Shown piece by piece: positions 1 through 64,000 of a stretch of DNA of 64,000 nucleotides. Origin of the DNA: Streptosporangium sp. NBC_01755 (GTDB lineage: Bacteria > Actinomycetota > Actinomycetes > Streptosporangiales > Streptosporangiaceae); NCBI RefSeq assembly GCF_035917995.1, contig NZ_CP109131.1:5766001-5830000 (forward strand), read 5' to 3'. Each line of letters begins with the position of its first letter. Within the stretch, counting starts at the first letter, position 1. The notes beneath the pieces were generated by a model that was not told the DNA's origin, did not search any database, and worked only from the letters and a program-made list of their open reading frames with translations. A program made the position numbers and the translations under genes.

Positions 1-1
1 C

Positions 2-367
2 CGCCACCTGTCGGTGGTCTCCTTCGGCAAGGTCTTCACCGCCGAGGAGGACGTCACGGTCGGCGGCCAGGAGATCCGGGCGGGAGAGTACGTGCTGTGC
101 TCCCTGCCGTCGGCCAACCACGACGCCGGCCTGGGGCCCGACGCCGACCGGTTCGACATCACCCGTGAGCCGCTGCCCCATCTCGCCTTCGGGCACGGCG
201 CCCGCTACTGCCTGGGCGCCGAACTGGCCAGGCTGGAGTTGCGAATCTGCGTTCCCCGCCTGCTGAACCGCTTCCCCGGTCTACGGCTGGACGTCCCGTT
301 CGAGGAACTCCGTTTCACCCCGATGAACGCGGCCTACAGCCTCGAATCACTGCCGGTGTCGTGGTAG
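2..367 (+). CDS. Cytochrome P450, C-terminal part (cut by window start)
   Basis: The reading frame is open from base 2 and ends at a TAG. It holds the last ~120 residues of a P450 monooxygenase. The heme-binding signature FGHGARYCLG carries the proximal cysteine thiolate ligand and is followed by the L-helix sequence AELARLELR. The preceding SLPSANHDA...PDADRFDITRE stretch is the usual bacterial CYP meander. The product should be a soluble class I bacterial P450 needing ferredoxin and reductase partners, none of which is visible here. A methyltransferase starts 31 bases downstream on the same strand, so the two probably act on the same small molecule, perhaps at the edge of a biosynthetic cluster lying left of the window. 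Family is certain; substrate is unknown. Confidence 0.95.
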   Translation, partial: RHLSVVSFGKVFTAEEDVTVGGQEIRAGEYVLCSLPSANHDAGLGPDADRFDITREPLPHLAFGHGARYCLGAELARLELRICVPRLLNRFPGLRLDVPFEELRFTPMNAAYSLESLPVSW

Positions 368-398
368 CCGGTGAGTCAGATCAGCGTACGGAGGAAAG

Positions 399-1247
399 AT
401 GCCCAGCACGCCGTATCCCGTGACCGGTTCCCACGACTACCTGGCCTCGCTGACGGAGAAGGTCGGCGGGCTCGACCTGCACTACGGCTACTGGTCCGGA
501 CCCGGCGACAGCACGCCGGTCGAGGAGGCCACCGACCGGCTGACCGGGGTCGTGGTCGGCCGCCTGGACGCGCGGGCCGGCGAGCCGGTGCTGGACGTGG
601 GGTGCGGGAACGGGCGTCCCGCGGTGATGCTGGCGGAGCGCACCGGGGCGCGGGTGACGGCGATCGACGTCAACGAGCACGCGCTGGAACGAGGGCGGGC
701 GTGGGCGCGCGAGCGGGGTGTGGAGCCGTTGGTGTCCTTCGAGCGGTGCGACGCGCTGGCCATGCCCTACCCCGACGGCGCGTTCGACGCGGTGCTGGTC
801 TTCGAGTCGACGCCGCACTTCGCGCCGGAGCCCCTGTTCGCCGAGCTCGTCCGGGTGCTGCGGCCCGGTGGCCGGTTGGTGGTGGAGGCCCCGTGCCTGC
901 GCGTTCCCGTCACCGACGACATGCGGCCACGGCTGGCGACGTACTTCGAGATGTTCCAGGTCGTCTCGATCGAGCAGGCCGGGGCGTACGTGGAGATCCT
1001 GCGCGCCGCCGGTCTGGACGTCGACGCCGTCGAGGATCTCACCGAGCACACCGAGCCGTTCTACGGGCGGATCCTGGAGCGGCTCGACGCCCATCGCGCG
1101 GAGCTGGCGGCCGAGTACGGCGCCGGGACCGTGGCCTGGATCCGCGACGGCATCGCCGACTGGGCCACGATCCCCTCGGGCAGCGTTCTGATCACCGCCC
1201 GCAGGCCGAACCGTCCCGTCTCAGCGGACGGGGTCGAAGTCCCGTAG
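399..1247 (+). CDS. Class I SAM-dependent methyltransferase (UbiE/RebM-like)
   Basis: 282 residues. The ATG is preceded by a strong GGAGGAAAG ribosome site. Motif I is LDVGCGNGRPAVMLAE (about residues 66-81), followed by an acidic strand end VTAIDVNEHA that would bind the SAM ribose; a post-motif PEPLFAELVRVLRPGGRL is typical of small-molecule O-, N- or C-methyltransferases of the Methyltransf_11 group. The N-terminal HYGYWSGPGDSTPVEEAT is shared by tailoring methyltransferases acting on natural products. It follows the P450 on the same strand and is probably co-transcribed with it. Its last 27 bases overlap the convergent dehydrogenase gene. The methyl acceptor cannot be told from sequence. 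Confidence 0.9.
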   Translation: MPSTPYPVTGSHDYLASLTEKVGGLDLHYGYWSGPGDSTPVEEATDRLTGVVVGRLDARAGEPVLDVGCGNGRPAVMLAERTGARVTAIDVNEHALERGRAWARERGVEPLVSFERCDALAMPYPDGAFDAVLVFESTPHFAPEPLFAELVRVLRPGGRLVVEAPCLRVPVTDDMRPRLATYFEMFQVVSIEQAGAYVEILRAAGLDVDAVEDLTEHTEPFYGRILERLDAHRAELAAEYGAGTVAWIRDGIADWATIPSGSVLITARRPNRPVSADGVEVP

Positions 1248-2471
1248 GGCCGCGGGCTGCTTTCCGGTGGTGATCTGCTCGGCCAGCATGCGTCCGGTGA
1301 CCGGCCCGTGGGTGAATCCCCACATCCCGTGGCCGCCGGCGACGTACCTGCCGGGGGCGCGGGTGGCGCCGATCAGCGGCCTGCCGTCGGGGGTGACGGG
1401 GCGCGGGCCGACCCAGGTGTCGGTGCGCTCCTCCCAGGAGACGCCGGTGAGCAGCGGCCGGGCGGACGCGATGATCGCGTCGACGCGCCTCTGGTACAGG
1501 GGCGCGTCGGCGTCCCGGAACTCCATCGTGCCGGCGACGCGCAGTTTGCCCTGGTACGGCGTGCAGGCCACCCGCACGGCGGGTAGGTAGATCGGCCCGG
1601 GCACCGGCTCGTCCGTCGGCACGGTGAACGAGTAACCGCGTCCGGCGCGTACCGGCACCCGGACGCCCCAGGAGGCGCCGAGCTGGTTGAGCCAGGCACC
1701 GGTGGCCAGCACGACGGCGTCGGCGCTGACGGAGTCCCCGTCACTCGACCGGACGGCGATCCCGCCGGAGTGGGAGTAGACGTCGATCACCCGGAAGCCG
1801 GACCGGACCGTGGCGCCCCGGGCGACGACGGAGCGGGCCAGTGACCGGGTGAACTCTCCGGGGTCGACGTAGCGCTGCCCGTCCAGCCGGATCCCGGCCC
1901 GCGTGCGCGAGGAGAGCTGCGGCACCTGCCTGCCGAGATCGTCACCCTCGAACGCGCTGTACTTGATCTCCAGGCCGGACTCGTTGATGCGCCGGAGCTC
2001 GTGCAGGAGCGCCACCGCCTGCCGAGGGGTCTCGAAGGCGGCCATGATCGGGGCCTCGACCGTGGGGGCCTCGACGCCGTTCGCGGTGAGCACGTCGAAC
2101 GCCTCCAGGCACTCCTCGTTGAACGGGAGGTTGGCCCGCACGGCACGGCCCCAGGACTTCCAGTTGCAGTTCACGGCGAACCGGGTGAGGAACGACAGCA
2201 GCGCCGGGTCGGGGGTGGCCGGTATGTGCAGCGGGGCGCTCGGGTCGAGCAGGGAGCGCAGGCCGTAGCGGAGGATCCCGGGCTCGTTCAGCGGGATGGC
2301 CAGCCCAGGGGAGAGCCAGCCCGCGTTGCCCCACGACGCGCCCGCGGCCACGTCGTCCCGGTCGACGACCGTGACCTCCACGCCACGTTCCTGCAGGAAC
2401 CACGCGGTGGACAACCCCACCACGCCGGCGCCGATCACCACGGCCGTACGCGGCCCACCGTCGATGCCCAT
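1221..2471 (-). CDS. FAD-dependent D-amino-acid dehydrogenase (DadA family)
   Basis: About 416 residues from the chosen start. The N-terminus has a dinucleotide-binding fingerprint VVIGAGVVGLSTAWFLQERG, then VVDRDDVAAGASWGNAG; the C-terminus has VGPRPVTPDGRPLIGA and the FAD-closing GHGMWGFTHGPVTGRMLAEQI. This is the DAO/DadA fold: oxidative deamination of D-amino acids or related secondary amines, electrons probably passing to the respiratory chain. Two ATGs lie six bases apart; the inner one (2471) has GGAGAA at good spacing, whereas the outer ATG directly abuts it. The open frame extends upstream to 2627 but that part is low-complexity and not family-like. It lies downstream of a PucR regulator on the same strand, which probably controls it. 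Confidence 0.88.
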   Translation of the reverse strand: MGIDGGPRTAVVIGAGVVGLSTAWFLQERGVEVTVVDRDDVAAGASWGNAGWLSPGLAIPLNEPGILRYGLRSLLDPSAPLHIPATPDPALLSFLTRFAVNCNWKSWGRAVRANLPFNEECLEAFDVLTANGVEAPTVEAPIMAAFETPRQAVALLHELRRINESGLEIKYSAFEGDDLGRQVPQLSSRTRAGIRLDGQRYVDPGEFTRSLARSVVARGATVRSGFRVIDVYSHSGGIAVRSSDGDSVSADAVVLATGAWLNQLGASWGVRVPVRAGRGYSFTVPTDEPVPGPIYLPAVRVACTPYQGKLRVAGTMEFRDADAPLYQRRVDAIIASARPLLTGVSWEERTDTWVGPRPVTPDGRPLIGATRAPGRYVAGGHGMWGFTHGPVTGRMLAEQITTGKQPAALRDFDPVR

Positions 2472-2600
2472 GACCATTTCTCCGCTCTGACATTCGTTGC
2501 CTGCCCTGAGCATCGCTGGCGCGGCCGGAGAACGGGGTGTGCGTTTTGGACAAGCACAATGGTGTGTTTTGTCGGGCGGTGACAAGCGCCGGGAGGCTGG

Positions 2601-2680
2601 GTCCCGTCCGTTGGGCCTGCTGCCCACCGCGACCGGCTGGGTCCTGTCCGTTGGGCCTGCTGCCCACCGCGACCGGCTGG
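2601..2680. repeat. Tandem 40-bp duplication
   Basis: Two adjacent 40-base units (2601-2640 and 2641-2680) differ at one base (gtcccgtccg versus gtcctgtccg at the start). They fill most of the gap between the PucR gene and the dehydrogenase start, so they lie in the presumed intercistronic leader. No obvious binding-site symmetry is seen. Confidence 0.9.
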
Positions 2681-2710
2681 ACGGCGCCTCGCCGAGGCTC
2701 CCTCCTCGCC

Positions 2711-4294
2711 TTACGAGGCACCGTCCGACCGGTCCTCGTCACGGAGGGATCCGCCAGGCGGGGCCTGGGACCGGCCGACGGCCAATGCGATGATCATGGC
2801 CAGCCGCTTCTCCGGCAGTTCGAGCTGGAGGTTCGTGATCTCGGCCATCTTCCGCAGCCGGTAGCGGACGGTGTTCGGGTGGACACTGAGGCGGCCGGCG
2901 GCGACGGCCAGATCCCCCTGTGCCTCCAGCCACGCGCGCAACGTCTCGATGTACCGGGTGCCCTGCTCGGAGTCATGCCGGGTCAGCTCGGCGACCGGCC
3001 CGCGGGCGGGGGTGCGCCCCGCGGCGGCGGCGGCCCGGAGGCGTTGCAGCAGGATCTCGTCCCACGCCTCGTCGTAGACGACCGCCGGGGCGCCGGCGGG
3101 CCGTACCGCCCGGAGGGCGAGGCTCTCGTCGGCCTCCTGCCTGCTCGCGGCCAGCTGGGCGGGCCCCGCGGGGCCGCCGACGCCGGCGAGCACGGTGACC
3201 CGCCGCGGCAGGACGTTCGCGATCGCGGCGAGCCAGTCGAGGGCGGGCCTGGCATCGTTGTCGCAGGGCAGCACCGTGTACAGGGTGTTGCCGAACAGCG
3301 CGCTCCGTCCCGGCCGTGACCAGCCGAAACCGGTGGTCGCGCGTTCGAAGGCCAGCAGGATCGCGGCATGCCGTTCCTCGGCGATGTGCGCCTGGAGCGC
3401 GATCACCCGGAACCACTCCCGGGGCAGGCCAAGCCTGCTGATCACCGCGGGCGCGTCGGCGGTCCCCTCCAGCAGCTGGATGACGAGATCGGATTCCACC
3501 CGACGCTCCAGGTCCGCACTGACCCGGGAGCGCAGCAGGTGCAGCGCGACCGCCCGTGCCCCGTCAGCCAGGATGATCCGGCGCGCGTCGGAGAGCGGGC
3601 TCTCGCATTCGACCCAGATCGATCCCAGTAGTTCGCGTCCTGCCCGCACCGCGACCACCATGCGGCCTCTGAGGCCGTGTGCCGGTGAGGGGTCGACGAA
3701 CAGCGGTTCGTCGGAGGTCGCCAGATGGGCGAAGACGCCCTCCCGCTCGAACAGCCGGCGCATGGCATCCGGCACCCGCCTGCCCAGGATCGTCTCCAGC
3801 CGTGCCGGATCGGCGGTCTGCTGCGAGCCGGAGTAGGCCAGGACCCGCGACATCTGGTCCTCGATCGTCACCGCGTAGCCGAGTTCGGTCGCGAGCGTGT
3901 CCGCGAAGGCCAGCAGATCGTTCGGCCCCCGCCCGGTCTGGCTGCCTTCGAGCACCAGGCCGTACACCACGCCGAGGAGCTGGCTCCAGGACACCGCCGG
4001 TTCGACGAGCAGCACGGCGATCCCGCCGTCACGGGCCTGTTCCAGCGCGCTCTCGTCGAGGGGAGGGTTCCCGTGCACCAGCACCGTGACGGCCCGTGCC
4101 GCCCGTGCCAGGCGCACGGCGTCGGAGGCCGACTCCACGCCCACCGCCAGGAACACGTCGCCGGCCGTGCGGCGGGTGTCGGTCGGATCATGAACCACCA
4201 CGCTGCGCAGTTCGACATCCCGCGACGCCGGGGCACAGCACAGCCGCGCCCCGTAGCCACCGAGAACGTTCACCAACCGGTCCAGCTTCAACAT
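2711..4294 (-). CDS. PucR/CdaR-type transcriptional regulator
   Basis: 527 residues. The last ~70 residues contain the PucR-type helix-turn-helix, with AVAAGRLSVHPNTVRYRLRK as the recognition signature, preceded by a GGDEF-like/CdaR middle domain (IALQAHIAEERHAAIL...LFGNTLYTVLP). The N-terminal ~150 residues resemble the PucR leader domain with a sensory role. In actinobacteria such proteins usually activate adjacent amino-acid, purine or proline catabolic genes. Here the D-amino-acid dehydrogenase follows on the same strand after ~240 bases, so that is the likely target, perhaps induced by its substrate. The ATG start fits the family N-terminus. Confidence 0.9.
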   Translation of the reverse strand: MLKLDRLVNVLGGYGARLCCAPASRDVELRSVVVHDPTDTRRTAGDVFLAVGVESASDAVRLARAARAVTVLVHGNPPLDESALEQARDGGIAVLLVEPAVSWSQLLGVVYGLVLEGSQTGRGPNDLLAFADTLATELGYAVTIEDQMSRVLAYSGSQQTADPARLETILGRRVPDAMRRLFEREGVFAHLATSDEPLFVDPSPAHGLRGRMVVAVRAGRELLGSIWVECESPLSDARRIILADGARAVALHLLRSRVSADLERRVESDLVIQLLEGTADAPAVISRLGLPREWFRVIALQAHIAEERHAAILLAFERATTGFGWSRPGRSALFGNTLYTVLPCDNDARPALDWLAAIANVLPRRVTVLAGVGGPAGPAQLAASRQEADESLALRAVRPAGAPAVVYDEAWDEILLQRLRAAAAAGRTPARGPVAELTRHDSEQGTRYIETLRAWLEAQGDLAVAAGRLSVHPNTVRYRLRKMAEITNLQLELPEKRLAMIIALAVGRSQAPPGGSLRDEDRSDGAS

Positions 4295-4529
4295 CCGCGT
4301 GCCTTCTGCGTGCCCTCTGCCGCGCCCGCCTGTCGGCGAGCTTGTGGCATGAACACCGTTTTAGCAGATCAGCGGTACGGTGATCCGCCGGGGTGGCGGT
4401 GCGGCTGCCGGATCCGGGTAACACTGCCCGCAGCCGGCCGGCGGATCCACGCGTTCGGCCGCGGGAGGTCGTCCACGACAGGTCTCCGCCGGGCCCCGGG
4501 CCGACCGGCCCCACGCCCCGCCGGGGGCG

Positions 4530-5030
4530 TCACGTCCGGGGGCGGTGCGCCGGAAGATCGAACCAGACGCCGGTTCCGATCTGCCCGGTGCCGCACAGCC
4601 GGGTCCAGCGCGCCCCGCAGCGCCCGGCGGTGAACTCGTCGACGATCCGCAGGCCCCGTCCGCCGAGTTCCAGTTCCTCCACCTGGTCCGGGATCGTGAA
4701 CGAGCGGTGCAGGAGACGTTCTATCAGCGGGACCCCGCCGCCGGCGTCGGCCACCTCGGCCCTGATCGGCAGGTCGCGGTCGTGCAGGACACGCAGCTCA
4801 TAGGGGCCCGGCGCGTAGCTGCCGGCGTTGGTGGCGAGCTCGGTCACCACGACCTCCAGCTCGGCGACCTCGCAGGGAACGAAGGGCGGCCGGGACAGCA
4901 GGTCGCGAAGGAGCTTGCGGGCGCGGCGGGCGGCGTTGCCCGGGGGGAGGCACCAGGCGGTCACCCGAAAGCGCCCGCGGTGCTTGCCGCGCACGCCGAC
5001 ATCCAGAGCTGGAGCGTGCTCGGTGAGCAT
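4530..5030 (-). CDS. ATP-binding anti-sigma/serine kinase-like regulator
   Basis: 166 residues starting at an ATG with AGGAG six bases upstream. It is a stand-alone GHKL ATPase of the RsbW-like HATPase_c_2 type: the N-box ELEVVVTELATNAGSYAPG, the G1 box EVADAGGGVP and the G2-like LGGRGLRIVDEF are all recognisable. Such small proteins are abundant in actinomycetes and regulate anti-sigma-factor antagonists or partner with XRE regulators. It is transcribed away from the XRE/TPR gene at 5269 across a ~240-base gap. An open frame extends to 5363 but overlaps the promoter region and lacks family similarity, so the shorter start is preferred. Confidence 0.85.
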   Translation of the reverse strand: MLTEHAPALDVGVRGKHRGRFRVTAWCLPPGNAARRARKLLRDLLSRPPFVPCEVAELEVVVTELATNAGSYAPGPYELRVLHDRDLPIRAEVADAGGGVPLIERLLHRSFTIPDQVEELELGGRGLRIVDEFTAGRCGARWTRLCGTGQIGTGVWFDLPAHRPRT

Positions 5031-5185
5031 CGTTGCTCCTATCGAGTAGGACACCAGGGCCGCGGGATCGCGCTCGCTGGTCTGAATCACCCATCCTGCG
5101 GGACAAGGTCGATATACGGAGAGTCGCTGGACCAATACTGTCCGCAGATCGGTCGGGTGATAGGCCGAGCCGATCAGCTTGGATG

Positions 5186-5200
5186 ATCGGTGGTACCGAT
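5186..5200. promoter_or_regulatory. Inverted repeat in the divergent promoter region
   Basis: ATCGGT-ggt-ACCGAT is a perfect 6-bp inverted repeat 69 bases upstream of the XRE gene start and ~155 bases upstream of the ATPase gene. It could be an operator for the XRE protein; this is inference from position and symmetry only. Confidence 0.35.
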
Positions 5201-5268
5201 ACGGCTCCGGCGGCGTCGCATCGCCGGTTACCTTGGCGGCAAGGGAACTCGGCGGCGGGAAGATCGGG

Positions 5269-6639
5269 ATGAACGTCAGCAACGCGAACGCGCGGGAAGT
5301 CGACCCCGCACTCTGGGAACGCCCGCAGATGCGACAGGCTCTGGCCGCCCGCGACATGGCCACCGTGTACCGGTTACTGCAGCGGATCGGCGTCTCCCAG
5401 CGTCACATCGCCGCCCTCACCGCACAGTCCCAGTCGGAGATCTCCGAGATCCTCAAGGGCCGCCAGGTGATGGCGTACGACGTGCTGGGCCGGATCGCCG
5501 ACGGCCTGGGAATCCCACGTGGCTACATGGGCCTGGCCTACGACGCCTCCTGCACGGCACCGGCCCCGGCGGCGGCGGCCGACCAGCGCGACGACTCCAA
5601 TGAGGACGAGCAGGTACGCCGCCTGCTCGCGCACGCCGCGCAGGTGACCATCGGCGCGGCATCCGGGGACGCGGAAGAGTGGACCGAGCCGGTGACGTCC
5701 ACGGAGACCCCCGTCCCGCACCGTATCGGCATGGCCGACGTCGAGCAGATCGAGACGGTGACCCGCACGCTGCGCGCCCTGGACTACCGGCATGGGGGAG
5801 GGGTCTGCCGCGACGCGGTGGTGGCACAGCTGGCCTGGTCACAGCGGCTGCTGCGGGCCGCCTGCCCGGAGTCGGTCACCTTGCGCCTGCACCAGGCACT
5901 GGCCGACCAGCACAACCTCGCGGGCTGGACCTCCTTCGACGTCGGCTTGTACGGCTCGGCCAGAAGCCACCTGGCCCGCGCGCTCGAACAGGCCAAACAC
6001 GCGAGGAACTCCTCGCTGGCGGCCAACGTCCTGTACCGGATGGGCCGTGTCCACCTCCACTGCGACCGCGTCCTGGACGCGCTGCGGTTCTTCCAGCTCG
6101 GACAGATCTGCGCGCAGGACGCCAGCTGCGAGCGGACCGTGGCGATGCTCTTCGCCAACGAGGCGTGGGCCTACGCCCTGCTGGGCGACAGCGATCTCGC
6201 CCTTAAGTCGATCAACAGGGCGGCCGACGAGCTGGCCCGTGCCCGCGACCGGGGGTCCCCGGCCTGGGTGAGCTTCTTCGGCGCCGCCGACCTCGACGCC
6301 ACGAGCGGCATGGTCCACGCCGACCTCGCCGAGACCCACCTCGACAGTCACCTCGACGTCGCCGAGCGTTTCCTCACCGACGCGCTCGGGCAGCGTGACC
6401 CGAGTATGGCCAGGAGCAGGGCCTTCGAGCTGACCGCCCTGGCGACGGTGCAGCTCAGAGCCGGTGACATGACCGCCGGGATCGCCAACGGCAACGAGGC
6501 CGTCACCCTGGCGACCGAGATCCGCTCGATGAGGATCATCGACCGCCTCGCGCCGCTGCAGGCGGTCGCCATGATGCGGGCGCACGCGGGCGACGCCCAG
6601 GACCTCGCCCGGCGCATCTCGGCGGTGCGCGCGGCATGA
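5269..6639 (+). CDS. XRE-family regulator with C-terminal TPR-like region
   Basis: About 456 residues from the ATG at 5269. The N-terminal helix-turn-helix reads VYRLLQRIGVSQRHIAALTA...SEISEILKGRQ. The remaining ~350 residues are helical repeats (ARSHLARALEQAKHARNSSL, YRMGRVHLHCDRVLDALRFF, ALLGDSDLALKSINRA), as in TPR-coupled XRE regulators of streptomycetes. The role is probably sensing a signal through the repeats and controlling nearby genes. The stop overlaps the ATG of the downstream phosphotransferase (ATGA), so the two are translationally coupled. The upstream frame to 5179 is open but crosses the inverted repeat, so the later ATG is preferred. Confidence 0.85.
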   Translation: MNVSNANAREVDPALWERPQMRQALAARDMATVYRLLQRIGVSQRHIAALTAQSQSEISEILKGRQVMAYDVLGRIADGLGIPRGYMGLAYDASCTAPAPAAAADQRDDSNEDEQVRRLLAHAAQVTIGAASGDAEEWTEPVTSTETPVPHRIGMADVEQIETVTRTLRALDYRHGGGVCRDAVVAQLAWSQRLLRAACPESVTLRLHQALADQHNLAGWTSFDVGLYGSARSHLARALEQAKHARNSSLAANVLYRMGRVHLHCDRVLDALRFFQLGQICAQDASCERTVAMLFANEAWAYALLGDSDLALKSINRAADELARARDRGSPAWVSFFGAADLDATSGMVHADLAETHLDSHLDVAERFLTDALGQRDPSMARSRAFELTALATVQLRAGDMTAGIANGNEAVTLATEIRSMRIIDRLAPLQAVAMMRAHAGDAQDLARRISAVRAA

Positions 6640-7628
6640 CGATGACCGCCGACCAGGCCACCGACCAGGCCACCGACCAGGCCACCGACCAGGCCACCGA
6701 CCAGGCCACCGACCAGGCTGGCGACCATGCCGCCGACCACGCCGGCGGCCTCACCCGCGACCGGCTTCAGTCGTTGCTGGCATCGGCCTGTGACCGGGCC
6801 GGACTCGCGCCCGGCGACGCCGAGCTGATCAAGTTCACGAACAACGCGGTCTTCCGCCTGCGCCGGGCGCCCGTCGTGGTGCGCATCGCCGGATCCTCGG
6901 CCGCCCGCTCGCGCGTGCCGACCGTGGTGCGGGTCGCCCGCTGGCTGGCCGACCACGACTTTCCCGCGGTGCGGCTCCTGCCGGGCTGCGAGCAGCCGCT
7001 CCAGGTGGAGGGCCACCTGGTCACCCTGTGGGAGCACACCCCCGAGGTGGGCCCGCGTCCCGGCGGCGGCGACCTGGCCGTCCTGCTCAGGCGCCTGCAC
7101 AGGCTGCCGGACCCGCCGGTGGACCTGCCGGAGTGGGCCCCGATGACCGAGGTCCGCCAGCGGCTCGACGAACCGGAGGACCTCTCCGAGGGCGACCATG
7201 CCTTCCTGCTGGACGAGTGCGACGAGGTCGAGGAGCGGCTCGCCGCACTCGACTACGCGCTCCCCGCCGGGGTCATCCACGGCGACGTGTTCATGGGCAA
7301 CGTCATCGCCGGGCCCAAGGGGCCGGTGCTGTGCGACTTCGACAGCACCGGGATCGGCCCGCGCGAGTGGGACCTGGCCCCGGTGGCGGTCGGCCGCCTG
7401 CGGATGGACTACCCCGCCGACGAGCACACGTCGTTCGCCGAGGGCTACGGCTTCGACGTCACCCGCTGGCGCGGATTTCCGGTGCTGCGCCGCCTTCGCG
7501 AGCTGAAGCTGGTCACCAGTGTCCTGCCCGTCCTGCGCAGCAACCCGGGCATCCGGTCGCAGTGGGAACACCGGATGCGCAGTTTCAAAGCCCGTGACCA
7601 GACGGTCAGGTGGCAGCCGTACCGGTGA
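6636..7628 (+). CDS. APH-family phosphotransferase with repeat-bearing N-terminus
   Basis: 330 residues. The kinase-like fold is marked by the catalytic-loop VIHGDVFMGNVIAG (Brenner motif HGDxxxxN) and the metal-binding VLCDFDSTGIGPREWDL. This is the aminoglycoside phosphotransferase/choline kinase superfamily, so it probably transfers the ATP gamma-phosphate to a small-molecule hydroxyl; there is no evidence that it confers resistance. It is coupled to the XRE/TPR gene by an ATGA overlap, a pairing that suggests a shared regulatory or metabolic role. The first ~35 residues are a low-complexity TDQA repeat encoded by a DNA minisatellite and are probably disordered; the true domain starts near LTRDRLQSLLAS. 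Confidence 0.85.
   Translation: MTMTADQATDQATDQATDQATDQATDQAGDHAADHAGGLTRDRLQSLLASACDRAGLAPGDAELIKFTNNAVFRLRRAPVVVRIAGSSAARSRVPTVVRVARWLADHDFPAVRLLPGCEQPLQVEGHLVTLWEHTPEVGPRPGGGDLAVLLRRLHRLPDPPVDLPEWAPMTEVRQRLDEPEDLSEGDHAFLLDECDEVEERLAALDYALPAGVIHGDVFMGNVIAGPKGPVLCDFDSTGIGPREWDLAPVAVGRLRMDYPADEHTSFAEGYGFDVTRWRGFPVLRRLRELKLVTSVLPVLRSNPGIRSQWEHRMRSFKARDQTVRWQPYR
6651..6746. repeat. 12-bp in-frame minisatellite
   Basis: Five perfect copies of gaccaggccacc (6651-6710) and three degenerate ones (gaccaggctggc, gaccatgccgcc, gaccacgccggc) encode repeated TDQA/GDHA. Because the unit is a multiple of three, copy-number change would alter protein length without breaking the frame. Confidence 0.95.
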
Positions 7629-7768
7629 GGATCACCGGTGGGTGGTGTCGTACGGCGGTGGCGGGGGTAACCAGCCTAGGGGGAAAGCCCAGGTGAGGGC
7701 GCTGGCCGGCTCGGTCGGGTACGGGCCGGTGCGGCCGGAGCAGAAGTGACGGAGAAGGAGACCCTGAG

Positions 7769-8434
7769 ATGTGCCGTCTGTTCGGCCTGAGCAGCACCCC
7801 TGAACGTACGCGTGCCACCTTCTGGCTGCTGGACGCCCCGGACAGCCTGAGTTACCAGAGCCACCGCGAACCCGACGGGACCGGCCTGGGCTACTTCGAC
7901 GACGACGGCACCCCGCACATGCACAAGGCTCCCATCGCCGCCTACGAGGACCGGTGTTTCGCCGAGGAGGCCAAGGAGGTGGAGTCCACCACCTTTCTGG
8001 CGCACGTCCGTTTCGCCTCCACCGGCGATCTGGAGGTACGCAACACGCACCCCTTCCTGCAGGACGGGCGGCTCTTCGCGCACAACGGGGTGATCGAGGG
8101 ACTGGACGACCTCGAGGCGGAACTGGGGAAGGACCGGGAGCCGGTCAGGGGGACACCGACTCAGAGCGCTTCTTCGCGCTGATCACCCGTGAGACCAGGG
8201 CGCACGGCGGCGACGTCGCCGCCGGCATCGAGAGCGCCGCACGCTGGGTCGCCAGGAACCTGCCCGTCTACGCCCTCAACCTGGTCCTCACCACGCCGCG
8301 GGACCTGTGGGCGCTGCGCTACCCCGACACCCACGAGCTGTACGTACTCCGGCGTGCCGCCGGCGGAGCCGGCGCACCGGCTGAGCCTCGCCGACCTGCG
8401 CCCGGAGGCCGCCGCCTCACAGCAGGCGACCTGA
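7769..8434 (+). pseudogene. Class II glutamine amidotransferase, decayed (frameshift plus internal deletion)
   Basis: The gene starts correctly with MCRLFGLSS, where Cys2 would be the N-terminal nucleophile, and keeps LAHVRFASTG and HPFLQDGRLFAHNGV of the YafJ/EgtC-type glutaminase domain. At about 8150 the frame breaks in a run of five G; adding one G restores VRGDTDSERFFALITRETRA. The restored frame continues to LWALRYPDTHELYVLRR, then jumps to VPPAEPAHRLSLADLRPEAA, the usual C-terminal end, in the original frame. Homologues have roughly 70 residues between these points, from my knowledge of the family. So a 1-bp loss and an internal deletion have both occurred. The final TGA is at 8432-8434. 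Confidence 0.85.
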
Positions 8435-8537
8435 GAGCGGGTTCACCGGCCGCGACATCGAGCTGCACCTGGGGGGCGAGGCCGACTGCCGGGTGCGCCG
8501 GGGCATCGAGCCGACGGTCAGCCCGGAGCCGACGAGC
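8435..8537. other. Short gap with a possible coding remnant
   Basis: The plus-strand frame reads SGFTGRDIELHLGGEADCR and on to PTVSPEPTSS. It looks protein-like but I cannot assign it; it may be scar sequence left by decay of the amidotransferase neighbourhood. Confidence 0.3.
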
Positions 8538-8912
8538 TCAGGGGTCGGGTCGCTGGTTGACCGTCATGTCCCGGCCGGCCGCGTAGGCATCCCGGCCCGC
8601 GTGGACGTTCTGCACGAGGGACGTCGAGGCCGGATGGTCGCGTGCCCACCCTTCCAGCTCGCCGGCGAACTCCTCGTCCCGCCGCGCGTACCAGGACAGT
8701 GCCTCGGCCAGCGACCTGATCCGGTTCTCGTCGCCGGGCTCCTCGATCGCCTGGTTCAGCGTCTCCGCCGAGCGCTCGTCGGAGCCGAAGATCGCGCGTA
8801 TCCTCTCACGGATCCGCTCGACCAGGTCCAGGGCCACCTGCTCGCCCATGGTTGTGGCCGCGCCGCCGGCGACCATGAGGGCCACCGCGGACGACACCGC
8901 AGCTATGTCCAT
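8538..8912 (-). CDS. Small helical protein with C-terminal amyloid-type AGRD motif (putative NLR effector)
   Basis: 124 residues. It opens with a Gly/Ala-rich hydrophobic helix (SSAVALMVAGGAATTMG, about residues 7-23), followed by charged helices (ERIRERIRAIFG, ENRIRSLAEALSWYARR, EEFAGELEGWA). The last 25 residues contain VHAGRDAYAAGRDMTVNQ, two AGRD half-repeats in a pseudo-palindrome. The same motif opens the NB-ARC protein at 14297. In published bacterial amyloid signalling (BASS) systems, a helical Bell-type or other effector carries the motif at its C-terminus and an NLR carries it at its N-terminus; the layout here matches. Membrane-damaging activity is inferred only from that analogy. 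AGGGACGG lies just upstream of the ATG. The two genes are 5.4 kb apart, not one operon. Confidence 0.75.
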   Translation of the reverse strand: MDIAAVSSAVALMVAGGAATTMGEQVALDLVERIRERIRAIFGSDERSAETLNQAIEEPGDENRIRSLAEALSWYARRDEEFAGELEGWARDHPASTSLVQNVHAGRDAYAAGRDMTVNQRPDP

Positions 8913-9000
8913 CTGAAACCGTCCCTACGCCGATGACTCTGGGACCAGAGTAGGGCGAAGGCGGCCGGAACAGAATCCTCGAAATGTACATCCGCCTCGG

Positions 9001-9933
9001 TTATCCCAGCCTGGAGACGACCCCGGCGAACGCCTCATAGGCATCGGCCGTAATTACAAAATAGGAAATACCGTACATTTCGCGATATTCCTGGAGGGAG
9101 TCCACCAGCCGCTCGGTGTCGCCCAGCAGCAGGTGGGGCGAGCGCAGCGCTTCGGCGACCGGCAACCCGGTGAGCGGGCCGAGCTCCGCGGCCGCCGCTT
9201 CCGCGTCCGAGGTCACCGCCGTGTAGTAGACCCGGACGCTGAGTTCCAGCGCGTCGAACCGGGATCCGGCCGCGGCCCGGATCCACTCCACCTTGGCGGC
9301 GGTGGCCGCCCCGGTCATGGTCGCCGCGCTGGAGGCGTCCGAACGGCTCGACGCCAGGTTGGCGTTCAGGCCGACGATGTCGGCCTCGCGCGCGGCCAGC
9401 GACAGGATCGCCCGCCCACCGCCGCCCACCATCAGCGGCGGCCTCGGCCGCTGCACCGGCCGGGGCAGTCCGGCCACCTCGTCGAGGATGTAATGGCGGC
9501 CGGAGAAGCTGAACGACTCGTGCTCCAGCAGACCCTTGACGACGGCGATCGCCTCGGCCAGCCGGTCCACCCGGGTGGGCGGGGCGGGCAGCCCCACCCC
9601 GATCCGGTCGTGCTCGGCGCGGTTCCACCCCGCCCCGAGGCCGAGCTCCAACCGTCCCTCCGACAGCAGGTCGACGGTGGCCGCCTCCTTCGCCAGCAAC
9701 GCCGGATGGCGGAACTCGTTGGCGAGCATGTGCGAGCCGACCCTCAGCGTCGTCGTGGCGTCGGCAGCCGCCAGCATCGCCGGAACCGGTGCGAGCTGGT
9801 CGCCGAGATGATCGATGACGAGCAGTGTCCGGTAGCCGAGATCCTCGACCGCGCGGGCGGTGTCCCGCCAGCGGCCCGCGTTCGAGGCACCCGCCGCCTC
9901 CACTCCGAAACGGAATGGCCGAATTTCCGCCAC
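9001..9933 (-). CDS. LLM-class F420-dependent oxidoreductase
   Basis: 310 residues starting at a GTG preceded by GGAG. It has the luciferase-like TIM-barrel features RTLLVIDHLGDQLAPVPAM, VGSHMLANEFRHPALLAKE and GRLELGLGAGWNRAEHDRIG, which fit the MSMEG_2516-type (TIGR03621-like) F420 family. The likely activity is hydride transfer with coenzyme F420 (or FMN) on an unknown substrate. It is divergent from the Gfo/Idh/MocA gene across 131 bases, which carry promoters for both. It may belong with the adjacent accessory-metabolite genes, but that is only by proximity. Confidence 0.88.
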   Translation of the reverse strand: MAEIRPFRFGVEAAGASNAGRWRDTARAVEDLGYRTLLVIDHLGDQLAPVPAMLAAADATTTLRVGSHMLANEFRHPALLAKEAATVDLLSEGRLELGLGAGWNRAEHDRIGVGLPAPPTRVDRLAEAIAVVKGLLEHESFSFSGRHYILDEVAGLPRPVQRPRPPLMVGGGGRAILSLAAREADIVGLNANLASSRSDASSAATMTGAATAAKVEWIRAAAGSRFDALELSVRVYYTAVTSDAEAAAAELGPLTGLPVAEALRSPHLLLGDTERLVDSLQEYREMYGISYFVITADAYEAFAGVVSRLG

Positions 9934-10064
9934 GGTATCTCCGTAAATGTCATCTGGTCACAGAACCGGATTTTTCCTTGTCATTCTCCAGCCTTCTCCT
10001 CTAATAAGAGCAGAGCCTTCAGCGATTCGCCATGACGGTACCGACCCACTCACGCGAGGCAGAC

Positions 10065-11216
10065 ATGCCGGTTCCCCCTGTCAGGTGCGCCGTCGTCGGC
10101 TGCGGGAACGTCTCCGCCAAATATCTGAGGACCCTGACCAGGGCGCCGATCATCGACATCGTCGCCTGCTGCGACTCGATCCCCGAGCGAGCCCGGCAGC
10201 TGGCCGCGTCCTGCGCGCGGGCCGTACCGGCCTCCCTGCCCGAGACGCTGCGGGACGCCTCGATCGAGCTGGTGATCAACCTGACCCCGCCGCGGTGGCA
10301 CGCCGGGATCACCCGTCAGGCGCTGGAGGCCGGTAAGTCCGTCTACACCGAGAAACCGCTCGCCGCCTCGGCCGCGGAGCTGGACGAACTGCTGGCCACG
10401 GCCCCGGCGGGTGGCCCGATGCCGGGTGGCGCGATGCCGGGTGGCGCGATGCTGGGCGGCGCGCCCGACACCGTACTCGGGGCCGCCGCCCAGGCCGCCC
10501 GCCGCGCGATCGACCAGGGTCTGATCGGACATCCGCTGGGCGCGGCGGCGGCACTCCTGACCCCCGGACACGAACGGAGCTGTCCCACGCCCGAGGTCTT
10601 CTACCAGCCCGGCGCGGGACCGCTGCTGGACATGGGCGTCTACTACCTGAGCATGCTGGTCGGACTGCTCGGCCCGGTGCGCGACGTCGTCGGCGCGCAC
10701 CGCCGGCCCGCACCGAGGCGGTCGATCGACACCGGACCGCGCGCCGGGGAGACCTTCCTCGCGGATGTGCCGACCCACCTGGCGGCCCTCCTGGAGTTCG
10801 AAACCGGGGCCGTCGCCACCCTGACGACGAGTTTCGAGGTGTGGGGAACCCGGATCCCGCATCTGGAGATCTTCGGGACGGAGGGGACCCTCGCGATCCC
10901 CGACCCGAACTTCTACACCGGCAAGGTCCGGCTGAAGACGGCCCGATCGTCGAGATGGACGACCGTGCCCTATCCGGCGGACGCGCCGGGGGGACGCGGG
11001 ATCGGAGTCGTCGACATGGCGCACGCCCTGCGAGGCCTGACCGAACAGCGGCTGACCGGCGGGTTCGTCGGACACGTCATGGAGACCATGCTGGCCATCG
11101 AGACCCCGGAGACCTCCCCGGTGCGGCTGAGATCCCGGTGCGACCGTCCCGCGCCGCTGGGACCCACCCCGTACGCCACCGGTTGCTGGTGGTGCGAGCG
11201 GTGCGGTGATCCGTGA
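10065..11216 (+). CDS. Gfo/Idh/MocA-family oxidoreductase
   Basis: About 383 residues. The N-terminal Rossmann domain has CAVVGCGNVSAKYLRTL (NAD(P)-binding), then IDIVACCDSIPERARQLA; TEKPLAAS is the conserved EKP motif whose lysine is catalytic. The C-terminal half has PGAGPLLDMGVYYLSMLVGLLGPVRDVV and AVATLTTSFEVWG. Members oxidise or reduce sugars, inositols or related alcohols with NAD(P). I place the start at the second ATG (10065), which has GAGG five bases upstream; the first ATG at 10032 has no clear site. A low-complexity GGPMPGGAMPGGAML insert (about residues 125-140) is unusual. The C-terminus has a Cys-containing tail. The next gene overlaps by GTGA. Confidence 0.88.
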   Translation: MPVPPVRCAVVGCGNVSAKYLRTLTRAPIIDIVACCDSIPERARQLAASCARAVPASLPETLRDASIELVINLTPPRWHAGITRQALEAGKSVYTEKPLAASAAELDELLATAPAGGPMPGGAMPGGAMLGGAPDTVLGAAAQAARRAIDQGLIGHPLGAAAALLTPGHERSCPTPEVFYQPGAGPLLDMGVYYLSMLVGLLGPVRDVVGAHRRPAPRRSIDTGPRAGETFLADVPTHLAALLEFETGAVATLTTSFEVWGTRIPHLEIFGTEGTLAIPDPNFYTGKVRLKTARSSRWTTVPYPADAPGGRGIGVVDMAHALRGLTEQRLTGGFVGHVMETMLAIETPETSPVRLRSRCDRPAPLGPTPYATGCWWCERCGDP

Positions 11217-12103
11217 GCGCGGCGCTGTGGTCGCTCGGTCTCTCCCTGGTACTGCTCGGGCTGAGCCTGATCAACCGGCCGGTGCGGGCCGTCTGTCCCG
11301 ATGGCCGCCGCTACCTGCGGGCCGGAGCCGGGCAGCCGGTCGCGCTGCCGTTCATGCTGCGCTGGCTGCTGCCCGCGCTGTGCGGGGACTCCGCACGCCG
11401 ATGGCGCTGGTGCACGACCGCGCACCTGGTGGCGCTGCCGCCGCTGGTCACCGTATGGATGGAGCCCTGGATCCCCGACGCGCGCCTGCGGGTGGTCGGC
11501 GGCCTGTTGATATGCGGCATGCCGGGAATCTGGCGGATCCAGCTCCGCTGGCCGGTGCTCGTCGACGGGACGGCCCTCGCCTGGGCTCTCGGCTCGGCGA
11601 TCCTCCTCCAGCGCGAGCTCTGGTTCCCAGCCCTGCTCGCGGCCCTCGTCGCCGGGTGCGTCAAGGAGTCGGCTCCGCTGTTCGCCGCCTGTTTCGCCTG
11701 GCACTGGCTGCCCCTGGTCGGCCTCGCCGCCCCGTTGATCCGCCGGCTGACCGGCACCGTCGGCGAGGACCACTTCGGGCAGTCCGAGCTGATGCGAGAT
11801 CCCTGGCGGGCGGGCAGCCTCTACCACGCCGGAAGGTGGTTCGACCCGCTGACGATGCTGACGCCCTGGGGGGCCGGGCTGCTCGCGCTGCTCGTCACCG
11901 ACGCGCGCGTCGTGCCCATGCTCGTCGTCACCGTGATCCTCGCCTACGCCCAGCTCCTCGTCGCCACGGACACGGCACGGCTGTACCAGTGGGCGGCCCC
12001 GCCGGTGGCGCTGGGCGCCGCCTCGGTGATGCCCGACCGCTGGGCGATCGCGATCCTCATCGTCCATCTGTGCAACCCGTGGGCCGGCAGCGCCGAGACC
12101 TAA
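11213..12103 (+). CDS. Polytopic membrane protein, unknown function
   Basis: 296 residues starting at a GTG that overlaps the upstream stop. Several hydrophobic segments are visible, including LWSLGLSLVLLGLSLI near the N-terminus, ALAWALGSAILL, FPALLAALVAGCV, WLPLVGLAAPLI, GAGLLALLVT and VPMLVVTVILAYAQLLV, so perhaps 6-8 membrane spans. No recognised enzymatic motif is seen. It sits between the Gfo/Idh/MocA oxidoreductase and the carbamoyltransferase in a tight same-strand group, which suggests a role in export or membrane-linked assembly of the same product. Glycosyltransferase-like membrane families are possible but I cannot support that. Confidence 0.8.
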   Translation: MSAALWSLGLSLVLLGLSLINRPVRAVCPDGRRYLRAGAGQPVALPFMLRWLLPALCGDSARRWRWCTTAHLVALPPLVTVWMEPWIPDARLRVVGGLLICGMPGIWRIQLRWPVLVDGTALAWALGSAILLQRELWFPALLAALVAGCVKESAPLFAACFAWHWLPLVGLAAPLIRRLTGTVGEDHFGQSELMRDPWRAGSLYHAGRWFDPLTMLTPWGAGLLALLVTDARVVPMLVVTVILAYAQLLVATDTARLYQWAAPPVALGAASVMPDRWAIAILIVHLCNPWAGSAET

Positions 12104-12116
12104 CGAAGGAGAAAGA

Positions 12117-13709
12117 ATGACGGGTGTCGTAGGGTTCGGCGGGTCCATTCACGACTTCGCCACCTGGCTGATCACCGAGGACGGCGGCAGCATCGCGATC
12201 GAGGACGAGAGGCTCAGCCGGGTCCGCTACGCGCTGCTGGACCCCGACCCCTGCCGGGCCTCCCTCGCCTACTGCCTGGACGCGGCGGGCCTGAGGGCCG
12301 AGGACATCCGTGCCTTCGCCGCGAACGACATGCTCACCCCGCTGCGCGGCTGGGAACCCGAGATCTCGATCCGCTGGGTCAACCACCACCGGTCGCACGC
12401 CGCGAGCACCTTCTTCACCAGCCCTTTCGAGGAGGCCGTGGTGCTGGTCGTGGACGGAGCCGGAAGCGTCGTCGGACCGGGAGCCGCAGACCGGCACGAG
12501 CGGGAGACGACCACCTGGATGCTGGGCCGGGGCAACGAGCTCACCCCGCTCGGCCAGGTGGTGGGGGCCAAGCGGGGCGCCGCGTCGTCCAACGACCTGA
12601 CGGCGCTGATGTCCAACTCGCTCGGTGACCTCTACCGGGCGGTCACCGAGGGGATCGGCTTCGCCTTCATGCAGGCCGGCAAGGCGATGGCCCTCGCGCC
12701 CTACGGTGACGACCGGTTCACCGGCGAGCTCATGGAGGCCGTCGACCTGTTGCCGGACGGACGCTTCACCATCGCGCTGGAGGGACCGTACGGCGTGGTC
12801 GAGCGGATCCGCCGGATCCGCGCGGATCGGGTGTCCGGCGGGTTCGAGACCGACGCGAGCATCGCCTTCGCCGGTCAGTGGGTCCTGGAGCGGATCCTGC
12901 TGCACGTGCTGGCCCACGCCTGGCGGGTGACCGGCTGTCCCAACCTGTGCCTGGCCGGGGGGGTCGCGCTGAACTGCGCGTTCAACGGAAAGATCATAAA
13001 GAACACCCCGTTCGAACGGGTCCACGTGGTCTACGCCCCCGGCGATGACGGAACGGCGCTCGGTGCGGCGATCCTCGCCGCGCTCGAACTCGACCCGCCG
13101 GCCTTGACCACGCGCTTCCCCGTCGGTCCATACCGGGGGCGAAGCTACGGTACGGAGGAGATCGACGACCGGGTCCTGCGCCGCACGGCCGAGTTGCTCG
13201 ACCGGGGCGGGGTGGTCGGCTGGTTCGAAGGGCGCTCGGAGTTCGGACCGCGTGCGCTCGGCCACCGCAGCATCCTCGCCGACCCCCGGCGCGCCGACGT
13301 CGCACGGCGGATCAACAGCCATATCAAACACCGCGAGTGGTTCCGGCCGCTCGCCCCGGTGGTCCTCGCGGCGGCGGCCGGGGACTACTTCGACGCCGAC
13401 TGCGCCTCACCCTGGATGCAGTTCGCCTGGCCCATCCGGCCGGAGCACAGAAAGACGCTCGCCGGCGTATGCCATGTGGACGGCACGGCCCGGGTCCAGA
13501 CTCTGGCCCCGGAAGACAACCCGTCGCTCGGCCGGCTGCTGGCGGAGTTCGCCGGCCTCGGCGCGCCCCCGGTGCTTCTGAACACCTCGCTCAACATCCG
13601 CGGTGAGCCGATCGTCGAGACCCCGGCCGAGGCGATGGCGGTGTTCCAGGAGGCCGACCTCGACGCCATGGTGGTGAACGGGACCCTGATCGAACGCCGG
13701 CCGCACTGA
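12117..13709 (+). CDS. Carbamoyltransferase (NodU/CmcH family)
   Basis: 530 residues. The N-terminal Kae1-like domain has VNHHRSHAASTFFTSPFEEA (metal-binding histidines) and VVLVVDGAGS; the middle has NLCLAGGVALNCAFNGKI and the C-terminal YrdC-like domain has EGRSEFGPRALGHRSILADP and LNTSLNIRGEPIVETP. These enzymes make a carbamoyl-AMP intermediate from carbamoyl phosphate and ATP and carbamoylate hydroxyls of sugars or natural products (nodulation factor, novobiocin, tobramycin types). AGGAG lies just upstream of the ATG. With the upstream oxidoreductase and membrane protein it forms an apparent three-gene operon, suggesting modification of a sugar-containing metabolite. Confidence 0.93.
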   Translation: MTGVVGFGGSIHDFATWLITEDGGSIAIEDERLSRVRYALLDPDPCRASLAYCLDAAGLRAEDIRAFAANDMLTPLRGWEPEISIRWVNHHRSHAASTFFTSPFEEAVVLVVDGAGSVVGPGAADRHERETTTWMLGRGNELTPLGQVVGAKRGAASSNDLTALMSNSLGDLYRAVTEGIGFAFMQAGKAMALAPYGDDRFTGELMEAVDLLPDGRFTIALEGPYGVVERIRRIRADRVSGGFETDASIAFAGQWVLERILLHVLAHAWRVTGCPNLCLAGGVALNCAFNGKIIKNTPFERVHVVYAPGDDGTALGAAILAALELDPPALTTRFPVGPYRGRSYGTEEIDDRVLRRTAELLDRGGVVGWFEGRSEFGPRALGHRSILADPRRADVARRINSHIKHREWFRPLAPVVLAAAAGDYFDADCASPWMQFAWPIRPEHRKTLAGVCHVDGTARVQTLAPEDNPSLGRLLAEFAGLGAPPVLLNTSLNIRGEPIVETPAEAMAVFQEADLDAMVVNGTLIERRPH

Positions 13710-13741
13710 CCGCGGACGTCGGCGGCAGTGGCGGCAGTGGC

Positions 13742-13822
13742 GTCGGCGGCGTTGGCGGCGTTGGCGGCGTTGGCGGCGTTGGCGGCGTTGGCGGCGTTGG
13801 CGGCGTTGGCGGCGTCAGCGGT
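13742..13822. repeat. 9-bp minisatellite between convergent genes
   Basis: Seven perfect copies of gttggcggc (13751-13813) are flanked by degenerate copies (gtcggcggc, gtcagcggt). The array sits in the 132-base gap between the ends of the carbamoyltransferase and the convergent small gene. Open frames through it encode only Ala-rich repeats and are not taken as genes. Confidence 0.95.
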
Positions 13823-13841
13823 ATCAGCGGCGTCGGCGGTG

Positions 13842-14234
13842 TCAGAGGTCGGTACGGTCATCCGCCGGTTCGATCGTCCGGCCGGTCACCGGATCCATCG
13901 CGGGCAGCCTGCCGAAGAGCGTCAGCCGTTGCCGTACGCTCCGGGCAGGCCGTCCCAGGCGCGCGGCCACCGCGTCGAGGTCGTAGGAGGCGTCGAAGGC
14001 GCGTACCAGCGCCGCGTCCTCGGCGTCGCTCCAGGGCGGGTCCGCCGCCGGTGCCGCCGCCGGTGCCGCCGCCAGGGCCGCGGCCACGGCCCCGAGCGGC
14101 TCCGCGAGCTCGGAAGCCGTCACCGGCCCGGTGTCCGGACGCAGGTGAACGGTGATCCTCCAGTCGCCGTAACGCGCTTCGAGGACGTGCGCTCCGTCGT
14201 GGCGGGAAACATTGGTGACAATCGCCTTCGTCAT
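13842..14234 (-). CDS. Small protein with a SANT/Myb-like helical segment, unknown function
   Basis: 130 residues. The N-terminus (VLEARYGDWRITVHLRPDTG) looks like a short beta-rich segment. After an Ala/Pro linker the C-terminus reads PPWSDAEDAALVRAFDAS and then YDLDAVAARLGRPARSVRQR, with the spacing of a Myb/SANT-type or GcrA-like DNA-binding helix set. It is divergent from the NB-ARC gene with 62 bases between starts, so they may share a promoter region and this protein might regulate it; that is inference. No family name is certain. Confidence 0.65.
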   Translation of the reverse strand: MTKAIVTNVSRHDGAHVLEARYGDWRITVHLRPDTGPVTASELAEPLGAVAAALAAAPAAAPAADPPWSDAEDAALVRAFDASYDLDAVAARLGRPARSVRQRLTLFGRLPAMDPVTGRTIEPADDRTDL

Positions 14235-14296
14235 CGGGCTCCCCTCGGGGATAATCCTGGTGTCACTCTGGACTTCTTCCCGATGCGGCAGGTGCG

Positions 14297-16624
14297 ATGC
14301 CCGAGATGCACGCAGGACGCGACCTCTACGTCGCCGGACGAGACCTGATCATCCATCAGCATCTGGACCAGCCGTTCACCGTCACCGCGGGGCTCTACCA
14401 GCTCCCCGCCGACCTCGCGGACTTCACCGGACGCGAAGAGGCGTTGGAGACCCTGCGCTCCTGGCTCGCCGGAGCCGAGGACACGGTGATACTGAGTGCG
14501 ATCTCGGGCATGGGCGGGGTCGGTAAGACCGCCCTCGCGGTACGGCTGGCGCACCGGCTCCGGGACCTTTTCCCCGACGGCCAGTTGTACGTGAACCTCA
14601 GAGGCGCGGAAGCCGAATCCCTCGACCCCTCGGACGTCCTCGCCGGGTTCCTGCGCGCGTTCGGTGTGCAGGGCCCGGCGATCCCGCCGGAGGTGGCCGA
14701 ACGCGCCGCCTTCTACCGGGGGCTGCTGGACGGCAGGCGGGTGCTCGTCGTTCTCGACAACGCCGCGTCCGCCGCCCAGCTCCGGCCGCTGCTGCCCGGC
14801 ATGCCCGGCTGCGCGGCACTGATCACGAGCCGCGAGCGCCTTCCCACGCTGGAGGGCGCCCGAGGCTTCGACCTGGACGTGCTGACGCACGAGGCGGCGC
14901 TCGAACTGCTGAGGAAGATCGTCGGTCCGGCTCGGGTCGATGCCGAGGCGGAGGCCGCCGAGCGGCTGGTACGGCTCTGCGGCCACCTCCCGCTCGCGGT
15001 CCGGATCACCGGGGCCAGACTGGCGGTCCGGCCGCACTGGCGGCTGGCCCGGATGCTCACCCGGCTGGAGGACGAGCACCGCCGCCTCGAAGAGCTGAAA
15101 GTTGGTGATCTCAGCGTGCGCGCCTCGTTCTCCCTGAGCTATGCGGCCCTGAGTGCGGAGGAGCAGTCGGCGTTCCGGCTGCTCGGCCTGGTCAGAGCAC
15201 CCGACTTCGCCCCCTGGGTGCTCGCGGCGGCGCTCGACTCCGACCTGGCGGCCGCGGAGGAGCTCATCGAGCGACTGGCCGATGTCCAGCTCCTGGAGGC
15301 GGTCGGCGAGGACGCGGTGGGGCAGCTCCGCTTCCGCTTCCACGACCTGCTGCGCTCGTTCGCCCAGGAACGGCTGCGTGACCACGGCCCTGCGGACGAG
15401 GCCATGGAACGTGTTCTGGGCGGGTATCTGGCGCTGTCCAAACGCGCCCTCTACCTGATGTCGCCGAACAGTAAACGAGACGCCCTGGCTCCCCGGGCGA
15501 GGCTCTGGCTGCCTCGCGACCTCGACGCCGACGTCCTGGTCGGCCACCGGCCGATGGACTGGTTCGTCACCGAGGAGGCGGGCATCGTCGCCGCCGTCGG
15601 GCAGGCCTACGAGCACCGGCTGTGGGACCTGACCTGGGAACTCGCCGATCCGCTGCACTACCATTTCCGGGTGCTCGCCCGCTGGGCCGAATGGGCGGCG
15701 ACCCACGAGCTGGCGCTGGAGGCGGCGAGGCTGGCGGGCAACCGGCGGGGCGAGGCGTGCATCCTGCGCAACCTCGGGAACGTCTACCGGGACCAGGGCC
15801 GCCCGGCCCAGGCCATCGCCTGCTACGAGGCGGGCCTGGCCATCGCGACGGACCTGGACAGCACGCTGCTGAGCGCCTTCATGCTCAACGGGATGGGTGA
15901 GGTCTGCCTGGATCGAGGCCGGATGGTCGAGGCGACCGCCTATTTCGAACGGGCACTGCCGGCCTGGGCCGGGATCGACGACCTGACCGGCGTGGCGTAC
16001 ACCCATACCCATCTCGCGATGAGCTACCTCCAGCTGGGGCGGCTCGACGAGGCCATGGCCCAGGCGGAGCGGTCACTGGTCATGCAGCGTGAGTTCCACG
16101 ACCGCAGTGGGGAGAGCTACGCGCTGACCGCGATCGGGGACGTCCAGCGGGTACGCGGACACGCTGACCTGGCCGCCGGGTTCTACCGGCAGGTGCTGGA
16201 GATCGCACGCGAGCAGGGAGCGAAGCTGACCGAATCCGACGCGCTGGTCAGGCTTGGCTGGGCGCACCGCGACCGGGGTGAGATCGACGAGGCCGAGGCG
16301 GCGTTCGCGCGGGCGCTGCCGCCGTTCGTCGAGTACGGGCAGCGGCGCGGCGAGGCGGAGGCCACCGCGGGGCTCGGCGCCGTGGCGGCCGACGCGGGCC
16401 GCCTCACCGAGGCGGTCACCCGGCTCGACCAGGCGCTGCGGATCGCGGCCGAAGCCGACGACGCGCTGGCGCAGGCCCGGATTCTCACCCTGCTTGGCGA
16501 CACCCGGGCGGCGGCGGGCGACACCGGGGCCGCCGCCGGGCAGTGGCGGCTGGCCGCCGACCGGTTCCACCAGGTGGGCTCACCCCGCGAGGCGGAGCTC
16601 AGGGAGCTGATCTCAGGTCTCTAA
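14297..16624 (+). CDS. NLR-like STAND protein: N-terminal AGRD motif, NB-ARC, TPR repeats
   Basis: 775 residues. Residues 5-21 read HAGRDLYVAGRDLIIHQ, matching the C-terminal motif of the 124-residue protein at 8538. The NB-ARC ATPase follows: Walker A GMGGVGKTAL (K77), Walker B RVLVVLDNAAS (D154), ALITSRERLP, GLPL-like CGHLPLAVRI and the MHD-like RFRFHDLLRSFAQ. From about residue 450 to the end there are TPRs (EACILRNLGNVYRDQGRPAQ, SYALTAIGDVQRVRGHADLA, ATAGLGAVAADAGRLTEAV). This is a signal-transduction ATPase whose repeats sense a trigger and whose nucleotide switch allows oligomerisation; the N-terminal motif would seed an effector. Whether it defends against phage or acts otherwise is unknown. 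Its last 12 bases overlap the convergent methyltransferase gene. Confidence 0.88.
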   Translation: MPEMHAGRDLYVAGRDLIIHQHLDQPFTVTAGLYQLPADLADFTGREEALETLRSWLAGAEDTVILSAISGMGGVGKTALAVRLAHRLRDLFPDGQLYVNLRGAEAESLDPSDVLAGFLRAFGVQGPAIPPEVAERAAFYRGLLDGRRVLVVLDNAASAAQLRPLLPGMPGCAALITSRERLPTLEGARGFDLDVLTHEAALELLRKIVGPARVDAEAEAAERLVRLCGHLPLAVRITGARLAVRPHWRLARMLTRLEDEHRRLEELKVGDLSVRASFSLSYAALSAEEQSAFRLLGLVRAPDFAPWVLAAALDSDLAAAEELIERLADVQLLEAVGEDAVGQLRFRFHDLLRSFAQERLRDHGPADEAMERVLGGYLALSKRALYLMSPNSKRDALAPRARLWLPRDLDADVLVGHRPMDWFVTEEAGIVAAVGQAYEHRLWDLTWELADPLHYHFRVLARWAEWAATHELALEAARLAGNRRGEACILRNLGNVYRDQGRPAQAIACYEAGLAIATDLDSTLLSAFMLNGMGEVCLDRGRMVEATAYFERALPAWAGIDDLTGVAYTHTHLAMSYLQLGRLDEAMAQAERSLVMQREFHDRSGESYALTAIGDVQRVRGHADLAAGFYRQVLEIAREQGAKLTESDALVRLGWAHRDRGEIDEAEAAFARALPPFVEYGQRRGEAEATAGLGAVAADAGRLTEAVTRLDQALRIAAEADDALAQARILTLLGDTRAAAGDTGAAAGQWRLAADRFHQVGSPREAELRELISGL

Positions 16625-17290
16625 CAGCACGCTCGCCTGCATGTAGTTCGCGTTGTAGCCGAGATAGCGGAAGCCCAGGTCCCGTTTGGTGAGGAACTCG
16701 CGGAACGCCCTCAGCTCTCCGTCCTCGGCCTCAAGGTAGTTCCAGTACTCGTCGAACTGGATGACCGTCCCGGGCCCGAGACGTTCGCCGAGCAGTTCGA
16801 ACGCGGTGCGCGTCGAGGAGTACAGGTCGCAGTCGACGTGGACGAAGCCGATCCGTCCGGCCAGCTCCGGCAGTGCCCTCGGGATCGACTCGTGGAACCA
16901 GCCCTCGTGCACCCGGATGTCCGGCAGGTCCAGGTGGGGCCTGGCGAACCGGTAGTCGTGCTTCTTCGCCTCACCTCCCCAGTCCTCGGGCAACCCCTCG
17001 AACGAGTCGAATCCGTGCAGCGTCATGGCGAGTCCGGCCCGTGCGGCGATGGCCCTGATCTGCAGGGCGCTCTCCGCGCTGCCGAATCCGAGCTCCACCC
17101 AGCACCCCAGCGCCGGGTCGACGGCACGGATGCTGGCCTCCAGCAGGTTGGGCTGGTCGTGGAAGACCGGTACTCCGGCGAACTCCCGAGCCTCGAACTC
17201 GGCAGCCCTGACCGCGTTGGCGACCTGCCGCCGGAAGGCGGCCGAGTGCGGCACCTCCTGACCGCTGTTGCGCGGCCTGCCGTCGGTCAT
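16613..17290 (-). CDS. TylF/MycF-like O-methyltransferase
   Basis: 225 residues. Recognisable features are CWVELGFGSAESALQIRAIA (motif I region), MTLHGFDSFEGLPEDWGG, the acidic metal-site strand GFVHVDCDLYSSTRTAFELL and VIQFDEYWNYLEAEDGE. These match Mg-dependent macrocin-type and related methyltransferases, which methylate sugar hydroxyls of natural products. The start ATG overlaps the stop of the upstream DUF6271-like gene (ATGA), so the pair is translated together. The combination with the nearby carbamoyltransferase fits tailoring of a glycosidic metabolite; the acceptor is unknown. Confidence 0.88.
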   Translation of the reverse strand: MTDGRPRNSGQEVPHSAAFRRQVANAVRAAEFEAREFAGVPVFHDQPNLLEASIRAVDPALGCWVELGFGSAESALQIRAIAARAGLAMTLHGFDSFEGLPEDWGGEAKKHDYRFARPHLDLPDIRVHEGWFHESIPRALPELAGRIGFVHVDCDLYSSTRTAFELLGERLGPGTVIQFDEYWNYLEAEDGELRAFREFLTKRDLGFRYLGYNANYMQASVLLET

Positions 17291-18594
17291 CCGAGCCGGT
17301 CCTCTCCCACCAGGGCCAGGGCCCGGACCAGACCGGCCGACCGGGACGCGGCGGTGACCAGGCCGGGCCAGTGCTCCAGCAGGAAACAGTAGTCGGCGAA
17401 CCCGTCCACGATCTCCGCGACATGACGGTCGGCACCGTCGAGCGCGGCCGTGCCGATCGCGTTCAGCCGCGCCGCGACGTCGCCGCGGGTCTCCGCCGCC
17501 GCGGCCAGGTGCGTCGCGCCGAACTCCGCCGCGAGGCCGGGGAGCGAAGGAGCCTGTCTGGCGACCGCCTGCCGCGTCGTGGCGCCGAACCGTTTCGCGT
17601 CGACCTCTCCCGGCGGGCGCCAGAAGTCCTCGGGACGCGCGGCCACCCGAGCGGCCAGCTCGCTCCAGATCCGCCAGAACAGCAGGTAACGCAGGTCCCG
17701 TACCGCGTAGCGGACCGCGGCCGAGAAGTCGGAGCGCCCGCGCCGGGTCTCGTCGTAGCGGTGGTAGACCTTCCGGGAGTGGAACAGCACCGGATATCCG
17801 ACGGCCAGCAGCAGGTTCCGCTGGATGAAGTCCGATCCGAGCATCTCGGTGAGCGGCATCTCCGGCACCGTACGGAAGATCTCCTTGACGCAGGAGACGC
17901 CCATCTCCACGCTTCCAGGCCGGTCGGGGGTGACGAAATCGGAGTCGTAGCCGCGGGCCGGCTCGTCGACCAGGTACTCGCGGAGCAGCTCGTCGATCTC
18001 CCGATCGCTCAGGCCGGGTTTGACCTGGCGCTCGATACGGCGCATGAACTCCGGTCCGGCCGACAGCAGGTCGCGCCGGTCCAGCGGCGGATCTCCCACG
18101 TAGGTGCTGGCGACGAAATACACCCCCTGTCCGGCCAGCGCGCGCAGTTCCAGCTCTCCGGGAAACGCGAGGACCTCCCCGCGCGGCATCGGGCGCGTGT
18201 CGGAGTCCCGGCGCAGCAGTACCTGGGCGTCGAGTGCCACCGCGACCAACGCCGCGATGTTCGGCCCCGCCCCGTACGAGACCCCCTCCGGGATCAGGAG
18301 CCTTTCCAGCCGATCCCGATCCGCCGGTTCATCGGCCGCCGCTTCCACCAGCGCCCGTACGTAGGCTCGCCGCCCCTCCGGTATCAGATGGAAGGCCCGC
18401 GCGGACCGCTCGACGCTGAGCCGCCCGAGCAACTCGGCATGTTCGGGGATCCAGTCGGCCGGAAACGACTCGACGAGCAGGAAGGGGATCTCCTCCCCGT
18501 ACTCGCGGGCGAGGAACAGGCTCTCGTCCAGATACGAGACGATGGCCTCGGGACAGCGCCGGTGCGTGGGAACGTAGAGCAACCGTTTTGGCAT
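17287..18594 (-). CDS. DUF6271-like protein, possible glycosyltransferase
   Basis: 435 residues. The opening RLLYVPTHRRCPEAIVSYLD and the internal LLRRDSDTRPMP, where DSD could act as a DxD metal/nucleotide-sugar site, resemble the DUF6271 family found in actinobacterial biosynthetic loci. Further conserved-looking blocks are GVSYGAGPNIAALVAVALDA, SDFVTPDRPGSVEMGVSCVK and GYPVLFHSRKVYHRYDETRR. I infer a GT-A-like enzyme making or transferring a sugar, but this has no direct support beyond the acidic motif. It is first in a two-gene unit with the TylF-like methyltransferase. Confidence 0.7.
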   Translation of the reverse strand: MPKRLLYVPTHRRCPEAIVSYLDESLFLAREYGEEIPFLLVESFPADWIPEHAELLGRLSVERSARAFHLIPEGRRAYVRALVEAAADEPADRDRLERLLIPEGVSYGAGPNIAALVAVALDAQVLLRRDSDTRPMPRGEVLAFPGELELRALAGQGVYFVASTYVGDPPLDRRDLLSAGPEFMRRIERQVKPGLSDREIDELLREYLVDEPARGYDSDFVTPDRPGSVEMGVSCVKEIFRTVPEMPLTEMLGSDFIQRNLLLAVGYPVLFHSRKVYHRYDETRRGRSDFSAAVRYAVRDLRYLLFWRIWSELAARVAARPEDFWRPPGEVDAKRFGATTRQAVARQAPSLPGLAAEFGATHLAAAAETRGDVAARLNAIGTAALDGADRHVAEIVDGFADYCFLLEHWPGLVTAASRSAGLVRALALVGEDRLG

Positions 18595-18848
18595 GCCACA
18601 GCCTCACTGGGAAACCCGCGATCAGCGCACCCCCGAACTGTAAAACGACCCGGCCCTCCTGTCCACGCCGTCCACCTCGGTGCCGGCGAGGGCCGCGCTC
18701 AATCCGCGCCGTACTCCTGCTGAGCACCTCCCGGAGGGCTCGTGGCACCGGGCGCGGGTCCTGACGGTGACGGCCCTGTCGCCTGTCCGGCGTGAGCGCC
18801 ACCCACCGGACGCCACCCACCGGACGCCACCCACCGGACGCAGGACGT
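18595..18848. other. Intergenic region with 14-bp repeats
   Basis: This 254-base stretch lies between the DUF6271-like gene start and the end of the LacI gene, both on the minus strand. It should hold the promoter of the former. Apart from the 14-bp repeats no gene is supported. Confidence 0.5.
18797..18838. repeat. Three perfect 14-bp tandem repeats
   Basis: cgccacccaccgga occurs three times head to tail just downstream of the LacI stop codon. No role is evident. Confidence 0.9.
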
Positions 18849-19892
18849 TCACCGCGTGGTCGTGGCAGGCTTCGCGCAGGAGGAGCGCAGGACGAGCTGG
18901 GCGCCCACCCGGTAGGCCCGGCCTGCCCGGCCCCTCTGGGCCGGGGCCGTCGACCGGTCGGTCCGTTCGATCTGCTGGAGCAGGAGGTTCATGGCGAGAT
19001 CCCCGAGCTCGTGGGCCCCGTTGTCGACGACGGTGATGGGAGGCTGCCACCAGCGCAGCCAGGGGATGTCCTCGTAGCAGATCAGCGAGAGCTGCTCGGG
19101 AATGACGATGCCCGCACCGACGAGTGTGGGCAGCATGCCGAACACGGCCTCGTGGTTCGCGGCGAACAGCGCCGTCATCTCCGGGTTGCGGCGCAGCAGC
19201 CGCTCCGTCGCCTCGGCGCCGAAGGCGGAGTCGAACGGTCCGCGTTCGACGAGTGACTCGTCGACCTGACGGCCGCGTTCCCTCAGTGCCTGCTCGTAGC
19301 CGGCGAACCGCTCCAGTCCGGAGTTGGCGCTCAGCAGGCCGCCGATGAAGCCGATCCGCTCGTGACCCAGGTCGAGCAGGTGTGAGGTGGCCGCGTGGGC
19401 GCCCTCGCGGTCGGAGGCGAGCACCGACGGCGCGGCGCTCTCGGTGGCGGCGCGGATGACGTTGACGACCCCGATGCCCTCGGCGAGCAGCGCGTTGGCC
19501 ATGGCCGTGTTCCTGCCCGTGCCTATCATGATCAGCCCGTCCACCCCGTGCGCGGCGAGGGTCCTGAGGAAGGACTCCTCCCGCCGCGGGTCCGCGTCGG
19601 TGATGCAGAGCATCACCTGGTATCCCTCGGCCGCGGCGCGACGCTGCACGACCTCGGCGATGGTGTGGAAGGACGCGTTGATGAGGTTGTTCAGCACCAG
19701 TCCCACGACATGGGACTGCTTGGAACGCAGTGCGCTGGCCGCGCGGTTGGGGCGGTAGCCCATCCGGTCCGCGACCTCCTTCACCGCCACCCGGGTCTCC
19801 GGGGCGATCAGCGGTGAGCCGCTCAGTGCGCGGGAGGCCGTGCTGCGTGACACCCCGGCTGCGGCGGCGACGTCCTTCAGCGTGATCGCCAT
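18849..19892 (-). CDS. LacI-family transcriptional regulator
   Basis: About 347 residues. The N-terminus is the classic LacI DNA-binding domain: ITLKDVAAAAGVSRSTASRA, then hinge helix YRPNRAASALRSKQSHVVGL. The periplasmic-binding-like domain follows (LASDREGAHAATSHLLDLGH, LSLICYEDIPWLRWWQPPIT). AAGGA precedes the ATG at 19892. It is divergent from the 16-kb catabolic operon starting at 20082 and probably represses it until an inducer (substrate or intermediate) binds. A perfect palindrome lies 12 bases upstream of its start codon, consistent with autoregulation. The frame extends to 19919 across the palindrome, so the inner ATG is preferred. Confidence 0.93.
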   Translation of the reverse strand: MAITLKDVAAAAGVSRSTASRALSGSPLIAPETRVAVKEVADRMGYRPNRAASALRSKQSHVVGLVLNNLINASFHTIAEVVQRRAAAEGYQVMLCITDADPRREESFLRTLAAHGVDGLIMIGTGRNTAMANALLAEGIGVVNVIRAATESAAPSVLASDREGAHAATSHLLDLGHERIGFIGGLLSANSGLERFAGYEQALRERGRQVDESLVERGPFDSAFGAEATERLLRRNPEMTALFAANHEAVFGMLPTLVGAGIVIPEQLSLICYEDIPWLRWWQPPITVVDNGAHELGDLAMNLLLQQIERTDRSTAPAQRGRAGRAYRVGAQLVLRSSCAKPATTTR

Positions 19893-19904
19893 TGTCCTTC
19901 TTCC

Positions 19905-19918
19905 TGGGATCGATCCCA
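19905..19918. promoter_or_regulatory. Probable LacI-family operator
   Basis: TGGGATCGATCCCA is a perfect 14-bp palindrome with the central CG step typical of LacI/GalR operators. It lies in the leader of the regulator gene, so binding there would repress it. Confidence 0.65.
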
Positions 19919-20034
19919 TCCGGGGGGAAATTTTGCCACAAGATCGCGAACACTTGGTGCGGTGCTGGGAAATTTAGCCAGGTTAAAAACACATTTCGGC
20001 CTTGACCTGAATCTCCTGAGTACTGCAACCTAAT

Positions 20035-20049
20035 GCAAGCGATCCCAAA
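20035..20049. promoter_or_regulatory. Possible second, degenerate operator before the operon
   Basis: GCAAGCGATCCCAAA repeats the GATCCCA half of the perfect palindrome at 19905-19918, with the other half diverged but still centred on a CG. It lies 33 bases upstream of the first catabolic gene, where a repressor would block transcription. Supported by sequence similarity only. Confidence 0.4.
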
Positions 20050-20081
20050 AAATGACTACAACATTGATCCCCGGGGGTTCC

Positions 20082-21059
20082 ATGGACCGCGACGACGTCA
20101 CCTGGCACGGCTACTGGCCGGCCGCGCCCACCCCTTTCACCAGCGAAGGCGGGCTGGACGAGGACGCGTGGCGTGCGCTGCTCCGGCTCTACGCCGCCCA
20201 GGGCGTGCACGGAGTCCTGGTCAACGGGAGCACCGGTGAGTGGTTCAGCCAGAGCGCGGCCGAGCGCCGCCGGGTCGCCGAGATCGCGGTGTCCGAGCTC
20301 TCCGGCAGGGTCCCGGTGGTCGTCGGCGTCACGGCCTACACCGCCGCAGAGGCGATCGAGTTCGCGCGGCACGCCGCCGAGGCGGGCGCGGACGGCGTGC
20401 TCGCCACGCCCCCGCCGTACGCGCACCCGGGGCCTCGGGACATCCTCGCCTTCTACCGGCAGGTCAGCTCCGCGACGGAGCTGCCGTTCATGGTCTACAA
20501 CTGGCCGCGCGGGGTGGCCGTCGACATCTCCGCCCACCCCGGGCTGATGTCGAGACTGGCAGACCTGGACAACGTGGTGGCCATCAAGGACAGCACCGGT
20601 GACTGGCTGCGGATGCTCGGCACGGTTGAGGAGGTCGGCGACCGGGTCCGGGTGTTCGGCAGCTTCCTGCACCGGCGGGGCCTCGCCGTCCTGCTGGAAC
20701 TGGGCGGGGACGGGAACATCGACGGTGGCGGCATGGGTGCCCCGTTCGCCGTCCCCTACTACGAGGCGGTCGCGGCAAAAGATCGCCAGGCGGCGCGCGG
20801 CTGGGTCGACCGGTACGCGGGGCTCTCCTCCCGGCTGATCAACCCCGACTACAGCGGCGTGTACGGCACGCCCATCGCCCAGCTCAAGGCAGCCATGGCG
20901 ATGCTCGGCCAGCCGGGCGGGCACGTCCGCCCGCCGCTCCTGCCGATCACGGACCCGGAGAGGCTTGACGCGATCGGCGCCGTGCTGAAGGAGTCCGGCC
21001 TGGTCGAAGCCCTTTCCGGGGACAACGCGGACACCGTCTCGGGGCGGGCCGGGCGATGA
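20082..21059 (+). CDS. Dihydrodipicolinate synthase (DapA)-family lyase/deaminase
   Basis: About 325 residues. Class I aldolase TIM barrel: GYWPAAPTPFTSEGG, VNGSTGEWFSQS (the GxTGE loop, with Ser for the first Thr), PFMVYNWPRG (tyrosine) and VAIKDSTGDW, whose lysine forms the Schiff base. It heads the operon and is followed by a three-part dehydrogenase; in hydroxyproline catabolism a DapA-like enzyme deaminates pyrroline-4-hydroxy-2-carboxylate made by such a dehydrogenase, so that reaction or an analogous one is likely. True DapA for lysine synthesis is unlikely in this context. I choose the ATG at 20082, which begins the family-like MDRDDVTWHGYW; an ATG at 20052 is in frame. Confidence 0.85.
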   Translation: MDRDDVTWHGYWPAAPTPFTSEGGLDEDAWRALLRLYAAQGVHGVLVNGSTGEWFSQSAAERRRVAEIAVSELSGRVPVVVGVTAYTAAEAIEFARHAAEAGADGVLATPPPYAHPGPRDILAFYRQVSSATELPFMVYNWPRGVAVDISAHPGLMSRLADLDNVVAIKDSTGDWLRMLGTVEEVGDRVRVFGSFLHRRGLAVLLELGGDGNIDGGGMGAPFAVPYYEAVAAKDRQAARGWVDRYAGLSSRLINPDYSGVYGTPIAQLKAAMAMLGQPGGHVRPPLLPITDPERLDAIGAVLKESGLVEALSGDNADTVSGRAGR

Positions 21060-21376
21060 CAACGGCGCAGGGCCGCACCGGCCGGCGTGCCGGGCCGGGC
21101 CGGGCTCCGCAAACGGAGATCGTCGTCGACGGCGACTCCGTGCAGGCCGTCGACGGCATCAGCCTCGCCGCGGTTCTCGTCGGCGAGCGGCGGTGGAGCC
21201 TGCGGCGCAATCCGGTGGGCGGCGACCTTCGCGGCCCGTTCTGCGGGATGGGCGTGTGCTTCGAGTGCGAGGTGACCGTGGACGGTCGTCCGGGGGTCCG
21301 CGCCTGCATCACCAAGATCTATGCCGGCATGCGGGTCGAGACGGCCACAGAGGGGGAGGCTCCGCATGACCGCTGA
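21056..21376 (+). CDS. (2Fe-2S) ferredoxin-like dehydrogenase subunit (HcnA/OoxA type)
   Basis: 106 residues. The cluster-binding cysteines are in PFCGMGVCFECEVTVDG and RACITK, the pattern of small [2Fe-2S] subunits in hydrogen cyanide synthase, opine oxidase and D-hydroxyproline dehydrogenase. It would relay electrons between the FAD subunits encoded directly downstream. Its ATG overlaps the stop of the DapA-like gene and its end overlaps the next gene by 11 bases, so all three are produced together. The N-terminal ~20 residues (TGRRAGPGRAP) are basic and probably disordered. Confidence 0.9.
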   Translation: MTTAQGRTGRRAGPGRAPQTEIVVDGDSVQAVDGISLAAVLVGERRWSLRRNPVGGDLRGPFCGMGVCFECEVTVDGRPGVRACITKIYAGMRVETATEGEAPHDR

Positions 21377-22829
21377 GCACAGCGCGGCCACGTACGGCGA
21401 GGTCGTCGAACGGGATGTCGTGATCGTCGGCGGCGGTCCCGCGGGGCTCAGCGCCGCGGCCCGGCTTGCCTCCGCCGGTCTGGCCGTGACGATCCTCGAC
21501 GAGCAGCCGGAACTGGGCGGGCAGTACTACCGGCGGCCCGCGCCTGCGGTGGCGAGGCAGTGGGGCGACCACCGGCCCGAGGGCGGCCGGCTGATCGCCC
21601 AGGTGCGCGCGGCCGGCGCCGAGTGCCGCACCGGCCATCTGGTCTGGGGCGTGGAGGACGACGGGCGCACGCTGCTCGCCTCCGACGACGCCGAGCATCC
21701 GGTGCGGTTGCGCGCCCGCTACCTCGTGCTGGCGACCGGCGCCTTCGAGCGGGTGTTTCCCTTCCCCGGCTGGCAGCTTCCCGGAGTGACCACCCCGGGC
21801 TTCGCCCAGCACCTGGCCGCGAGCGACCACACCACCGTCGGAGACCGGGTGGTCCTGGCCGGTTCAGGGCCGTTCCTGCTGCCGGTCGCCTGCTCGCTGA
21901 TCGAACTCGGCGTGAGCGTGGCGGGAATCGCCGAGGCGGGCAGGCCGTACCGGCCGAGCCTGCGGGCGCTGGGCACGCTCGGCCACCCCGCGCGACTGCG
22001 CGAGCTGGCCTCCTACGCCGCGCGGCTGGCCCGCGCCCGGGTGCCGATCTGGCAGGAGACCGTCGTGCTCCGCGCCGACGGCCGCGACCGGGTCTCCTCG
22101 GTGACCCTCGCCGCCGCGGCCAGGCCCGCGCGTCCGGTCCGCACCGTCGAGGTGGACGCGCTCTGCGTCGGGTACGGCTTCCGTCCCCAGACCGACCTGG
22201 CCCGCATGCTGGGCTGCCAGGTACGGGTCGACGTGGCGAGCGGGGACGCGGTGCCGGTGACCGGCGCGGCGGGACGCGCCTCCCGGGCCGATGTGTACGT
22301 GGTGGGCGAGGCGGCGGGAATCGGCGGGGTGCACGCGGCGAAGGCCAGAGGGCTCGCCGCCGCGCACGACATCCTGACCCGTGAGGGCCGCTCGGCCGTA
22401 CCGGTGTCCGAGGCCCGGCGGATGATGTCGGCCAGACGCCGTTTGGCACGTTTCACCGCACTGACCGACTCCCTCTACCCCGGCCCGGCGGCGCTGCTCG
22501 CCACGCTGGCGCCCGCGCTGCCCGCCGACACCGTGGTCTGCCGGTGTGAGGCGGTCCGCGCGGAGGAGATCCGCACCACCGCCGCGGGAAGCGCCGACGG
22601 CGACCTCAACGCGACCAAAGCCTGGACCCGCGCGGGAATGGGCCCCTGCCAGGGCCGGGAGTGCGGGTTCGCGGTCGCCGGACTGGTCCGGTCCGTCATG
22701 CCCGGCCGGGGCGTGGGCGACGGCGAGTCCCGGGTGGAGATCTTCCCCTCCCGGCTGCCGGTGCGCCCCGTCCCCCTCGCCACGCTGCTGGAGCTGGCCG
22801 GACCGGAATCGCAGAAAGGCGACGCATGA
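21366..22829 (+). CDS. FAD/NAD(P)-binding dehydrogenase subunit with BFD-like [2Fe-2S] tail (HcnB/OoxA-like)
   Basis: About 487 residues. The N-terminal fingerprint is VVIVGGGPAGLSAAARLASA, followed by LDEQPELGGQYYRR; a second dinucleotide-binding region (VVLAGSGPFLLPVACSLIEL) lies near the middle. The C-terminus carries cysteines in TVVCRCEAVRAEEI and MGPCQGRECGF, the BFD-like cluster-binding arrangement. This matches the large flavoprotein of HcnABC-type complexes. It would pair with the small ferredoxin-like subunit before it and the second FAD protein after it. The stop overlaps the ATG of the latter. Confidence 0.9.
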   Translation: MTAEHSAATYGEVVERDVVIVGGGPAGLSAAARLASAGLAVTILDEQPELGGQYYRRPAPAVARQWGDHRPEGGRLIAQVRAAGAECRTGHLVWGVEDDGRTLLASDDAEHPVRLRARYLVLATGAFERVFPFPGWQLPGVTTPGFAQHLAASDHTTVGDRVVLAGSGPFLLPVACSLIELGVSVAGIAEAGRPYRPSLRALGTLGHPARLRELASYAARLARARVPIWQETVVLRADGRDRVSSVTLAAAARPARPVRTVEVDALCVGYGFRPQTDLARMLGCQVRVDVASGDAVPVTGAAGRASRADVYVVGEAAGIGGVHAAKARGLAAAHDILTREGRSAVPVSEARRMMSARRRLARFTALTDSLYPGPAALLATLAPALPADTVVCRCEAVRAEEIRTTAAGSADGDLNATKAWTRAGMGPCQGRECGFAVAGLVRSVMPGRGVGDGESRVEIFPSRLPVRPVPLATLLELAGPESQKGDA

Positions 22830-24046
22830 GCACGCGGACCGCGGACGCGGTGATCGTGGGAGCCGGGGTGCTCGGCGCCTCGGTGGCCAGCCACCTGGCC
22901 CGCAGCGGCCATCGGGTGCTCGTACTCGAACGCGGCGCCCCCGGCAGGGAGGGCTCCGGCACCACCGCCGGCAACCTGCACATGCAGGCCGTGCACACCA
23001 AGCGCCCCGGTCAGGCGGTGCCGCTGGACAGCGCGCGGTTCCTGCCGCTGCAGCGCGCCGCGAGCGACCGGTGGGAGACGCTGGAGGAGGAGCTGGAAAC
23101 CTCGGTGGAGGTCCGCCGCACCGGTGGCTTCACCATCGCCGAGACCGAGGAGCAGTACCAGGAGCTGCGCGACAAGCACGGCTGGGAGGCCGCCGCCGGG
23201 ATCCACACCGAGATCCTCGACGGGGACGCCGCGCGGGCCGCGCTGCCCCTGCTCGGACCGACGGTGGCCGCCGCCACCTGGTGTGACCTGGACGGCTACG
23301 CCAACCCGCTGAAGGTCACCCCCGCCTACCTGGACTCGGCGACCAGGCACGGCGGCCGGACCGTGGCGTTCGCGCCGGTCCGGCGGATCACCCGCAACGG
23401 CGACGGCTGGCGGGTGGTCGCCGGGCGCGGCGCCGCCGAGCGGGTGGTGGACACCCCCGTGGTGGTCGACGTCGCGGGGCCCTGGCTGGGGGAGATCGCG
23501 GCCATGGCCGGGATCACGCTGCGGATGACACCGGTGGCGATCCAGATGCACGCCACCGTGCGCTCGTCGGCCACCATGTCCCACCTGGTCCAGCACATCG
23601 GCGAGGGACTGTCGGTGAAGCAGGTCACCGCGGGCAACCTGCTGATCGGCGGCGGCTGGCCGGCCCTGAGCATGGACCTGGCCGGCCGGAGCGACGCCAG
23701 CCTGGACAGCCTGGTGGGCAACGTCGCGCTGGCGGTCCGGGTGCTGCCGTTCATCCGGGACCTGCGGCTGCTGCGGATGTGGGCCGGGCCGCTCGCGGCC
23801 ACGCCCGACGAGATGCCGGTGATCGGCGAGGTGCCCGGCGCCCCCGGGTTCTACGTGGCCGGAGGCACCTACGCCTTCACCTTCGCCCCGCTGTGGGGGG
23901 AGACGCTGCGCTGCCTGATCGAGGGGAAGCCGCCGCCGGTCGACGTCTCCGACCTCGGCCCCGGCCGGCTGATGGAGCAGTGGAGCCAGGAAGACAACGG
24001 CCCCGAACAGGAAAACCACCAGGACAGAAGGAGCAAGCGGTGCTGA
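22826..24046 (+). CDS. FAD-dependent amine/imino-acid oxidoreductase (HcnC/DadA-like subunit)
   Basis: 406 residues. FAD fingerprint VIVGAGVLGASVASHLARSG, then VLERGAPGREGSGTTAGNLH; the C-terminus has LRMWAGPLAATPDEMPVIGE and YVAGGTYAFTFAPLWGETLR. It belongs to the DAO superfamily and is likely to hold the substrate-oxidising site of the three-subunit dehydrogenase: a D-imino acid (hydroxyproline type), opine or N-methylglycine are candidate substrates. It lies third after two ATGA-type overlaps. The last ~20 residues (SQEDNGPEQENHQDRR) are a polar tail. The precise substrate cannot be read from sequence. Confidence 0.9.
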   Translation: MSTRTADAVIVGAGVLGASVASHLARSGHRVLVLERGAPGREGSGTTAGNLHMQAVHTKRPGQAVPLDSARFLPLQRAASDRWETLEEELETSVEVRRTGGFTIAETEEQYQELRDKHGWEAAAGIHTEILDGDAARAALPLLGPTVAAATWCDLDGYANPLKVTPAYLDSATRHGGRTVAFAPVRRITRNGDGWRVVAGRGAAERVVDTPVVVDVAGPWLGEIAAMAGITLRMTPVAIQMHATVRSSATMSHLVQHIGEGLSVKQVTAGNLLIGGGWPALSMDLAGRSDASLDSLVGNVALAVRVLPFIRDLRLLRMWAGPLAATPDEMPVIGEVPGAPGFYVAGGTYAFTFAPLWGETLRCLIEGKPPPVDVSDLGPGRLMEQWSQEDNGPEQENHQDRRSKRC

Positions 24047-25338
24047 CATCACCTCGGCTGCGGCCCACGTCGGAGCCCGAGACCCTCTGGCTGACCGGTG
24101 GGCACGTCGTGGACGTCCGATCAGGACGGATCCGCAGGAACGTCAACGTGCTCATCGCGGCCGGCCGGATCGAGAAGATCACGGCGGACGCCCCGCCCCC
24201 GGGAGCTCGGATCGTCGAGCTGGGCGGCAGGTACCTGATGCCCGGCCTGATCTCGGTGCACACCCACCTGTCGGTGCTCTACCCCTTCTCCGCCACCGAC
24301 GAGTCGGAGAACCCCGGGCTGACCGCGCTGCGCGCGCTGTCCCGGGCGCAGGACGCCCTGGTCGCGGGGGTCACCACGATCCGCTGCGTGCACGAGCAGA
24401 ACCGCGCCGACCTGCTGGTGCGCACCGCCGCGGACCAGGGCTGGGTGGCCGCGCCACGGATCGTCGGAGCGGGCCGGGCCATCTCCACCACCGGCGGCCA
24501 CGGCAAGGGCGCCGACTGCTCCTACGCCGACGGGCACGACGGCTTCCTGCGCGCGGCCAGGCAGGAGCTGGACGCGGGCGCCGACCTGCTCAAGATCTTC
24601 ATCACCGGCGGCATCGCCCACCAGGGAGAGTCGTTCACCGGCGCGCAGATGACCGCAGAGGAGATGCGGGCCGTGGTCCGCGCCGCCGAGGAGCACGGCA
24701 GTTACGTGACCGCGCACGCCGGCGCCGGCTCGGCGATCCGCGAGGCGCTCGCCGCCGGAGTCCGCGGCTACGAGCACGCCTACGACCTGGACGACGACAC
24801 GGCCAGGCAGATGGCGGACCGGAGGGTGTTCCTCACCCCGACCCTGTGCGTCACCCGCTGCCCCGACTGGATGGCCGAGCACAGCTTCACGCCCTGGCAG
24901 ATCGAGCGGGCGGTGGAGGTCGGCCCCGGCCACCTGGCCAGCATCCGGCGGGCGGTCGCGGCCGGCATCGCCGACCCGGACGACCCCGGCGCGCCGGGCA
25001 TCACCATGCTCGCCGGCACCGACTACCCGCCGGGCGAGCCCATCGAGGACACCGTCGTGGCGGTCCGCGAGATGGAGTTCCTCACCGACGCGGGCCTCAG
25101 CCCCATCCAGGCGGTACGGGCCGGCACCTCCGAGGCCGCGCGCCTGGTCGGGCTGGCCGGCCAGGCCGGTGCCGTCGAGGAGGGCTACCTCGCCGACCTG
25201 ATCGTCACCGAGCGCGACCCGCTGAGCGACGTCTCCGCGCTGCGCCGGATCCCCTTCGTCATGCAGGCCGGCCGGATCGTCCGCGACGACCTGCCGGTCG
25301 TCCCCGCCCCGCAGCAGGTCCCTGGAGGTGCCCTGTGA
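24040..25338 (+). CDS. Metal-dependent amidohydrolase (imidazolonepropionase/prolidase-like)
   Basis: About 432 residues from a GTG with GAAGGAG upstream, overlapping the previous stop. Amidohydrolase-superfamily ligands are visible: ISVHTHLS (HxH), DLLKIFITGG (bridging lysine region), YVTAHAGAGS, YEHAYDL and the catalytic aspartate in MLAGTDYPPGEP. Members of this branch cleave amide bonds in cyclic substrates or dipeptides. It lies between the dehydrogenase genes and HyuA, so it may take the same substrate class (a peptide or ring amide) before or after HyuAB. It is distinct from the dihydropyrimidinase-type enzyme at the operon end. Confidence 0.88.
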   Translation: MLTSPRLRPTSEPETLWLTGGHVVDVRSGRIRRNVNVLIAAGRIEKITADAPPPGARIVELGGRYLMPGLISVHTHLSVLYPFSATDESENPGLTALRALSRAQDALVAGVTTIRCVHEQNRADLLVRTAADQGWVAAPRIVGAGRAISTTGGHGKGADCSYADGHDGFLRAARQELDAGADLLKIFITGGIAHQGESFTGAQMTAEEMRAVVRAAEEHGSYVTAHAGAGSAIREALAAGVRGYEHAYDLDDDTARQMADRRVFLTPTLCVTRCPDWMAEHSFTPWQIERAVEVGPGHLASIRRAVAAGIADPDDPGAPGITMLAGTDYPPGEPIEDTVVAVREMEFLTDAGLSPIQAVRAGTSEAARLVGLAGQAGAVEEGYLADLIVTERDPLSDVSALRRIPFVMQAGRIVRDDLPVVPAPQQVPGGAL

Positions 25339-27401
25339 ATTCCCCCGACACTCCGGCCGGACGTACCCGGTTCGCCGTGGACATCGGCGGCACGTTCGTC
25401 GACGCGATCGCCTACGACGAGGAGACCGGGCAGATCCGGCTGCACAAGGCCTCGACCACCCCCGGTGCCCCCGAGCAGGGCGTCCTGGACGCGGTGGGCG
25501 GCCTCGCCACCCGGCTGGACGGGGTGGAGGCGTTCGTGCACGGCACCACGCTCGGCCTGAACGCGATCCTGCAGCGCCGCGGCGCGAACCTCGGCATCAT
25601 CACCAACGAGGGCTTCAGGGACCTGCTGGAGATCGCCCGCGCCAACGTCCCCGGCCAGCACATGTACGACTTCTCCTACGCCCCGCCGCCGCCGTTGGTG
25701 CCGCGCCGCCGGCGGATCGGCGTACCCTGCCGGATCGACGCGCAGGGCGACGTGCTGCAGGACCTGGACGAGGACGCCGTGCGCGAGGCCGGCCGGATCC
25801 TGGTCGAGGAGCAGGGACTGGCCTCACTGGCCATCTGCTTCCTGCACTCCTACGCCAACCCCGAGCACGAGCGGCGGGCCGCGCGCATCCTGCGCGAGCT
25901 CTACCCGGACGTGTCGATCTCGGTCTCCACCGACATCACCCGCGAGTACCGCGAGTACGAGCGGACCAGCACCGTCACCCTGGACGCCTACATCAGGCCG
26001 GTGCTGAGCGACTACATCGGCACCCTGGAGGCCAGGCTGACCGAGGCGGGGCTCACCCACCCGCTGCACATCATGCGCTCGGGCGGCGGCGCGATGACCG
26101 CGGAACTGGCCCGCCGCGCCCCGCTGATGACCGTGCTGTCCGGCCCCGCCGGGGGAGTGGTGGGCGCCTCCTTCCTGGCCCGCGAGCAGCGGCTGCCCAA
26201 GTTGATCTCCTTCGACGTCGGCGGCACCAGCGTGGACTGCTGCGTCATCGAGGACGGCGAGCCCGGCGAGGTGCACGAGGCGGGCATCGACGGCTTCCCG
26301 CTGCTCATCCCGATCTTCGACATCCGTACCGTGGGCGCGGGCGGCGGCTCGATCGCCTGGATCGACGAGGGGCTGCTCAAGGTCGGTCCGCACAGCGCCG
26401 GTGCCGTGCCGGGGCCGGTGGCGTACGGCGCGGGCGGCACCGAGCCGACCGTCACCGACGCCGCGCTGGTGCTCGGCTACCTGGACCCCGCCGCGTTCCT
26501 CGGCGGCGACATGTCCATCGACGCGGACGCGGCCCGCGCCGCGATCGAGGCCAAGCTGGCCGTTCCCCTCGGGGTGAGCGTGAACCAGGCCGCCGCGAGC
26601 GTCCTCCGGGTGCTGCTGGCCCGCATGGTCGGCGCGCTGCGTGAGATCACCGTGGAGCGGGCGCTGGATCCGCGCGAGTTCGCGCTGCTGGCCATCGGCG
26701 GCGCCGGACCGCTGCTCGGCCCGATGCTCGCCAGGGAGATGGGCATCGCCACCACGATCGTCCCGCAGGTGCCCGCCGCGTTCTCCGCCTTCGGCATGCT
26801 GATGTCCGACCTGGAGTACGAGTTCGCCGCCACCGTGCTGCGCTCCCTCGGCGACGACAGCCTGGCCGCCCTGGAGAGCGAGTTCGCCGACCTGGAGGCG
26901 CAGGGCGACGAGGTGCTGTCCGCGCAGGGCATCAAGCCGGAGGACCGCACCCTGATCCGCAGGCTGGACATCCGCTACCACGGCCAGGAGCACAGCCTCG
27001 GCATCGACCTGCAGCCCGGCGACACCGCAGCCACCGTGCTGGCCCGTTTCAACGCCCAGCACGAGGCGCGCTACGGCCACGCGATGGCCGACACCGGGCA
27101 GATCCTCACCCTGCGGGTGCGGGCGGTGGGACGGCTGGCCAAGCCGGCGCTGCGCGAGCCGGCGCCCGCCGGGCCCGGCGCCCCCGCGGCGGTCGGCGAA
27201 CGGCCCGCCTTCGACGTCGCGGACGGCGAGATCGCCGTGTTCCCGGTCTACGACCGGACCACCCTGGCGCCCGGTCACGAGGTGAGCGGCCCGGCGATCG
27301 TCGAGGAGGGCACCTCGACGACGGTGATCTTCGGTGATCAGCGGCTCACCGTCGACACCTATGGACAGCTGCTGGTGACCGGTACCGGAGGAACCCTGTG
27401 A
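25335..27401 (+). CDS. hyuA: Hydantoinase/oxoprolinase subunit A (HyuA)
   Basis: 688 residues from a GTG; GGAGGTG precedes it. The N-terminal actin-like ATPase phosphate loop TRFAVDIGGTFVDAIAYD and the later ISFDVGGTSVDCCVIEDG are the two ATP-binding elements of the HyuA/5-oxoprolinase family; VHGTTLGLNAILQRRGAN and GAGGGSIAWIDEG are also conserved. With HyuB it hydrolyses a cyclic amide (5-oxoproline, N-methylhydantoin or similar) at the cost of ATP. GTG-overlapped with the amidohydrolase upstream and with HyuB downstream. Substrate specificity cannot be assigned. Confidence 0.93.
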   Translation: MNSPDTPAGRTRFAVDIGGTFVDAIAYDEETGQIRLHKASTTPGAPEQGVLDAVGGLATRLDGVEAFVHGTTLGLNAILQRRGANLGIITNEGFRDLLEIARANVPGQHMYDFSYAPPPPLVPRRRRIGVPCRIDAQGDVLQDLDEDAVREAGRILVEEQGLASLAICFLHSYANPEHERRAARILRELYPDVSISVSTDITREYREYERTSTVTLDAYIRPVLSDYIGTLEARLTEAGLTHPLHIMRSGGGAMTAELARRAPLMTVLSGPAGGVVGASFLAREQRLPKLISFDVGGTSVDCCVIEDGEPGEVHEAGIDGFPLLIPIFDIRTVGAGGGSIAWIDEGLLKVGPHSAGAVPGPVAYGAGGTEPTVTDAALVLGYLDPAAFLGGDMSIDADAARAAIEAKLAVPLGVSVNQAAASVLRVLLARMVGALREITVERALDPREFALLAIGGAGPLLGPMLAREMGIATTIVPQVPAAFSAFGMLMSDLEYEFAATVLRSLGDDSLAALESEFADLEAQGDEVLSAQGIKPEDRTLIRRLDIRYHGQEHSLGIDLQPGDTAATVLARFNAQHEARYGHAMADTGQILTLRVRAVGRLAKPALREPAPAGPGAPAAVGERPAFDVADGEIAVFPVYDRTTLAPGHEVSGPAIVEEGTSTTVIFGDQRLTVDTYGQLLVTGTGGTL

Positions 27402-29125
27402 ACAGCCCTGAGCGTCTGGACGGCGCGACCGTCGAGGTGATCCGCAACTACCTGGTCTCGGTGGGCGAGCAGATGCGCCGCACCCTGGTGCGGGCGGCCT
27501 TCAACCCGGTGATCTACGAGGTGCTCGACTTCGGTATCTCGATCTACAACGCCGACCTGGAGCTGACCGCCGAGGCCGCGGGGATCACCTCGTTCCTCGG
27601 TGCCAACGACCACGCCATCGTCAAGGGCGTGGAGTACGTCGGCCGGGAGAACTTCGCACCGGGCGACGTCTACCTGCTGAACTACCCGTACTGGAGCGGC
27701 GCGCACTCCTACGACGCGATGCTCTTCGCGCCGGTCTTCCGTGACGGGCACGAGGGTCCCGCGGCCTACCTCGCGGTGCGCGCGCACTGGATGGACCTCG
27801 GCGCCAAGTCCCCCGGCTACGTCCTGGACTCCACGGACATGCACCAGGAAGGTCTCATCTTCCCCGGCACCAAGATCGTGAGTCGTGGCGAGGTGGTCCG
27901 CGACATCGTCGAGCTCATCCGGTTCAACTCCCGGCTGCCCGACCTGACCATCGGCGACTTCCACGCCCAGCTCGCCGCCCTGCGTACCGGCGAGAACCGG
28001 CTGGCGCAGGTCTGGGAGAAGTTCGGCGGTGCGACCGTCGACCAGGCCATCAGGCAGGTCATCGAGCACGGCGAGCGGGTCGCCAGAAAGGCCCTGGCCG
28101 CGCTGCCCAACGGCACCTGGACTGCCTTCGACTACTGCGACGACGACGGCATCACCGAGGACCTGATCCGGATGGAGGTCAAGGTCACCATCGACGGCGA
28201 CCGGATGGAGGTCGACTTCAACGGCTCCGACGGCGCGGTGGTGGGCCCGGTCAACCTGCCGATCGGCTCCACCGAGAGCCTGGGCAAGGCCATCTTCAAG
28301 GAACTGACCACGCCCAGGGAGCCCTCCAACGCCGGGCACTACCGGGCGCTGGAGGTCAAGGCCGATCCCGGCAACTTCTTCCACGCCGTCTACCCGGCCG
28401 CGACCTTCACCCAGTGGAGCGCCATCGTCGCGTTCGAGCTGATCCACAAGGCGCTGGCCCAGGTGATGGACTCGATCCCGGCCTCCTCCGGCGGTGACGA
28501 GCCGGGCTTCATGGCGCTCGGCCACGACCCGCGCACCGGCGCGGACTTCGTGATCAGCAACAACGAGGGCATCGGCTGGGGCGCGCGCAAGGACCGTGAC
28601 GGCGCGAACGCCCAGCAGCACCCCTCCCAGAGCGTCGTCCGCAACACCCCGGTCGAGGTGCTGGAGCACAAGTCCACCGTGTTCCACGAGCGGCTGGAAC
28701 TGATTCCCGACTCCGGCGGCGCCGGCCGGTTCCGTGGCGGCGTCGGCGTGCTCAGGCAGGTCCGCTACCTCGCCGACGGCGAGGTGCTCTCGATGAAGAA
28801 GAAGAGCAAGACCCGGCCCTGGGCGCTGGACGGCGGCCAGGAGCCCGAGCCCAGCGAGATGGTGCTGTGGCCGGAGACCGACCAGGCCAAGCGGGTCGGC
28901 ATGTACCGGGCCGCGATGAAGGCCGGCGACCGGTTCGTGAACCGGACCGCCGGAGGCGGCGGCTACGGCGACCCCCTCGACCGCGACCCGGCCGCGGTGG
29001 TGGCCGATGTGCTGGACGGCTACGTCGGCGCCGAGGCCGCGGAGCAGTCCTATGGCGTGATCGTGGACGGCGACGGCTGGCGGCCCACGCCGGCCAGGGC
29101 CGCCCGAATCAAGAGTGAAGGGTAG
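27398..29125 (+). CDS. hyuB: Hydantoinase/oxoprolinase subunit B (HyuB)
   Basis: 575 residues, GTG start overlapping the HyuA stop. Family blocks: EVIRNYLVSVGEQMRRTLVR, YPYWSGAHSYDAMLFAPVF, HWMDLGAKSPGYVLDSTDMH, VDFNGSDGAVVGPVN and the glycine-rich C-terminal FVNRTAGGGGYGDPLDRDP. It partners HyuA to open a cyclic amide using ATP. A very long open frame on the opposite strand covers this and neighbouring genes, but it is a codon-bias shadow. Confidence 0.93.
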   Translation: MNSPERLDGATVEVIRNYLVSVGEQMRRTLVRAAFNPVIYEVLDFGISIYNADLELTAEAAGITSFLGANDHAIVKGVEYVGRENFAPGDVYLLNYPYWSGAHSYDAMLFAPVFRDGHEGPAAYLAVRAHWMDLGAKSPGYVLDSTDMHQEGLIFPGTKIVSRGEVVRDIVELIRFNSRLPDLTIGDFHAQLAALRTGENRLAQVWEKFGGATVDQAIRQVIEHGERVARKALAALPNGTWTAFDYCDDDGITEDLIRMEVKVTIDGDRMEVDFNGSDGAVVGPVNLPIGSTESLGKAIFKELTTPREPSNAGHYRALEVKADPGNFFHAVYPAATFTQWSAIVAFELIHKALAQVMDSIPASSGGDEPGFMALGHDPRTGADFVISNNEGIGWGARKDRDGANAQQHPSQSVVRNTPVEVLEHKSTVFHERLELIPDSGGAGRFRGGVGVLRQVRYLADGEVLSMKKKSKTRPWALDGGQEPEPSEMVLWPETDQAKRVGMYRAAMKAGDRFVNRTAGGGGYGDPLDRDPAAVVADVLDGYVGAEAAEQSYGVIVDGDGWRPTPARAARIKSEG

Positions 29126-29131
29126 ACGACA

Positions 29132-30739
29132 GTGCACCGACCCCCCGCCACCCCGGTGGCACGTGGCCGCAGGAGCACGCTGGGCCTGACCTCCGTCGTG
29201 CTCGTCGGCGCGCTGGCCCTCGCGGCCTGCGGCCAGAGCACCTCGGGCGCCCCCGGCGGCTCCGGCGGCTCCGACGTCCGCAAGCAGACGCTGATCATCG
29301 CGGAGAACGAGCCGCCGGCCACCTTCGACCCGGTCCAGGCCGACAACTCGACCGTTGACGAGGTGTCCATCCCCGCCTACGACACCCTGGTCAAGTACGC
29401 CAAGGGCGGCGTGATCGCCCCCGCGGTGGCCACCGAGTGGACGTTCTCCAAGGACGGCAAGACCCTCGACCTGACGCTCCGCGACGACGTGACCTTCCAC
29501 GACGGCACCAGGCTGACGGCCACCGACGTGAAGTACACGCTGGACCGGATCGGCAGGCTGCAGATGGGCGTCGCGTCGCTGATGACCGCCTACGACTCCG
29601 CCGAGGCCGTCGACGACACCCATCTGAAGATCAGTCTGAAGCAGCCCTACGCGCCGTTCCTGGGTGCGCTGTCGCGGGTCTACCTGCTCAACTCCAAGCT
29701 CGTCCAGGCCAACGCCGGCTCCGACGACGGCCGTCAGTGGCTGGCGGCCAACGGCGCGGGGTCCGGGCCGTACAAGCTGACCGGGTACACCCCCAACCAG
29801 GAGGCCAAGTTCACCCGGCACGACGGTTACTGGGGCGGTTTCACCAAGCAGGCCAAGGACGTGGTGATCCGCTACCTGCCGCAGGCGGCGACCCAGAAGA
29901 CCGCGCTGAGCAACGGTGACGTGGACATCGCGATGGACATCGACCCCAACGACTGGGCCGGTCTCGAAAGCGGCGGCCATGTGGTGGACAAGGCCGACAC
30001 CAACGTGCAGCTCTACGTCTTCTTCAAGATGAAGGACTCGCCGGCGGCCGACAAGGCGCTGCGCGAGGCCATCACCTACGCCTACGACTACGACCAGCAC
30101 CAGTCGGCCATCCTCAAGGGTGCGGGCAAGAAGGCCGCCGGAGTGCTGGCGAGCACGATGGCCTGCGCCGACCCCACGGTCGCGCAGGCGGGCTACGACC
30201 TGGACAAGGCCAAGAGCATCCTGGACGCCGCCGGTCTGAAGAACGTCACGCTGACGATGAGCTACCTCAAGGCCACCGCCGAGATGGAGCAGGCGGCCAC
30301 GCTGCTCCAGTCCGACCTCGCCAAGATCGGGGTGAAGGTCGAACTGTCGGCGGTCACCTACCCGCAGTACGTCGAGATGCTCAAGAGCAACGAGACCACG
30401 CCCGACCTCGGCATGATCTACGGCTTCCCGCCCTACCCGGACCCGGACTCCGTGCTGCACCTGCAGTTCAACTCGAAGTTCATCAACAACGGGCAGAACA
30501 GCGGCGGCTACCACAACCCGAAGGTCGACAAGCTGGTCGAGGACGCTCAGAAGCTGACGGATGAGGAGGCCCGCTGCGCCCTCTACAAGGAGGCCCAGCA
30601 GACCATCGCGGCCGACCACCCCTCGATCAACATGTCCAACCCGCAGTACGTGACGGTTCACCGCAAGGGGCTCACCGGCTACGCCTATGACCCCGCGCAC
30701 CACCAGACCGTGGACGTCTACCAGGTGCAGGTCGGCTGA
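29132..30739 (+). CDS. Solute-binding lipoprotein of a Dpp/Opp-type ABC transporter
   Basis: 535 residues. A lipoprotein signal ends at LALAAC (C33), anchoring it to the outer face of the membrane. The SBP_bac_5 fold follows: LIIAENEPPATFDPVQADNS, FSKDGKTLDLTLRDDVTFHD, SGPYKLTGYTPNQEAKFTRH, and near the C-terminus INMSNPQYVTVHRKGLTGYA. It should capture peptides or other amide-containing solutes and deliver them to the permeases downstream. A strong stem-loop after the gene probably keeps its level above that of the permeases. Only six bases separate it from HyuB. Confidence 0.93.
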   Translation: MHRPPATPVARGRRSTLGLTSVVLVGALALAACGQSTSGAPGGSGGSDVRKQTLIIAENEPPATFDPVQADNSTVDEVSIPAYDTLVKYAKGGVIAPAVATEWTFSKDGKTLDLTLRDDVTFHDGTRLTATDVKYTLDRIGRLQMGVASLMTAYDSAEAVDDTHLKISLKQPYAPFLGALSRVYLLNSKLVQANAGSDDGRQWLAANGAGSGPYKLTGYTPNQEAKFTRHDGYWGGFTKQAKDVVIRYLPQAATQKTALSNGDVDIAMDIDPNDWAGLESGGHVVDKADTNVQLYVFFKMKDSPAADKALREAITYAYDYDQHQSAILKGAGKKAAGVLASTMACADPTVAQAGYDLDKAKSILDAAGLKNVTLTMSYLKATAEMEQAATLLQSDLAKIGVKVELSAVTYPQYVEMLKSNETTPDLGMIYGFPPYPDPDSVLHLQFNSKFINNGQNSGGYHNPKVDKLVEDAQKLTDEEARCALYKEAQQTIAADHPSINMSNPQYVTVHRKGLTGYAYDPAHHQTVDVYQVQVG

Positions 30740-30744
30740 CCCGC

Positions 30745-30776
30745 CGGGCTCGGCGCGGCCCTCCGCGCCGAGCCCG
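30745..30776 (+). terminator. Intra-operon stem-loop after the binding-protein gene
   Basis: CGGGCTCGGCGCGG-ccct-CCGCGCCGAGCCCG forms a perfect 14-bp stem with a four-base loop between the binding-protein and permease genes, with no T run. Such hairpins commonly stabilise the upstream mRNA or partly terminate, giving excess binding protein. Confidence 0.85.
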
Positions 30777-30813
30777 CCCATCATCGGAGATCACCACTGA
30801 GGGGAGGTACCCC

Positions 30814-31869
30814 ATGGCTCGTTTTCTGCTACGGCGGCTCGTGACCAGCGTCATCGTGCTGGCAGGCCTGGCCGTCGTCACCTTTCTGATGACCCAGGTA
30901 CTGCCCGGCGACCCGGCCAGGACCGCCGCGGGGCGTAACGCGACCGCCGAACAGGTGGCACAGGTACGGATCCAGCTCGGCCTTGACCGGCCTCTGTGGC
31001 AGCAGTTCACGGGGTATCTGGACCGGCTGCTCCACGGCGACCTGGGCGTCTCGGTGTTCACCCAGCGGCCGGTGCTCGACGACATCGCGGCCATGCTGCC
31101 CTCCTCGGTGGAACTCGTGCTCGCCGCGATGGCGATCAATATCGTGGTGGCGGTACCGCTGGGCGTGTACGCCGCCTACCGGCGAGGCCGGCCGGCCGAC
31201 ATCGCGGCCCGGCTCATCGCCCTGCTGGGCGCGGCGGTCCCGGTCTTCTGGCTGGGCCTCATGCTCCAACTCGTCTTCGCCGCGGAACTCAGGCTGCTGC
31301 CGCTGACCGGCCAGCTCGCCTTCGGCCAGGACGTGCCGAGGATCACCGGAATGACCTCACTGGACGCGCTGCTCGGCGGGAACCTGCCCGCCTTCGGCGA
31401 CGCCCTGCGACACCTGATACTTCCCGCCCTCACGCTGGCCGCCTCGTTCGTCGCGGTGGTGGCCCGCACGGTACGCTCCTCAATGATCACCGCGCTGGAC
31501 TCCGACTACATCACGCTGGCCCGGGCGACCGGCGCCTCGGAGTTCCGCGTGGTGGTACGGCACGGCCTGCGCAACGCCATGGTCCCGGCCAGCACGATTC
31601 TCGGCATGCAACTCGGCTGGATGCTCGGCTCCACGGTCCTGGTGGAATCCATCTTCGGCAGGACGGGAATCGGCGCCCACGCGGTCGCCGCCGTCCTGCA
31701 GAGCGACCTCTACACCGTGATCGGCACGGTTCTCGTGATCGGAGTGGTCTTCGTGGTGGCGAACATCGCCGTGGACCTGATCCAGCTCTGGCTCAACCCG
31801 CGACTGCGCAGGACGAAGCGCCGCACGGGCGAGCCGGCCGTACCCGCTCTCGCGGAGGTGAACGCGTGA
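30814..31869 (+). CDS. ABC transporter permease, DppB/OppB type
   Basis: 351 residues. GGGGAGG precedes the ATG. The first ~35 residues (RFLLRRLVTSVIVLAGLAVV, then TQVLPGDPAR) are the N-terminal span and loop of DppB-type permeases; the binding-protein-dependent signature lies in TLARATGASEFRVVVRHGLR. About six membrane spans are visible. It pairs with the next gene to form the channel of the importer. Confidence 0.95.
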   Translation: MARFLLRRLVTSVIVLAGLAVVTFLMTQVLPGDPARTAAGRNATAEQVAQVRIQLGLDRPLWQQFTGYLDRLLHGDLGVSVFTQRPVLDDIAAMLPSSVELVLAAMAINIVVAVPLGVYAAYRRGRPADIAARLIALLGAAVPVFWLGLMLQLVFAAELRLLPLTGQLAFGQDVPRITGMTSLDALLGGNLPAFGDALRHLILPALTLAASFVAVVARTVRSSMITALDSDYITLARATGASEFRVVVRHGLRNAMVPASTILGMQLGWMLGSTVLVESIFGRTGIGAHAVAAVLQSDLYTVIGTVLVIGVVFVVANIAVDLIQLWLNPRLRRTKRRTGEPAVPALAEVNA

Positions 31870-32735
31870 GCGCCGGAGCCACGGCGGTCACCGGCGCGCG
31901 CCGCCGTATCCTGCCCCGCGTCCCGATCGTCGAGCGCGCCGCGGTGACGGTGGCCGTGGCGATGGTGCTCCTCGCCGTCATCGGGCCGCTGATCGCGCCG
32001 CACGACCCCTACGCGGTCGACCTGTCCAAGGCCCTGCTGTCCCCCTCGGGCGACCACTGGTTCGGCACCGATGCCAGCGGCCGTGACGTGCTCAGCCGGG
32101 TCCTGTCCGGCGCGCGGGTCACCCTGCCCGCCACGATGATAGTGATCGTCGCCGCGGCGCTGATCGGGACCGTGGTCGGCACGGTCGCGGCCCTCGGCGG
32201 GAAGGTCGTCGACGAGGTGCTGATGCGGATCACCGACATCGGCCTCTCGCTCCCGTCGATCATCCTGGCCCTCGGCCTGGCCGCCGCACTCGGCTCCGGC
32301 CTGCAGTCCGCGGTGATCGCCCTCTCCCTCACCTGGTGGCCCGGCTACGCGCGGCTGGTGCGCACGCTGGTCCGCGACGTCAAGGACGCCGAGTACGTCG
32401 ACGCGGCCAGGATGCTCGGCGTCTCCAGGACCCGTCTCGTCTTCCGGCACATCCTGCCCAACGCGCTGAACACCCTGTACGTGCAGACCACGCTGGACGT
32501 CGCCGCGGTGATGCTGGTCATCTCCGGCCTGTCCTTCGTCGGCGTCGGCGCGCAGGTGCCGTCCGCCGAATGGGGGGCGATGATCGCCGCGGCGGCCAAC
32601 AACCTCACCAACGGCTGGTGGGCGGTGGCCTTCCCCGGCCTGGCCATCATGCTGACCGCGATCTCCTTCAACCTGCTGGGCGACTGGCTGCGGGTGCGCA
32701 ACGACCCGACGATCCGCGAGGGGGCCGGCCGATGA
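31866..32735 (+). CDS. ABC transporter permease, DppC/OppC type
   Basis: About 289 residues from a GTG overlapping the DppB stop. N-terminal span AAVTVAVAMVLLAVIGPLIA is followed by HWFGTDASGRDVLSRVLSGA, a hallmark of DppC proteins; the cytoplasmic coupling loop is DAARMLGVSRTRLVFRHILP. Later spans include VAAVMLVISGLSFVGVGAQV. Stop overlaps the ATPase start (ATGA). Confidence 0.95.
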   Translation: MSAGATAVTGARRRILPRVPIVERAAVTVAVAMVLLAVIGPLIAPHDPYAVDLSKALLSPSGDHWFGTDASGRDVLSRVLSGARVTLPATMIVIVAAALIGTVVGTVAALGGKVVDEVLMRITDIGLSLPSIILALGLAAALGSGLQSAVIALSLTWWPGYARLVRTLVRDVKDAEYVDAARMLGVSRTRLVFRHILPNALNTLYVQTTLDVAAVMLVISGLSFVGVGAQVPSAEWGAMIAAAANNLTNGWWAVAFPGLAIMLTAISFNLLGDWLRVRNDPTIREGAGR

Positions 32736-33619
32736 CGGACACACCACTGCTCGCCGTACGAGATCTGCGGGCGAGCTTCCCCGGGCCCGAGGGGCCGGTC
32801 GAGGTCGTGCACGGCGTCGACCTGGAGCTGGCACGCGGCGAGAAGGTCGCGCTGGTCGGCGAGTCCGGATCCGGCAAGTCGGTCACCGCGCGAGCCGTAC
32901 TGCGGCTGGACGCCGGCGCCACGCTGACCGGGCGGATCGCGCTGGACGGCACCGACCTGCTGACGCTGCCGCCGCGCCGGATGCGCGAGATCCGCGGTTC
33001 GGGGGTCGGCCTGGTCTTCCAGGACCCGCTCGCCTCGCTCAACCCGGTGATGACGATCGGCTGGCAGATCATGCAGCCGCTGGTCATCCGAGGGGTGTCC
33101 AAGAAGGTCGCCAGGCGGCGCGGCGTCGAGCTGCTCTCCCGGCTGGGCGTGCGCGACGCCGAGCAGCGCTTCGACGACTACCCCCACCAGTTCTCCGGCG
33201 GGATGCGGCAGCGGGTGGTGATCGCCATCGCGATCATCGCGGAACCCGCGCTGCTCATCGCCGACGAGCCGACCACCGCACTCGACGTGCGGGTCCAGGC
33301 GCAGGTGCTGCGGCTGCTGCACGAACTGGCCGACGAGCGGGACATGGCGGTCCTGCTGATCACCCACGACCTGGGCATCGTGGCCGGGTTCGCCGAGCGG
33401 CTGGTGGTGATGCGCCACGGCCTGGCGGTGGAGAGCGGCCCGGTCGATGAGGTCTACGCCCGGCCCCGCCACCCCTACACCAGGGCGCTGCTCGCGGCCG
33501 TGCCCCGGATCGGGGGCGACCTGTCCCGGCCGCTGGCCACCATCGGCTCCGCGACCGGGGAAGTGGCCGGGGAAGCGGCCGGGGAAGCGGCACAGGAAGG
33601 AACGGTGAGCCGGGCATGA
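32732..33619 (+). CDS. ABC transporter ATPase, DppD/OppD type
   Basis: 295 residues. Walker A VGESGSGKSVTAR, Q-loop LVFQDPLASLNPVM, signature QFSGGMRQRV, Walker B LLIADEPTTALD and the H-loop LLITHDLGIV are all intact. The C-terminal oligopeptide-transporter extension (RHPYTRALLAAVPRIGG) is present, followed by a short repeated GEVAGEAAGEAAQEG tail encoded by imperfect 12-base repeats. It energises the Dpp-type importer with the next ATPase. Confidence 0.95.
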   Translation: MTDTPLLAVRDLRASFPGPEGPVEVVHGVDLELARGEKVALVGESGSGKSVTARAVLRLDAGATLTGRIALDGTDLLTLPPRRMREIRGSGVGLVFQDPLASLNPVMTIGWQIMQPLVIRGVSKKVARRRGVELLSRLGVRDAEQRFDDYPHQFSGGMRQRVVIAIAIIAEPALLIADEPTTALDVRVQAQVLRLLHELADERDMAVLLITHDLGIVAGFAERLVVMRHGLAVESGPVDEVYARPRHPYTRALLAAVPRIGGDLSRPLATIGSATGEVAGEAAGEAAQEGTVSRA

Positions 33620-34419
33620 GCGAGCCCCTGCTGCGGGTGCGGAACCTGGTCAAGACGTTCGAGGGCAGGCGCGTGCTGGACGACGTCTCCTTCGACATGA
33701 TGCCGGGCGAGGTGCTCGGCCTGGTCGGGGAGTCGGGCTCCGGCAAGTCCACCACCGCGCGGTGCGTGGCGCGGCTGACCGAACCGGACTCCGGCCGGGT
33801 GGAACTCGGCGGGCGCGACGTGCTGGCGGCCGGCCGCGGGGAGCTGCGCTCCCTCCGTCGCGAGATGCAGATGGTGTTCCAGGACCCGTACTCGTCGCTG
33901 AACCCCCGGATGACCGTGGCCGAGCTGCTTGAGGAGCCGCTCGTCGTGCACGGTCTTGAGCCGGACCGGCGCCGGCGCAGGGAGCGCGCGGCGGCCCTGC
34001 TGGAGACGGTGAGCATGTCCGCCGAGCACCTGGACCGCTACCCCAGGTCGTTCTCCGGCGGGCAGCGCCAGCGCATCGCCATCGCCAGGGCCCTGGCGGT
34101 CGAGCCCCGGCTGCTCATCTGCGACGAGCCGATCTCCTCCCTGGACGTCTCGGTCCAGGCCCAGGTGCTCAACCTGCTCCGGGACCTGCGGCTGCGGCTG
34201 AACCTGTCGATCCTGTTCATCGCGCACGATCTGGCGGTCGTCTACTACCTCTGCGACCGGATCGCGGTCATGGAGCAGGGACGGCTCGCTGAGATCGGCA
34301 CCCGGGAGCAGGTGTACGGGGCGCCGGAGCACCCCTACACCCGGTCGCTGCTGGCGGCCGTCCCGATCCCCGACCCCGCCGCCGAGCGTGCCCGCCGCGC
34401 GGCCGAACCTCAGTACTGA
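33616..34419 (+). CDS. ABC transporter ATPase, DppF/OppF type
   Basis: 267 residues. Walker A VGESGSGKSTTAR, Q-loop MVFQDPYSSLNPRM, signature SFSGGQRQRIA, Walker B LLICDEPISSLD, H-loop LFIAHDLAVV, and the C-terminal HPYTRSLLAAVPIPDP. It is the second ATPase of the importer, overlapping the previous stop. Together genes 29132-34419 form a complete binding protein, two permeases and two ATPases. Confidence 0.95.
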   Translation: MSEPLLRVRNLVKTFEGRRVLDDVSFDMMPGEVLGLVGESGSGKSTTARCVARLTEPDSGRVELGGRDVLAAGRGELRSLRREMQMVFQDPYSSLNPRMTVAELLEEPLVVHGLEPDRRRRRERAAALLETVSMSAEHLDRYPRSFSGGQRQRIAIARALAVEPRLLICDEPISSLDVSVQAQVLNLLRDLRLRLNLSILFIAHDLAVVYYLCDRIAVMEQGRLAEIGTREQVYGAPEHPYTRSLLAAVPIPDPAAERARRAAEPQY

Positions 34420-34429
34420 AGGAGGACCC

Positions 34430-34855
34430 GTGGAGAATCTGCGGATGTTCGTCAACGGCCAGGCGATGTCGGGCGGCAGCCTGAACACCGCGCTGAGCGG
34501 CGCCCGGTTTGTCGGACCCGTCGAGACCGCCCCCCGCTACCGGTTCTACTCGGTGCGCGACGAGTTCCCCGGCCTGTACCCGGTGACCTCCGACGGGTAC
34601 GCCGTGCCCGGCGAGCTGTACGAGGTGAGCTACCAGATCCTGCGCGAGCACCTGCTGCCGAACGAGCCCGAGGAGCTGGAGCTGAGCGTGATCGAGCTCG
34701 CCGACGGCAGCGGATCGCTGTCCATGCGGATGCGCGACGAGTCGCTGACCCTGCCGGGGGTCACCGACATCAGCACGGCCGGCGGCTGGCGCGCCTACCT
34801 CGCGTCCGGCCGGACGCAGGGCGAGATCGGCCGGACGCAGGGCGCGGTCGGATGA
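34430..34855 (+). CDS. Allophanate-hydrolase-tail-like / gamma-glutamylcyclotransferase-fold protein
   Basis: 141 residues from a GTG with GGAGG four bases upstream. RMFVNGQAMSGGSLNTALSG, GPVETAPRYRFYSVRDEFPG and VPGELYEVSYQILREHLLP resemble the free-standing C-terminal domain of allophanate hydrolase (AtzF) and the GGCT fold. In ring-opening catabolic operons such proteins may decarboxylate or process N-carbamoyl/carboxy intermediates, consistent with the hydantoinase directly downstream; this role is inferred. The C-terminus repeats GRTQG twice. The stop overlaps the hydantoinase ATG. Confidence 0.75.
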   Translation: MENLRMFVNGQAMSGGSLNTALSGARFVGPVETAPRYRFYSVRDEFPGLYPVTSDGYAVPGELYEVSYQILREHLLPNEPEELELSVIELADGSGSLSMRMRDESLTLPGVTDISTAGGWRAYLASGRTQGEIGRTQGAVG

Positions 34856-36261
34856 GAGACGCCGAGCTGGTGGTGCGGGGCGGCACGGTGGTCGAGGCGG
34901 GCTGGTCCGCCCCCGCCGACGTGTTCGTGGCCGGTGGTGTCGTCGTCGCCCTGGCCGAGCCGGGCACGCCCGCGCCGGGCAGCGCGGCCGAGGTCGACGC
35001 GACCGGGCGGCTGGTCATGCCGGGCGGGGTGGACCCGCACTGCCACGTCGGCTTCACCTCCGGCGACTTCACCTCGCTCGACGACTACACCAGGTGCACG
35101 ACGGCCGCGGTGTTCGGCGGCACCACCACGATCGTGGACTTCGCCATCCCGCGGCCCGGCCAGGCACCTGCCGACGCGGCGTACGCCCAGCGGGCCAAGG
35201 CCGCCCAGGGGCTGTGCGACAGTGCCCTGCACGCCTGCGTCGTGGAGTGGGACGAGACCGTGCCCGACCAGCTCGGCGCGCTGGTCGCGGACGGCATGCC
35301 CACGGTGAAGATGTTCACCACATACCGCGGCGAGACCATGGCGGGCGAGGACACGATCCTGCGGACCATGAGGACGCTGCGCGACCTGGGCGGCATGGTG
35401 GTGATCCACTGCGAGGCCAACCACATCATCGAGGACACCCAGGAGCGGTGCGCGGCGAGCGGCAGGATCGGCGCCGGGCACATGGCCGCGACCCGCCCCG
35501 AACTGGCCGAGACCGCCTCGGTGGCCGAGGTGCTGGCCATCGCCGAGTCGCTGCGGGCACCGGTCTACTTCGTGCACCAGTCCACCGCCGAGGCGGTCGA
35601 GCTGGTGGCGGCGGCCAGGCGGCGCGGCGTGCCGGCGTTCACCGAGTCGGTCGCCCACCACCTGGTGCTGGACGACGGCAACTATGACGGCCCCGCCCCG
35701 GAGCGGTTCGTCTGCTGCCCGCCGCTCCGCTCCCGCCAGGCCGTCGACGCGCTGGGACGCCACCTGTTCACCGGGGAGATCACCACGATCGGCAGCGACC
35801 ACTGCTGCTACGACCTGGCGCAGAAGGAGTCGCGGCGCACCGACGTGCGGGCCATGCCCAACGGCCTGCCCGGGGTGGAGACCCGGCTACCGGTGATCTT
35901 CTCCGAGTACGTCGCCGGGGCAGGGCTGCCCGCCACCCGGTTCGTCGAGCTGACCGCCGCCAACCCGGCCAGGACCAACGGCCTGTACCCGCGCAAGGGC
36001 ACGCTGATGCCGGGCTCGGACGCCGACATCGCGATCTGGGATCCGGCCGCCCGGTGGCGGGTGAGCGCCGGCGACCTGCACATGGCGACGGACTACACGC
36101 CGTACGAGGGCATGACCCTGACCGGCAGGCCGCGGACCGTCCTGGTCGGCGGCCGGGTCGTGGTCCACGACGGCATCCTGGTCGACCCCGTCCCCCGCGG
36201 CCGGCACCTGTCCGCCGGACCGATCTCGCTCACTCCGGCACTGGGGCGCACGGCTCCGTGA
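34852..36261 (+). CDS. Dihydropyrimidinase/D-hydantoinase-type amidohydrolase
   Basis: 469 residues. Metal site: DPHCHVGF (HxH), MPTVKMFTTYRG (the lysine carbamylated in this family), VVIHCEANHI, YFVHQSTAEA and TIGSDHCCYD (catalytic Asp). It should hydrolyse the ring of a hydantoin, dihydropyrimidine or similar six/five-membered cyclic amide to an N-carbamoyl product. It closes the 16-kb operon. The final residues SLTPALGRTAP are encoded by the first copy of a 38-bp tandem repeat that continues past the stop codon, so the tail may be a recent addition. Confidence 0.92.
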   Translation: MRDAELVVRGGTVVEAGWSAPADVFVAGGVVVALAEPGTPAPGSAAEVDATGRLVMPGGVDPHCHVGFTSGDFTSLDDYTRCTTAAVFGGTTTIVDFAIPRPGQAPADAAYAQRAKAAQGLCDSALHACVVEWDETVPDQLGALVADGMPTVKMFTTYRGETMAGEDTILRTMRTLRDLGGMVVIHCEANHIIEDTQERCAASGRIGAGHMAATRPELAETASVAEVLAIAESLRAPVYFVHQSTAEAVELVAAARRRGVPAFTESVAHHLVLDDGNYDGPAPERFVCCPPLRSRQAVDALGRHLFTGEITTIGSDHCCYDLAQKESRRTDVRAMPNGLPGVETRLPVIFSEYVAGAGLPATRFVELTAANPARTNGLYPRKGTLMPGSDADIAIWDPAARWRVSAGDLHMATDYTPYEGMTLTGRPRTVLVGGRVVVHDGILVDPVPRGRHLSAGPISLTPALGRTAP

Positions 36262-36341
36262 CGACGCTCACTCCGGCACTGGGGCGCACGGCTCCGTGAC
36301 GACGCTCACCCCGGCACTGGGGCGCACGGCTCCGTGACGAC
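36228..36341. repeat. Three 38-bp tandem repeats across a stop codon
   Basis: Units start at 36228, 36266 and 36304 (gctcactccggcactgg...). The first encodes the last residues and stop of the hydantoinase; the others lie in the 3' untranslated region and differ by one base (cactcc versus caccccgg). Confidence 0.95.
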
Positions 36342-36608
36342 GGCGCCCCGGTCGGCACCTGCCGGCCGGGGCGATATATGCCCCCGCCTTCCGGGCGCGT
36401 TCACGGTCCGGATCCGCGCGTCGCGCCCAGCGCGGTGAGCCCAGCGCGTGGGGCGCCGGGCTCGTGTCGCGATTGGCGGGGTAGGCGGTCCGCCGGACAG
36501 CGGAGCGACGATAGCCATGAGGAGGACGACGCGCGCCGCGTCGTCGCCTAACGTTCCCGTCCTCGCCCCGCCCGCCCAGGTGCGGGCCGGAACGCAAGGG
36601 AAGATCTC
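36342..36608. other. Intergenic region upstream of the membrane-protein gene
   Basis: No gene is supported in this 267-base stretch. It should contain the terminator of the catabolic operon and the promoter of the gene at 36609, but no strong hairpin with a T run or clear promoter hexamers were found. Confidence 0.4.
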
Positions 36609-37310
36609 ATGCCATCGCTCTCCAATCCACTCGGTTTCCGCAGATGGGCCGCAGGGGTGTGCCTCATCGTCGCGCCGCTCCTCTACATCGCGGGCGCCAT
36701 CGTCGACCCGGCCCTGCGGCAGGGCGGTGACACCACCGGCGTCTACGGCAGGTATCCGGAGCAGGTCTCGGTCAGCGCCTCGCTGCTGCACTGGAGTTGG
36801 GTGCTGATGATCCCGGGAATCATCGGGATGATCCACCTCATCCGGCACCGGGGAGTCGTCTTCGGCCACCTCGCCGGCGGTCTCGCGCTGCTCGGCGTGG
36901 TGAACTTCTCCGGGCTGATGCTGGTGGACTTCTTCTACTCCCGGCTCGAACGCGCCCTGGGCGGGCGGCAGGGCGAGATGCTCGCCGAGCAGGCGCTCTC
37001 CGATCCCGGCGCCACCTTCGGGTTCCAGATCCCGGGCTTCCTCGGGCTGCTCGGCCTGTTCCTGCTCGGGCTGGCCCTGGCCTACGCCGGCCACGGGCCG
37101 TGGTGGGCACCCTTCGCGATCATCGCGGGCGTCTTCGGCACCCTGATCTTCCCGATCGGCACGGCCGTGGGCGGCCTGCTCTACCTGGCCGGTTCCGGGG
37201 TGATCGGGCTGCGGATGCTGCGGATGAGCGACGCGGAGTGGGCCGGGCGGGAGGCGGCTCAGCCGGTCGCCGCCGAGATGTCCAGCGGGAACCGGGCGGC
37301 CACCCGGTAA
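36609..37310 (+). CDS. Membrane protein with about five hydrophobic segments, unknown
   Basis: 233 residues. Hydrophobic stretches include AAGVCLIVAPLLYIAGAIV, WSWVLMIPGIIGMIHL, LAGGLALLGVVNFSGLML, GFLGLLGLFLLGLALAYA and FAIIAGVFGTLIFPIG. I recognise no functional motif. AAGGGAAG precedes the ATG. Its last 52 bases overlap the end of the convergent histidine-kinase gene, an unusually long convergent overlap, so the two mRNAs are antisense to each other there. Co-function with the two-component system is possible but not shown. Confidence 0.8.
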   Translation: MPSLSNPLGFRRWAAGVCLIVAPLLYIAGAIVDPALRQGGDTTGVYGRYPEQVSVSASLLHWSWVLMIPGIIGMIHLIRHRGVVFGHLAGGLALLGVVNFSGLMLVDFFYSRLERALGGRQGEMLAEQALSDPGATFGFQIPGFLGLLGLFLLGLALAYAGHGPWWAPFAIIAGVFGTLIFPIGTAVGGLLYLAGSGVIGLRMLRMSDAEWAGREAAQPVAAEMSSGNRAATR

Positions 37311-38503
37311 CCGCCGCCCGGGACGGGACCGGTGGACAGCTCGCCACCGTGCATCTCGGTCCGCTCGCGCATCCCGACCAGGCCGTGTCCACCCGAGGGC
37401 TGCCCGTCCAAGCGCTGCCCGTCCAAGCGGTATCCGTCTGGGCCGTGCCCGCCGGCCGGGGGAGGGCCGACGCCCGTGCCGTCGTCGGTGATCTCCACAT
37501 CCAGTCCGGTCGGGCCGTGGGCGATGACGACGTCGGCACCGGTGGCGGGGGAGTGCTTCAGCACGTTCGTCAGAGCCTCCTGGATCACCCGGTAGGCGGA
37601 GAGCGCGAGTCCCGGCGGCAGGGGGCGCGGCTCGCCGATGATCTGGAGACGGACGTCCAACCCGGCCTCCCTGACCTGCGCGACCAGCTCGTCCAGCCGC
37701 TCCAGGCCCGGCTGGGAGGCGCCGGGGTCCGGATCGCCGGTCCCGCGGAGCACTCCCAGCATGAGCTGGAGCTCCTCGACCGCCTCGCGGCCGGCCCGCT
37801 CGACCCCGAGCAGCATGTCGCGCTCCCGCTTGTGCTCCTCACCGAGCCGCATCCGCACCCCGCCGGTGTGCAGGGTCATCACGCTCACATTGTGCGAGAC
37901 GATGTCGTGGAGCTCCCTGGCGATCCGGGTCCGTTCCTCCGCCACCGCCAGCCGGGCTCGCTCCTCGCGTTCCATCTCAAGGCGGATGGCGTGTTCCGCC
38001 AGCCGCAACGTCCGGTCTATCTGGCGACGCAGCAGGATGCCGCTTCCGTACGCCACGCCGATGAAGACGGCTGTGATCATGACTTCGGCGATGTCGTTGC
38101 TCTGGAACGTCTGCATCTGCAGGCCGGCGTACGTCGCCAGCACGCACGCCAGCCCCGCGATCCCGCGGCGGCTCCGCAGCTCCGCGGCGCTGGCCACGGT
38201 GTGGACGAGGATGAGCGTCGAGTAGAAGTGCCAGGCGGCGTAGTATTCGTCGCCCGCCACCACCCGCACGGCCAGGCCGTTCGAGATCAGCGCGAGGAGC
38301 AGGGCCGTGGGGAACCTGCGCCGGAGCAGCAGCAGCGTCCCGGCGACGACCGCCCCCACCGCCAGCGGCACCGGATCGCTGATCTGGCCGGGCTGGGAAC
38401 CCTGGCGGCCGAAGGACTCGACGAGGCCGGTGATCCCCACGGCGAGGGAGAGAAGGAGATCCAGCCAGGTCGGCCGCCAGTCGCCGAGCAGTCTTCTCAG
38501 CAC
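37259..38503 (-). CDS. Sensor histidine kinase, NarL-type (HisKA_3)
   Basis: 414 residues. Four or five N-terminal membrane spans (LLLSLAVGITGLV, VAGTLLLLRR, IAGLACVLATYAGL, EVMITAVFIGVAYGSGIL) precede a coiled segment and the H-box EERTRIARELHDIVSHNVSV (His about residue 200). The ATPase domain has the N-box VIQEALTNVLKHSPA and VEITDDGTGVG, with a short repeat-like insertion (GYRLDGQRLDGQPSGG) in the ATP lid before GLVGMRERTEMHGG. It phosphorylates the response regulator encoded upstream, with which it overlaps by seven bases. The signal is unknown. Confidence 0.93.
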   Translation of the reverse strand: MLRRLLGDWRPTWLDLLLSLAVGITGLVESFGRQGSQPGQISDPVPLAVGAVVAGTLLLLRRRFPTALLLALISNGLAVRVVAGDEYYAAWHFYSTLILVHTVASAAELRSRRGIAGLACVLATYAGLQMQTFQSNDIAEVMITAVFIGVAYGSGILLRRQIDRTLRLAEHAIRLEMEREERARLAVAEERTRIARELHDIVSHNVSVMTLHTGGVRMRLGEEHKRERDMLLGVERAGREAVEELQLMLGVLRGTGDPDPGASQPGLERLDELVAQVREAGLDVRLQIIGEPRPLPPGLALSAYRVIQEALTNVLKHSPATGADVVIAHGPTGLDVEITDDGTGVGPPPAGGHGPDGYRLDGQRLDGQPSGGHGLVGMRERTEMHGGELSTGPVPGGGYRVAARFPLDISAATG

Positions 38504-39189
38504 GGCAGGTTCCGCTGCCCGGGCCGCACGACCCCGGCCTCGTAGGCGAACACGACGGCCTGGGTCCGGTCGCGCAGGCCGAGCTTGTGCAGCAGCCGGG
38601 CGACGTGGGTCCTGATGGTCGCGTCGCCCACCTGGAACTCGCGCGCGATTTCGAGGTTGGAGAGCCCTCTGGCGAGCAGGCGCAGCACCTCCAGCTCACG
38701 CGGGGTGAGCGTGGCCAGCTCGGGCGGCGCGACCGGCTCGTGGTGCGCGGTGAACGAGGCGATCACCCGCGTGGTGGCCGCCGGGTCGATGAGCGCGTCG
38801 CCGGCCGCCACCACCCGTACCGCCTCGATGAGCTGCTCGGGGGGCGAGGTCTTGAGCAGGAAACCGTTCACTCCGATACGGAGCGAGGCGTGCAAATTCT
38901 CGTCGGTGTCGAAGGTGGTCAGTATGACGATCCTGGGTGGATGCGGGTCCGCGAGCAGCCGCCGGGCGGCGCCCAGACCGTCCAGCCGGGGCATCGCGAT
39001 GTCCATCAGCAGCACGTCCGGTCGCAGTCGCCGGGTCACGGAGAGGGCCTCCAGCCCGTCGGTGGCCTCCCCGACGACCTCGATGTCCGCGGCGGTCTCC
39101 GCGACGAACCGCAGTCCGGTGCGGATCATGGCCTGGTCGTCCGCGATGACCAGTTTGATCCTCGCGAGACCGTTTGTCCTACCAGGCAT
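38497..39189 (-). CDS. Response regulator, NarL/FixJ type with LuxR HTH
   Basis: 230 residues. Receiver domain: IADDQAMIRTGL (D17, D18), LLMDIAMPRLDG (phosphoacceptor D63), VILTTFDTDENL and GFLLKTSPPE (Lys). C-terminal LuxR HTH: TLTPRELEVLRLLARGLSNL and VGDATIRTHVARLLHKLGLR. It precedes the kinase gene on the same strand and would be phosphorylated by it. The target genes are unknown; the nearby ABC remnant might once have been a target, since such pairs often control exporters. Confidence 0.95.
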   Translation of the reverse strand: MPGRTNGLARIKLVIADDQAMIRTGLRFVAETAADIEVVGEATDGLEALSVTRRLRPDVLLMDIAMPRLDGLGAARRLLADPHPPRIVILTTFDTDENLHASLRIGVNGFLLKTSPPEQLIEAVRVVAAGDALIDPAATTRVIASFTAHHEPVAPPELATLTPRELEVLRLLARGLSNLEIAREFQVGDATIRTHVARLLHKLGLRDRTQAVVFAYEAGVVRPGQRNLPC

Positions 39190-39250
39190 GCGCAGCAGAC
39201 TACAGAGGTCGATCGCCTAGCGGCGACCCTCCCCGGAAGAGACGCGGGCC

Positions 39251-39296
39251 GACCCGGGCTCCGCCGTGTGGCGGACCCGGGCTCCGCCGTGTGGCG
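39251..39296. repeat. Perfect 23-bp tandem duplication
   Basis: gacccgggctccgccgtgtg(gcg) occurs twice end to end in the 232-base gap between the response regulator and the ABC remnant. Nothing else is supported in that gap. Confidence 0.9.
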
Positions 39297-39421
39297 GACG
39301 GAGCGCGGGGTGGGTGTTCGAGATTCACCGGACGTGTCGCGCCGGCTGTGGTGTGCGGCTGCCGCGTCGGAGAGGGGTTTCGTCGACCACCGCGGCGGAC
39401 GAGAGCAGTCCAGGATCCGCG

Positions 39422-39878
39422 TCACAGGAGTCGGCGGGCGAGGGGCAGCCTGGTCCGAGTGATCAGCGCCCCCACAGATGCCAGAACGGGCAGCCCCACC
39501 ACCACGGCGATCACGAATGGCCACGGTATGGCGATCGTGGCGGGATCTCCGGCGGCGTGCGTCGTCATCGGCCGGCTCAGGGCCACGCCCGTCACCATCC
39601 CCGCGGCCAGCCCCACCAGCGCGCCGAGCCCGGAGATGTAGAGGGCCTGGCCGGCCACGACCACGCGCAACGTCCCCCCGACGTGGGCCGGTCGAGCCCG
39701 CCCGCGAGGTTGAGCAGGGTCGGCTTGCCGGACCCGGACGGGCCCATGACCGCGACCAGCTCCCCCGCGTCGACCGCGAGGCTCACGCCCTTCAGGGCCG
39801 GGTCAAGTTGACGGCGTGTACGGCCGTCTCCCCTTCGCCGTGGACTCTGGCCACCTCAACCAGCTGTACGACCGTCAT
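39422..39878 (-). pseudogene. Collapsed MacB-type ABC exporter: ATPase start joined to permease end
   Basis: Read from 39878 leftward the first codons give an ATPase start ([20 protein letters not shown]). A ~17-base insertion then breaks the frame before [20 protein letters not shown]; the Walker A reads GPSGSGKPT, with Pro where Ser is needed. After LDRPTSGG the sequence jumps to the last ~80 residues of an FtsX-like permease in another frame ([20 protein letters not shown] ... RTRLPLARRLL). So a deletion of the rest of the ATPase and most of the permease has fused the two. ATGA overlap with the PadR gene shows the original operon structure. Confidence 0.85.
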
Positions 39879-40384
39879 CTTTCCTCCTTGAGAACGGCCT
39901 CGCAGTGATCCAGCCACCGTTGCTCGGCCTCGGTCTGGAAGATCATGGAATCGAGCACGAGCCGCTGGGCCGTGCCTTCCGTGGCGGCTCGCTTGGCCCT
40001 GGTCAGCTGCTGGAGGGCGCGCATGGTCGCAGTACGCTGCTTGCGGACGACCTCGGCGACGTTCACCTCCTTGGCGGCGACGGCCATGGCCAGCTTGATG
40101 ACCAGCTCGTCCCGCGGCCGGTCGGACTGGACGACGGGGGTGCTGAACCATCGCATCATTTCCGCCCGGCCGGCCGCGGTGATCGTGTAGACGACCCGGC
40201 CCTGCTCGTCCGACTCCCCTGGCTTGACCAGACCGTCGCGCTCCATGCGGGACAGCGTCGTGTAGACCTGGCCGATGTTGAGCGGCCAGGTCGCCCCGGT
40301 CGACGCCTCGAATTCCACCCGCAATTGGTAGCCATGCCGGGGCCCCCTGCTGAGCAGGGCGAGCAGCCCGTGCCTGATCGACAT
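39875..40384 (-). CDS. PadR-family transcriptional regulator
   Basis: 169 residues. The PadR winged helix is clear: RHGLLALLSRGPRHGYQLRV, NIGQVYTTLSRMERDGLV and GRVVYTITAAGRAEMMRWF; a C-terminal helical dimerisation arm follows. PadR proteins commonly repress a neighbouring drug exporter and themselves. The exporter here is destroyed, so the regulator may be an orphan. The start codon lies only two bases from a 24-bp inverted repeat, and there is no ribosome site, so translation is probably leaderless. Confidence 0.92.
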   Translation of the reverse strand: MSIRHGLLALLSRGPRHGYQLRVEFEASTGATWPLNIGQVYTTLSRMERDGLVKPGESDEQGRVVYTITAAGRAEMMRWFSTPVVQSDRPRDELVIKLAMAVAAKEVNVAEVVRKQRTATMRALQQLTRAKRAATEGTAQRLVLDSMIFQTEAEQRWLDHCEAVLKEER

Positions 40385-40386
40385 GG

Positions 40387-40410
40387 ATACTAAGTATGCA
40401 TACGCAGTAT
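40387..40410. promoter_or_regulatory. PadR operator (24-bp inverted repeat)
   Basis: ATACTaaGTATG followed by CATACgcAGTAT is a perfect inverted repeat except for the two internal dinucleotides. The ATAC/GTAT content and the position immediately before the padR start fit PadR autoregulation. It probably overlaps the -10 region. Confidence 0.85.
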
Positions 40411-40743
40411 GCGCTTCTCAAGGGGATCTGCCGCATTTCTGCACAAGCCGCGGCGTTTCACGTCACCAACCGCCGTCGCACTCGCGTTTCGATCAAGCGC
40501 CCGAAATATGATCTTCACTGCCGGGCGGAGTGAACCCGCAGTCGGTTGCCGACACCGCCCAGGGTGTCCGCCGCTCGGTGAGTCGCCGAGCCCGGCCGGG
40601 GCCGAGGAGCCGGTGCCGCTGCTCACGGCGATCGCCGATCCGGTGAGGTGACAGCGGCGGTACCGGTCGAACTGAGATTCATCTCAGGTTTGATTACTGT
40701 TCATTTAGGCGTTATGCCACGGTCCTTCTTATGATCGACCGCT
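40411..40743. other. Intergenic region between divergent padR and PAP2 genes
   Basis: 333 bases with only weak open frames that lack family similarity. The right end is AT-richer (ggtttgattactgttcattt) and probably holds the promoter of the PAP2 gene. Confidence 0.4.
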
Positions 40744-41676
40744 ATGAAGACTGACGCTGGGAACAATCTCCGCAGCCGGCTGCTTGGCGCGACCGTGTCG
40801 CTGGGCGTGGGGGCCGGAGCCGTTGCCTGGCTTTCGCCGGAGGGCACGGGCGGGGCCGGTCCGGCGAAGGTCGTGGAAGGCGTTTCGGCCTCCGGGTACA
40901 GGTTGGTGACCAAGGCGGTGGCGAACGCGCCCTCGTGGGCGAGTACCGCGATGGAGATAGCCACCGACGGCACCCTCGTGCTCCTCGGGCTGCTGCTCGT
41001 CCTGGTGTGGTGGACCGCTCTGCGCCGCGGGGACGCGCGCGGTGTCGCCGGAACCGTCATGATCGGCGTGGGCACCGTCGCCGCCTATGCGATCAGCGAG
41101 ACGGTGAAGCTGACGGTGATCGAGGAACGCCCCTGCCGGGTGGTACGGGGAGCCGCGGCGGCGATCGCGGAGTGCCCCGAGGTGGGGGACTGGTCGTTTC
41201 CGAGCAACCACGCCACCCTGGCCGCCGGACTCGCGGTCGGGCTGGCCCTGTTCCGTCCCCGCCTCGCCGCGGTGACCCTGCCGCTGGCCGCGGTGGCGGC
41301 GCTGCTGCGGGTGATGGTGGGAGTTCACTACCCGCACGACGTGCTCGCCGGTGTGATCCTCGCCGCAGGCGTGGTGGCGGCGGTGCTGCTCGCGCTCACG
41401 CCACCGGCGGTGCTGCTCGCGCTCACGCCACCGGCGGTGCGGCTGGTGTCGCCGCTGATCGAACGCCTGGGCCGGAACGATTCCGCCCCCGAGGGCCGGT
41501 ACGGGCGCCGTCCGGCCGCCCACGCGGGCAGGCACCGAGCCGGCCCGGACTTCGGCCGTTCCCTCCAGTACGGGCGGCCGACGGGGGCTCCGCCTGCTGG
41601 GCCGGATCACTTCCGTCCTTTCCGGGCCGACCTCCCGCAGGCGTCGGACAACGGCCACCACAGCGGACGCTTTTGA
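40744..41676 (+). CDS. PAP2-superfamily membrane phosphatase
   Basis: 310 residues. The three phosphatase motifs are present: KLTVIEERPC (KxxxxxxRP), DWSFPSNHATLAAG (SGH-like, here SNH) and LRVMVGVHYPHDVLAG (SRxxxxxHxxxD-like). Several membrane spans surround them. It probably dephosphorylates a lipid or polyprenyl diphosphate at the membrane. The segment VLLALTPPAVLLALTPPAV results from a perfect 27-bp tandem duplication (41383-41436). The C-terminal ~80 residues are Arg/Gly/Pro-rich and disordered. A hairpin follows the stop. Confidence 0.9.
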   Translation: MKTDAGNNLRSRLLGATVSLGVGAGAVAWLSPEGTGGAGPAKVVEGVSASGYRLVTKAVANAPSWASTAMEIATDGTLVLLGLLLVLVWWTALRRGDARGVAGTVMIGVGTVAAYAISETVKLTVIEERPCRVVRGAAAAIAECPEVGDWSFPSNHATLAAGLAVGLALFRPRLAAVTLPLAAVAALLRVMVGVHYPHDVLAGVILAAGVVAAVLLALTPPAVLLALTPPAVRLVSPLIERLGRNDSAPEGRYGRRPAAHAGRHRAGPDFGRSLQYGRPTGAPPAGPDHFRPFRADLPQASDNGHHSGRF

Positions 41677-41677
41677 T

Positions 41678-41697
41678 CCCGGACCTTTTGGTCCGGG
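41678..41697 (+). terminator. Hairpin after the PAP2 gene
   Basis: CCCGGACC-tttt-GGTCCGGG is a perfect 8-bp stem beginning one base after the stop codon. There is no T run, which is common in actinobacteria. Confidence 0.75.
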
Positions 41698-41896
41698 GCC
41701 GAAGGAGCCGTTGCACGACGTTGAACATCCGTTTCCGGGAGGCGCGAAAGGCCGGCACTACGATGAGAACGGTGGCCGCACGGGGATTCGCCGACCTCTT
41801 CCGCGCTCTTCCGCGCGGTGGGCGGACTCGAAGAGCCCGTACGGAGTTCGCCCTGAGCACTGCGGGCGATCACACGGACCGACGGGGAAGGCTCCG

Positions 41897-42943
41897 ATGG
41901 ACGAGGCCGGGCTGCAGAGGCTCGTGGACCAGGTCGTGCTCGACATGGGGGCCGCGTTCGGAGCGGCGACGGTCGTGCTCGGAGACCGGCTGGGCCTGTG
42001 GAAGGCGATGGTGGGGGCGGGCCCGCTCAGCCCCGGTGACCTGGCCTGGCGCACCGGCACCAACGAGCGGCTCGTCGCCGAATGGCTCGCGGCCCAGGCA
42101 TGCGCCGGATACGTTCGCTACCGGGACGGCGCCTACACGCTGACCGACGAGCAGGCGACGGTGTTCGCCGACGAGACCAGCCCGGTGTTCATGACCGGGC
42201 TCGCCGAACTGATCTCCTCCGTCTACCGCGACGAGGCCGGGATCGCGGAGGCCTACCGAGGTGCCAGGGACCTGGCCTGGTCCGACCACGACCGGGCGCT
42301 GTTCAACGGCACCGAGCGGTTCTTCCGCCCCGGATACGCCGCCCACCTGCGAGACAGCTGGATTCCCGCACTCTCGGGCGTCGAGGAGAAGCTGACCGCC
42401 GGGGCCCTGGTGGCCGACGTCGGCTGCGGGCACGGCGCCTCGACCATCGTGCTGGCGGAGGCGTACCCGAACTCGCGTTTCACCGGCTTCGACGCGCACG
42501 TGCCCTCGATCGTGCGGGCCCGCGAGCTGGCACTGCAGGCCGGGGTCACGGACCGGGTGAGTTTCGAGGCGGCCTACGCCGCCGACTACTCAGGGGCCGG
42601 CTACGACCTGGTCTGCCTGTTCGACTGCCTGCACGACATGGGCGACCCCGTTGCCGCGCTACGGCACGTGCACTTCACCCTGGCACCCGACGGCACCGTG
42701 CTGCTGGTCGAGCCGTTCGCGCACGGGCGGCTGCCGGACGACCTCAACCCGGTGGGCCGGCTCTTCTTCAACGCCTCGGCCACCATCTGCGTACCCAACG
42801 CGCTTGCCCAGGGCGGCACCGAGGCCCTGGGCGCGCAGGCCGGGCGGGACCGGCTCTTCGAGGTGGCCCGGCAGGCGGGTTTCACCCGGACCTGCCAGGC
42901 CACCGCCACCCCGTTCAACCTGGTACTGGAACTGAAGCCGTAG
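41897..42943 (+). CDS. Class I SAM-dependent methyltransferase (Rv2258c-like)
   Basis: 348 residues from an ATG with GGGAAGG upstream. An N-terminal winged-helix-like segment (LGLWKAMVGAGPLSPGDLA, WRTGTNERLVAEWLAAQACA) is followed by the SAM fold: LVADVGCGHGASTIVLAEAY (motif I), FTGFDAHVPSIVRARELA and CLFDCLHDMGDPVAALRHVH. This matches the Rv2258c-type methyltransferases of mycobacteria and relatives; substrate unknown. The upstream frame to 41711 is open but not family-like. It is convergent with the metallopeptidase gene. Confidence 0.9.
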   Translation: MDEAGLQRLVDQVVLDMGAAFGAATVVLGDRLGLWKAMVGAGPLSPGDLAWRTGTNERLVAEWLAAQACAGYVRYRDGAYTLTDEQATVFADETSPVFMTGLAELISSVYRDEAGIAEAYRGARDLAWSDHDRALFNGTERFFRPGYAAHLRDSWIPALSGVEEKLTAGALVADVGCGHGASTIVLAEAYPNSRFTGFDAHVPSIVRARELALQAGVTDRVSFEAAYAADYSGAGYDLVCLFDCLHDMGDPVAALRHVHFTLAPDGTVLLVEPFAHGRLPDDLNPVGRLFFNASATICVPNALAQGGTEALGAQAGRDRLFEVARQAGFTRTCQATATPFNLVLELKP

Positions 42944-42974
42944 CGGCTGTCCGGTCTTCGCCGGCCCCCGTGGG

Positions 42975-43763
42975 TCAGGACACCCGGGACGGTCCGGCGG
43001 TCCAGGTGTCGCAGGCGGCGGGGGAGAGCGCGCGGTAGCCGCGTTCGAACCAGCGGACCCGGTTGGCGCCGCTGCCGTGGGTGCGGCGCTCACCCTCGTC
43101 ACCGCTGGCGCGGAGCTTCTCGGACAGTGCCTTCCAGTCCTGCTCGGTACGCGGCAGGGAGTCCCGTACGCTGCCCAGGAACACCCCCGACAGGCAGTCG
43201 GCCTGGAGCTCGTAGCGGCGGCGGAGTTCGAACTGGTGGGGGAGGTCGGCGCGGGCGCGCCTCTCGAAGTGGTCCCTGACGCCGGTGAGGTTCTGCAGGT
43301 GGTGGCCGTACTCGTGGGCCGCCACCTTGAAGGGGTACAGGTCGGTGCGGTCCTCGATCCAGGCATCGGTGAGTGGGAACACCAGCGTGGCCCGTTCCGT
43401 GCAGTAGAAGGCGTCCGCGCCTTGGGGCCAGGGTATTCCGCAGACACGTCGCGCGGGTTCGGAGTAGAGGCGGACCGTGGGCGTGCGGAACCGCAGCCCG
43501 GCCCGAGCGAAGTGGGCGGACCACGAGGTGTTCAGACATCTCATGACCGCGAGGAGATACTCGCCCGGCTGTGGAATACCTCGGTCGATGAGCGGCGGCT
43601 CCGGGCACGAGGTGACCGCCAGCCTGCCGGACTTCAGCAACGAGGGCTTGGGCGCGGAGGCCTGCGCGATTCCGGCGGGCAGGATGGCAAGACACACGGC
43701 GGCCAGGAGAGCCCACCGCCGGAGAGATCGCCGGGAAGCGGTGCTTGGGGGGACGAAGCGCAT
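42975..43763 (-). CDS. Secreted neutral zinc metallopeptidase (YpfJ-like)
   Basis: 262 residues. A signal peptide (RRWALLAAVCLAILPAGIAQ, then ASA) targets it for export. The zinc-binding HExxH is in FKVAAHEYGHHLQNLTG and the third ligand region is ELQADCLSGVFLGSV. Preceding DAFYCTERATLVFP is also typical of the family (zn_peptidase, YpfJ). Exported peptidase of unknown target. Four cysteines could form disulfides. Confidence 0.9.
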   Translation of the reverse strand: MRFVPPSTASRRSLRRWALLAAVCLAILPAGIAQASAPKPSLLKSGRLAVTSCPEPPLIDRGIPQPGEYLLAVMRCLNTSWSAHFARAGLRFRTPTVRLYSEPARRVCGIPWPQGADAFYCTERATLVFPLTDAWIEDRTDLYPFKVAAHEYGHHLQNLTGVRDHFERRARADLPHQFELRRRYELQADCLSGVFLGSVRDSLPRTEQDWKALSEKLRASGDEGERRTHGSGANRVRWFERGYRALSPAACDTWTAGPSRVS

Positions 43764-43823
43764 GATCGGACAGCTTAGAACTCCCGGTGCCTTCGCTGTG
43801 CACGCGGCTCGCGAGAGCAGCGA

Positions 43824-44300
43824 TCAGCGCGTTGAGGCGCTGTCCCACCCTCGCGCCGTCAAACTCACCTCGTCCGCAGCCTGGCGGACGTTCCCCGGCG
43901 GCACGCCGAAGGTCCGTTTGAACGCCCGGCAGAACGCCGCCTCGGACTGGTAGCCGAAGCGGCGGGCGACCGCCGAGAGCGGCTCCGCTGTCCGCCGAAG
44001 GTGCGTACGGGCCAGTTGCATGCGCCAGTGGGCGAGATAGCGCATGGCGGACTCGCCGACCAGGTCGGTGAAGCGCGCTGAGAAGGCCGAGCGCGACATG
44101 CCGACCTCCTGCGCGAGCGAGGCGACGCTCCACTGCCGTTCGGGCGCGCGGTGGATCAACGCGAGCGCCCGCCCCACCTGCTCGTCGCGCAGGGCGGCCA
44201 GCCAGCCCTGGTTCGCCTCGGGCGCCGAGTCGAGCCAGGAACGGATCGCCTGGATGACGAGGATGTCGGCGAGCCGGGTGATGACGGTCTCGCCACCGCC
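43824..44300 (-). pseudogene. AraC-family regulator, 5'-truncated
   Basis: From about 44300 leftward the frame reads GGGETVITRLADILVIQAIR, WLAALRDEQVGRALALIH, then the HTH (WSVASLAQEVGMSRSAFSAR, AVARRFGYQSEAAFCRAFKR) to the stop at 43824. This is the last ~160 residues of a cupin-type AraC regulator. The first ~150 residues normally forming the cupin sensor are absent, and the homology stops ~50 bases before the end of the NACHT gene. There is no convincing start; a GTG at 44177 would produce only the HTH part. So the gene appears cut by arrival of the NACHT locus. Confidence 0.8.
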
Positions 44301-44352
44301 TGTGACATACGCGGGACGGATCGACGAGATCGTGCCGGGGAACGACGGCCTG

Positions 44353-46527
44353 CTACGGGGCGAGCCTGGCCGGACGAACTTTCACGCCGGGAAGCTTCGT
44401 CAGCGGGCTCAGGTCGGCGACCGGTGTGTTGGAGAGGTCGAGCCAGCGCAGGCGCGGCAGCCTGGCCAACGGGGTCAGGTCGGTGACGGCGGTGTCGGCA
44501 AGGCTGATCGCTTCGAGCCGGTCCGGGAGGCCGTCGAGTTCTACCAGCGCCTTCAGCGTGTCGGAGTCGGCTTCGCGGGGCAGCCGCAGGTTCCGAAGGC
44601 CGGTGATCAGGCGGAGTGTGGGCAGCGCGGAGACGTGGGGAAGGTCGAGCCAGGTCGTGTCGAGGGCCGCGTCACCCAGCACCTCGCGGGCGTAGCGTTC
44701 GTAGCCACGGACCCGGCACCAGCCCGCGGCCAGTTCCCGCTGGATCCCGGGGTCGTCGACGTAACGGAACCGGCTGAGGAGAGGGACCGCCTGGTCGGCA
44801 TCGATCAGTGCCGCGGTGCGGATGACGGCCGGTGCCATGGCGTTCGTGACGGAGCCCGACCACGCCACGTCCGTGAGAAGGTCGAGAACGAAGTCCCCGG
44901 CCTCGGCGAGTTCGTCGGCTTCGCCGAGGTCGCGAGGTGGCAGGAACTCCCGGACCGTGGAACGGATCTGGTCGGCGAGTTCCGGGCACCCATCGGGGGG
45001 AAGGTCCGCGATGCACGCGGCCGCCAGCAGCCACAGCCGACGATGGTTACTGCGACTTCTCCTGGCCCGGTCGACCAGCCTCGACAGCACCCGCCAGGAA
45101 TCGCGCTCCGCCTCCTGCTCGACCGCCATGATCACTACTTCCTGGTAGGCGGGCAGGTGAGCGTGGCTGACGAGGTGCCCGTGGTGCATCTGGTCCAGGA
45201 ACTCCTGGGCGGCCAGATAATCCTGGAACCCGGGGAACCGGAATCCAACACGTTCTCCGTCGACGAGTTCCAACAGGCCGGTCTGCTCCATCATGAGCTG
45301 GAGCGTGTGCCCTGCGGAGAGAGCCCCCTCATGCGTCACCCGGTCGATCAGTCTGACCGCTGTCCGTCGCGGGAGCGTGTCCTCGCCCTCTACGACCAGC
45401 CAGTGGGCAAGCGGCGCGAGCAGCCGGTGCCAGTCCGACCTTTTGCGGATGGACCGCCCTACGTCCCGGCGCTCGACCAGGAAGTCGACGAGAGCGCTCC
45501 TGCGGAAGATCTTTGAACGCGAGTCGCACAGCTCGTTCCCCCTGAGATGCTGCGCGCTGAGGATCGCGCACATCAGCGGTGACCTGGCCAGCCGTGCGAG
45601 ATCACGGCGCGCCGCCAGCTCGCCCTTCAGGCGTTGTCCTGACTCCCACACCTGGCCGGGGGAGTAGGTATGGGCCCCTTCGGCCACGGCAAGGTGCCAG
45701 CGATCGATGAAGCCGTCCACCTGAGTAGGCGTCATCGGCTCCAGTCTCGCAGTCACGAAGTCGTTGGCTCGTAACTGCTCGCGCCAGGCTTCGTTGATGG
45801 CGGCGGGCCTCGAGGTCAGGACATAGGACGCCGTGGGGTAATAGGCGAGGAGTTGTTTCAGCCATTCAAGGACCGCTGGACGATCCTTGTCGGATATCTC
45901 GTCGATACCATCCAGAAAGACCATTCCCCGGCCGTGCTCCAGGAGGTCGGCTACCCAACGGTCAGGCTTGCTGCCGGCGATGGTGTCGGCGACGGCCGCC
46001 ACGAACTCCTCCACCTGGGGAAGGCGCAGGCGTTTTTCCCCGTCGTGGCAGCCGCGCATCTTGATCAAGAATGGCACCAGCGCCGGGGATTCGTCCCCTT
46101 CCCGGAGTAGTTCTCCATGAAGGCCGCGAATGGCCAGATGGCGCAGCGCGGTGGTTTTCCCGGAGCCGGCGTGGCCCTCCAGCAGCAGGCGGCGCCTGCC
46201 GGTGACGACGTCCTCAACGCGTAGACCGCTCCCGTTGAGGGCGGGGCCCTCTCTCGTTTTCTGGAGCGAAAGATTCATATAGGCGGAGCTCAGCCGGTAA
46301 TTGCGCAGTTCCCAGGGCAGCTCGTCCACGCCCCAGAGTTCAATGCGGTCCAGGAGGTGGAGGACACCACGGCGGAATTGAGCTTCGAACTCCCGGGCCC
46401 GGGCTGTCCGCGCCTCGTCGCCAGCGTAAAAAATGATGTTTCCATAAACATCGCGAGCCTGGACAACGTTGCTGTGCGCGGCGCTGCCGATCTTGTTGTG
46501 CACGCCTTCGGATCCGGAACCGCTCAT
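44353..46527 (-). CDS. NLR-like NACHT-LRR protein with N-terminal QARDVYG motif
   Basis: 724 residues from the ATG at 46527. Residues 19-33 read SNVVQARDVYGNIIF, the RHIM/PP-like motif common at the start of actinobacterial NLRs. The NACHT ATPase has Walker A LLLEGHAGSGKTTALRHLA (K124), Walker B GMVFLDGIDEISD and SYVLTSRPAAINE. The C-terminus has leucine-rich repeats: LRLITGLRNLRLP, LEAISLADTAVTDLTPLARL, LRWLDLSNTPVADLSPLTKL. Bacterial NACHT proteins are known phage-defence factors; LRRs would be the sensor. No intact effector is adjacent. It is divergent from a truncated membrane gene 65 bases away. The open frame upstream of 46527 is Arg/Ser/Pro-rich and lacks similarity. No clear ribosome site precedes the ATG. 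Confidence 0.88.
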   Translation of the reverse strand: MSGSGSEGVHNKIGSAAHSNVVQARDVYGNIIFYAGDEARTARAREFEAQFRRGVLHLLDRIELWGVDELPWELRNYRLSSAYMNLSLQKTREGPALNGSGLRVEDVVTGRRRLLLEGHAGSGKTTALRHLAIRGLHGELLREGDESPALVPFLIKMRGCHDGEKRLRLPQVEEFVAAVADTIAGSKPDRWVADLLEHGRGMVFLDGIDEISDKDRPAVLEWLKQLLAYYPTASYVLTSRPAAINEAWREQLRANDFVTARLEPMTPTQVDGFIDRWHLAVAEGAHTYSPGQVWESGQRLKGELAARRDLARLARSPLMCAILSAQHLRGNELCDSRSKIFRRSALVDFLVERRDVGRSIRKRSDWHRLLAPLAHWLVVEGEDTLPRRTAVRLIDRVTHEGALSAGHTLQLMMEQTGLLELVDGERVGFRFPGFQDYLAAQEFLDQMHHGHLVSHAHLPAYQEVVIMAVEQEAERDSWRVLSRLVDRARRSRSNHRRLWLLAAACIADLPPDGCPELADQIRSTVREFLPPRDLGEADELAEAGDFVLDLLTDVAWSGSVTNAMAPAVIRTAALIDADQAVPLLSRFRYVDDPGIQRELAAGWCRVRGYERYAREVLGDAALDTTWLDLPHVSALPTLRLITGLRNLRLPREADSDTLKALVELDGLPDRLEAISLADTAVTDLTPLARLPRLRWLDLSNTPVADLSPLTKLPGVKVRPARLAP

Positions 46528-46592
46528 GGGTTGAGGGTACGCTCTGTGCCGTCCGGCTTCCGGAAATTCCGGATCTGAATGAAGATAGCGGT

Positions 46593-46754
46593 ATGTCGGA
46601 AAAGGCGCAGGTCTGGTGTGGCGCGATCGTGGCATTCGCCGTTCTCGTGGGACTTGGCGTTTACTTCCTCTCCGTTGGCCTGGACAGGGCGGACAAGATC
46701 GCGAGTGTGATCGGCCCTCACGCGGCGCCGAGTGCCCGTTCGAAGACGCGGTAG
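46593..46754 (+). pseudogene. Truncated small membrane protein (NLR-associated type)
   Basis: 53 codons. VWCGAIVAFAVLVGLGVYFL is a membrane span, followed by SVGLDRADKIASVIG, a sequence I know from small actinobacterial two-span proteins that often end in a RHIM-like QxxxVxG tail and sit by NLR genes. Here similarity ends at 46713 where the frame runs into the 3' end of the macro-domain gene and stops at 46754. The second span and tail are missing, so the NLR's likely partner has lost its effector/motif part. Confidence 0.6.
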
Positions 46755-47230
46755 GCGTCCGGAGTGAACAGCACGAACCGCAGGTCCGTGACCTGTGTCG
46801 GTGCGGTGCGTACGGTGCCGAGCGCGATGCGGGCGGCGTCGCCGACGGGCCAGCTGTAGACCCCGGTGGATATCGCGGGGAACGCGACACTGGTCGCGCC
46901 CAGCTCGTCGGCGACCCGGAGCGACTCCCGGTAGCAGGAGGCCAGCAGGTGCGAGCGGTCCTCGGTGGCGGAGAAGACGGGGCCGACGGTGTGGATGACC
47001 CAGCGGGCCGGTAGGTCGCCCGCGGTGGTGGCCACGGCCTGGCCGGTCGGGAGCCCCTTGCCGTAGTGCGAGGCGCGCAGGTCGCGGCAGGCGGCCAGGA
47101 TCGCGGGGCCGCCGCGCCGGTGGATGGCTCCGTCGACCCCGCCGCCTCCCAGCAGCGAGGAGTTGGCGGCGTTGACGACGGCGTCGACCTGCTGCGCGGT
47201 GATGTCCCCCTGGACCAGCGTGACCTGCAT
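46718..47230 (-). CDS. Macro-domain protein (O-acetyl-ADP-ribose deacetylase-like)
   Basis: About 170 residues from the ATG at 47230. LVQGDITAQQVDAVVNAANS, LLGGGGVDGAIHRRGGPAI and AFPAISTGVYSWP form the ADP-ribose-binding loops of the YmdB/MacroD type. It probably removes ADP-ribose from acetyl-ADP-ribose or proteins/nucleic acids. Macro proteins also serve in toxin-antitoxin and anti-phage pathways, so its place next to an NLR is notable, but no ART toxin is seen here. The frame begins at 47266; the later ATG matches the family start. Confidence 0.92.
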   Translation of the reverse strand: MQVTLVQGDITAQQVDAVVNAANSSLLGGGGVDGAIHRRGGPAILAACRDLRASHYGKGLPTGQAVATTAGDLPARWVIHTVGPVFSATEDRSHLLASCYRESLRVADELGATSVAFPAISTGVYSWPVGDAARIALGTVRTAPTQVTDLRFVLFTPDAYRVFERALGAA

Positions 47231-47430
47231 GAGGTTGTGACCTTTCGCGATAGTTGGCCTTTGCATCGAGGAACTTCTCGGCGTACTCCTCCAGCAACGA
47301 ACCCACTGTCACCACCGCCTCACACGCTTGTACCCACGGTAGAAGGCGGTTCTCCGATCAAACAGTCCCGACCATAAAAGCCCAGCTCAGGCACTCACTG
47401 ATGGCCACGGCTGACTCCTTGAGGTCAGTG
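47231..47430. other. Intergenic region
   Basis: 200 bases upstream of the macro-domain gene and downstream of the DUF4189 gene (both on the minus strand). It should hold the macro gene promoter. No gene or repeat supported. Confidence 0.35.
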
Positions 47431-47838
47431 CTATCGCGAGGTGCATTGATAGACGACCCAGCGGCCGCCGCCCGCATTGGCGATAGCGTTCCTTTTCGCC
47501 CTGGCGGGTGTGCTCCCCCTGCCGCCCCAGTAGACGTTTCTCTTGGAATTGTAGGCGACAGCGCCACAACCGTTGACGAAGGTGGTAAGGACTTTGCAGC
47601 TGGAGCGGCCGCACGTCCTCAGTGCCCGCTGTCTGGCGGCAGCCGCTGTTCTGTAGTCCCAGGACCTGCCGATACGGCCGTCCCGTGCCACGGCAATGGC
47701 GCCGTAATAGTAACGTGCCGCACTTTCCCCCGTGGTGGCCGCGGTAGCCGCAGTAGCTGCGGGGGACGCCGTGGCCAGCATCCCGCTCGCCATGAAGGCG
47801 CAAGCGGCGATGGCAGTGAGTTTCTTGCCTAACTGCAT
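47431..47838 (-). CDS. Secreted DUF4189-domain protein
   Basis: 135 residues from an ATG with AGGAAAC upstream. A signal peptide (KKLTAIAACAFMASGMLATA) is followed by the DUF4189 domain: YYYGAIAVARDGRIGRSWDY, ARQRALRTCGRSSCKVLTTF and VNGCGAVAYNSKRNVYWGGR. Three or four cysteines probably form disulfides. The domain occurs in secreted or surface proteins of actinobacteria and proteobacteria; its function is unknown. The annotated start excludes an upstream in-frame extension to 47886. Confidence 0.85.
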   Translation of the reverse strand: MQLGKKLTAIAACAFMASGMLATASPAATAATAATTGESAARYYYGAIAVARDGRIGRSWDYRTAAAARQRALRTCGRSSCKVLTTFVNGCGAVAYNSKRNVYWGGRGSTPARAKRNAIANAGGGRWVVYQCTSR

Positions 47839-47932
47839 GGTGTTTCCTCTTCGTATGATTCCAGGGGTGACTCCTGGCCCCACCACCGTGGCCCGGAACT
47901 CCTATAGTGACGGTGAGTCGCCACTCGGTTAA

Positions 47933-48670
47933 TCAGCCGGCCGGCTGGAACTGATAGTTAACTCTTTGATTATCGCACTTCTGGCGAGCTAAATCGCGCG
48001 GCTTCTCACCTGGCCGGACGGTGTACATGGCCTCGCTGATGACGCCGGGCAGCGCGCCCCCCTTGGTGCCGATGAGGAGTGTGCGGGGGTCGGCGCCGGG
48101 CTGGCGCATCGGCCACTCCAGGTGCTTGCTCGCCGTCTTGTCCTTCCTGAGTCCGGTGAGCACTTCGCGCAGCACGCCAGGTTCGACGCGGGTCACGGTT
48201 TCGGCCCAGGCGGCCTGCCGGGCAAAGCCGGGGAGCGTGGGCCGCACCTGCTTACCGGCCTTGACGTAGTTCTTCAGGCAGACGTCGGCGGGCAACGCGC
48301 AGCCGCCGAAGGCGCGTAGCATCTCGCCGTTGACGGTACCGACGCCAGTCTGCGCGATCTTGCGCAGTGCGCCGGGGCCGAGGCGGTCGCGCAGCAGGTC
48401 GGCGGCGGCGTTGTCACTCTCCTCGATCATGGCGGAGACGACCTGGTCGAGCGTGACGGTCGCACCGGGCTTGAGCCGTTTGAGCGCCGCTTCGTGGGCG
48501 CCACCATCGGTGCCGGGCAGGTGGTAGGCGTTCCACTTTTGGGGCTGACGGGTAGTGGCCGCGGTCGCTGCCTGATGATGAGCGTCGACCGCCGACCCGT
48601 GAGGCGATGATCCGCCGGGCGCCTCACCCGCGGTCGGTACGCGGTACGGCTGGAACACCTGCTCGGCCAC
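47933..48670 (-). pseudogene. Beta-lactamase-like serine hydrolase lacking its catalytic SxxK region
   Basis: About 245 codons. The SDN-type motif (VSAMIEESDNAAADLLRDRL) and the KTG-like LLIGTKGGALPGVI are retained, as in class A beta-lactamase-fold serine hydrolases. The region that should hold the SxxK nucleophile, about 60 residues before SDN, reads as a Gly/Ser/Ala-rich stretch (GGSSPHGSAVDAHHQAATAA) without SxxK or a signal peptide. The gene is in the same frame as the PEP-synthase-like gene upstream, separated only by that gene's TGA and ~14 codons. So its 5' end was probably lost and the product should be inactive. Confidence 0.65.
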
Positions 48671-48712
48671 GGAGCGGACGGCGCCGGTGCCCGAAAGCGG
48701 TGACCCCGGAGA

Positions 48713-50830
48713 TCACGGATGCGGCGCCAGCAGTTCGACCGTGCCGCGCTCGCCGTCGACCCGGATCCGGTCGCCGTCGCGCAGGCGCATGGTCGCGTTG
48801 CCGGTGCCGACCACGGCCGGGATCTCCTCGATCCGCAGGAAGAACAGGTCGTCACCGTGGCCGGTGAGCTTCCCGGCCCGCAGGACGAAGGCGCGCAACG
48901 CCCAGAAGGCGCGCATCACCTCCGAGCGGGCCGTCTCCCGGTCGCGGACGATCGCGTTCCACCGCGCCACCCGCTCTCGCGTCTTCGCCACCTTGCCGGG
49001 ATGGCGCTCTCCGAAGCGCCTCCAGGCCGCCTCGTGCGCCTCCCGCTGCCGGTCGAGCAGCGTGCCGGCGTGTCCCCGGGTTTCGGGCATGGCCGCGAGC
49101 TGCGCGTCGATCCACCTCGGGTCCTCGCCGGGACGGGCGATCGAGACCTCGAACTCGTGCGCGCCCCGGTGCCCGTAGACCCCGGCGAACGTCTCCCGGT
49201 CGATCTCCTTCGCGGCGAGCCTCTCCAGGCCGATGATCGTTTCGAGACTGGCCAGTGCCCCGTCGGTGTTGGCGCCGGTGAGCATGGCCTGGGCGTCACG
49301 CTCACCCACGAGCTCGCGCAGCCTGTCGCGGGTCATGACCAGGGCGTTGCCGCCCTGGCGCCCGGCGGCCTCCAGGACCTGGCAGGCCTCCACGAAGTAC
49401 GGCAGCAGCTCGGCCTCCCAGAGCCGGACCAGCTCGTCGGTGGTCGCGGTGGCGGCGGTCCGCTCGCGCAGGGCCGTGCAGCGCTCCCGCGCCGTGGCCA
49501 GGAAGGGGCGCATCCTCCCGGTGTTGACCGCCACCCGCCTGCGCAGGGTGAAGGCGAGCGGCAGCACGCCCTTGACGATCTGCCAGCGCGAGATCGGCAG
49601 CAGCGGCACGTCCAGGCCGGGCGGCAGCTTGCCGAAGACCTGCTCGATCGCGCCGAGCCTGCTCTGCATGCCCATGGCCCGCGCCACCGAGAACGCGATG
49701 CTCAGGTTCATGTAGAAGCGGCCGCCGATGTTGCCGACCACGCTGAAACCGGGCATCTTCGACGCCGACATCGCCTCGCCGATGAAGATCTGCACCAGCG
49801 ACCAGGTACACGGCGTCATCACGTCAGGGATGGCCTCGCGGAGGTTGGTGCCGGTCCACAGGTAGTCACCGGTCAGGCTGTCGTTCCACTCCTCGACCCG
49901 CTGCCTGAGCCGGGTGATCGGGCGGGCCTGCAGGACGAGGAACGCCCCGTCGCGCCTGGCCCACTCCACGTCCATGGCCGTCCCGTACAGCTTCTCGATC
50001 TCCGTCGCGAGCCGGGCGAGCAGCAGGGCCTGCTCGCGGTCGAGCACGCGACGGCGGCGCAGTTCCTCGGGCACGGGTTCCGCACGCGTGCCGCCGGGCG
50101 TGCGGACCGTCATGACGGTCTTGTCGCCGATGTGCTCCTCGGCTATCTCCCCGTCGGCTCCGGCCGCTTTGCCGACGACGACGGTGTCGGGCGTCACCTG
50201 CCCGCCCACGAGGGCCTCGCCCAGCCCCCAGGAGGCATTGATCACGACCTGGTCGCGCGCGCCGGTGAGCGGGTTCGCGGTGAACAGGACGCCCGCCGCG
50301 TCGGCCTCCACCAGCTCCTGCACCACCACGGCCAGCGCCACGCCGTCGTGCGGTACGCCGTTCGCCGCCCGGTAGGCGATGGCACGCGCGGTCCACAGCG
50401 AGGCCCAGCAGCGACTGACCGCGTCCGGCAGGGCGTCGGCGCGGACGTTGAGGTAGGTGTCCTGCTGACCGGCGAACGACATGTCGGGAAGATCCTCGGA
50501 GGTGGCCGACGAGCGCACGGCGACCGGTACGTTCGCGCCGAGCCTCGCGTGGGCCGCGCGGATCTCGGCGGCGGTCTCCGCGGGCATCTGCCGGGCGGCG
50601 AACAGCGCGGCGATGTGCCGGGACGCCTCCTCGGGGGGCATCCCCGATACGGCCGCCATGATCTGGTCGTTCAGGCCGTCGCGCGAGACGAAGTCGAGGT
50701 AGGCGTCGGTGGTGACGTGGAAGCCCCCGGGAACCGGCAGGCCCGCGCGGGCCAGCCGGGCCAGCGAGGCCCCCTTGCCGCCCGCCAGGGCGAGGTCGGC
50801 GGCTTCGTCGTCAAGGGGGAGGGTCTTCAA
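48713..50830 (-). CDS. PEP-synthase/rifampicin-phosphotransferase-like protein, phosphohistidine domain deleted
   Basis: 705 residues. The ATP-grasp N-terminal half is intact: LALAGGKGASLARLARAGLP, VPVAVRSSATSEDLPDMSFA, LFTANPLTGARDQVVINASW and EWARRDGAFLVLQARPITRL. The middle region also looks normal to GHGDDLFFLRIEEI. There the sequence jumps (about 48820) to PAVVGTGNATMRLRDGDRIR, the very end of the C-terminal swivelling domain. The ~130 residues with the catalytic histidine and TxSHxAIVARE-type motif are missing without a frameshift. It may still bind ATP but cannot complete phosphotransfer. It overlaps a TetR gene (ATGA) that probably controls it. Confidence 0.85.
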   Translation of the reverse strand: MKTLPLDDEAADLALAGGKGASLARLARAGLPVPGGFHVTTDAYLDFVSRDGLNDQIMAAVSGMPPEEASRHIAALFAARQMPAETAAEIRAAHARLGANVPVAVRSSATSEDLPDMSFAGQQDTYLNVRADALPDAVSRCWASLWTARAIAYRAANGVPHDGVALAVVVQELVEADAAGVLFTANPLTGARDQVVINASWGLGEALVGGQVTPDTVVVGKAAGADGEIAEEHIGDKTVMTVRTPGGTRAEPVPEELRRRRVLDREQALLLARLATEIEKLYGTAMDVEWARRDGAFLVLQARPITRLRQRVEEWNDSLTGDYLWTGTNLREAIPDVMTPCTWSLVQIFIGEAMSASKMPGFSVVGNIGGRFYMNLSIAFSVARAMGMQSRLGAIEQVFGKLPPGLDVPLLPISRWQIVKGVLPLAFTLRRRVAVNTGRMRPFLATARERCTALRERTAATATTDELVRLWEAELLPYFVEACQVLEAAGRQGGNALVMTRDRLRELVGERDAQAMLTGANTDGALASLETIIGLERLAAKEIDRETFAGVYGHRGAHEFEVSIARPGEDPRWIDAQLAAMPETRGHAGTLLDRQREAHEAAWRRFGERHPGKVAKTRERVARWNAIVRDRETARSEVMRAFWALRAFVLRAGKLTGHGDDLFFLRIEEIPAVVGTGNATMRLRDGDRIRVDGERGTVELLAPHP

Positions 50831-51588
50831 GGCGTACTCTCCTCAGTGCCAAGGGAGACGCGCAGTTTCCGCTGCGCGGCCTCCACAGCGGCGTCGACGT
50901 ACTCCAGGGTGGCCCGCGCCACCGCGCGGGCGTCGGCGGCCGGGACCGGGCCGCCGGGCTCCAGCGCCCTGCCGCCGGCGTCGGCGATCAGCTCCGCCAG
51001 GCGCTCGTCGGCCGGCTGATATCCGGCCGGCATCATCGGCGAGACGCTCAGGAACCCGTACAGGACGGAGACGAGCGTGGTCACGTGCTCGGCGGGCGAC
51101 AGGTCGCTCCGCAGGGCGCCGTGTTCCAGCAGCGTGCCGAAGTAGCCCGGGAAGCCGCCGCCCAGCTCGGCGCCCGCCGGACGGTCCCGCTTCTGGCGGG
51201 TGAGCCTGCCCAGCACCTCCGAGTCGCCCAGGACACTCGCCCGAATCAGGGGCCTGCCCAGGATCTCGGAGGCGAGCAGCCTGAGCAGCTCTCGGAGAGT
51301 GGCGGGGCCTTCTCCGATCCGCCTGCGCACCTCGGTGATCATCTCGACCCGCTCGCGGCGCAGCAGCGCGGTGAACAGCTCCTCGCGGGTCTTCCAGTGC
51401 AGGTAGATCGTGCCCTTGGCGACCCCGGCCTGCCGGGCGATGTCCTCGACGGTGGTCTTGTCGTACCCCCAGCGCAGGACGAGGTCGCCGGCGATGTCCA
51501 GGATGTGGTGCGCTCGGGCGAGCCGCTGCGAGGCGTCCTGTGGCGGCCGCCCCACCCTTCTGGTCCGTGACTCCACGATCCCCACCAT
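50827..51588 (-). CDS. TetR-family transcriptional regulator
   Basis: 253 residues. N-terminal HTH: RAHHILDIAGDLVLRWGYDK, TTVEDIARQAGVAKGTIYLH. The helical ligand domain follows with no recognisable specificity. Its stop overlaps the ATG of the PEP-synthase-like gene, so the pair is one operon and the regulator probably represses it. An inverted repeat 13-36 bases upstream of the start is a plausible operator. No strong ribosome site; the ATG is the best family-like start. Confidence 0.92.
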   Translation of the reverse strand: MVGIVESRTRRVGRPPQDASQRLARAHHILDIAGDLVLRWGYDKTTVEDIARQAGVAKGTIYLHWKTREELFTALLRRERVEMITEVRRRIGEGPATLRELLRLLASEILGRPLIRASVLGDSEVLGRLTRQKRDRPAGAELGGGFPGYFGTLLEHGALRSDLSPAEHVTTLVSVLYGFLSVSPMMPAGYQPADERLAELIADAGGRALEPGGPVPAADARAVARATLEYVDAAVEAAQRKLRVSLGTEESTP

Positions 51589-51600
51589 TTCCCAAAAATT

Positions 51601-51624
51601 TGACCGTATGAGCTTATCTGGTCA
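51601..51624. promoter_or_regulatory. Possible TetR operator
   Basis: TGACC and GGTCA are separated by 14 bases and centred in an AT-rich region just upstream of the tetR start, where a repressor would block transcription. Symmetry is limited to five bases per arm. Confidence 0.45.
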
Positions 51625-51645
51625 TTTAATTGATGGTACATCGCC

Positions 51646-51674
51646 GGGAAGGGGTGGGCGAGCATGCCCTTCCC
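51646..51674 (-). terminator. Hairpin downstream of the gene at 51741
   Basis: GGGAAGGG and CCCTTCCC are perfectly complementary with a 13-base loop. It lies 67 bases after the stop of the minus-strand gene to its right, between it and the tetR promoter, and occupies the same place relative to the MerR-tail repeat as the hairpin at 57558. Confidence 0.5.
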
Positions 51675-51676
51675 TC

Positions 51677-51726
51677 GGGGTGGCCCGGCTGAAGCCGGGG
51701 TCAGATCGGGAATACGCGCAGTGCGG
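51677..51726. repeat. Fragment matching the 3' end of the MerR gene at 57613
   Basis: About 50 bases (ggggtggcccggctgaagcc ... cgcgcagtgcggcga) match 57584-57636, which spans the end and 3' flank of the MerR gene, with a few mismatches and one gap. It looks like the tail of a lost paralogue. Confidence 0.65.
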
Positions 51727-51740
51727 CGACCCTTCGTCGG

Positions 51741-52142
51741 TCAGGTGAACCTGAGCGTGATGGCGTCGCTGTGTCCGGACCAGTTCAACGTCAGACGCCA
51801 GCATCCCGTCCTGGGCAGGTTGACCGATGAAGGCCCCGGGCCTCCGTCGATCTCGCGGACCACCGCCGTCGTCGTCCCGTCCAGCATCGCTTTGATGGTC
51901 AGCGGCCGCATCGGCTGCTGCGGCAGCCGCGAGACCCAGAGAATCTTGTTCGTGACGTCAGGATCGGTGGAGGCCGCCAGCGGATAGCCGAACAGCACGG
52001 CGATGATGTCGCCGTGCTCGCTGAACACGTGGGGCACGCCCGAGCCGTCATCGCTGAACCCTGGCCTCGTCCAGGTGGGCAGCGCGTCTCGGGTGACGGT
52101 GGAAACGCACGCGACGGCCGACGGCCGGGCCCTCTTCGGCAT
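51741..52142 (-). CDS. Hypothetical (probably secreted/lipoprotein-type) protein, start uncertain
   Basis: The C-terminal ~120 residues look genuine: VTRDALPTWTRPGFSDDGSG, VPHVFSEHGDIIAVLFGYPL, NKILWVSRLPQQPMRPLTIK, GGPGPSSVNLPRTGCWRLTL. I recall similar actinobacterial exported proteins of unknown function. The N-terminus is uncertain: the ATG at 52142 gives a short basic start then AVACVSTV, where a lipobox cysteine might be; the frame stays open to 52292 but reads as an Arg/Gly-rich shadow. A damaged signal sequence is possible. Confidence 0.5.
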   Translation of the reverse strand: MPKRARPSAVACVSTVTRDALPTWTRPGFSDDGSGVPHVFSEHGDIIAVLFGYPLAASTDPDVTNKILWVSRLPQQPMRPLTIKAMLDGTTTAVVREIDGGPGPSSVNLPRTGCWRLTLNWSGHSDAITLRFT

Positions 52143-52553
52143 TGGGCGCCGGATCGCTCGCCGGCTGGTGGCCCTGCTGCTCCAGTCCCTCCGCGCCCGC
52201 CCGGCCGACCCGCCTGCCCCCCCTTCCACCGGCCGTCGCCCTCGGACCGCATCACCTGGTGAACCCAACGACGACGTGAACAGCCTCATCAAGGATGATT
52301 CTTGGTTTCGCGGACATTTTAGGGCCGATACGGCAATTTACTCTGCGGCGAGCTTGAAGGAATGACCGGATATTGAGGAATCTGAGGTCATCTGAGTAAT
52401 CGTTATAGCCATCGAATCAAGCCATCTGGCTGTCGAGCTGCGGCGATGTCGTCTAGCCTCATTGCGCGATCCCGGCAACAGGGGACATGTATTCGATCAG
52501 ATGGGCTTGTGAGAGTGCTTGTCATAGACAACACCGCACCTACACTGAGCAGT
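52143..52553. other. Region between the hypothetical gene and the Panacea gene
   Basis: About 410 bases. The left 150 could encode a lost N-terminus of the gene at 51741; the right part is AT-richer (cgttatagccatcgaatcaa) and probably holds both divergent promoters. No other gene supported. Confidence 0.35.
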
Positions 52554-53714
52554 GTGACGACCACTGTGACCCTTCGTGGTCCGGCCGCGGCCGTTGCCTA
52601 TCTTCTGGCGATGGCCCGTTCTCGTGGTGTGCGAATCAACCGCACCAAGCTCACAAAACTTCTCTACCTTGCTGATCTACGTGCTGTCGAGCGCGGACTT
52701 CCTCCCGGCTCGGGCGTCGAGTGGAGATGGCGCCACCATGGCCCGCATAGTCTGCGCCTCGCCGAGATCGAGCGAGATCTTCGCGAGGCGGGCATCATCC
52801 GGGTGGAAGAGACAACCGATCCTTTCGCCGGTCACCGGGAATGCCTCATCCATCTTGTGGATGCTCCTCAGACGGACATCGATGCCGAGTTCGCGGAGAT
52901 CGTGAACGCGGTCCTGGCCGACTACGGACAATGGTCGGCAGGACAGTTGCGCGATCTCACTTGTCAGACGTCTCCGGTGCGGGAGGCCGTCAAGCAGCAC
53001 AGGCATGAGGTGCGGCTTGACCTTGCCGGAGGATCGCCCCTGCCCGACCTCGGCTCTGGGCTGATGCCGGCGGCCACCGCTCTCCCGGCTTGCTCAAGGA
53101 CCAGAGTGGGGTCGTACGACCGACATCGGGCGATGGCGGACGGTCTATCGGATCAGCCCGGCCGTAGCAGTTCGACGAGTTCCGGGGCGATGCCCGGGAA
53201 TTTCCGGTCCGCGGTGAGCAGCGCGTCGGCCCCTACCGCACGGGCGGTCGCGATGATGAGGGTGTCCGGTACTCGGATTGTCAGGTCCGCGGCCCTGAGC
53301 AGGGCCGCGCTCTCGGCCGTCGTCTCGTCCACCTCGACGATCCGGTCGATGACGGCGGCACGGAATGCCTCAAGCATCTTCTCGGCCGCGACACCCTTGC
53401 GGACCGCACCCACCCGCAGTTCGCTCCAGGTGATCACGGAGATGGCGAACGAGGCCGCCTTGTCCTCCCGGCGGCGAACGGTGTCACAGGCATGGCTGTG
53501 CAGCGCGTCGTCGGGATTGAGCAGGCCGGCGATGACGTTGGTGTCGAGCATCACGGTCGGCACCCGTCATCTCCAGCTCTCGCGGCTCGCCTCGACGTCC
53601 ACGGCCTCGGTGAAGCCGGGGATGGTGCCGATCACCCGGTCGAGACGGCTGCGGTGTCGCCGGATGACGATCTGGCCGCCCTCTTCGGCGATGTCAACCA
53701 GGTCTCCCGGGTGA
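52554..53714 (+). CDS. Panacea (SocA/DUF4065-like) antitoxin-type gene with chimeric tail
   Basis: From a GTG at 52554 (52509 and 52446 also possible) the first ~170 residues form a Panacea domain: LLAMARSRGVRINRTKLTKL, LYLADLRAVERGLPPGSGVE, WRWRHHGPHSLRLAEIERDL and QWSAGQLRDLTCQTSPVREA. Such domains neutralise many unrelated toxins. Homology ends near 53062; beyond it the frame runs into a MerR-gene fragment and then antisense through VapC to a stop at 53714, so the tail is not original. The natural C-terminus is apparently lost; an imperfect copy of its last ~85 bases exists at 53918. No toxin is adjacent in the same direction. Confidence 0.6.
   Translation: MTTTVTLRGPAAAVAYLLAMARSRGVRINRTKLTKLLYLADLRAVERGLPPGSGVEWRWRHHGPHSLRLAEIERDLREAGIIRVEETTDPFAGHRECLIHLVDAPQTDIDAEFAEIVNAVLADYGQWSAGQLRDLTCQTSPVREAVKQHRHEVRLDLAGGSPLPDLGSGLMPAATALPACSRTRVGSYDRHRAMADGLSDQPGRSSSTSSGAMPGNFRSAVSSASAPTARAVAMMRVSGTRIVRSAALSRAALSAVVSSTSTIRSMTAARNASSIFSAATPLRTAPTRSSLQVITEMANEAALSSRRRTVSQAWLCSASSGLSRPAMTLVSSITVGTRHLQLSRLASTSTASVKPGMVPITRSRRLRCRRMTIWPPSSAMSTRSPG
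53058..53117. repeat. 60-bp fragment of the MerR gene
   Basis: gggctgatgccggcggccac ... gtcgtacg matches 57827-57886 inside the MerR gene at 57 of 60 positions by hand count. It begins exactly at the end of the Panacea homology, sharing GGGCT with it. Confidence 0.8.
53153..53563 (-). CDS. vapC: VapC-type PIN-domain toxin
   Basis: 136 residues. The acidic PIN residues are in VMLDTNVIAGLL (D7), SVITWSELRVG (Glu), IRVPDTLIIATARAVGA (Asp) and ALLTADRKF (Asp). VapC toxins are Mg-dependent RNases acting on tRNA or rRNA. The antitoxin gene lies three bases upstream on the same strand. It lies on the strand opposite the Panacea frame. Confidence 0.93.
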   Translation of the reverse strand: MPTVMLDTNVIAGLLNPDDALHSHACDTVRRREDKAASFAISVITWSELRVGAVRKGVAAEKMLEAFRAAVIDRIVEVDETTAESAALLRAADLTIRVPDTLIIATARAVGADALLTADRKFPGIAPELVELLRPG

Positions 53715-53836
53715 AGACCGAGCGTGCGCAGGACCGCCGCCGGCAAGGTCACCTGGTTCTTGCTGGAGATACGTGCCGGCCCCGTACGCCTGGCACGTGT
53801 TCTCTTGCCGTGCTCCATAACCTTTACTGTAGCCAT
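53567..53836 (-). CDS. vapB: VapB-type antitoxin, AbrB/MazE fold
   Basis: About 89 residues. The swapped-hairpin AbrB segment is ARISSKNQVTLPAAVLRTLG, followed by LHPGDLVDIAEEGGQIVIRR; the C-terminal RLDRVIGTIPGFTEAVDVEA would wrap and inhibit VapC. It precedes vapC in the operon. Start: ATG at 53836 lies inside an 8-bp inverted repeat; an ATG at 53818 is also possible and would place the repeat wholly upstream as an operator. Confidence 0.88.
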   Translation of the reverse strand: MATVKVMEHGKRTRARRTGPARISSKNQVTLPAAVLRTLGLHPGDLVDIAEEGGQIVIRRHRSRLDRVIGTIPGFTEAVDVEASRESWR

Positions 53837-53848
53837 CACAAGTAAAGG
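53821..53848. promoter_or_regulatory. Likely VapB operator
   Basis: CCTTTACT and AGTAAAGG form an 8-bp inverted repeat with a 12-base spacer at the vapB start, the usual place for toxin-antitoxin autoregulation. Confidence 0.6.
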
Positions 53849-53917
53849 CCAAACGGTGTGACGCATGGCATGCGATTGGTTTCAGAAAGTCACCGCGTGT
53901 CTGTCAGGCGCCTCTGA

Positions 53918-54002
53918 TGCGGAAGGCCGTCAAGCAGCACGGGCATGAGGTGCGTCTTGATCTTGTTGGAGGGCCGCCCCCACCTGACCTCGGCCCCGGG
54001 CT
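53918..54002. repeat. Second copy of the Panacea gene tail
   Basis: 85 bases matching 52978-53062 at 72 positions by hand count. The plus-strand frame reads RKAVKQHGHEVRLDLVGGPP, as against REAVKQHRHEVRLDLAGGSP in the first copy. The two copies flank the MerR fragment and VapBC. Confidence 0.85.
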
Positions 54003-54122
54003 CGCCAGGCCCCGTCGATGGGCCGATTCTGGTTGATCACCCAGAACACCCAAGGGCGACACGCGAGCCCTTCGAGCGTTGGACCTACCGTGCGACGGCG
54101 ACGCCGAGTCGATGCCCCTACA

Positions 54123-55205
54123 GTGACTATCGTGGATCGAACTGAAGTCGTGGTGCGCAGGCCGCAGGGTCCGGATGAGCGACTCCGTGCCGGGGCAGTG
54201 CTTTCACGCACCGGAACCCTCGCGAAGGTCCAGTGGGACGACGATGGAGTGGTGGAGGAGAATGTACGGCTCGGCGGTGAGAATCTGCTGGCCGTCGTCG
54301 GCACCCGGCGGCATCAGTTCCTGATGAACCTGCCCGTCCTCATCGAGCGGTTCACCTCCGATCCTGTCACCGTGGTCTTGGAACTCCTTCGCGAGAGCCG
54401 GAAAGGGCTCAAGGCTCCGGCCATCAAGGAGCTTCTCGTCGAGCTTGGCCTGGAGCCGGCGGTCGTGGACCGAACGTGGAAGAGCGTGCAGGCGAAACTG
54501 TCCAAGCGTGACGACGTGCGCATCAGGGCAAACACATACAGATGGGCGCAGCCGAGTCCGACTGAGGATATGATCGCTCCTCCGGCTGAAGTCGACGTGA
54601 TGGATACTCCGGCTTCTACAGCTCCTGAGGCTTCCCTGGTGGTTCCTGCGGTTCCTTCTACAGCTCCTGAGGCGGTTTCTGCGGTTCCGGAGATTCCCAC
54701 GGCTCCTCCGACCGAAGTCGGCGAGGATGTGACCGGGCCGGAGACGCCTGCGCCGATCCGGAAGGACGACGAGGCTGCGGCCGACTTGGCAGAGGCGGCA
54801 GAAGACCGGGTACGGGTGCTCGCCGAGCGTTGCGAACGTCTGGAACGGGACCTGCGGAGCGCGAACGACAGGGCGATCGAACTCCGCACCGCCCAGAAGC
54901 GTCAGCTTCAGATCGATGTCGTGCGCGCGCTTGCCGATCTCGCAGCCGAGATCGAGGAAATGGTGATCGGCAGGACCGCCCCGGAGATCGTTGTCGAGCG
55001 GGTGCGAAGCCTCGTCGCGGGACAGGCGCTGCACCCCATCGGCACGGTGGGCGAGGAATACGGCTTCGACCCCGCGCTGCACGCCCCTCTGGTCGGCGCA
55101 CCGGAGCCCGGAACGCCGGTGAGCGTCATCCGTCCCGGATATCGCTGGGCCACCTTCGAAGAGATCCTCCTCCACAAGGCGCTGGTCGAGCGGGTGCGAG
55201 CATAG
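54123..55205 (+). CDS. Unknown protein: winged-helix-like middle, GrpE-like C-terminus
   Basis: About 360 residues from a GTG. The N-terminus (VVVRRPQGPDERLRAGAVLS, then LAKVQWDDDGVVEENVRLGG) looks like a small beta-barrel. Residues ~75-145 (DPVTVVLELLRESRKGLKAP ... WKSVQAKLSKRDDVRIRANT) resemble a winged helix. A Pro/Ala/Thr-rich linker and a coiled coil (ERCERLERDLRSANDRAIEL) follow. The end (FDPALHAPLVGAPEPGTPVS, VIRPGYRWATFEEI) is reminiscent of the GrpE beta-wing. I cannot name the family. Lower GC and isolated position suggest accessory DNA. The frame extends upstream to 54018 but is unsupported there. Confidence 0.65.
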   Translation: MTIVDRTEVVVRRPQGPDERLRAGAVLSRTGTLAKVQWDDDGVVEENVRLGGENLLAVVGTRRHQFLMNLPVLIERFTSDPVTVVLELLRESRKGLKAPAIKELLVELGLEPAVVDRTWKSVQAKLSKRDDVRIRANTYRWAQPSPTEDMIAPPAEVDVMDTPASTAPEASLVVPAVPSTAPEAVSAVPEIPTAPPTEVGEDVTGPETPAPIRKDDEAAADLAEAAEDRVRVLAERCERLERDLRSANDRAIELRTAQKRQLQIDVVRALADLAAEIEEMVIGRTAPEIVVERVRSLVAGQALHPIGTVGEEYGFDPALHAPLVGAPEPGTPVSVIRPGYRWATFEEILLHKALVERVRA

Positions 55206-55578
55206 TCAGCTGAGAGAGGCGGCGCCCCGGCTGGAGCAGTTGTGCCCGTTGCCGGGAACGGCCCGCCGTACGACCGGGTCCTCGGGCCGGGCAGCCGATG
55301 AGCGGCTGCCAGCCTGGACGAAGTTCCCCCCGACCTCGGCGTATTGACCAAGACTTGGCCGTTAGACGGCCCGTTCGGGAGTGAGCAGAGCTCGTAGGCC
55401 GCTTTTTGGGAGTGCTTCGTGGTGGTCAGATGGGTCCGGCTTGACGTGAGCGTCCTTAGCGATCTTCACCCAGCGCCGGGATGTGCCAATGAGCAACCGC
55501 CGAGCAACCACGGCCGATCTCGCCTCGCCGCCGAGGCCCCAAACCGGGACAAAGTCCCCGGTCAAATCGGGTCATAAG
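55206..55578. other. Gap left of the tRNA fragment
   Basis: 373 bases without a supportable gene. Near the right end ACCGGGAC-aaa-GTCCCCGGT (about 55543-55561) is a short imperfect hairpin. No integrase remnant was recognised. Confidence 0.35.
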
Positions 55579-55627
55579 TGGTGGGGCGCCAGAGATTCGA
55601 ACCCTGAACCTACGGATTAAAAGTCCG
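55579..55627 (-). tRNA. tRNA-Lys (anticodon TTT), 3' fragment only
   Basis: On the minus strand the sequence has the anticodon arm CGGA-CTTTTAA-TCCG, the variable loop, the T arm CAGGG-TTCGAAT-CTCTG, an acceptor strand GCGCCCC, discriminator A and an encoded CCA. The D arm and 5' acceptor strand are missing; similarity stops at about position 28 of a tRNA. A 3' tRNA half of this kind is the usual footprint of a site-specific integration at a tRNA gene. It cannot make a functional tRNA. Confidence 0.8.
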
Positions 55628-55835
55628 GCGCCGCTGCCGCACCCGAGTGCGGGGCTGCGCCGACGGATCGACCGGATACTACGCGTGCACGGTTTCGTCG
55701 AGTGGCACGGCAGCGGGGAGCACGCCGGCGCGGCCGGAGGTGTCGCCGGCGAGATGTGGACTCGTCGCGGTTCACATCGCCACCTGGCCGGATACGCCCA
55801 TCATGGACGGGGCTTGGCCTTATAAGCTGACGCGT

Positions 55836-57422
55836 ATGGCGGCGCAGCTCCCTCTTGATATCTGTCATTGCGACGCGTTCGCCGCCGCCCGCGCGCTTTC
55901 CGTCTGGGTGGGGGCCGGACGGGCGGTCACCCCTGGTGGTGCGCTCAAACCCGCACTGGTCCCGCAGGCCGCCAAGACTCTGGGTGTGCCGTGCCCGGCC
56001 AAGGTCCGGCGGGCCGGCGACATCGCCGCAGTCCATCGTCCGTGGGTGACCGCACTGGCCGCCGGACTCATCACGATCTCTGGCAGCCGCGCCGTACGAG
56101 TGGAGACACCGGCGGAGCCGACCCCGCAGTCGTGGTTCGTGGCGCTGGAACGGGTGCTCCAGGCGCAGGTGACCGATCCATGTGACGCCGACTCGCGCAT
56201 CGTCTGCCAGGCGACGCTCACCGCGATGGCCACCGAGCCGCCGCCGTTCGGACAGGCGTTGCGCCAGGTGATCGCCGAGGTGATGGTGCAGCGCGGTGAC
56301 TGGGACAGGTACGCCCCCTACCTGGCCGAAGAGGTCATGGTGCATCCCGTTGATCGGATCGTCGAGATCCTGCGCGACTTCGGCGCGCTCGACCGGCACA
56401 TGGCGCTCACACCTCTGGGGGAGTACGCGCGGGCCGAACTCGGCCGTCGGGTCCCGCCGCCGATCACCAAGGACCTGCCCGCCGCTGAGGTGCTGCGCTT
56501 GCTGGCCGCCCTGCCCGAGGAGGAGATCTGGGAACCGGTGTGGCGCTGGCTCGACATCGACCCGTTCCGGGCCGATTCCACGCGTGACGCCTTTCGGGAG
56601 CTGCTGTGGGCCGCCGCGGACGCCACCCCTGCCGGACGGATCAGCGCCGTCGAGGTGATCGGCGAACGCGGCGAGTACGCCCTGCCACTCTGGCGCGAAG
56701 TGCGCGAGCATCCCGTGCTCGGCGCGCATGCCCGGTCCGCTCTCGCCGACCTGGACGATGGACCCGTCCTCGCGCAGAGGGACCTGTGGTGGATCGCGAT
56801 CGACCATGCCCTGGCCGCGCTGGAGCGCCACGGCGTGACCGACGCCTGGTACATCCTTCGTGACGTGGCCGACGGAGACGCCCGCGACGCCGTACGCGAC
56901 AGCGGCCATCCCGATGCCGCCGGGCTGCTGGCCGCGCTGCCGCCCACCCCGCCGCCGATTCCCGCCCACCAGCTCAAGATCTCTCTGTACGGCGGGTTGT
57001 GGCGGCGCGTTCTGGTCCCCGAGAACCTCACCCTGGGAGACCTGCACGAAGTGATCCGTGTCCTGTTCGGCTGGGGTGACGATCACCTGCACGTGTTCGA
57101 GACCGCCAAACGCAGGTACGCCGATCCCTTCCACGGGCTGGAGGAGTGCGGCGACGAGTACGCCTACCGGATCAACCGGGCGCTTCCGTCACTCCGCTCG
57201 AAGATCACCTATATTTACGACCTCGGTGACTGCTGGAAGCACGAGATCGTCCTGGAGAAGATCCATGACGAAGTCACCCGCCCGGTCTGCGTGGGCGGCA
57301 GGGGGGACAACCCGATCGAGGACTACAATCCCGAATACCCCGAAGACCCCGTTCCTTTCGATCAGGACGCCGTCAACAAGCGACTGGCGGCGCGTTTGGA
57401 GTCGACCGAAGTCGCGTACTGA
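55836..57422 (+). CDS. Plasmid pRiA4b ORF-3 family protein
   Basis: About 528 residues from the ATG at 55836, with a TATAAG -10-like box 10-15 bases upstream. The C-terminal ~140 residues are the pRiA4b_Orf3 domain: LKISLYGGLWRRVLVPENLT, LHEVIRVLFGWGDDHLHVFE, YIYDLGDCWKHEIVLEKI and NPIEDYNPEYPEDPVPFD. The first ~385 residues are helical and unrecognised. The family is found on plasmids and islands; function unknown. It lies immediately right of the tRNA fragment, consistent with mobile DNA. The frame is open to 55647 but enters the tRNA scar. Confidence 0.82.
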   Translation: MAAQLPLDICHCDAFAAARALSVWVGAGRAVTPGGALKPALVPQAAKTLGVPCPAKVRRAGDIAAVHRPWVTALAAGLITISGSRAVRVETPAEPTPQSWFVALERVLQAQVTDPCDADSRIVCQATLTAMATEPPPFGQALRQVIAEVMVQRGDWDRYAPYLAEEVMVHPVDRIVEILRDFGALDRHMALTPLGEYARAELGRRVPPPITKDLPAAEVLRLLAALPEEEIWEPVWRWLDIDPFRADSTRDAFRELLWAAADATPAGRISAVEVIGERGEYALPLWREVREHPVLGAHARSALADLDDGPVLAQRDLWWIAIDHALAALERHGVTDAWYILRDVADGDARDAVRDSGHPDAAGLLAALPPTPPPIPAHQLKISLYGGLWRRVLVPENLTLGDLHEVIRVLFGWGDDHLHVFETAKRRYADPFHGLEECGDEYAYRINRALPSLRSKITYIYDLGDCWKHEIVLEKIHDEVTRPVCVGGRGDNPIEDYNPEYPEDPVPFDQDAVNKRLAARLESTEVAY

Positions 57423-57426
57423 ATCT

Positions 57427-57557
57427 GAAAGCTCGGCGTGACGCTCGATCATGCCGCTGACCTGCAGCGATAGATAGCCTTCGGGTAACGTTCACCTTTG
57501 ATCGTCAGTAGCGGTGCCATGTTGCCGGACACGTCCACCAATCTTCGGCAATCGCTC
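57427..57557. other. Gap between convergent genes
   Basis: About 130 bases; the minus-strand frame reads NMAPLLTIKGERYPKAIYRC, which might be a remnant of an unrelated small gene, but I cannot assign it. Confidence 0.3.
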
Positions 57558-57581
57558 GGGGGCGGGACGGAGCCCGCCCCC
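57558..57581 (-). terminator. Hairpin downstream of the MerR gene
   Basis: GGGGGCGGG-acggag-CCCGCCCCC is a perfect 9-bp stem about 30 bases after the MerR stop codon. A related hairpin occurs at 51646 beside a copy of the same flank. Confidence 0.75.
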
Positions 57582-57612
57582 CTGGGGTGGTCCGGCTGAA
57601 GTCGGGGTCGGG

Positions 57613-58527
57613 TCAGGATACGCGCAGCGCGGCGATGAACCATTCGAAGGCGGGGACCCTGGGCGGAAACGGCGGCCTGCCGTTGAGCACGCCCACGAGC
57701 TGCCAGTAACGCTCCACCCGGCGGTCGGTGAACGTCTCCACATGGTCGGCCACCCGGGCACGGTCTCCGGCGGGCAGTGCCGGATCCACGATCTGATCCA
57801 GGATCGCCCTGCCCTCGGCCGACTCGGGGCTGATGCCGGCGGCCACCGCTCTCCCGGCGTGCTCAAGGACCAGCGCGGGGTCGTACGGCTGCGGCCCGGA
57901 TTCGTCGCCGGGTGTGGCACCGGCCACCGCCATCTGCCGTACGCGTTCCTGGAAGCCGGCGTCACCCACGAGTTCGGCGAGCTCCAGCCAGGCCTCCACC
58001 TGCTCCGGGCTGGGGTCGTCCGGCAGCTCTGCCGGGATCTGGCGCATCGAGGTCGCGATGTGGGCCCCTGGCGACTGTGGGTCGATGCCGTCGAACGTGC
58101 GGTCGACGAAGTCGTCGATCATTCGCTGCCGTTCCTGAGCGGACAGGCGGATCAACTTGTGCATGAGCATCATCTCCTCGGTCGTGCTTTCCTGTTGGGC
58201 GATCGACCGCAGCACTGCCCGGCGCAGATGGAGGGAGCGGATCTGGGTGTCCAGCGCCCGTACATATGCTCGCGCGACGTCGGCCACCGTGCACTGCCTG
58301 GTAAGGACCTGTCGGACGGTGTCGAGGTCCAGTCCCAGTTCGCGTAGCGTTCGCACCAGGTCAAGCCGGGCCACCGCCTCCATGTCGTACAGGCGGAAGC
58401 CGCCCGCCGACCGGCACGTCGGCGGGATGACACCGATGTCGGACCAGAAGCGGATCGTACGCACCGACAGGCCCGTGCGGTCAGCGAGCTGTCCGATGGT
58501 GAGCAGTCGGTCGCGGTCGTTCACCAC
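57613..58527 (-). CDS. MerR-family transcriptional regulator
   Basis: 304 residues. The MerR winged helix is intact: TIGQLADRTGLSVRTIRFWS, GVIPPTCRSAGGFRLYDMEA, then VARLDLVRTLRELGLDLDTV. A long C-terminal helical domain follows (TEEMMLMHKLIRLSAQERQR, PEQVEAWLELAELVGDAGFQ), suited to binding an effector, as in larger MerR regulators. It starts at GTG, and a canonical MerR promoter directly upstream implies a leaderless, autoregulated mRNA. Fragments of this gene or a close paralogue are scattered at 53058 and 51677. Confidence 0.93.
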   Translation of the reverse strand: MVNDRDRLLTIGQLADRTGLSVRTIRFWSDIGVIPPTCRSAGGFRLYDMEAVARLDLVRTLRELGLDLDTVRQVLTRQCTVADVARAYVRALDTQIRSLHLRRAVLRSIAQQESTTEEMMLMHKLIRLSAQERQRMIDDFVDRTFDGIDPQSPGAHIATSMRQIPAELPDDPSPEQVEAWLELAELVGDAGFQERVRQMAVAGATPGDESGPQPYDPALVLEHAGRAVAAGISPESAEGRAILDQIVDPALPAGDRARVADHVETFTDRRVERYWQLVGVLNGRPPFPPRVPAFEWFIAALRVS

Positions 58528-58530
58528 AGC

Positions 58531-58561
58531 AGCATCAGCCCTCCAGTCACTGGAGAGTCAA
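58531..58561 (-). promoter_or_regulatory. MerR-type promoter with 19-bp spacer
   Basis: On the minus strand TTGACT (-35) and GATGCT (-10) are 19 bases apart, the long spacing of MerR-controlled promoters, and the spacer holds the perfect palindrome CTCCAGTgACTGGAG (58541-58555). The expected start of transcription falls on the GTG start codon. Confidence 0.8.
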
Positions 58562-59054
58562 GCCGAATTGCGCGGTTCCCCGGGTCAATGGCCATTGGTC
58601 GCCGCGAACCTCTGACGGTCACCGAGCCAGGTCGAGGTCCCGAAGAGGCCCATCGCGACACCGTACCGCGCTGGCCTGCCCGGACAGGATTCAGCGCACG
58701 ATCCGGTTCAGCCCCATCTCCTGACTGGTATTCGGCGAGGGGCGGCCCCCTGCCCAACGGAATGGCGTGAACCTCCGAGGCGCTCGGGTGGGCGTCGGCT
58801 TTCACCGGCCGCTGGGGTGGCGCGTCAACCCCTTCTTGCTCGCTGAGGTTCTTCGGTGCTGGTCAGCCCGCGCATAGGCGCTGCCGGCAGGTCAGGAAGG
58901 CGTTCTTCCAGGGCCGGATCGCGCTGACACCTCGCGGAAAGAGTCAATGAACATTTCCGTCAAATAGGCAAATAGGCGATAACGCTACTTTTCCAGCGAT
59001 CATACGTAGCACCATGCTCCTGGGTAGACCCCATCGATCTAGGAGTAAACGTCT
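58562..59054. other. Intergenic region before the secreted endonuclease gene
   Basis: About 490 bases with no supported gene. The right end is AT-richer (caaataggcaaataggcgat) and probably carries the endonuclease promoter; AGGAG lies nine bases before its GTG. A 9-base direct repeat caaatagg(c) is seen twice there. Confidence 0.45.
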
Positions 59055-61502
59055 GTGGCAACCCCCCGAATACGTCGGCTGATCGCGGCCGCGAGTCTGC
59101 CGCTGGTGGTCGCGGCGACCATGACAGCACTGCCCAGCACCGCGAACGCCCTCTCCTCCGACGTCGTCATCTCCGCTGTGTACGGCGGCGGCGGCAACTC
59201 CGGAGCGATCTTCAAGAACGACTACATCGAACTGGCCAACCTCACCGACAACGCCATCGACGTCTCGGCCTGGAGCGTCCAGTACGCCTCGGCCGCGGGC
59301 GTCGTCTTTCAGGTCACCAGTCTGACCGGGAGCATCCCCGCGCACGGCAGGTACCTGATCCAGCAGGCCGCGGGCGCCGCCGGCAGCGTCTCGCTGCCGA
59401 CTCCGGATGCCATTGGCACGGTCCCGATGTCGGCCACCTCCGGCGTCGTCGCCCTGGTCACGGCCCAGTACTCGCTGGTGGGCTGCGGCACCGCCTGCGC
59501 AACCGCTCCGAACGTCAAGGACCTGGTCGGTTACGGCGCGACCGCGAACGTCGAGACGCTCGCCGCCCCCGCGCTCACCAACACCACGGCCATCGCCCGC
59601 TCCGGATCGCTGACCGACACCGACAACAACGCCGTCGACTTCACCTCCGGCGTGCCGAAGGCCACCAACTCCGCGGGCACCACGGTGAGCGCGAGCGACC
59701 CGGGCGGCCCCGTCGACCCGACCCCCGGCACCACCCGCATCCACGACATCCAGGGCGCGGGCCGGATCTCCCCGATCGTCGGGCAGAGCGTCACGAACGT
59801 CCCGGGCATCGTCACCGCCGTCCGGGTGACGGGCAACTCGCGCGGTTTCTGGTTCCAGGACCCGAGCGCCGACGCCGACCCCCTGACCAGCGAGGGCCTG
59901 TTCGTCTTCACCGGATCGACGTCGCCGACGGTCGTCATCGGGGACTCCGTCCTGGTCACCGGCCGCGTCACCGAGTACCGCCCGGCCGCCGGCGCGCAGA
60001 CCCTCACCGAGCTCGGCGGCCCGATCAACACCATCAGGCTCACCGGCGGCAACGCGCTGCCGGCGGCCGTCCCGGTCGCCTTCCCCGACGCCTACACCAA
60101 GAGCGGCAGCCTGGAGGCCCAGCCCCTGGAGCCGTCCTCCTACGTGCTGGACTGGCTTGAGATCCACGAGGGCATGCGGATCACCGTCGCCGAGGACACC
60201 CGCCTGATCAGCCCGGTCAACACGGCGTTCTCCGAGCTGTGGGTGACGCTCAAGCCGGGCCAGAACCCGACCCCGCGCGGCGGTTCCGTCTACAAGGGCT
60301 ACGACGACCCGAACAGCGGCCGGCTGATGATCCTCTCGCTGAACGGCGCACCCGCCGCCAACGTCGGCTCCACGCTGGCCGCCGGCACCACCGGACCGCT
60401 CGACTACCAGTCGTTCGGCGGTTACGTCCTGCAGGCCACCGAGCTCGGCACGATCACCGAGGGCGGTCTCAAGCGCCAGAAGGTGCTCCCGCCGAAGAAG
60501 CAGGGTGACCTGTCCGTCGTGACCTACAACGTCGAGAACCTCGCCGCCACCAACCCGGCCGCCAAGTTCGCGCGGCTGGCAGAGGCGGTCGTCACCAACC
60601 TCGGCAAGCCCGACATCCTCGCCCTGGAGGAGATCCAGGACAACAACGGCGCCACCAACAACGGCGTCGTCGCGGCCGACGAGACCGTCGCGAAGTTCAT
60701 CGCGGCGATCCAGGCCGCGGGCGGCCCCACGTACGACTGGCGCTCCGTCGACCCGAACAACGGCACCGACGGCGGCGAGCCCGGCGGCAACATCCGCCAG
60801 GTGTTCCTGTTCAACCCCGCGCGCGTGACGTTCGTCGACCGTCCCGGCGGCGACGCCGACACGGCCGTCTCTGTCGTCCGCGAGCGGCCGACCAGCAACC
60901 AGGTCTCCCTGTCGGTCTCACCCGGCCGGATCGACCCGACCAGCGACGCCTGGGCCTCCAGCCGCAAGCCGCTCGTCGGCGAGTTCCTCTACGACGGCAA
61001 CAAGCAGCTGTTCGTCGTCGCCAACCACTTCAACTCCAAGGGCGGCGACGCCCCGCTGACCTCGGCCGTGCAGCCCCCGGTCCGGAGTTCCGAGGTCCAG
61101 CGCGTCAAGCAGGCCACCGAGGTCCACGACTTCGTCAAGGACCTCTCCGACAAGAGCGCCGGCCAGGCCCGGGTCGTCGTCCTTGGCGACCTCAACGACT
61201 ACCAGTTCAGCCCTGCCATCCAGACCATCACCGGCAACGGCACCCTCCTCAAGACCCTGATCGACACCCTCCCCGCCGACCAGCGCTACAGCTACATCTT
61301 CGACGGCAACTCCCAGGTCCTCGACCACATCCTCATCAGCCCCGCCATCAAGGGCTACTCCTACGGCGTCGTCCACATCAACGCCGAATTCTCCGACCAG
61401 GCCAGCGACCACGACCCCCAAATCATCCGCATCCTCACCGGCTGCAGCGCGGACCCCCTCCCCACCCGCTGCCTCCCCGGCAGCCCGGTGGTAGACGAGT
61501 AA
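59055..61502 (+). CDS. Secreted endonuclease/exonuclease/phosphatase-family protein with lamin-tail domain
   Basis: 815 residues from a GTG. A signal peptide (LIAAASLPLVVAATMTALPS, ending TANA) leads to a lamin-tail domain (VVISAVYGGGGNSGAIFKND, IELANLTDNAIDVSAWSVQY). An OB-like region follows (FWFQDPSADADPLTSEGLFV). The EEP nuclease domain occupies the C-terminal ~320 residues: VVTYNVENLA, ILALEEIQDNNGA, FVVANHFNSKGGD, VVLGDLNDYQFSP and SDQASDHDPQ, with the expected acidic and histidine catalytic residues. It resembles ExeM/ExeS-type extracellular nucleases that degrade DNA for nutrient use. Gene is followed by a strong terminator. Confidence 0.93.
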   Translation: MATPRIRRLIAAASLPLVVAATMTALPSTANALSSDVVISAVYGGGGNSGAIFKNDYIELANLTDNAIDVSAWSVQYASAAGVVFQVTSLTGSIPAHGRYLIQQAAGAAGSVSLPTPDAIGTVPMSATSGVVALVTAQYSLVGCGTACATAPNVKDLVGYGATANVETLAAPALTNTTAIARSGSLTDTDNNAVDFTSGVPKATNSAGTTVSASDPGGPVDPTPGTTRIHDIQGAGRISPIVGQSVTNVPGIVTAVRVTGNSRGFWFQDPSADADPLTSEGLFVFTGSTSPTVVIGDSVLVTGRVTEYRPAAGAQTLTELGGPINTIRLTGGNALPAAVPVAFPDAYTKSGSLEAQPLEPSSYVLDWLEIHEGMRITVAEDTRLISPVNTAFSELWVTLKPGQNPTPRGGSVYKGYDDPNSGRLMILSLNGAPAANVGSTLAAGTTGPLDYQSFGGYVLQATELGTITEGGLKRQKVLPPKKQGDLSVVTYNVENLAATNPAAKFARLAEAVVTNLGKPDILALEEIQDNNGATNNGVVAADETVAKFIAAIQAAGGPTYDWRSVDPNNGTDGGEPGGNIRQVFLFNPARVTFVDRPGGDADTAVSVVRERPTSNQVSLSVSPGRIDPTSDAWASSRKPLVGEFLYDGNKQLFVVANHFNSKGGDAPLTSAVQPPVRSSEVQRVKQATEVHDFVKDLSDKSAGQARVVVLGDLNDYQFSPAIQTITGNGTLLKTLIDTLPADQRYSYIFDGNSQVLDHILISPAIKGYSYGVVHINAEFSDQASDHDPQIIRILTGCSADPLPTRCLPGSPVVDE

Positions 61503-61508
61503 CCTCAC

Positions 61509-61554
61509 AAAAAGCGCCCGCCCCCTGGGCGGTTTCAAGGGGACGGGCGCTTTT
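61509..61554 (+). terminator. Rho-independent terminator
   Basis: AAAAGCGCCCGCCCC pairs with GGGGACGGGCGCTTTT around a loop (ctgggcggtttcaa), ending in TTTT. It follows the endonuclease stop by a few bases. Confidence 0.9.
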
Positions 61555-61667
61555 CCCATTTCATCGCCCGAACCACCGAGGGCAGGAAAGCGGTGAGGAT
61601 GTCGAGTGCTGATCGCTTGATCTTGTGCGATGGCGATTCTGTCGGTGGCGGGTCGTACAGTGACGGC

Positions 61668-61952
61668 GTGATCATCATCTCGGGTTGGATCAGTGTCGAT
61701 CCCGGTGCTCGTGACGCCTATCTGCGGGGCTGCGTCGGCGTGGTCGAGCAGGCGCGTGCCTCGGTCGGCTGCCTCGACTTCGCGCTCAGCGCCGACCTCG
61801 TCGAAGCCGATCGGATCAACGTCTACGAGCGCTGGGAGTCCGAGGAGAGTCTCGACGCCTTTCGAGCCTCCGGGCCGAGCGACGACCAGACGGCGATGAT
61901 TCGCGACGCCGAGGTGGCCCGCTACCAGATCTCCGGAGCCGGCCCCGCCTGA
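61668..61952 (+). CDS. Putative quinol monooxygenase (ABM domain)
   Basis: About 94 residues from a GTG. IISGWISVDPGARDAYLRGC, ASVGCLDFALSADLVEADRI and VYERWESEESLDAFRAS fit the antibiotic-biosynthesis-monooxygenase (ABM) ferredoxin-like fold, which typically oxidises quinols or handles reactive compounds. A TACAGT -10 box lies six bases upstream of the GTG, so it may be leaderless. The frame is open back to 61593, but that part lacks similarity. Confidence 0.8.
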   Translation: MIIISGWISVDPGARDAYLRGCVGVVEQARASVGCLDFALSADLVEADRINVYERWESEESLDAFRASGPSDDQTAMIRDAEVARYQISGAGPA

Positions 61953-62041
61953 TCCGGCCGTCGACGGCAGGAGCCGGGCGTCGCTCGGTTTTTCGGAGCG
62001 CGGCTCCATGTCGTACGCGAGCCTCGCGGGTGGCGGGTCAG

Positions 62042-62549
62042 CTAGGCCGGCCGGGTTCGAACATGACTCGCGTGAGATTTTCGATCCGGTGTCCGGGAAA
62101 GTTCCATAGCGCTCGTGGTGCAGGTGGGCGAAGAAGTAACACATCTCCTCACACTCGGCATCCAGCACCGCCTTCTTCGGATCCTCGGCCACCGCGGCGT
62201 AGAAGTCGCGGCCCAGCGCGACGATGAAGCCGCGTGCATAGAGGAAACCGTCATCGGAACCGTCGGTGACCGCTTGGATATCCGCGCGGTCGATGTCATA
62301 GAGCTTGGCCTCGACCACCCGATCAAGGTCCGTCGGTTCGTCCGCCGACAACCCCTCGCTGAGGGAGCCGAGGTTGCTCAGGAACTCCTCCAGAGCGGCT
62401 TCGACCACGGCAAACGGCGGCGTGCCGTGAAGGTCCTCGTCGGGGGCAGGCATCCGATGTGTCAGCGCCTGTCGTGCCTGATTGACGTCCACTCCCAGCG
62501 GCGCCCAGGCCGCCTCCACCAGGCCCCAGAAAGCTTCCTCGTCCTTCAA
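62042..62549 (-). CDS. DUF4240-like protein with no in-frame stop at its natural end
   Basis: From a TTG with AGAGGGG upstream (62549; 62573 also possible), about 170 residues: KDEEAFWGLVEAAWAPLG, VTDGSDDGFLYARGFIVALG, RDFYAAVAEDPKKAVLDAEC, EEMCYFFAHLHHERYG and the usual final ISRESCSNPAGLAD. The normal stop is missing: the frame continues antisense to the monooxygenase and endonuclease genes until 60918. A TAG lies in the next frame at 62042, so a one-base change near the end could explain it. Function unknown. I give the end of the recognisable domain. Confidence 0.6.
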
Positions 62550-62698
62550 GCTCGTCGCCCCTCTCGTGACCAACCCTGCGATCCCTAGGGTGCGGTGGTC
62601 TCAAGCTGCTCGGCGCATCGAAGACTGCGGGGTTCAGCTAGATGCACTTCCCGGGTGGTTGTGAACGGGGGATGAGGGGTCGTGGAGATTGGCCGTTG

Positions 62699-64000
62699 TC
62701 ATTGGTGGTCCGTCCGGATGCACACCACTTTTGGCTGCGTCATCTCCTCGTAGGCGAAGCGCACGCCTTCACGGCCGAGGCTGCCGTACTTGAAGCCCCC
62801 GAAGGGCATACCGTCGAATCGGTAGTCGGAGGAATCGTTGATCATGATGCCGCTGACTTCGAGCCCGTCGGCGGCGCGAAGTGCTGCGCTCAGGTCATTG
62901 GTGAAAATGCCTGCGTGCAGGCTGTAATCGGGCATGTTCGCAAGTGAAATGGCTTCTTGGAGTGTGTCGACCGGTTGCAGGAGGACCACGGGGCTGAAGG
63001 CTTCTTGCTGCCACAGGTCGCAGTCCAGGCGCACGCCTTCGAGCACGGTCGGGGCGTAGATCGAGCCGTCTTGTCTGTGGCCGCACAGCACCCTCGCGCC
63101 ATCTCGGAGGGCTGCGTCAACCGCTGCTCTGGCTCGATCGGCTGCGTGTCTTGTGATCATCGGTCCGACGTCAGTGAGTGGTGAGGTCGGATCACCCACC
63201 GTGAGGGCTTCGGTGGCCGCTACGAACCTCTCCTTGAACGGCTCGTAGATGGACGACTGGATCAGAATGCGTTGGGTGCCGACGCAGTTCTGTCCTGACG
63301 CCCAGAACGACCCCGAGACACACGACTCGACGGCCACGTCGAGGTCGCAGTCGTCCAGGACGATGACGGGTGCGTTCCCGCCGAGATCCATCGCGAGTCG
63401 TTTCAGCCCGGCGGTCCGGGCGATCTTCTCGCCGGTGGCGAAGCCGCCGGTGAAGGAGACCATCCGGACGTCGCGCGATGAGACGAGCGCCTCGCCCAAC
63501 GCCGGGCCACCGGTCGCGAGGGTGACGACGCTGGATGGCAGTCCGGCTTGGTACAGGTACTCTACGAGTTTGGTGGCGGAAAGGGGAGTAAGGTCCGATG
63601 GCTTGAGAAGCACCGCGTTGCCGCCGGCGATCGCGGGCCCGAGCTTGTGCGCGGCGAGGTTGAGCGGGTCATTGTACGGGGTGATCGCGGCGATGATCCC
63701 CAGCGGTTCACGGGTGAACCACCCCTGTCGGCCCCGGCCGCCTGGGTAGGCGTGGAAAGGCACCAGCTCGCCGACGTTGCGGCGGGCCTCCTCGGCCGAC
63801 AGCTCCAGCGTGGTGACGCAACGCTGAGCCTCCTTGCGTGCTTGTCTGATCGTCTTTCCGGCTTCTGCGACGATGAGCCGGGCAAAGTCCTCCTCGTCCC
63901 GGGCGATCAACGATGCGCAGTTCTGTAGGATGCCGGCTCTTTCCTGCCGGGACAGGCTGCGACAGATCCGTGCGCCATTCCGTGCGGAGGAGATCAGTTC
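62699..64000 (-). CDS. Aldehyde dehydrogenase, 5' end beyond the window
   Basis: At least 434 residues; the reading frame is open to base 64000 (upstream residues read [20 protein letters not shown]), so the start lies outside. ALDH features: [57 protein letters not shown], catalytic [14 protein letters not shown] and the final [15 protein letters not shown]. The motif usually written ELGG reads [12 protein letters not shown] here, with Asp in place of the general-base Glu. It is probably NAD(P)-dependent and oxidises an aldehyde to an acid; substrate unknown. Confidence 0.93.

Follow-up and report, generated by a model that had tools for sequence, protein, structure and literature searches.

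Features of the locus

The window analysed here, a stretch of 64,000 nucleotides from Streptosporangium sp. NBC_01755, sits on one contig of 8.15 Mb (the window corresponds to genome positions 5,766,001-5,830,000) and contains a tRNA-Lys(TTT) 3' half, referred to below as the core (Table 1). Read on the minus strand from 55627 down to 55579, the core is CGGACTTTTAATCCGTAGGTTCAGGGTTCGAATCTCTGGCGCCCCACCA; it is made of the anticodon arm with the anticodon TTT, the T arm, the 3' acceptor strand, the discriminator A and an encoded CCA. A search of the genome against itself aligned it with the intact tRNA-Lys over 48 bases (90% identity, E 1.8e-11). The tRNA-Lys 3' half is therefore real and far beyond chance, and this search confirmed the original prediction of a fragment running from the anticodon arm to CCA. 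The first 22 bases, CGGACTTTTAATCCGTAGGTTC, are identical to those of the intact gene, and the 5' edge of the homology to tRNA lies 4-5 bases before the anticodon loop. ARAGORN detected no complete tRNA in the window, and the Rfam tRNA model scored 30.1 bits (cut-off 29) over the 62 bases at 55582-55643, a stretch from which most of the D arm is absent. The own-genome search revealed no second core near the fragment, and hence no direct repeat bounding an element. The local RNA structure around the fragment was nothing special (z -0.92).

Table 1 Features in and around the tRNA-Lys(TTT) fragment (window positions)
Feature	Position	Strand	Basis or remarks
Mosaic insert, 5.39 kb	52164-57552		Close relative G008 has 268 other bases here
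ORF encoding a SocA/Panacea domain, within the mosaic	52446-53714	+	Domain scan
PIN-domain toxin / AbrB-MazE-type antitoxin pair	53153-53752	-	92-94% identical DNA in G004 and G002
ORF block (its ORF 54018-55205 lacks Pfam and NCBIfam hits)	54103-55208	+	84% to G014 locus, 79-88% to G010 locus
Attachment arm past CCA ("T1" arm), ~285 bp	55294-55578	-	Four genomes from two other genera have 6 places with 74-76% identity over 272-286 bp
Two GTTGCTC copies, 11 bases apart, inside the arm	55491-55508	-	Arm alignment; invariant in 6 aligned loci
Attachment core, a tRNA-Lys(TTT) 3' half from anticodon arm to CCA	55579-55627	-	Sequence reading, own-genome search
Stretch on the right of the core, in which neither a tRNA 5' half nor an attachment arm is recognised	55628-55814		Family-genome search, flank comparison
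pRiA4b ORF-3 family gene, 528 aa	55836-57422	+	Pfam PF07929 (PRiA4_ORF3), E 2.8e-30
94-bp repeat inserted at a TA, end of pRiA4b gene	57417-57510		3 more genome copies found; absent here in G011 (S. canum)

Comparison with a close relative (G008) showed that the core and the DNA past its CCA lie inside an insert. Window positions 48812-52163 (94% identity) and 57553-58563 (92%) adjoin in this genome, separated by 268 different bases. Both core and arm were thereby shown, at the level of sequence comparison, to be foreign to this locus. The original prediction had proposed a comparison with relatives lacking the element; the empty site in G008 places core and arm within the insert and not at a chromosome flank. 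The insert is a mosaic, since the best genus-genome matches of its blocks sit in different genomes. PADLOC returned no hit for five insert proteins, and a Pfam scan of five insert proteins showed neither a replication initiator nor an FtsK-like transfer gene. The 94-bp repeat alters the last codons of the pRiA4b gene, which ends in TAG in S. canum. Its copies in the genome are 96-97% identical, six rows were found in G008 (85-95%), and with its CTGA/TCAG-like ends it looks like a small TA-targeting element. Two other repeats were observed: a direct repeat of 101 bp (83%) on either side of the PIN/AbrB pair (52962-53062 and 53902-54002), and a segment at 53038-53118 that resembles 57807-57887 in the MerR region (88%).

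The arm past CCA and the integrases of related loci

A query made of window positions 55206-55579, devoid of any tRNA part, was compared with 341 family genomes and matched 32 of them, our own genome being counted. Outside our genome it gave 38 rows. Seventeen correspond to the arm and come from 10 genomes, which belong to the genera g54 and g48 (the latter being Acrocarpospora, as indicated by G141); the other 21 lie nearer the left end of the query, mostly in a separate small repeat (55224-55317). This small repeat, located between the ORF end and the arm, is 74-90% identical to sequences of many g86 genomes and some others. The strongest arm matches (E 2e-51 to 1e-37) were found at six places, two each in G164 and G182 and one each in G119 and G064, the best being in G164 (55294-55579, 76%, E 2e-51); weaker matches occur in six further genomes. 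The arm directly follows an intact tRNA-Lys in G164, G182 and G064, and a second copy follows a truncated tRNA-Lys 3' half in G164 and G182. As judged from these alignments, the flank past CCA is attachment-arm DNA common to other genera and not original chromosome. The original prediction had taken this flank for original chromosome; its ~285 bp resemble the DNA that follows tRNA-Lys in two other genera and are absent from the G008 locus.

The arm belongs to a type, T1, found more widely. The 150 bases past CCA in the window were scored against T1 flanks from six loci in five genera, giving 45, 39, 33, 32, 26 and 20; 3000 random stretches set the 99% level at 26 and the 99.9% level at 31. None of 26 other flanks exceeded 26 and two reached it. 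One of the six comparisons (G015) was not significant (p 0.21) and another gave p 0.014 with a score equalled by two of the 26 other flanks, which counts against reading the locus as a relic of a T1-type attachment site. A query combining the core of G075 with its T1 arm found matches in 32 of 200 family genomes, which represent 16 of 68 genera; counted from the rows, 28 of these matches extend at least 71 bases past CCA and four stop sooner. Searches of phage and plasmid collections returned mostly tRNA-Lys matches, together with one 73% match to core and arm, from Nonomuraea gerenzanensis. The paired GTTGCTC words inside the arm, recognised by alignment, are possible arm-type integrase sites.

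Integrase genes were found beside T1 arms in other genomes. At two loci of Spongiactinospora (G135, L142 and L143), a tyrosine integrase gene has its stop codon ~0.2 kb and ~0.28 kb from CCA, with the T1 arm in between; the two integrases are 89% identical over 200 aligned amino acids. Because these stop codons adjoin T1 arms, we read the T1 arm as the integrase-side (P') arm. When 16 T1 loci were searched with one G135 integrase, the gene was directly at the arm in only 2/16, another point against the relic reading. Four more loci had an integrase relative of 68-73% identity, three of them 3-9 kb off on the arm side and one (G023, L083) across the core; weaker matches (27-42%) were found at five loci and none at the remaining five. 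A further set of 10 arm loci contained an integrase of ~75% identity in three cases. L083 (G023:C16) is itself an off-site core with a T1 arm, 0.8 kb from an integrase that has its stop codon facing a tRNA-Met and is 68% identical to the T1-locus type. The locus described here thus joins a tRNA 3' core to an arm type seen beside integrases elsewhere.

No tyrosine integrase (PF00589) was matched between genome positions 5,599,640 and 6,379,226, a region that includes the window. The remark that no integrase is seen at the locus consequently holds from 5.60 to 6.38 Mb, and the integrase gene suggested to lie past the 64 kb was not found up to 6,379,226. A tblastn search of the window at E 1e-3 detected no remnant of a T1-locus integrase; left of the core, the search for a remnant gave weak matches only, the best with a T1-locus integrase at E 0.07. 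One match at E 0.001 was rejected as a remnant, as it was the tRNA itself read as protein.

Origin of the tRNA-Lys allele and sequence to the right of the core

Sequence search found a single intact tRNA-Lys(TTT) gene, on the plus strand at genome position 3,095,726; a distance of 2.73 Mb separates it from the fragment. ARAGORN identified no other TTT gene at the tRNA places listed by Rfam, one sub-threshold place (1,320,983; 22 bits) being left out of this anticodon check, and three further tRNA-Lys genes have the anticodon CTT. Intact tRNA-Lys genes of relatives of the same genus are found beside the same group of tRNA-Glu, tRNA-Asp and tRNA-Phe genes. The core matches the intact gene of its own genome at 43/48 bases, the five differences including a swapped T-stem pair (T-A to A-T). 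It matches the tRNA-Lys of other genera at 47/48 (G075 and G098) and 46/48 (G036). We read the core as a foreign allele because it is closer to the G075 and G098 genes than to the tRNA of its own genome. Past the intact gene (G000:C1:3095726-3096000) lies an arm type that, in the Planomonospora genome G029 (L077), stands between tRNA and integrase; the PF00589 search listed no integrase beside it here, and this arm is probably another remnant.

These data bear on the geometry first proposed, that of a scar left in place (attR) with the element to the right and the intact tRNA-Lys at its far end, perhaps split later by a large inversion. The pRiA4b gene does stand on the 5' side of the truncated core, as at one core of the Planomonospora array. 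Nevertheless, we consider this explanation extremely unlikely: the left flank is foreign arm DNA, the core is not the host's allele, and the empty site in G008, where both sides of the insert are neighbours, contradicts it. No large breakpoint is needed here because both insert sides adjoin in G008, and an inversion separating the fragment from the intact gene was rejected on the same grounds. The intact tRNA-Lys expected at the far end of the element turned out to be on the opposite strand, at a distance of 2.73 Mb. The original prediction had also named a sole TTT gene lying elsewhere without any island as evidence against itself; this was borne out in part, the sole TTT gene found at the tRNA places scanned being distant.

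The pRiA4b ORF-3 gene, correctly recognised from the letters as the first gene on the right, is 91% identical in amino acids and 93-94% in DNA to its counterpart in Streptosporangium canum. Homologs are patchy, with 13 of 199 other family genomes searched containing one. Four of these 13 genomes (G029, G135, G075 and G172, the last with a partial homolog of 199 aa), from four other genera, have a tRNA-Lys core 1.6-5.3 kb from the homolog. In the other nine none was found, and these misses are soft because several of the searched contigs measure only 4-15 kb. The association (4 of 13) would arise by chance with a probability of 2e-5 to 3e-3 if a background of 1.3-5% is assumed and genomes are treated as independent. 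In G135 and G075 the gene is placed past the CCA of a T1 core and in G029 and G172 it is enclosed between cores, whereas in the window it stands on the 5' side. Since homologs recur near tRNA-Lys cores, the right-hand gene may have come with the island or site. This recurrence argues against a random mosaic; judged from gene neighbourhoods, the pRiA4b cargo may have travelled with the attachment site as one piece.

The DNA between the core and this gene gave two weak partial matches only in the 341 family genomes. Compared with 39 tRNA-Lys 5' flanks (30 from truncated sites, 9 from intact genes), it matched none at the 95% null level (best score 23, null 26). The recurrence of the pRiA4b gene fits the hint drawn from the right-hand gene, but the sequence next to the core gives no sign of an element on the right. 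We also looked for a tRNA 5' half by anchored alignment of the 30 bases ahead of the CCGGA that precedes the loop with the 5' halves of five intact tRNA-Lys genes. Four gave p 0.034-0.059 and the fifth p 0.33; at 12 other truncated sites, p ranged from 0.037 to 1.0 against one of those tRNAs. The similarity to a badly decayed 5' half is borderline. In agreement with the original prediction, the 5' half is absent or unrecognisable.

These values matter for another explanation, in which an extra tRNA-Lys gene was imported with its downstream flank and decayed by a deletion in the D arm. The Rfam score just above the cut-off over 62 bases, the p values of four of the five alignments and the presence of the same flank after an intact gene in G164, G182 and G064 are in its favour. 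However, a truncated control site in G004 scored as well (p 0.037) as the borderline values of the window, and the 5' flanks of the nine intact genes were not recognised in the window. We regard this explanation as very improbable.

The position of the homology edge, near the recombination point of these elements, would also fit recombination in place, and in this respect speaks against a relic. A non-tRNA site immediately to the right of 55627 could have recombined with the tRNA-like core of a T1-type element, most of the element being lost later. Such an off-target integration would place the lost element on the left, on the CCA side, and its product would be local DNA, core and P' arm in this order. 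An arm is indeed found on the CCA side only, with nothing attachment-like on the right, the homology stops near the usual crossover, and in G004 a truncated integrase lies beyond the CCA of a similar off-site core. Yet the DNA on the right, up to 57552, is insert DNA and not chromosome common to G008, and neither a second junction nor an integrase remnant was found. Off-target integration thus appears unlikely to us.

A probable relic of a foreign attachment site and its relation to known systems

Collectively, these observations make it likely that the ~335 bp at 55294-55627 are an immobile relic of a foreign tRNA-Lys(TTT) attachment site, brought in with unrelated cargo. The original prediction was right that the fragment is tRNA-Lys attachment material; its geometry, with the element on the right and a native left flank, did not stand. 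We hypothesize that the core-arm junction was made by an AICE-like element from a different genus whose tRNA-Lys resembled that of G075, G098 or the g54/g48 genera. A broken piece would then have entered Streptosporangium with unrelated cargo, by a non-site-specific recombination that replaced ~268 bp. The integrase end would be gone, so that no island is expected to excise from this place.

Related genomes indicate that tRNA-Lys(TTT) is a much-used docking site across the family; a single arm type is shared by many genera, and the patchy pRiA4b ORF-3 gene recurs nearby. The tRNA-Lys query matched 52 of 60 related genomes (intact genes included), several with more than one match a few kb apart. 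The loci inspected, using gene calls from our own simple caller and not from a standard one, have an intact tRNA-Lys followed on its CCA side by tandem 3' halves, each starting at the anticodon loop. Truncated copies near that gene in many relatives agree with the view, already held in the original prediction, that the fragment is attachment-site material from a tRNA-Lys 3' end. Planomonospora sp. ID82291 (G029; L075, L076 and L077) contains a tRNA-Lys and four truncated 3' halves within 38 kb, with several flank types, and this is a large accretion array. Cores of 47-48 bases also occur off-site, megabases from the intact gene, at L053 (G003:C1:8906670) and L056 (G004:C1:7875840), the latter being the one with the truncated integrase; a further T1 site in G004 is at C1:1462782. 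As the relic retains 22 bases of the crossover region that are identical to the host tRNA-Lys, and as off-site cores are also present in G003 and G004, off-site 3' halves might be portable landing pads that moved between genera with their arm. We consider this very unlikely; if true, it would provide a second docking site for tRNA-Lys integrases away from an essential tRNA gene. For island mapping, the locus calls for caution, as finding a tRNA 3' half does not by itself show that an island ends there. What decides the matter is which allele the half represents, where the DNA past its CCA comes from and whether a relative has the site empty.

No literature on tRNA-Lys integrative elements in Streptosporangium was found with the terms and collection used. 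Three known systems can be compared with the locus. CIMEs formed by accretion (PMC8369830) similarly have attachment-site DNA beside cargo without an integrase. Unlike these CIMEs, the locus has one attachment core and its cargo is not enclosed between two sites; cis-mobilisation is not expected here because the core is single. Displaced tRNA fragments mark the ends of tyrosine-integrase genomic islands, as described for Islander (PMC4383910). The core resembles these fragments in spanning the anticodon arm to CCA, as do the other tRNA-Lys sites of the family, whereas it comes without an island, an integrase or a restored tRNA at the other end, and with a foreign allele and a foreign arm. AICEs integrate at tRNA genes; PMC3218068 reports tandem AICEs at tRNA-Lys in Frankia and tRNA remnants as suitable AICE integration sites. 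Compared with these AICEs, the window is without an integrase and ~335 bp of attachment region are recognised, whereas the tRNA-Lys target is the same and, in relatives, a tyrosine integrase beside the attachment site and tandem arrays (G029) are found as well. The case belongs to a known kind, of which it is a new example.
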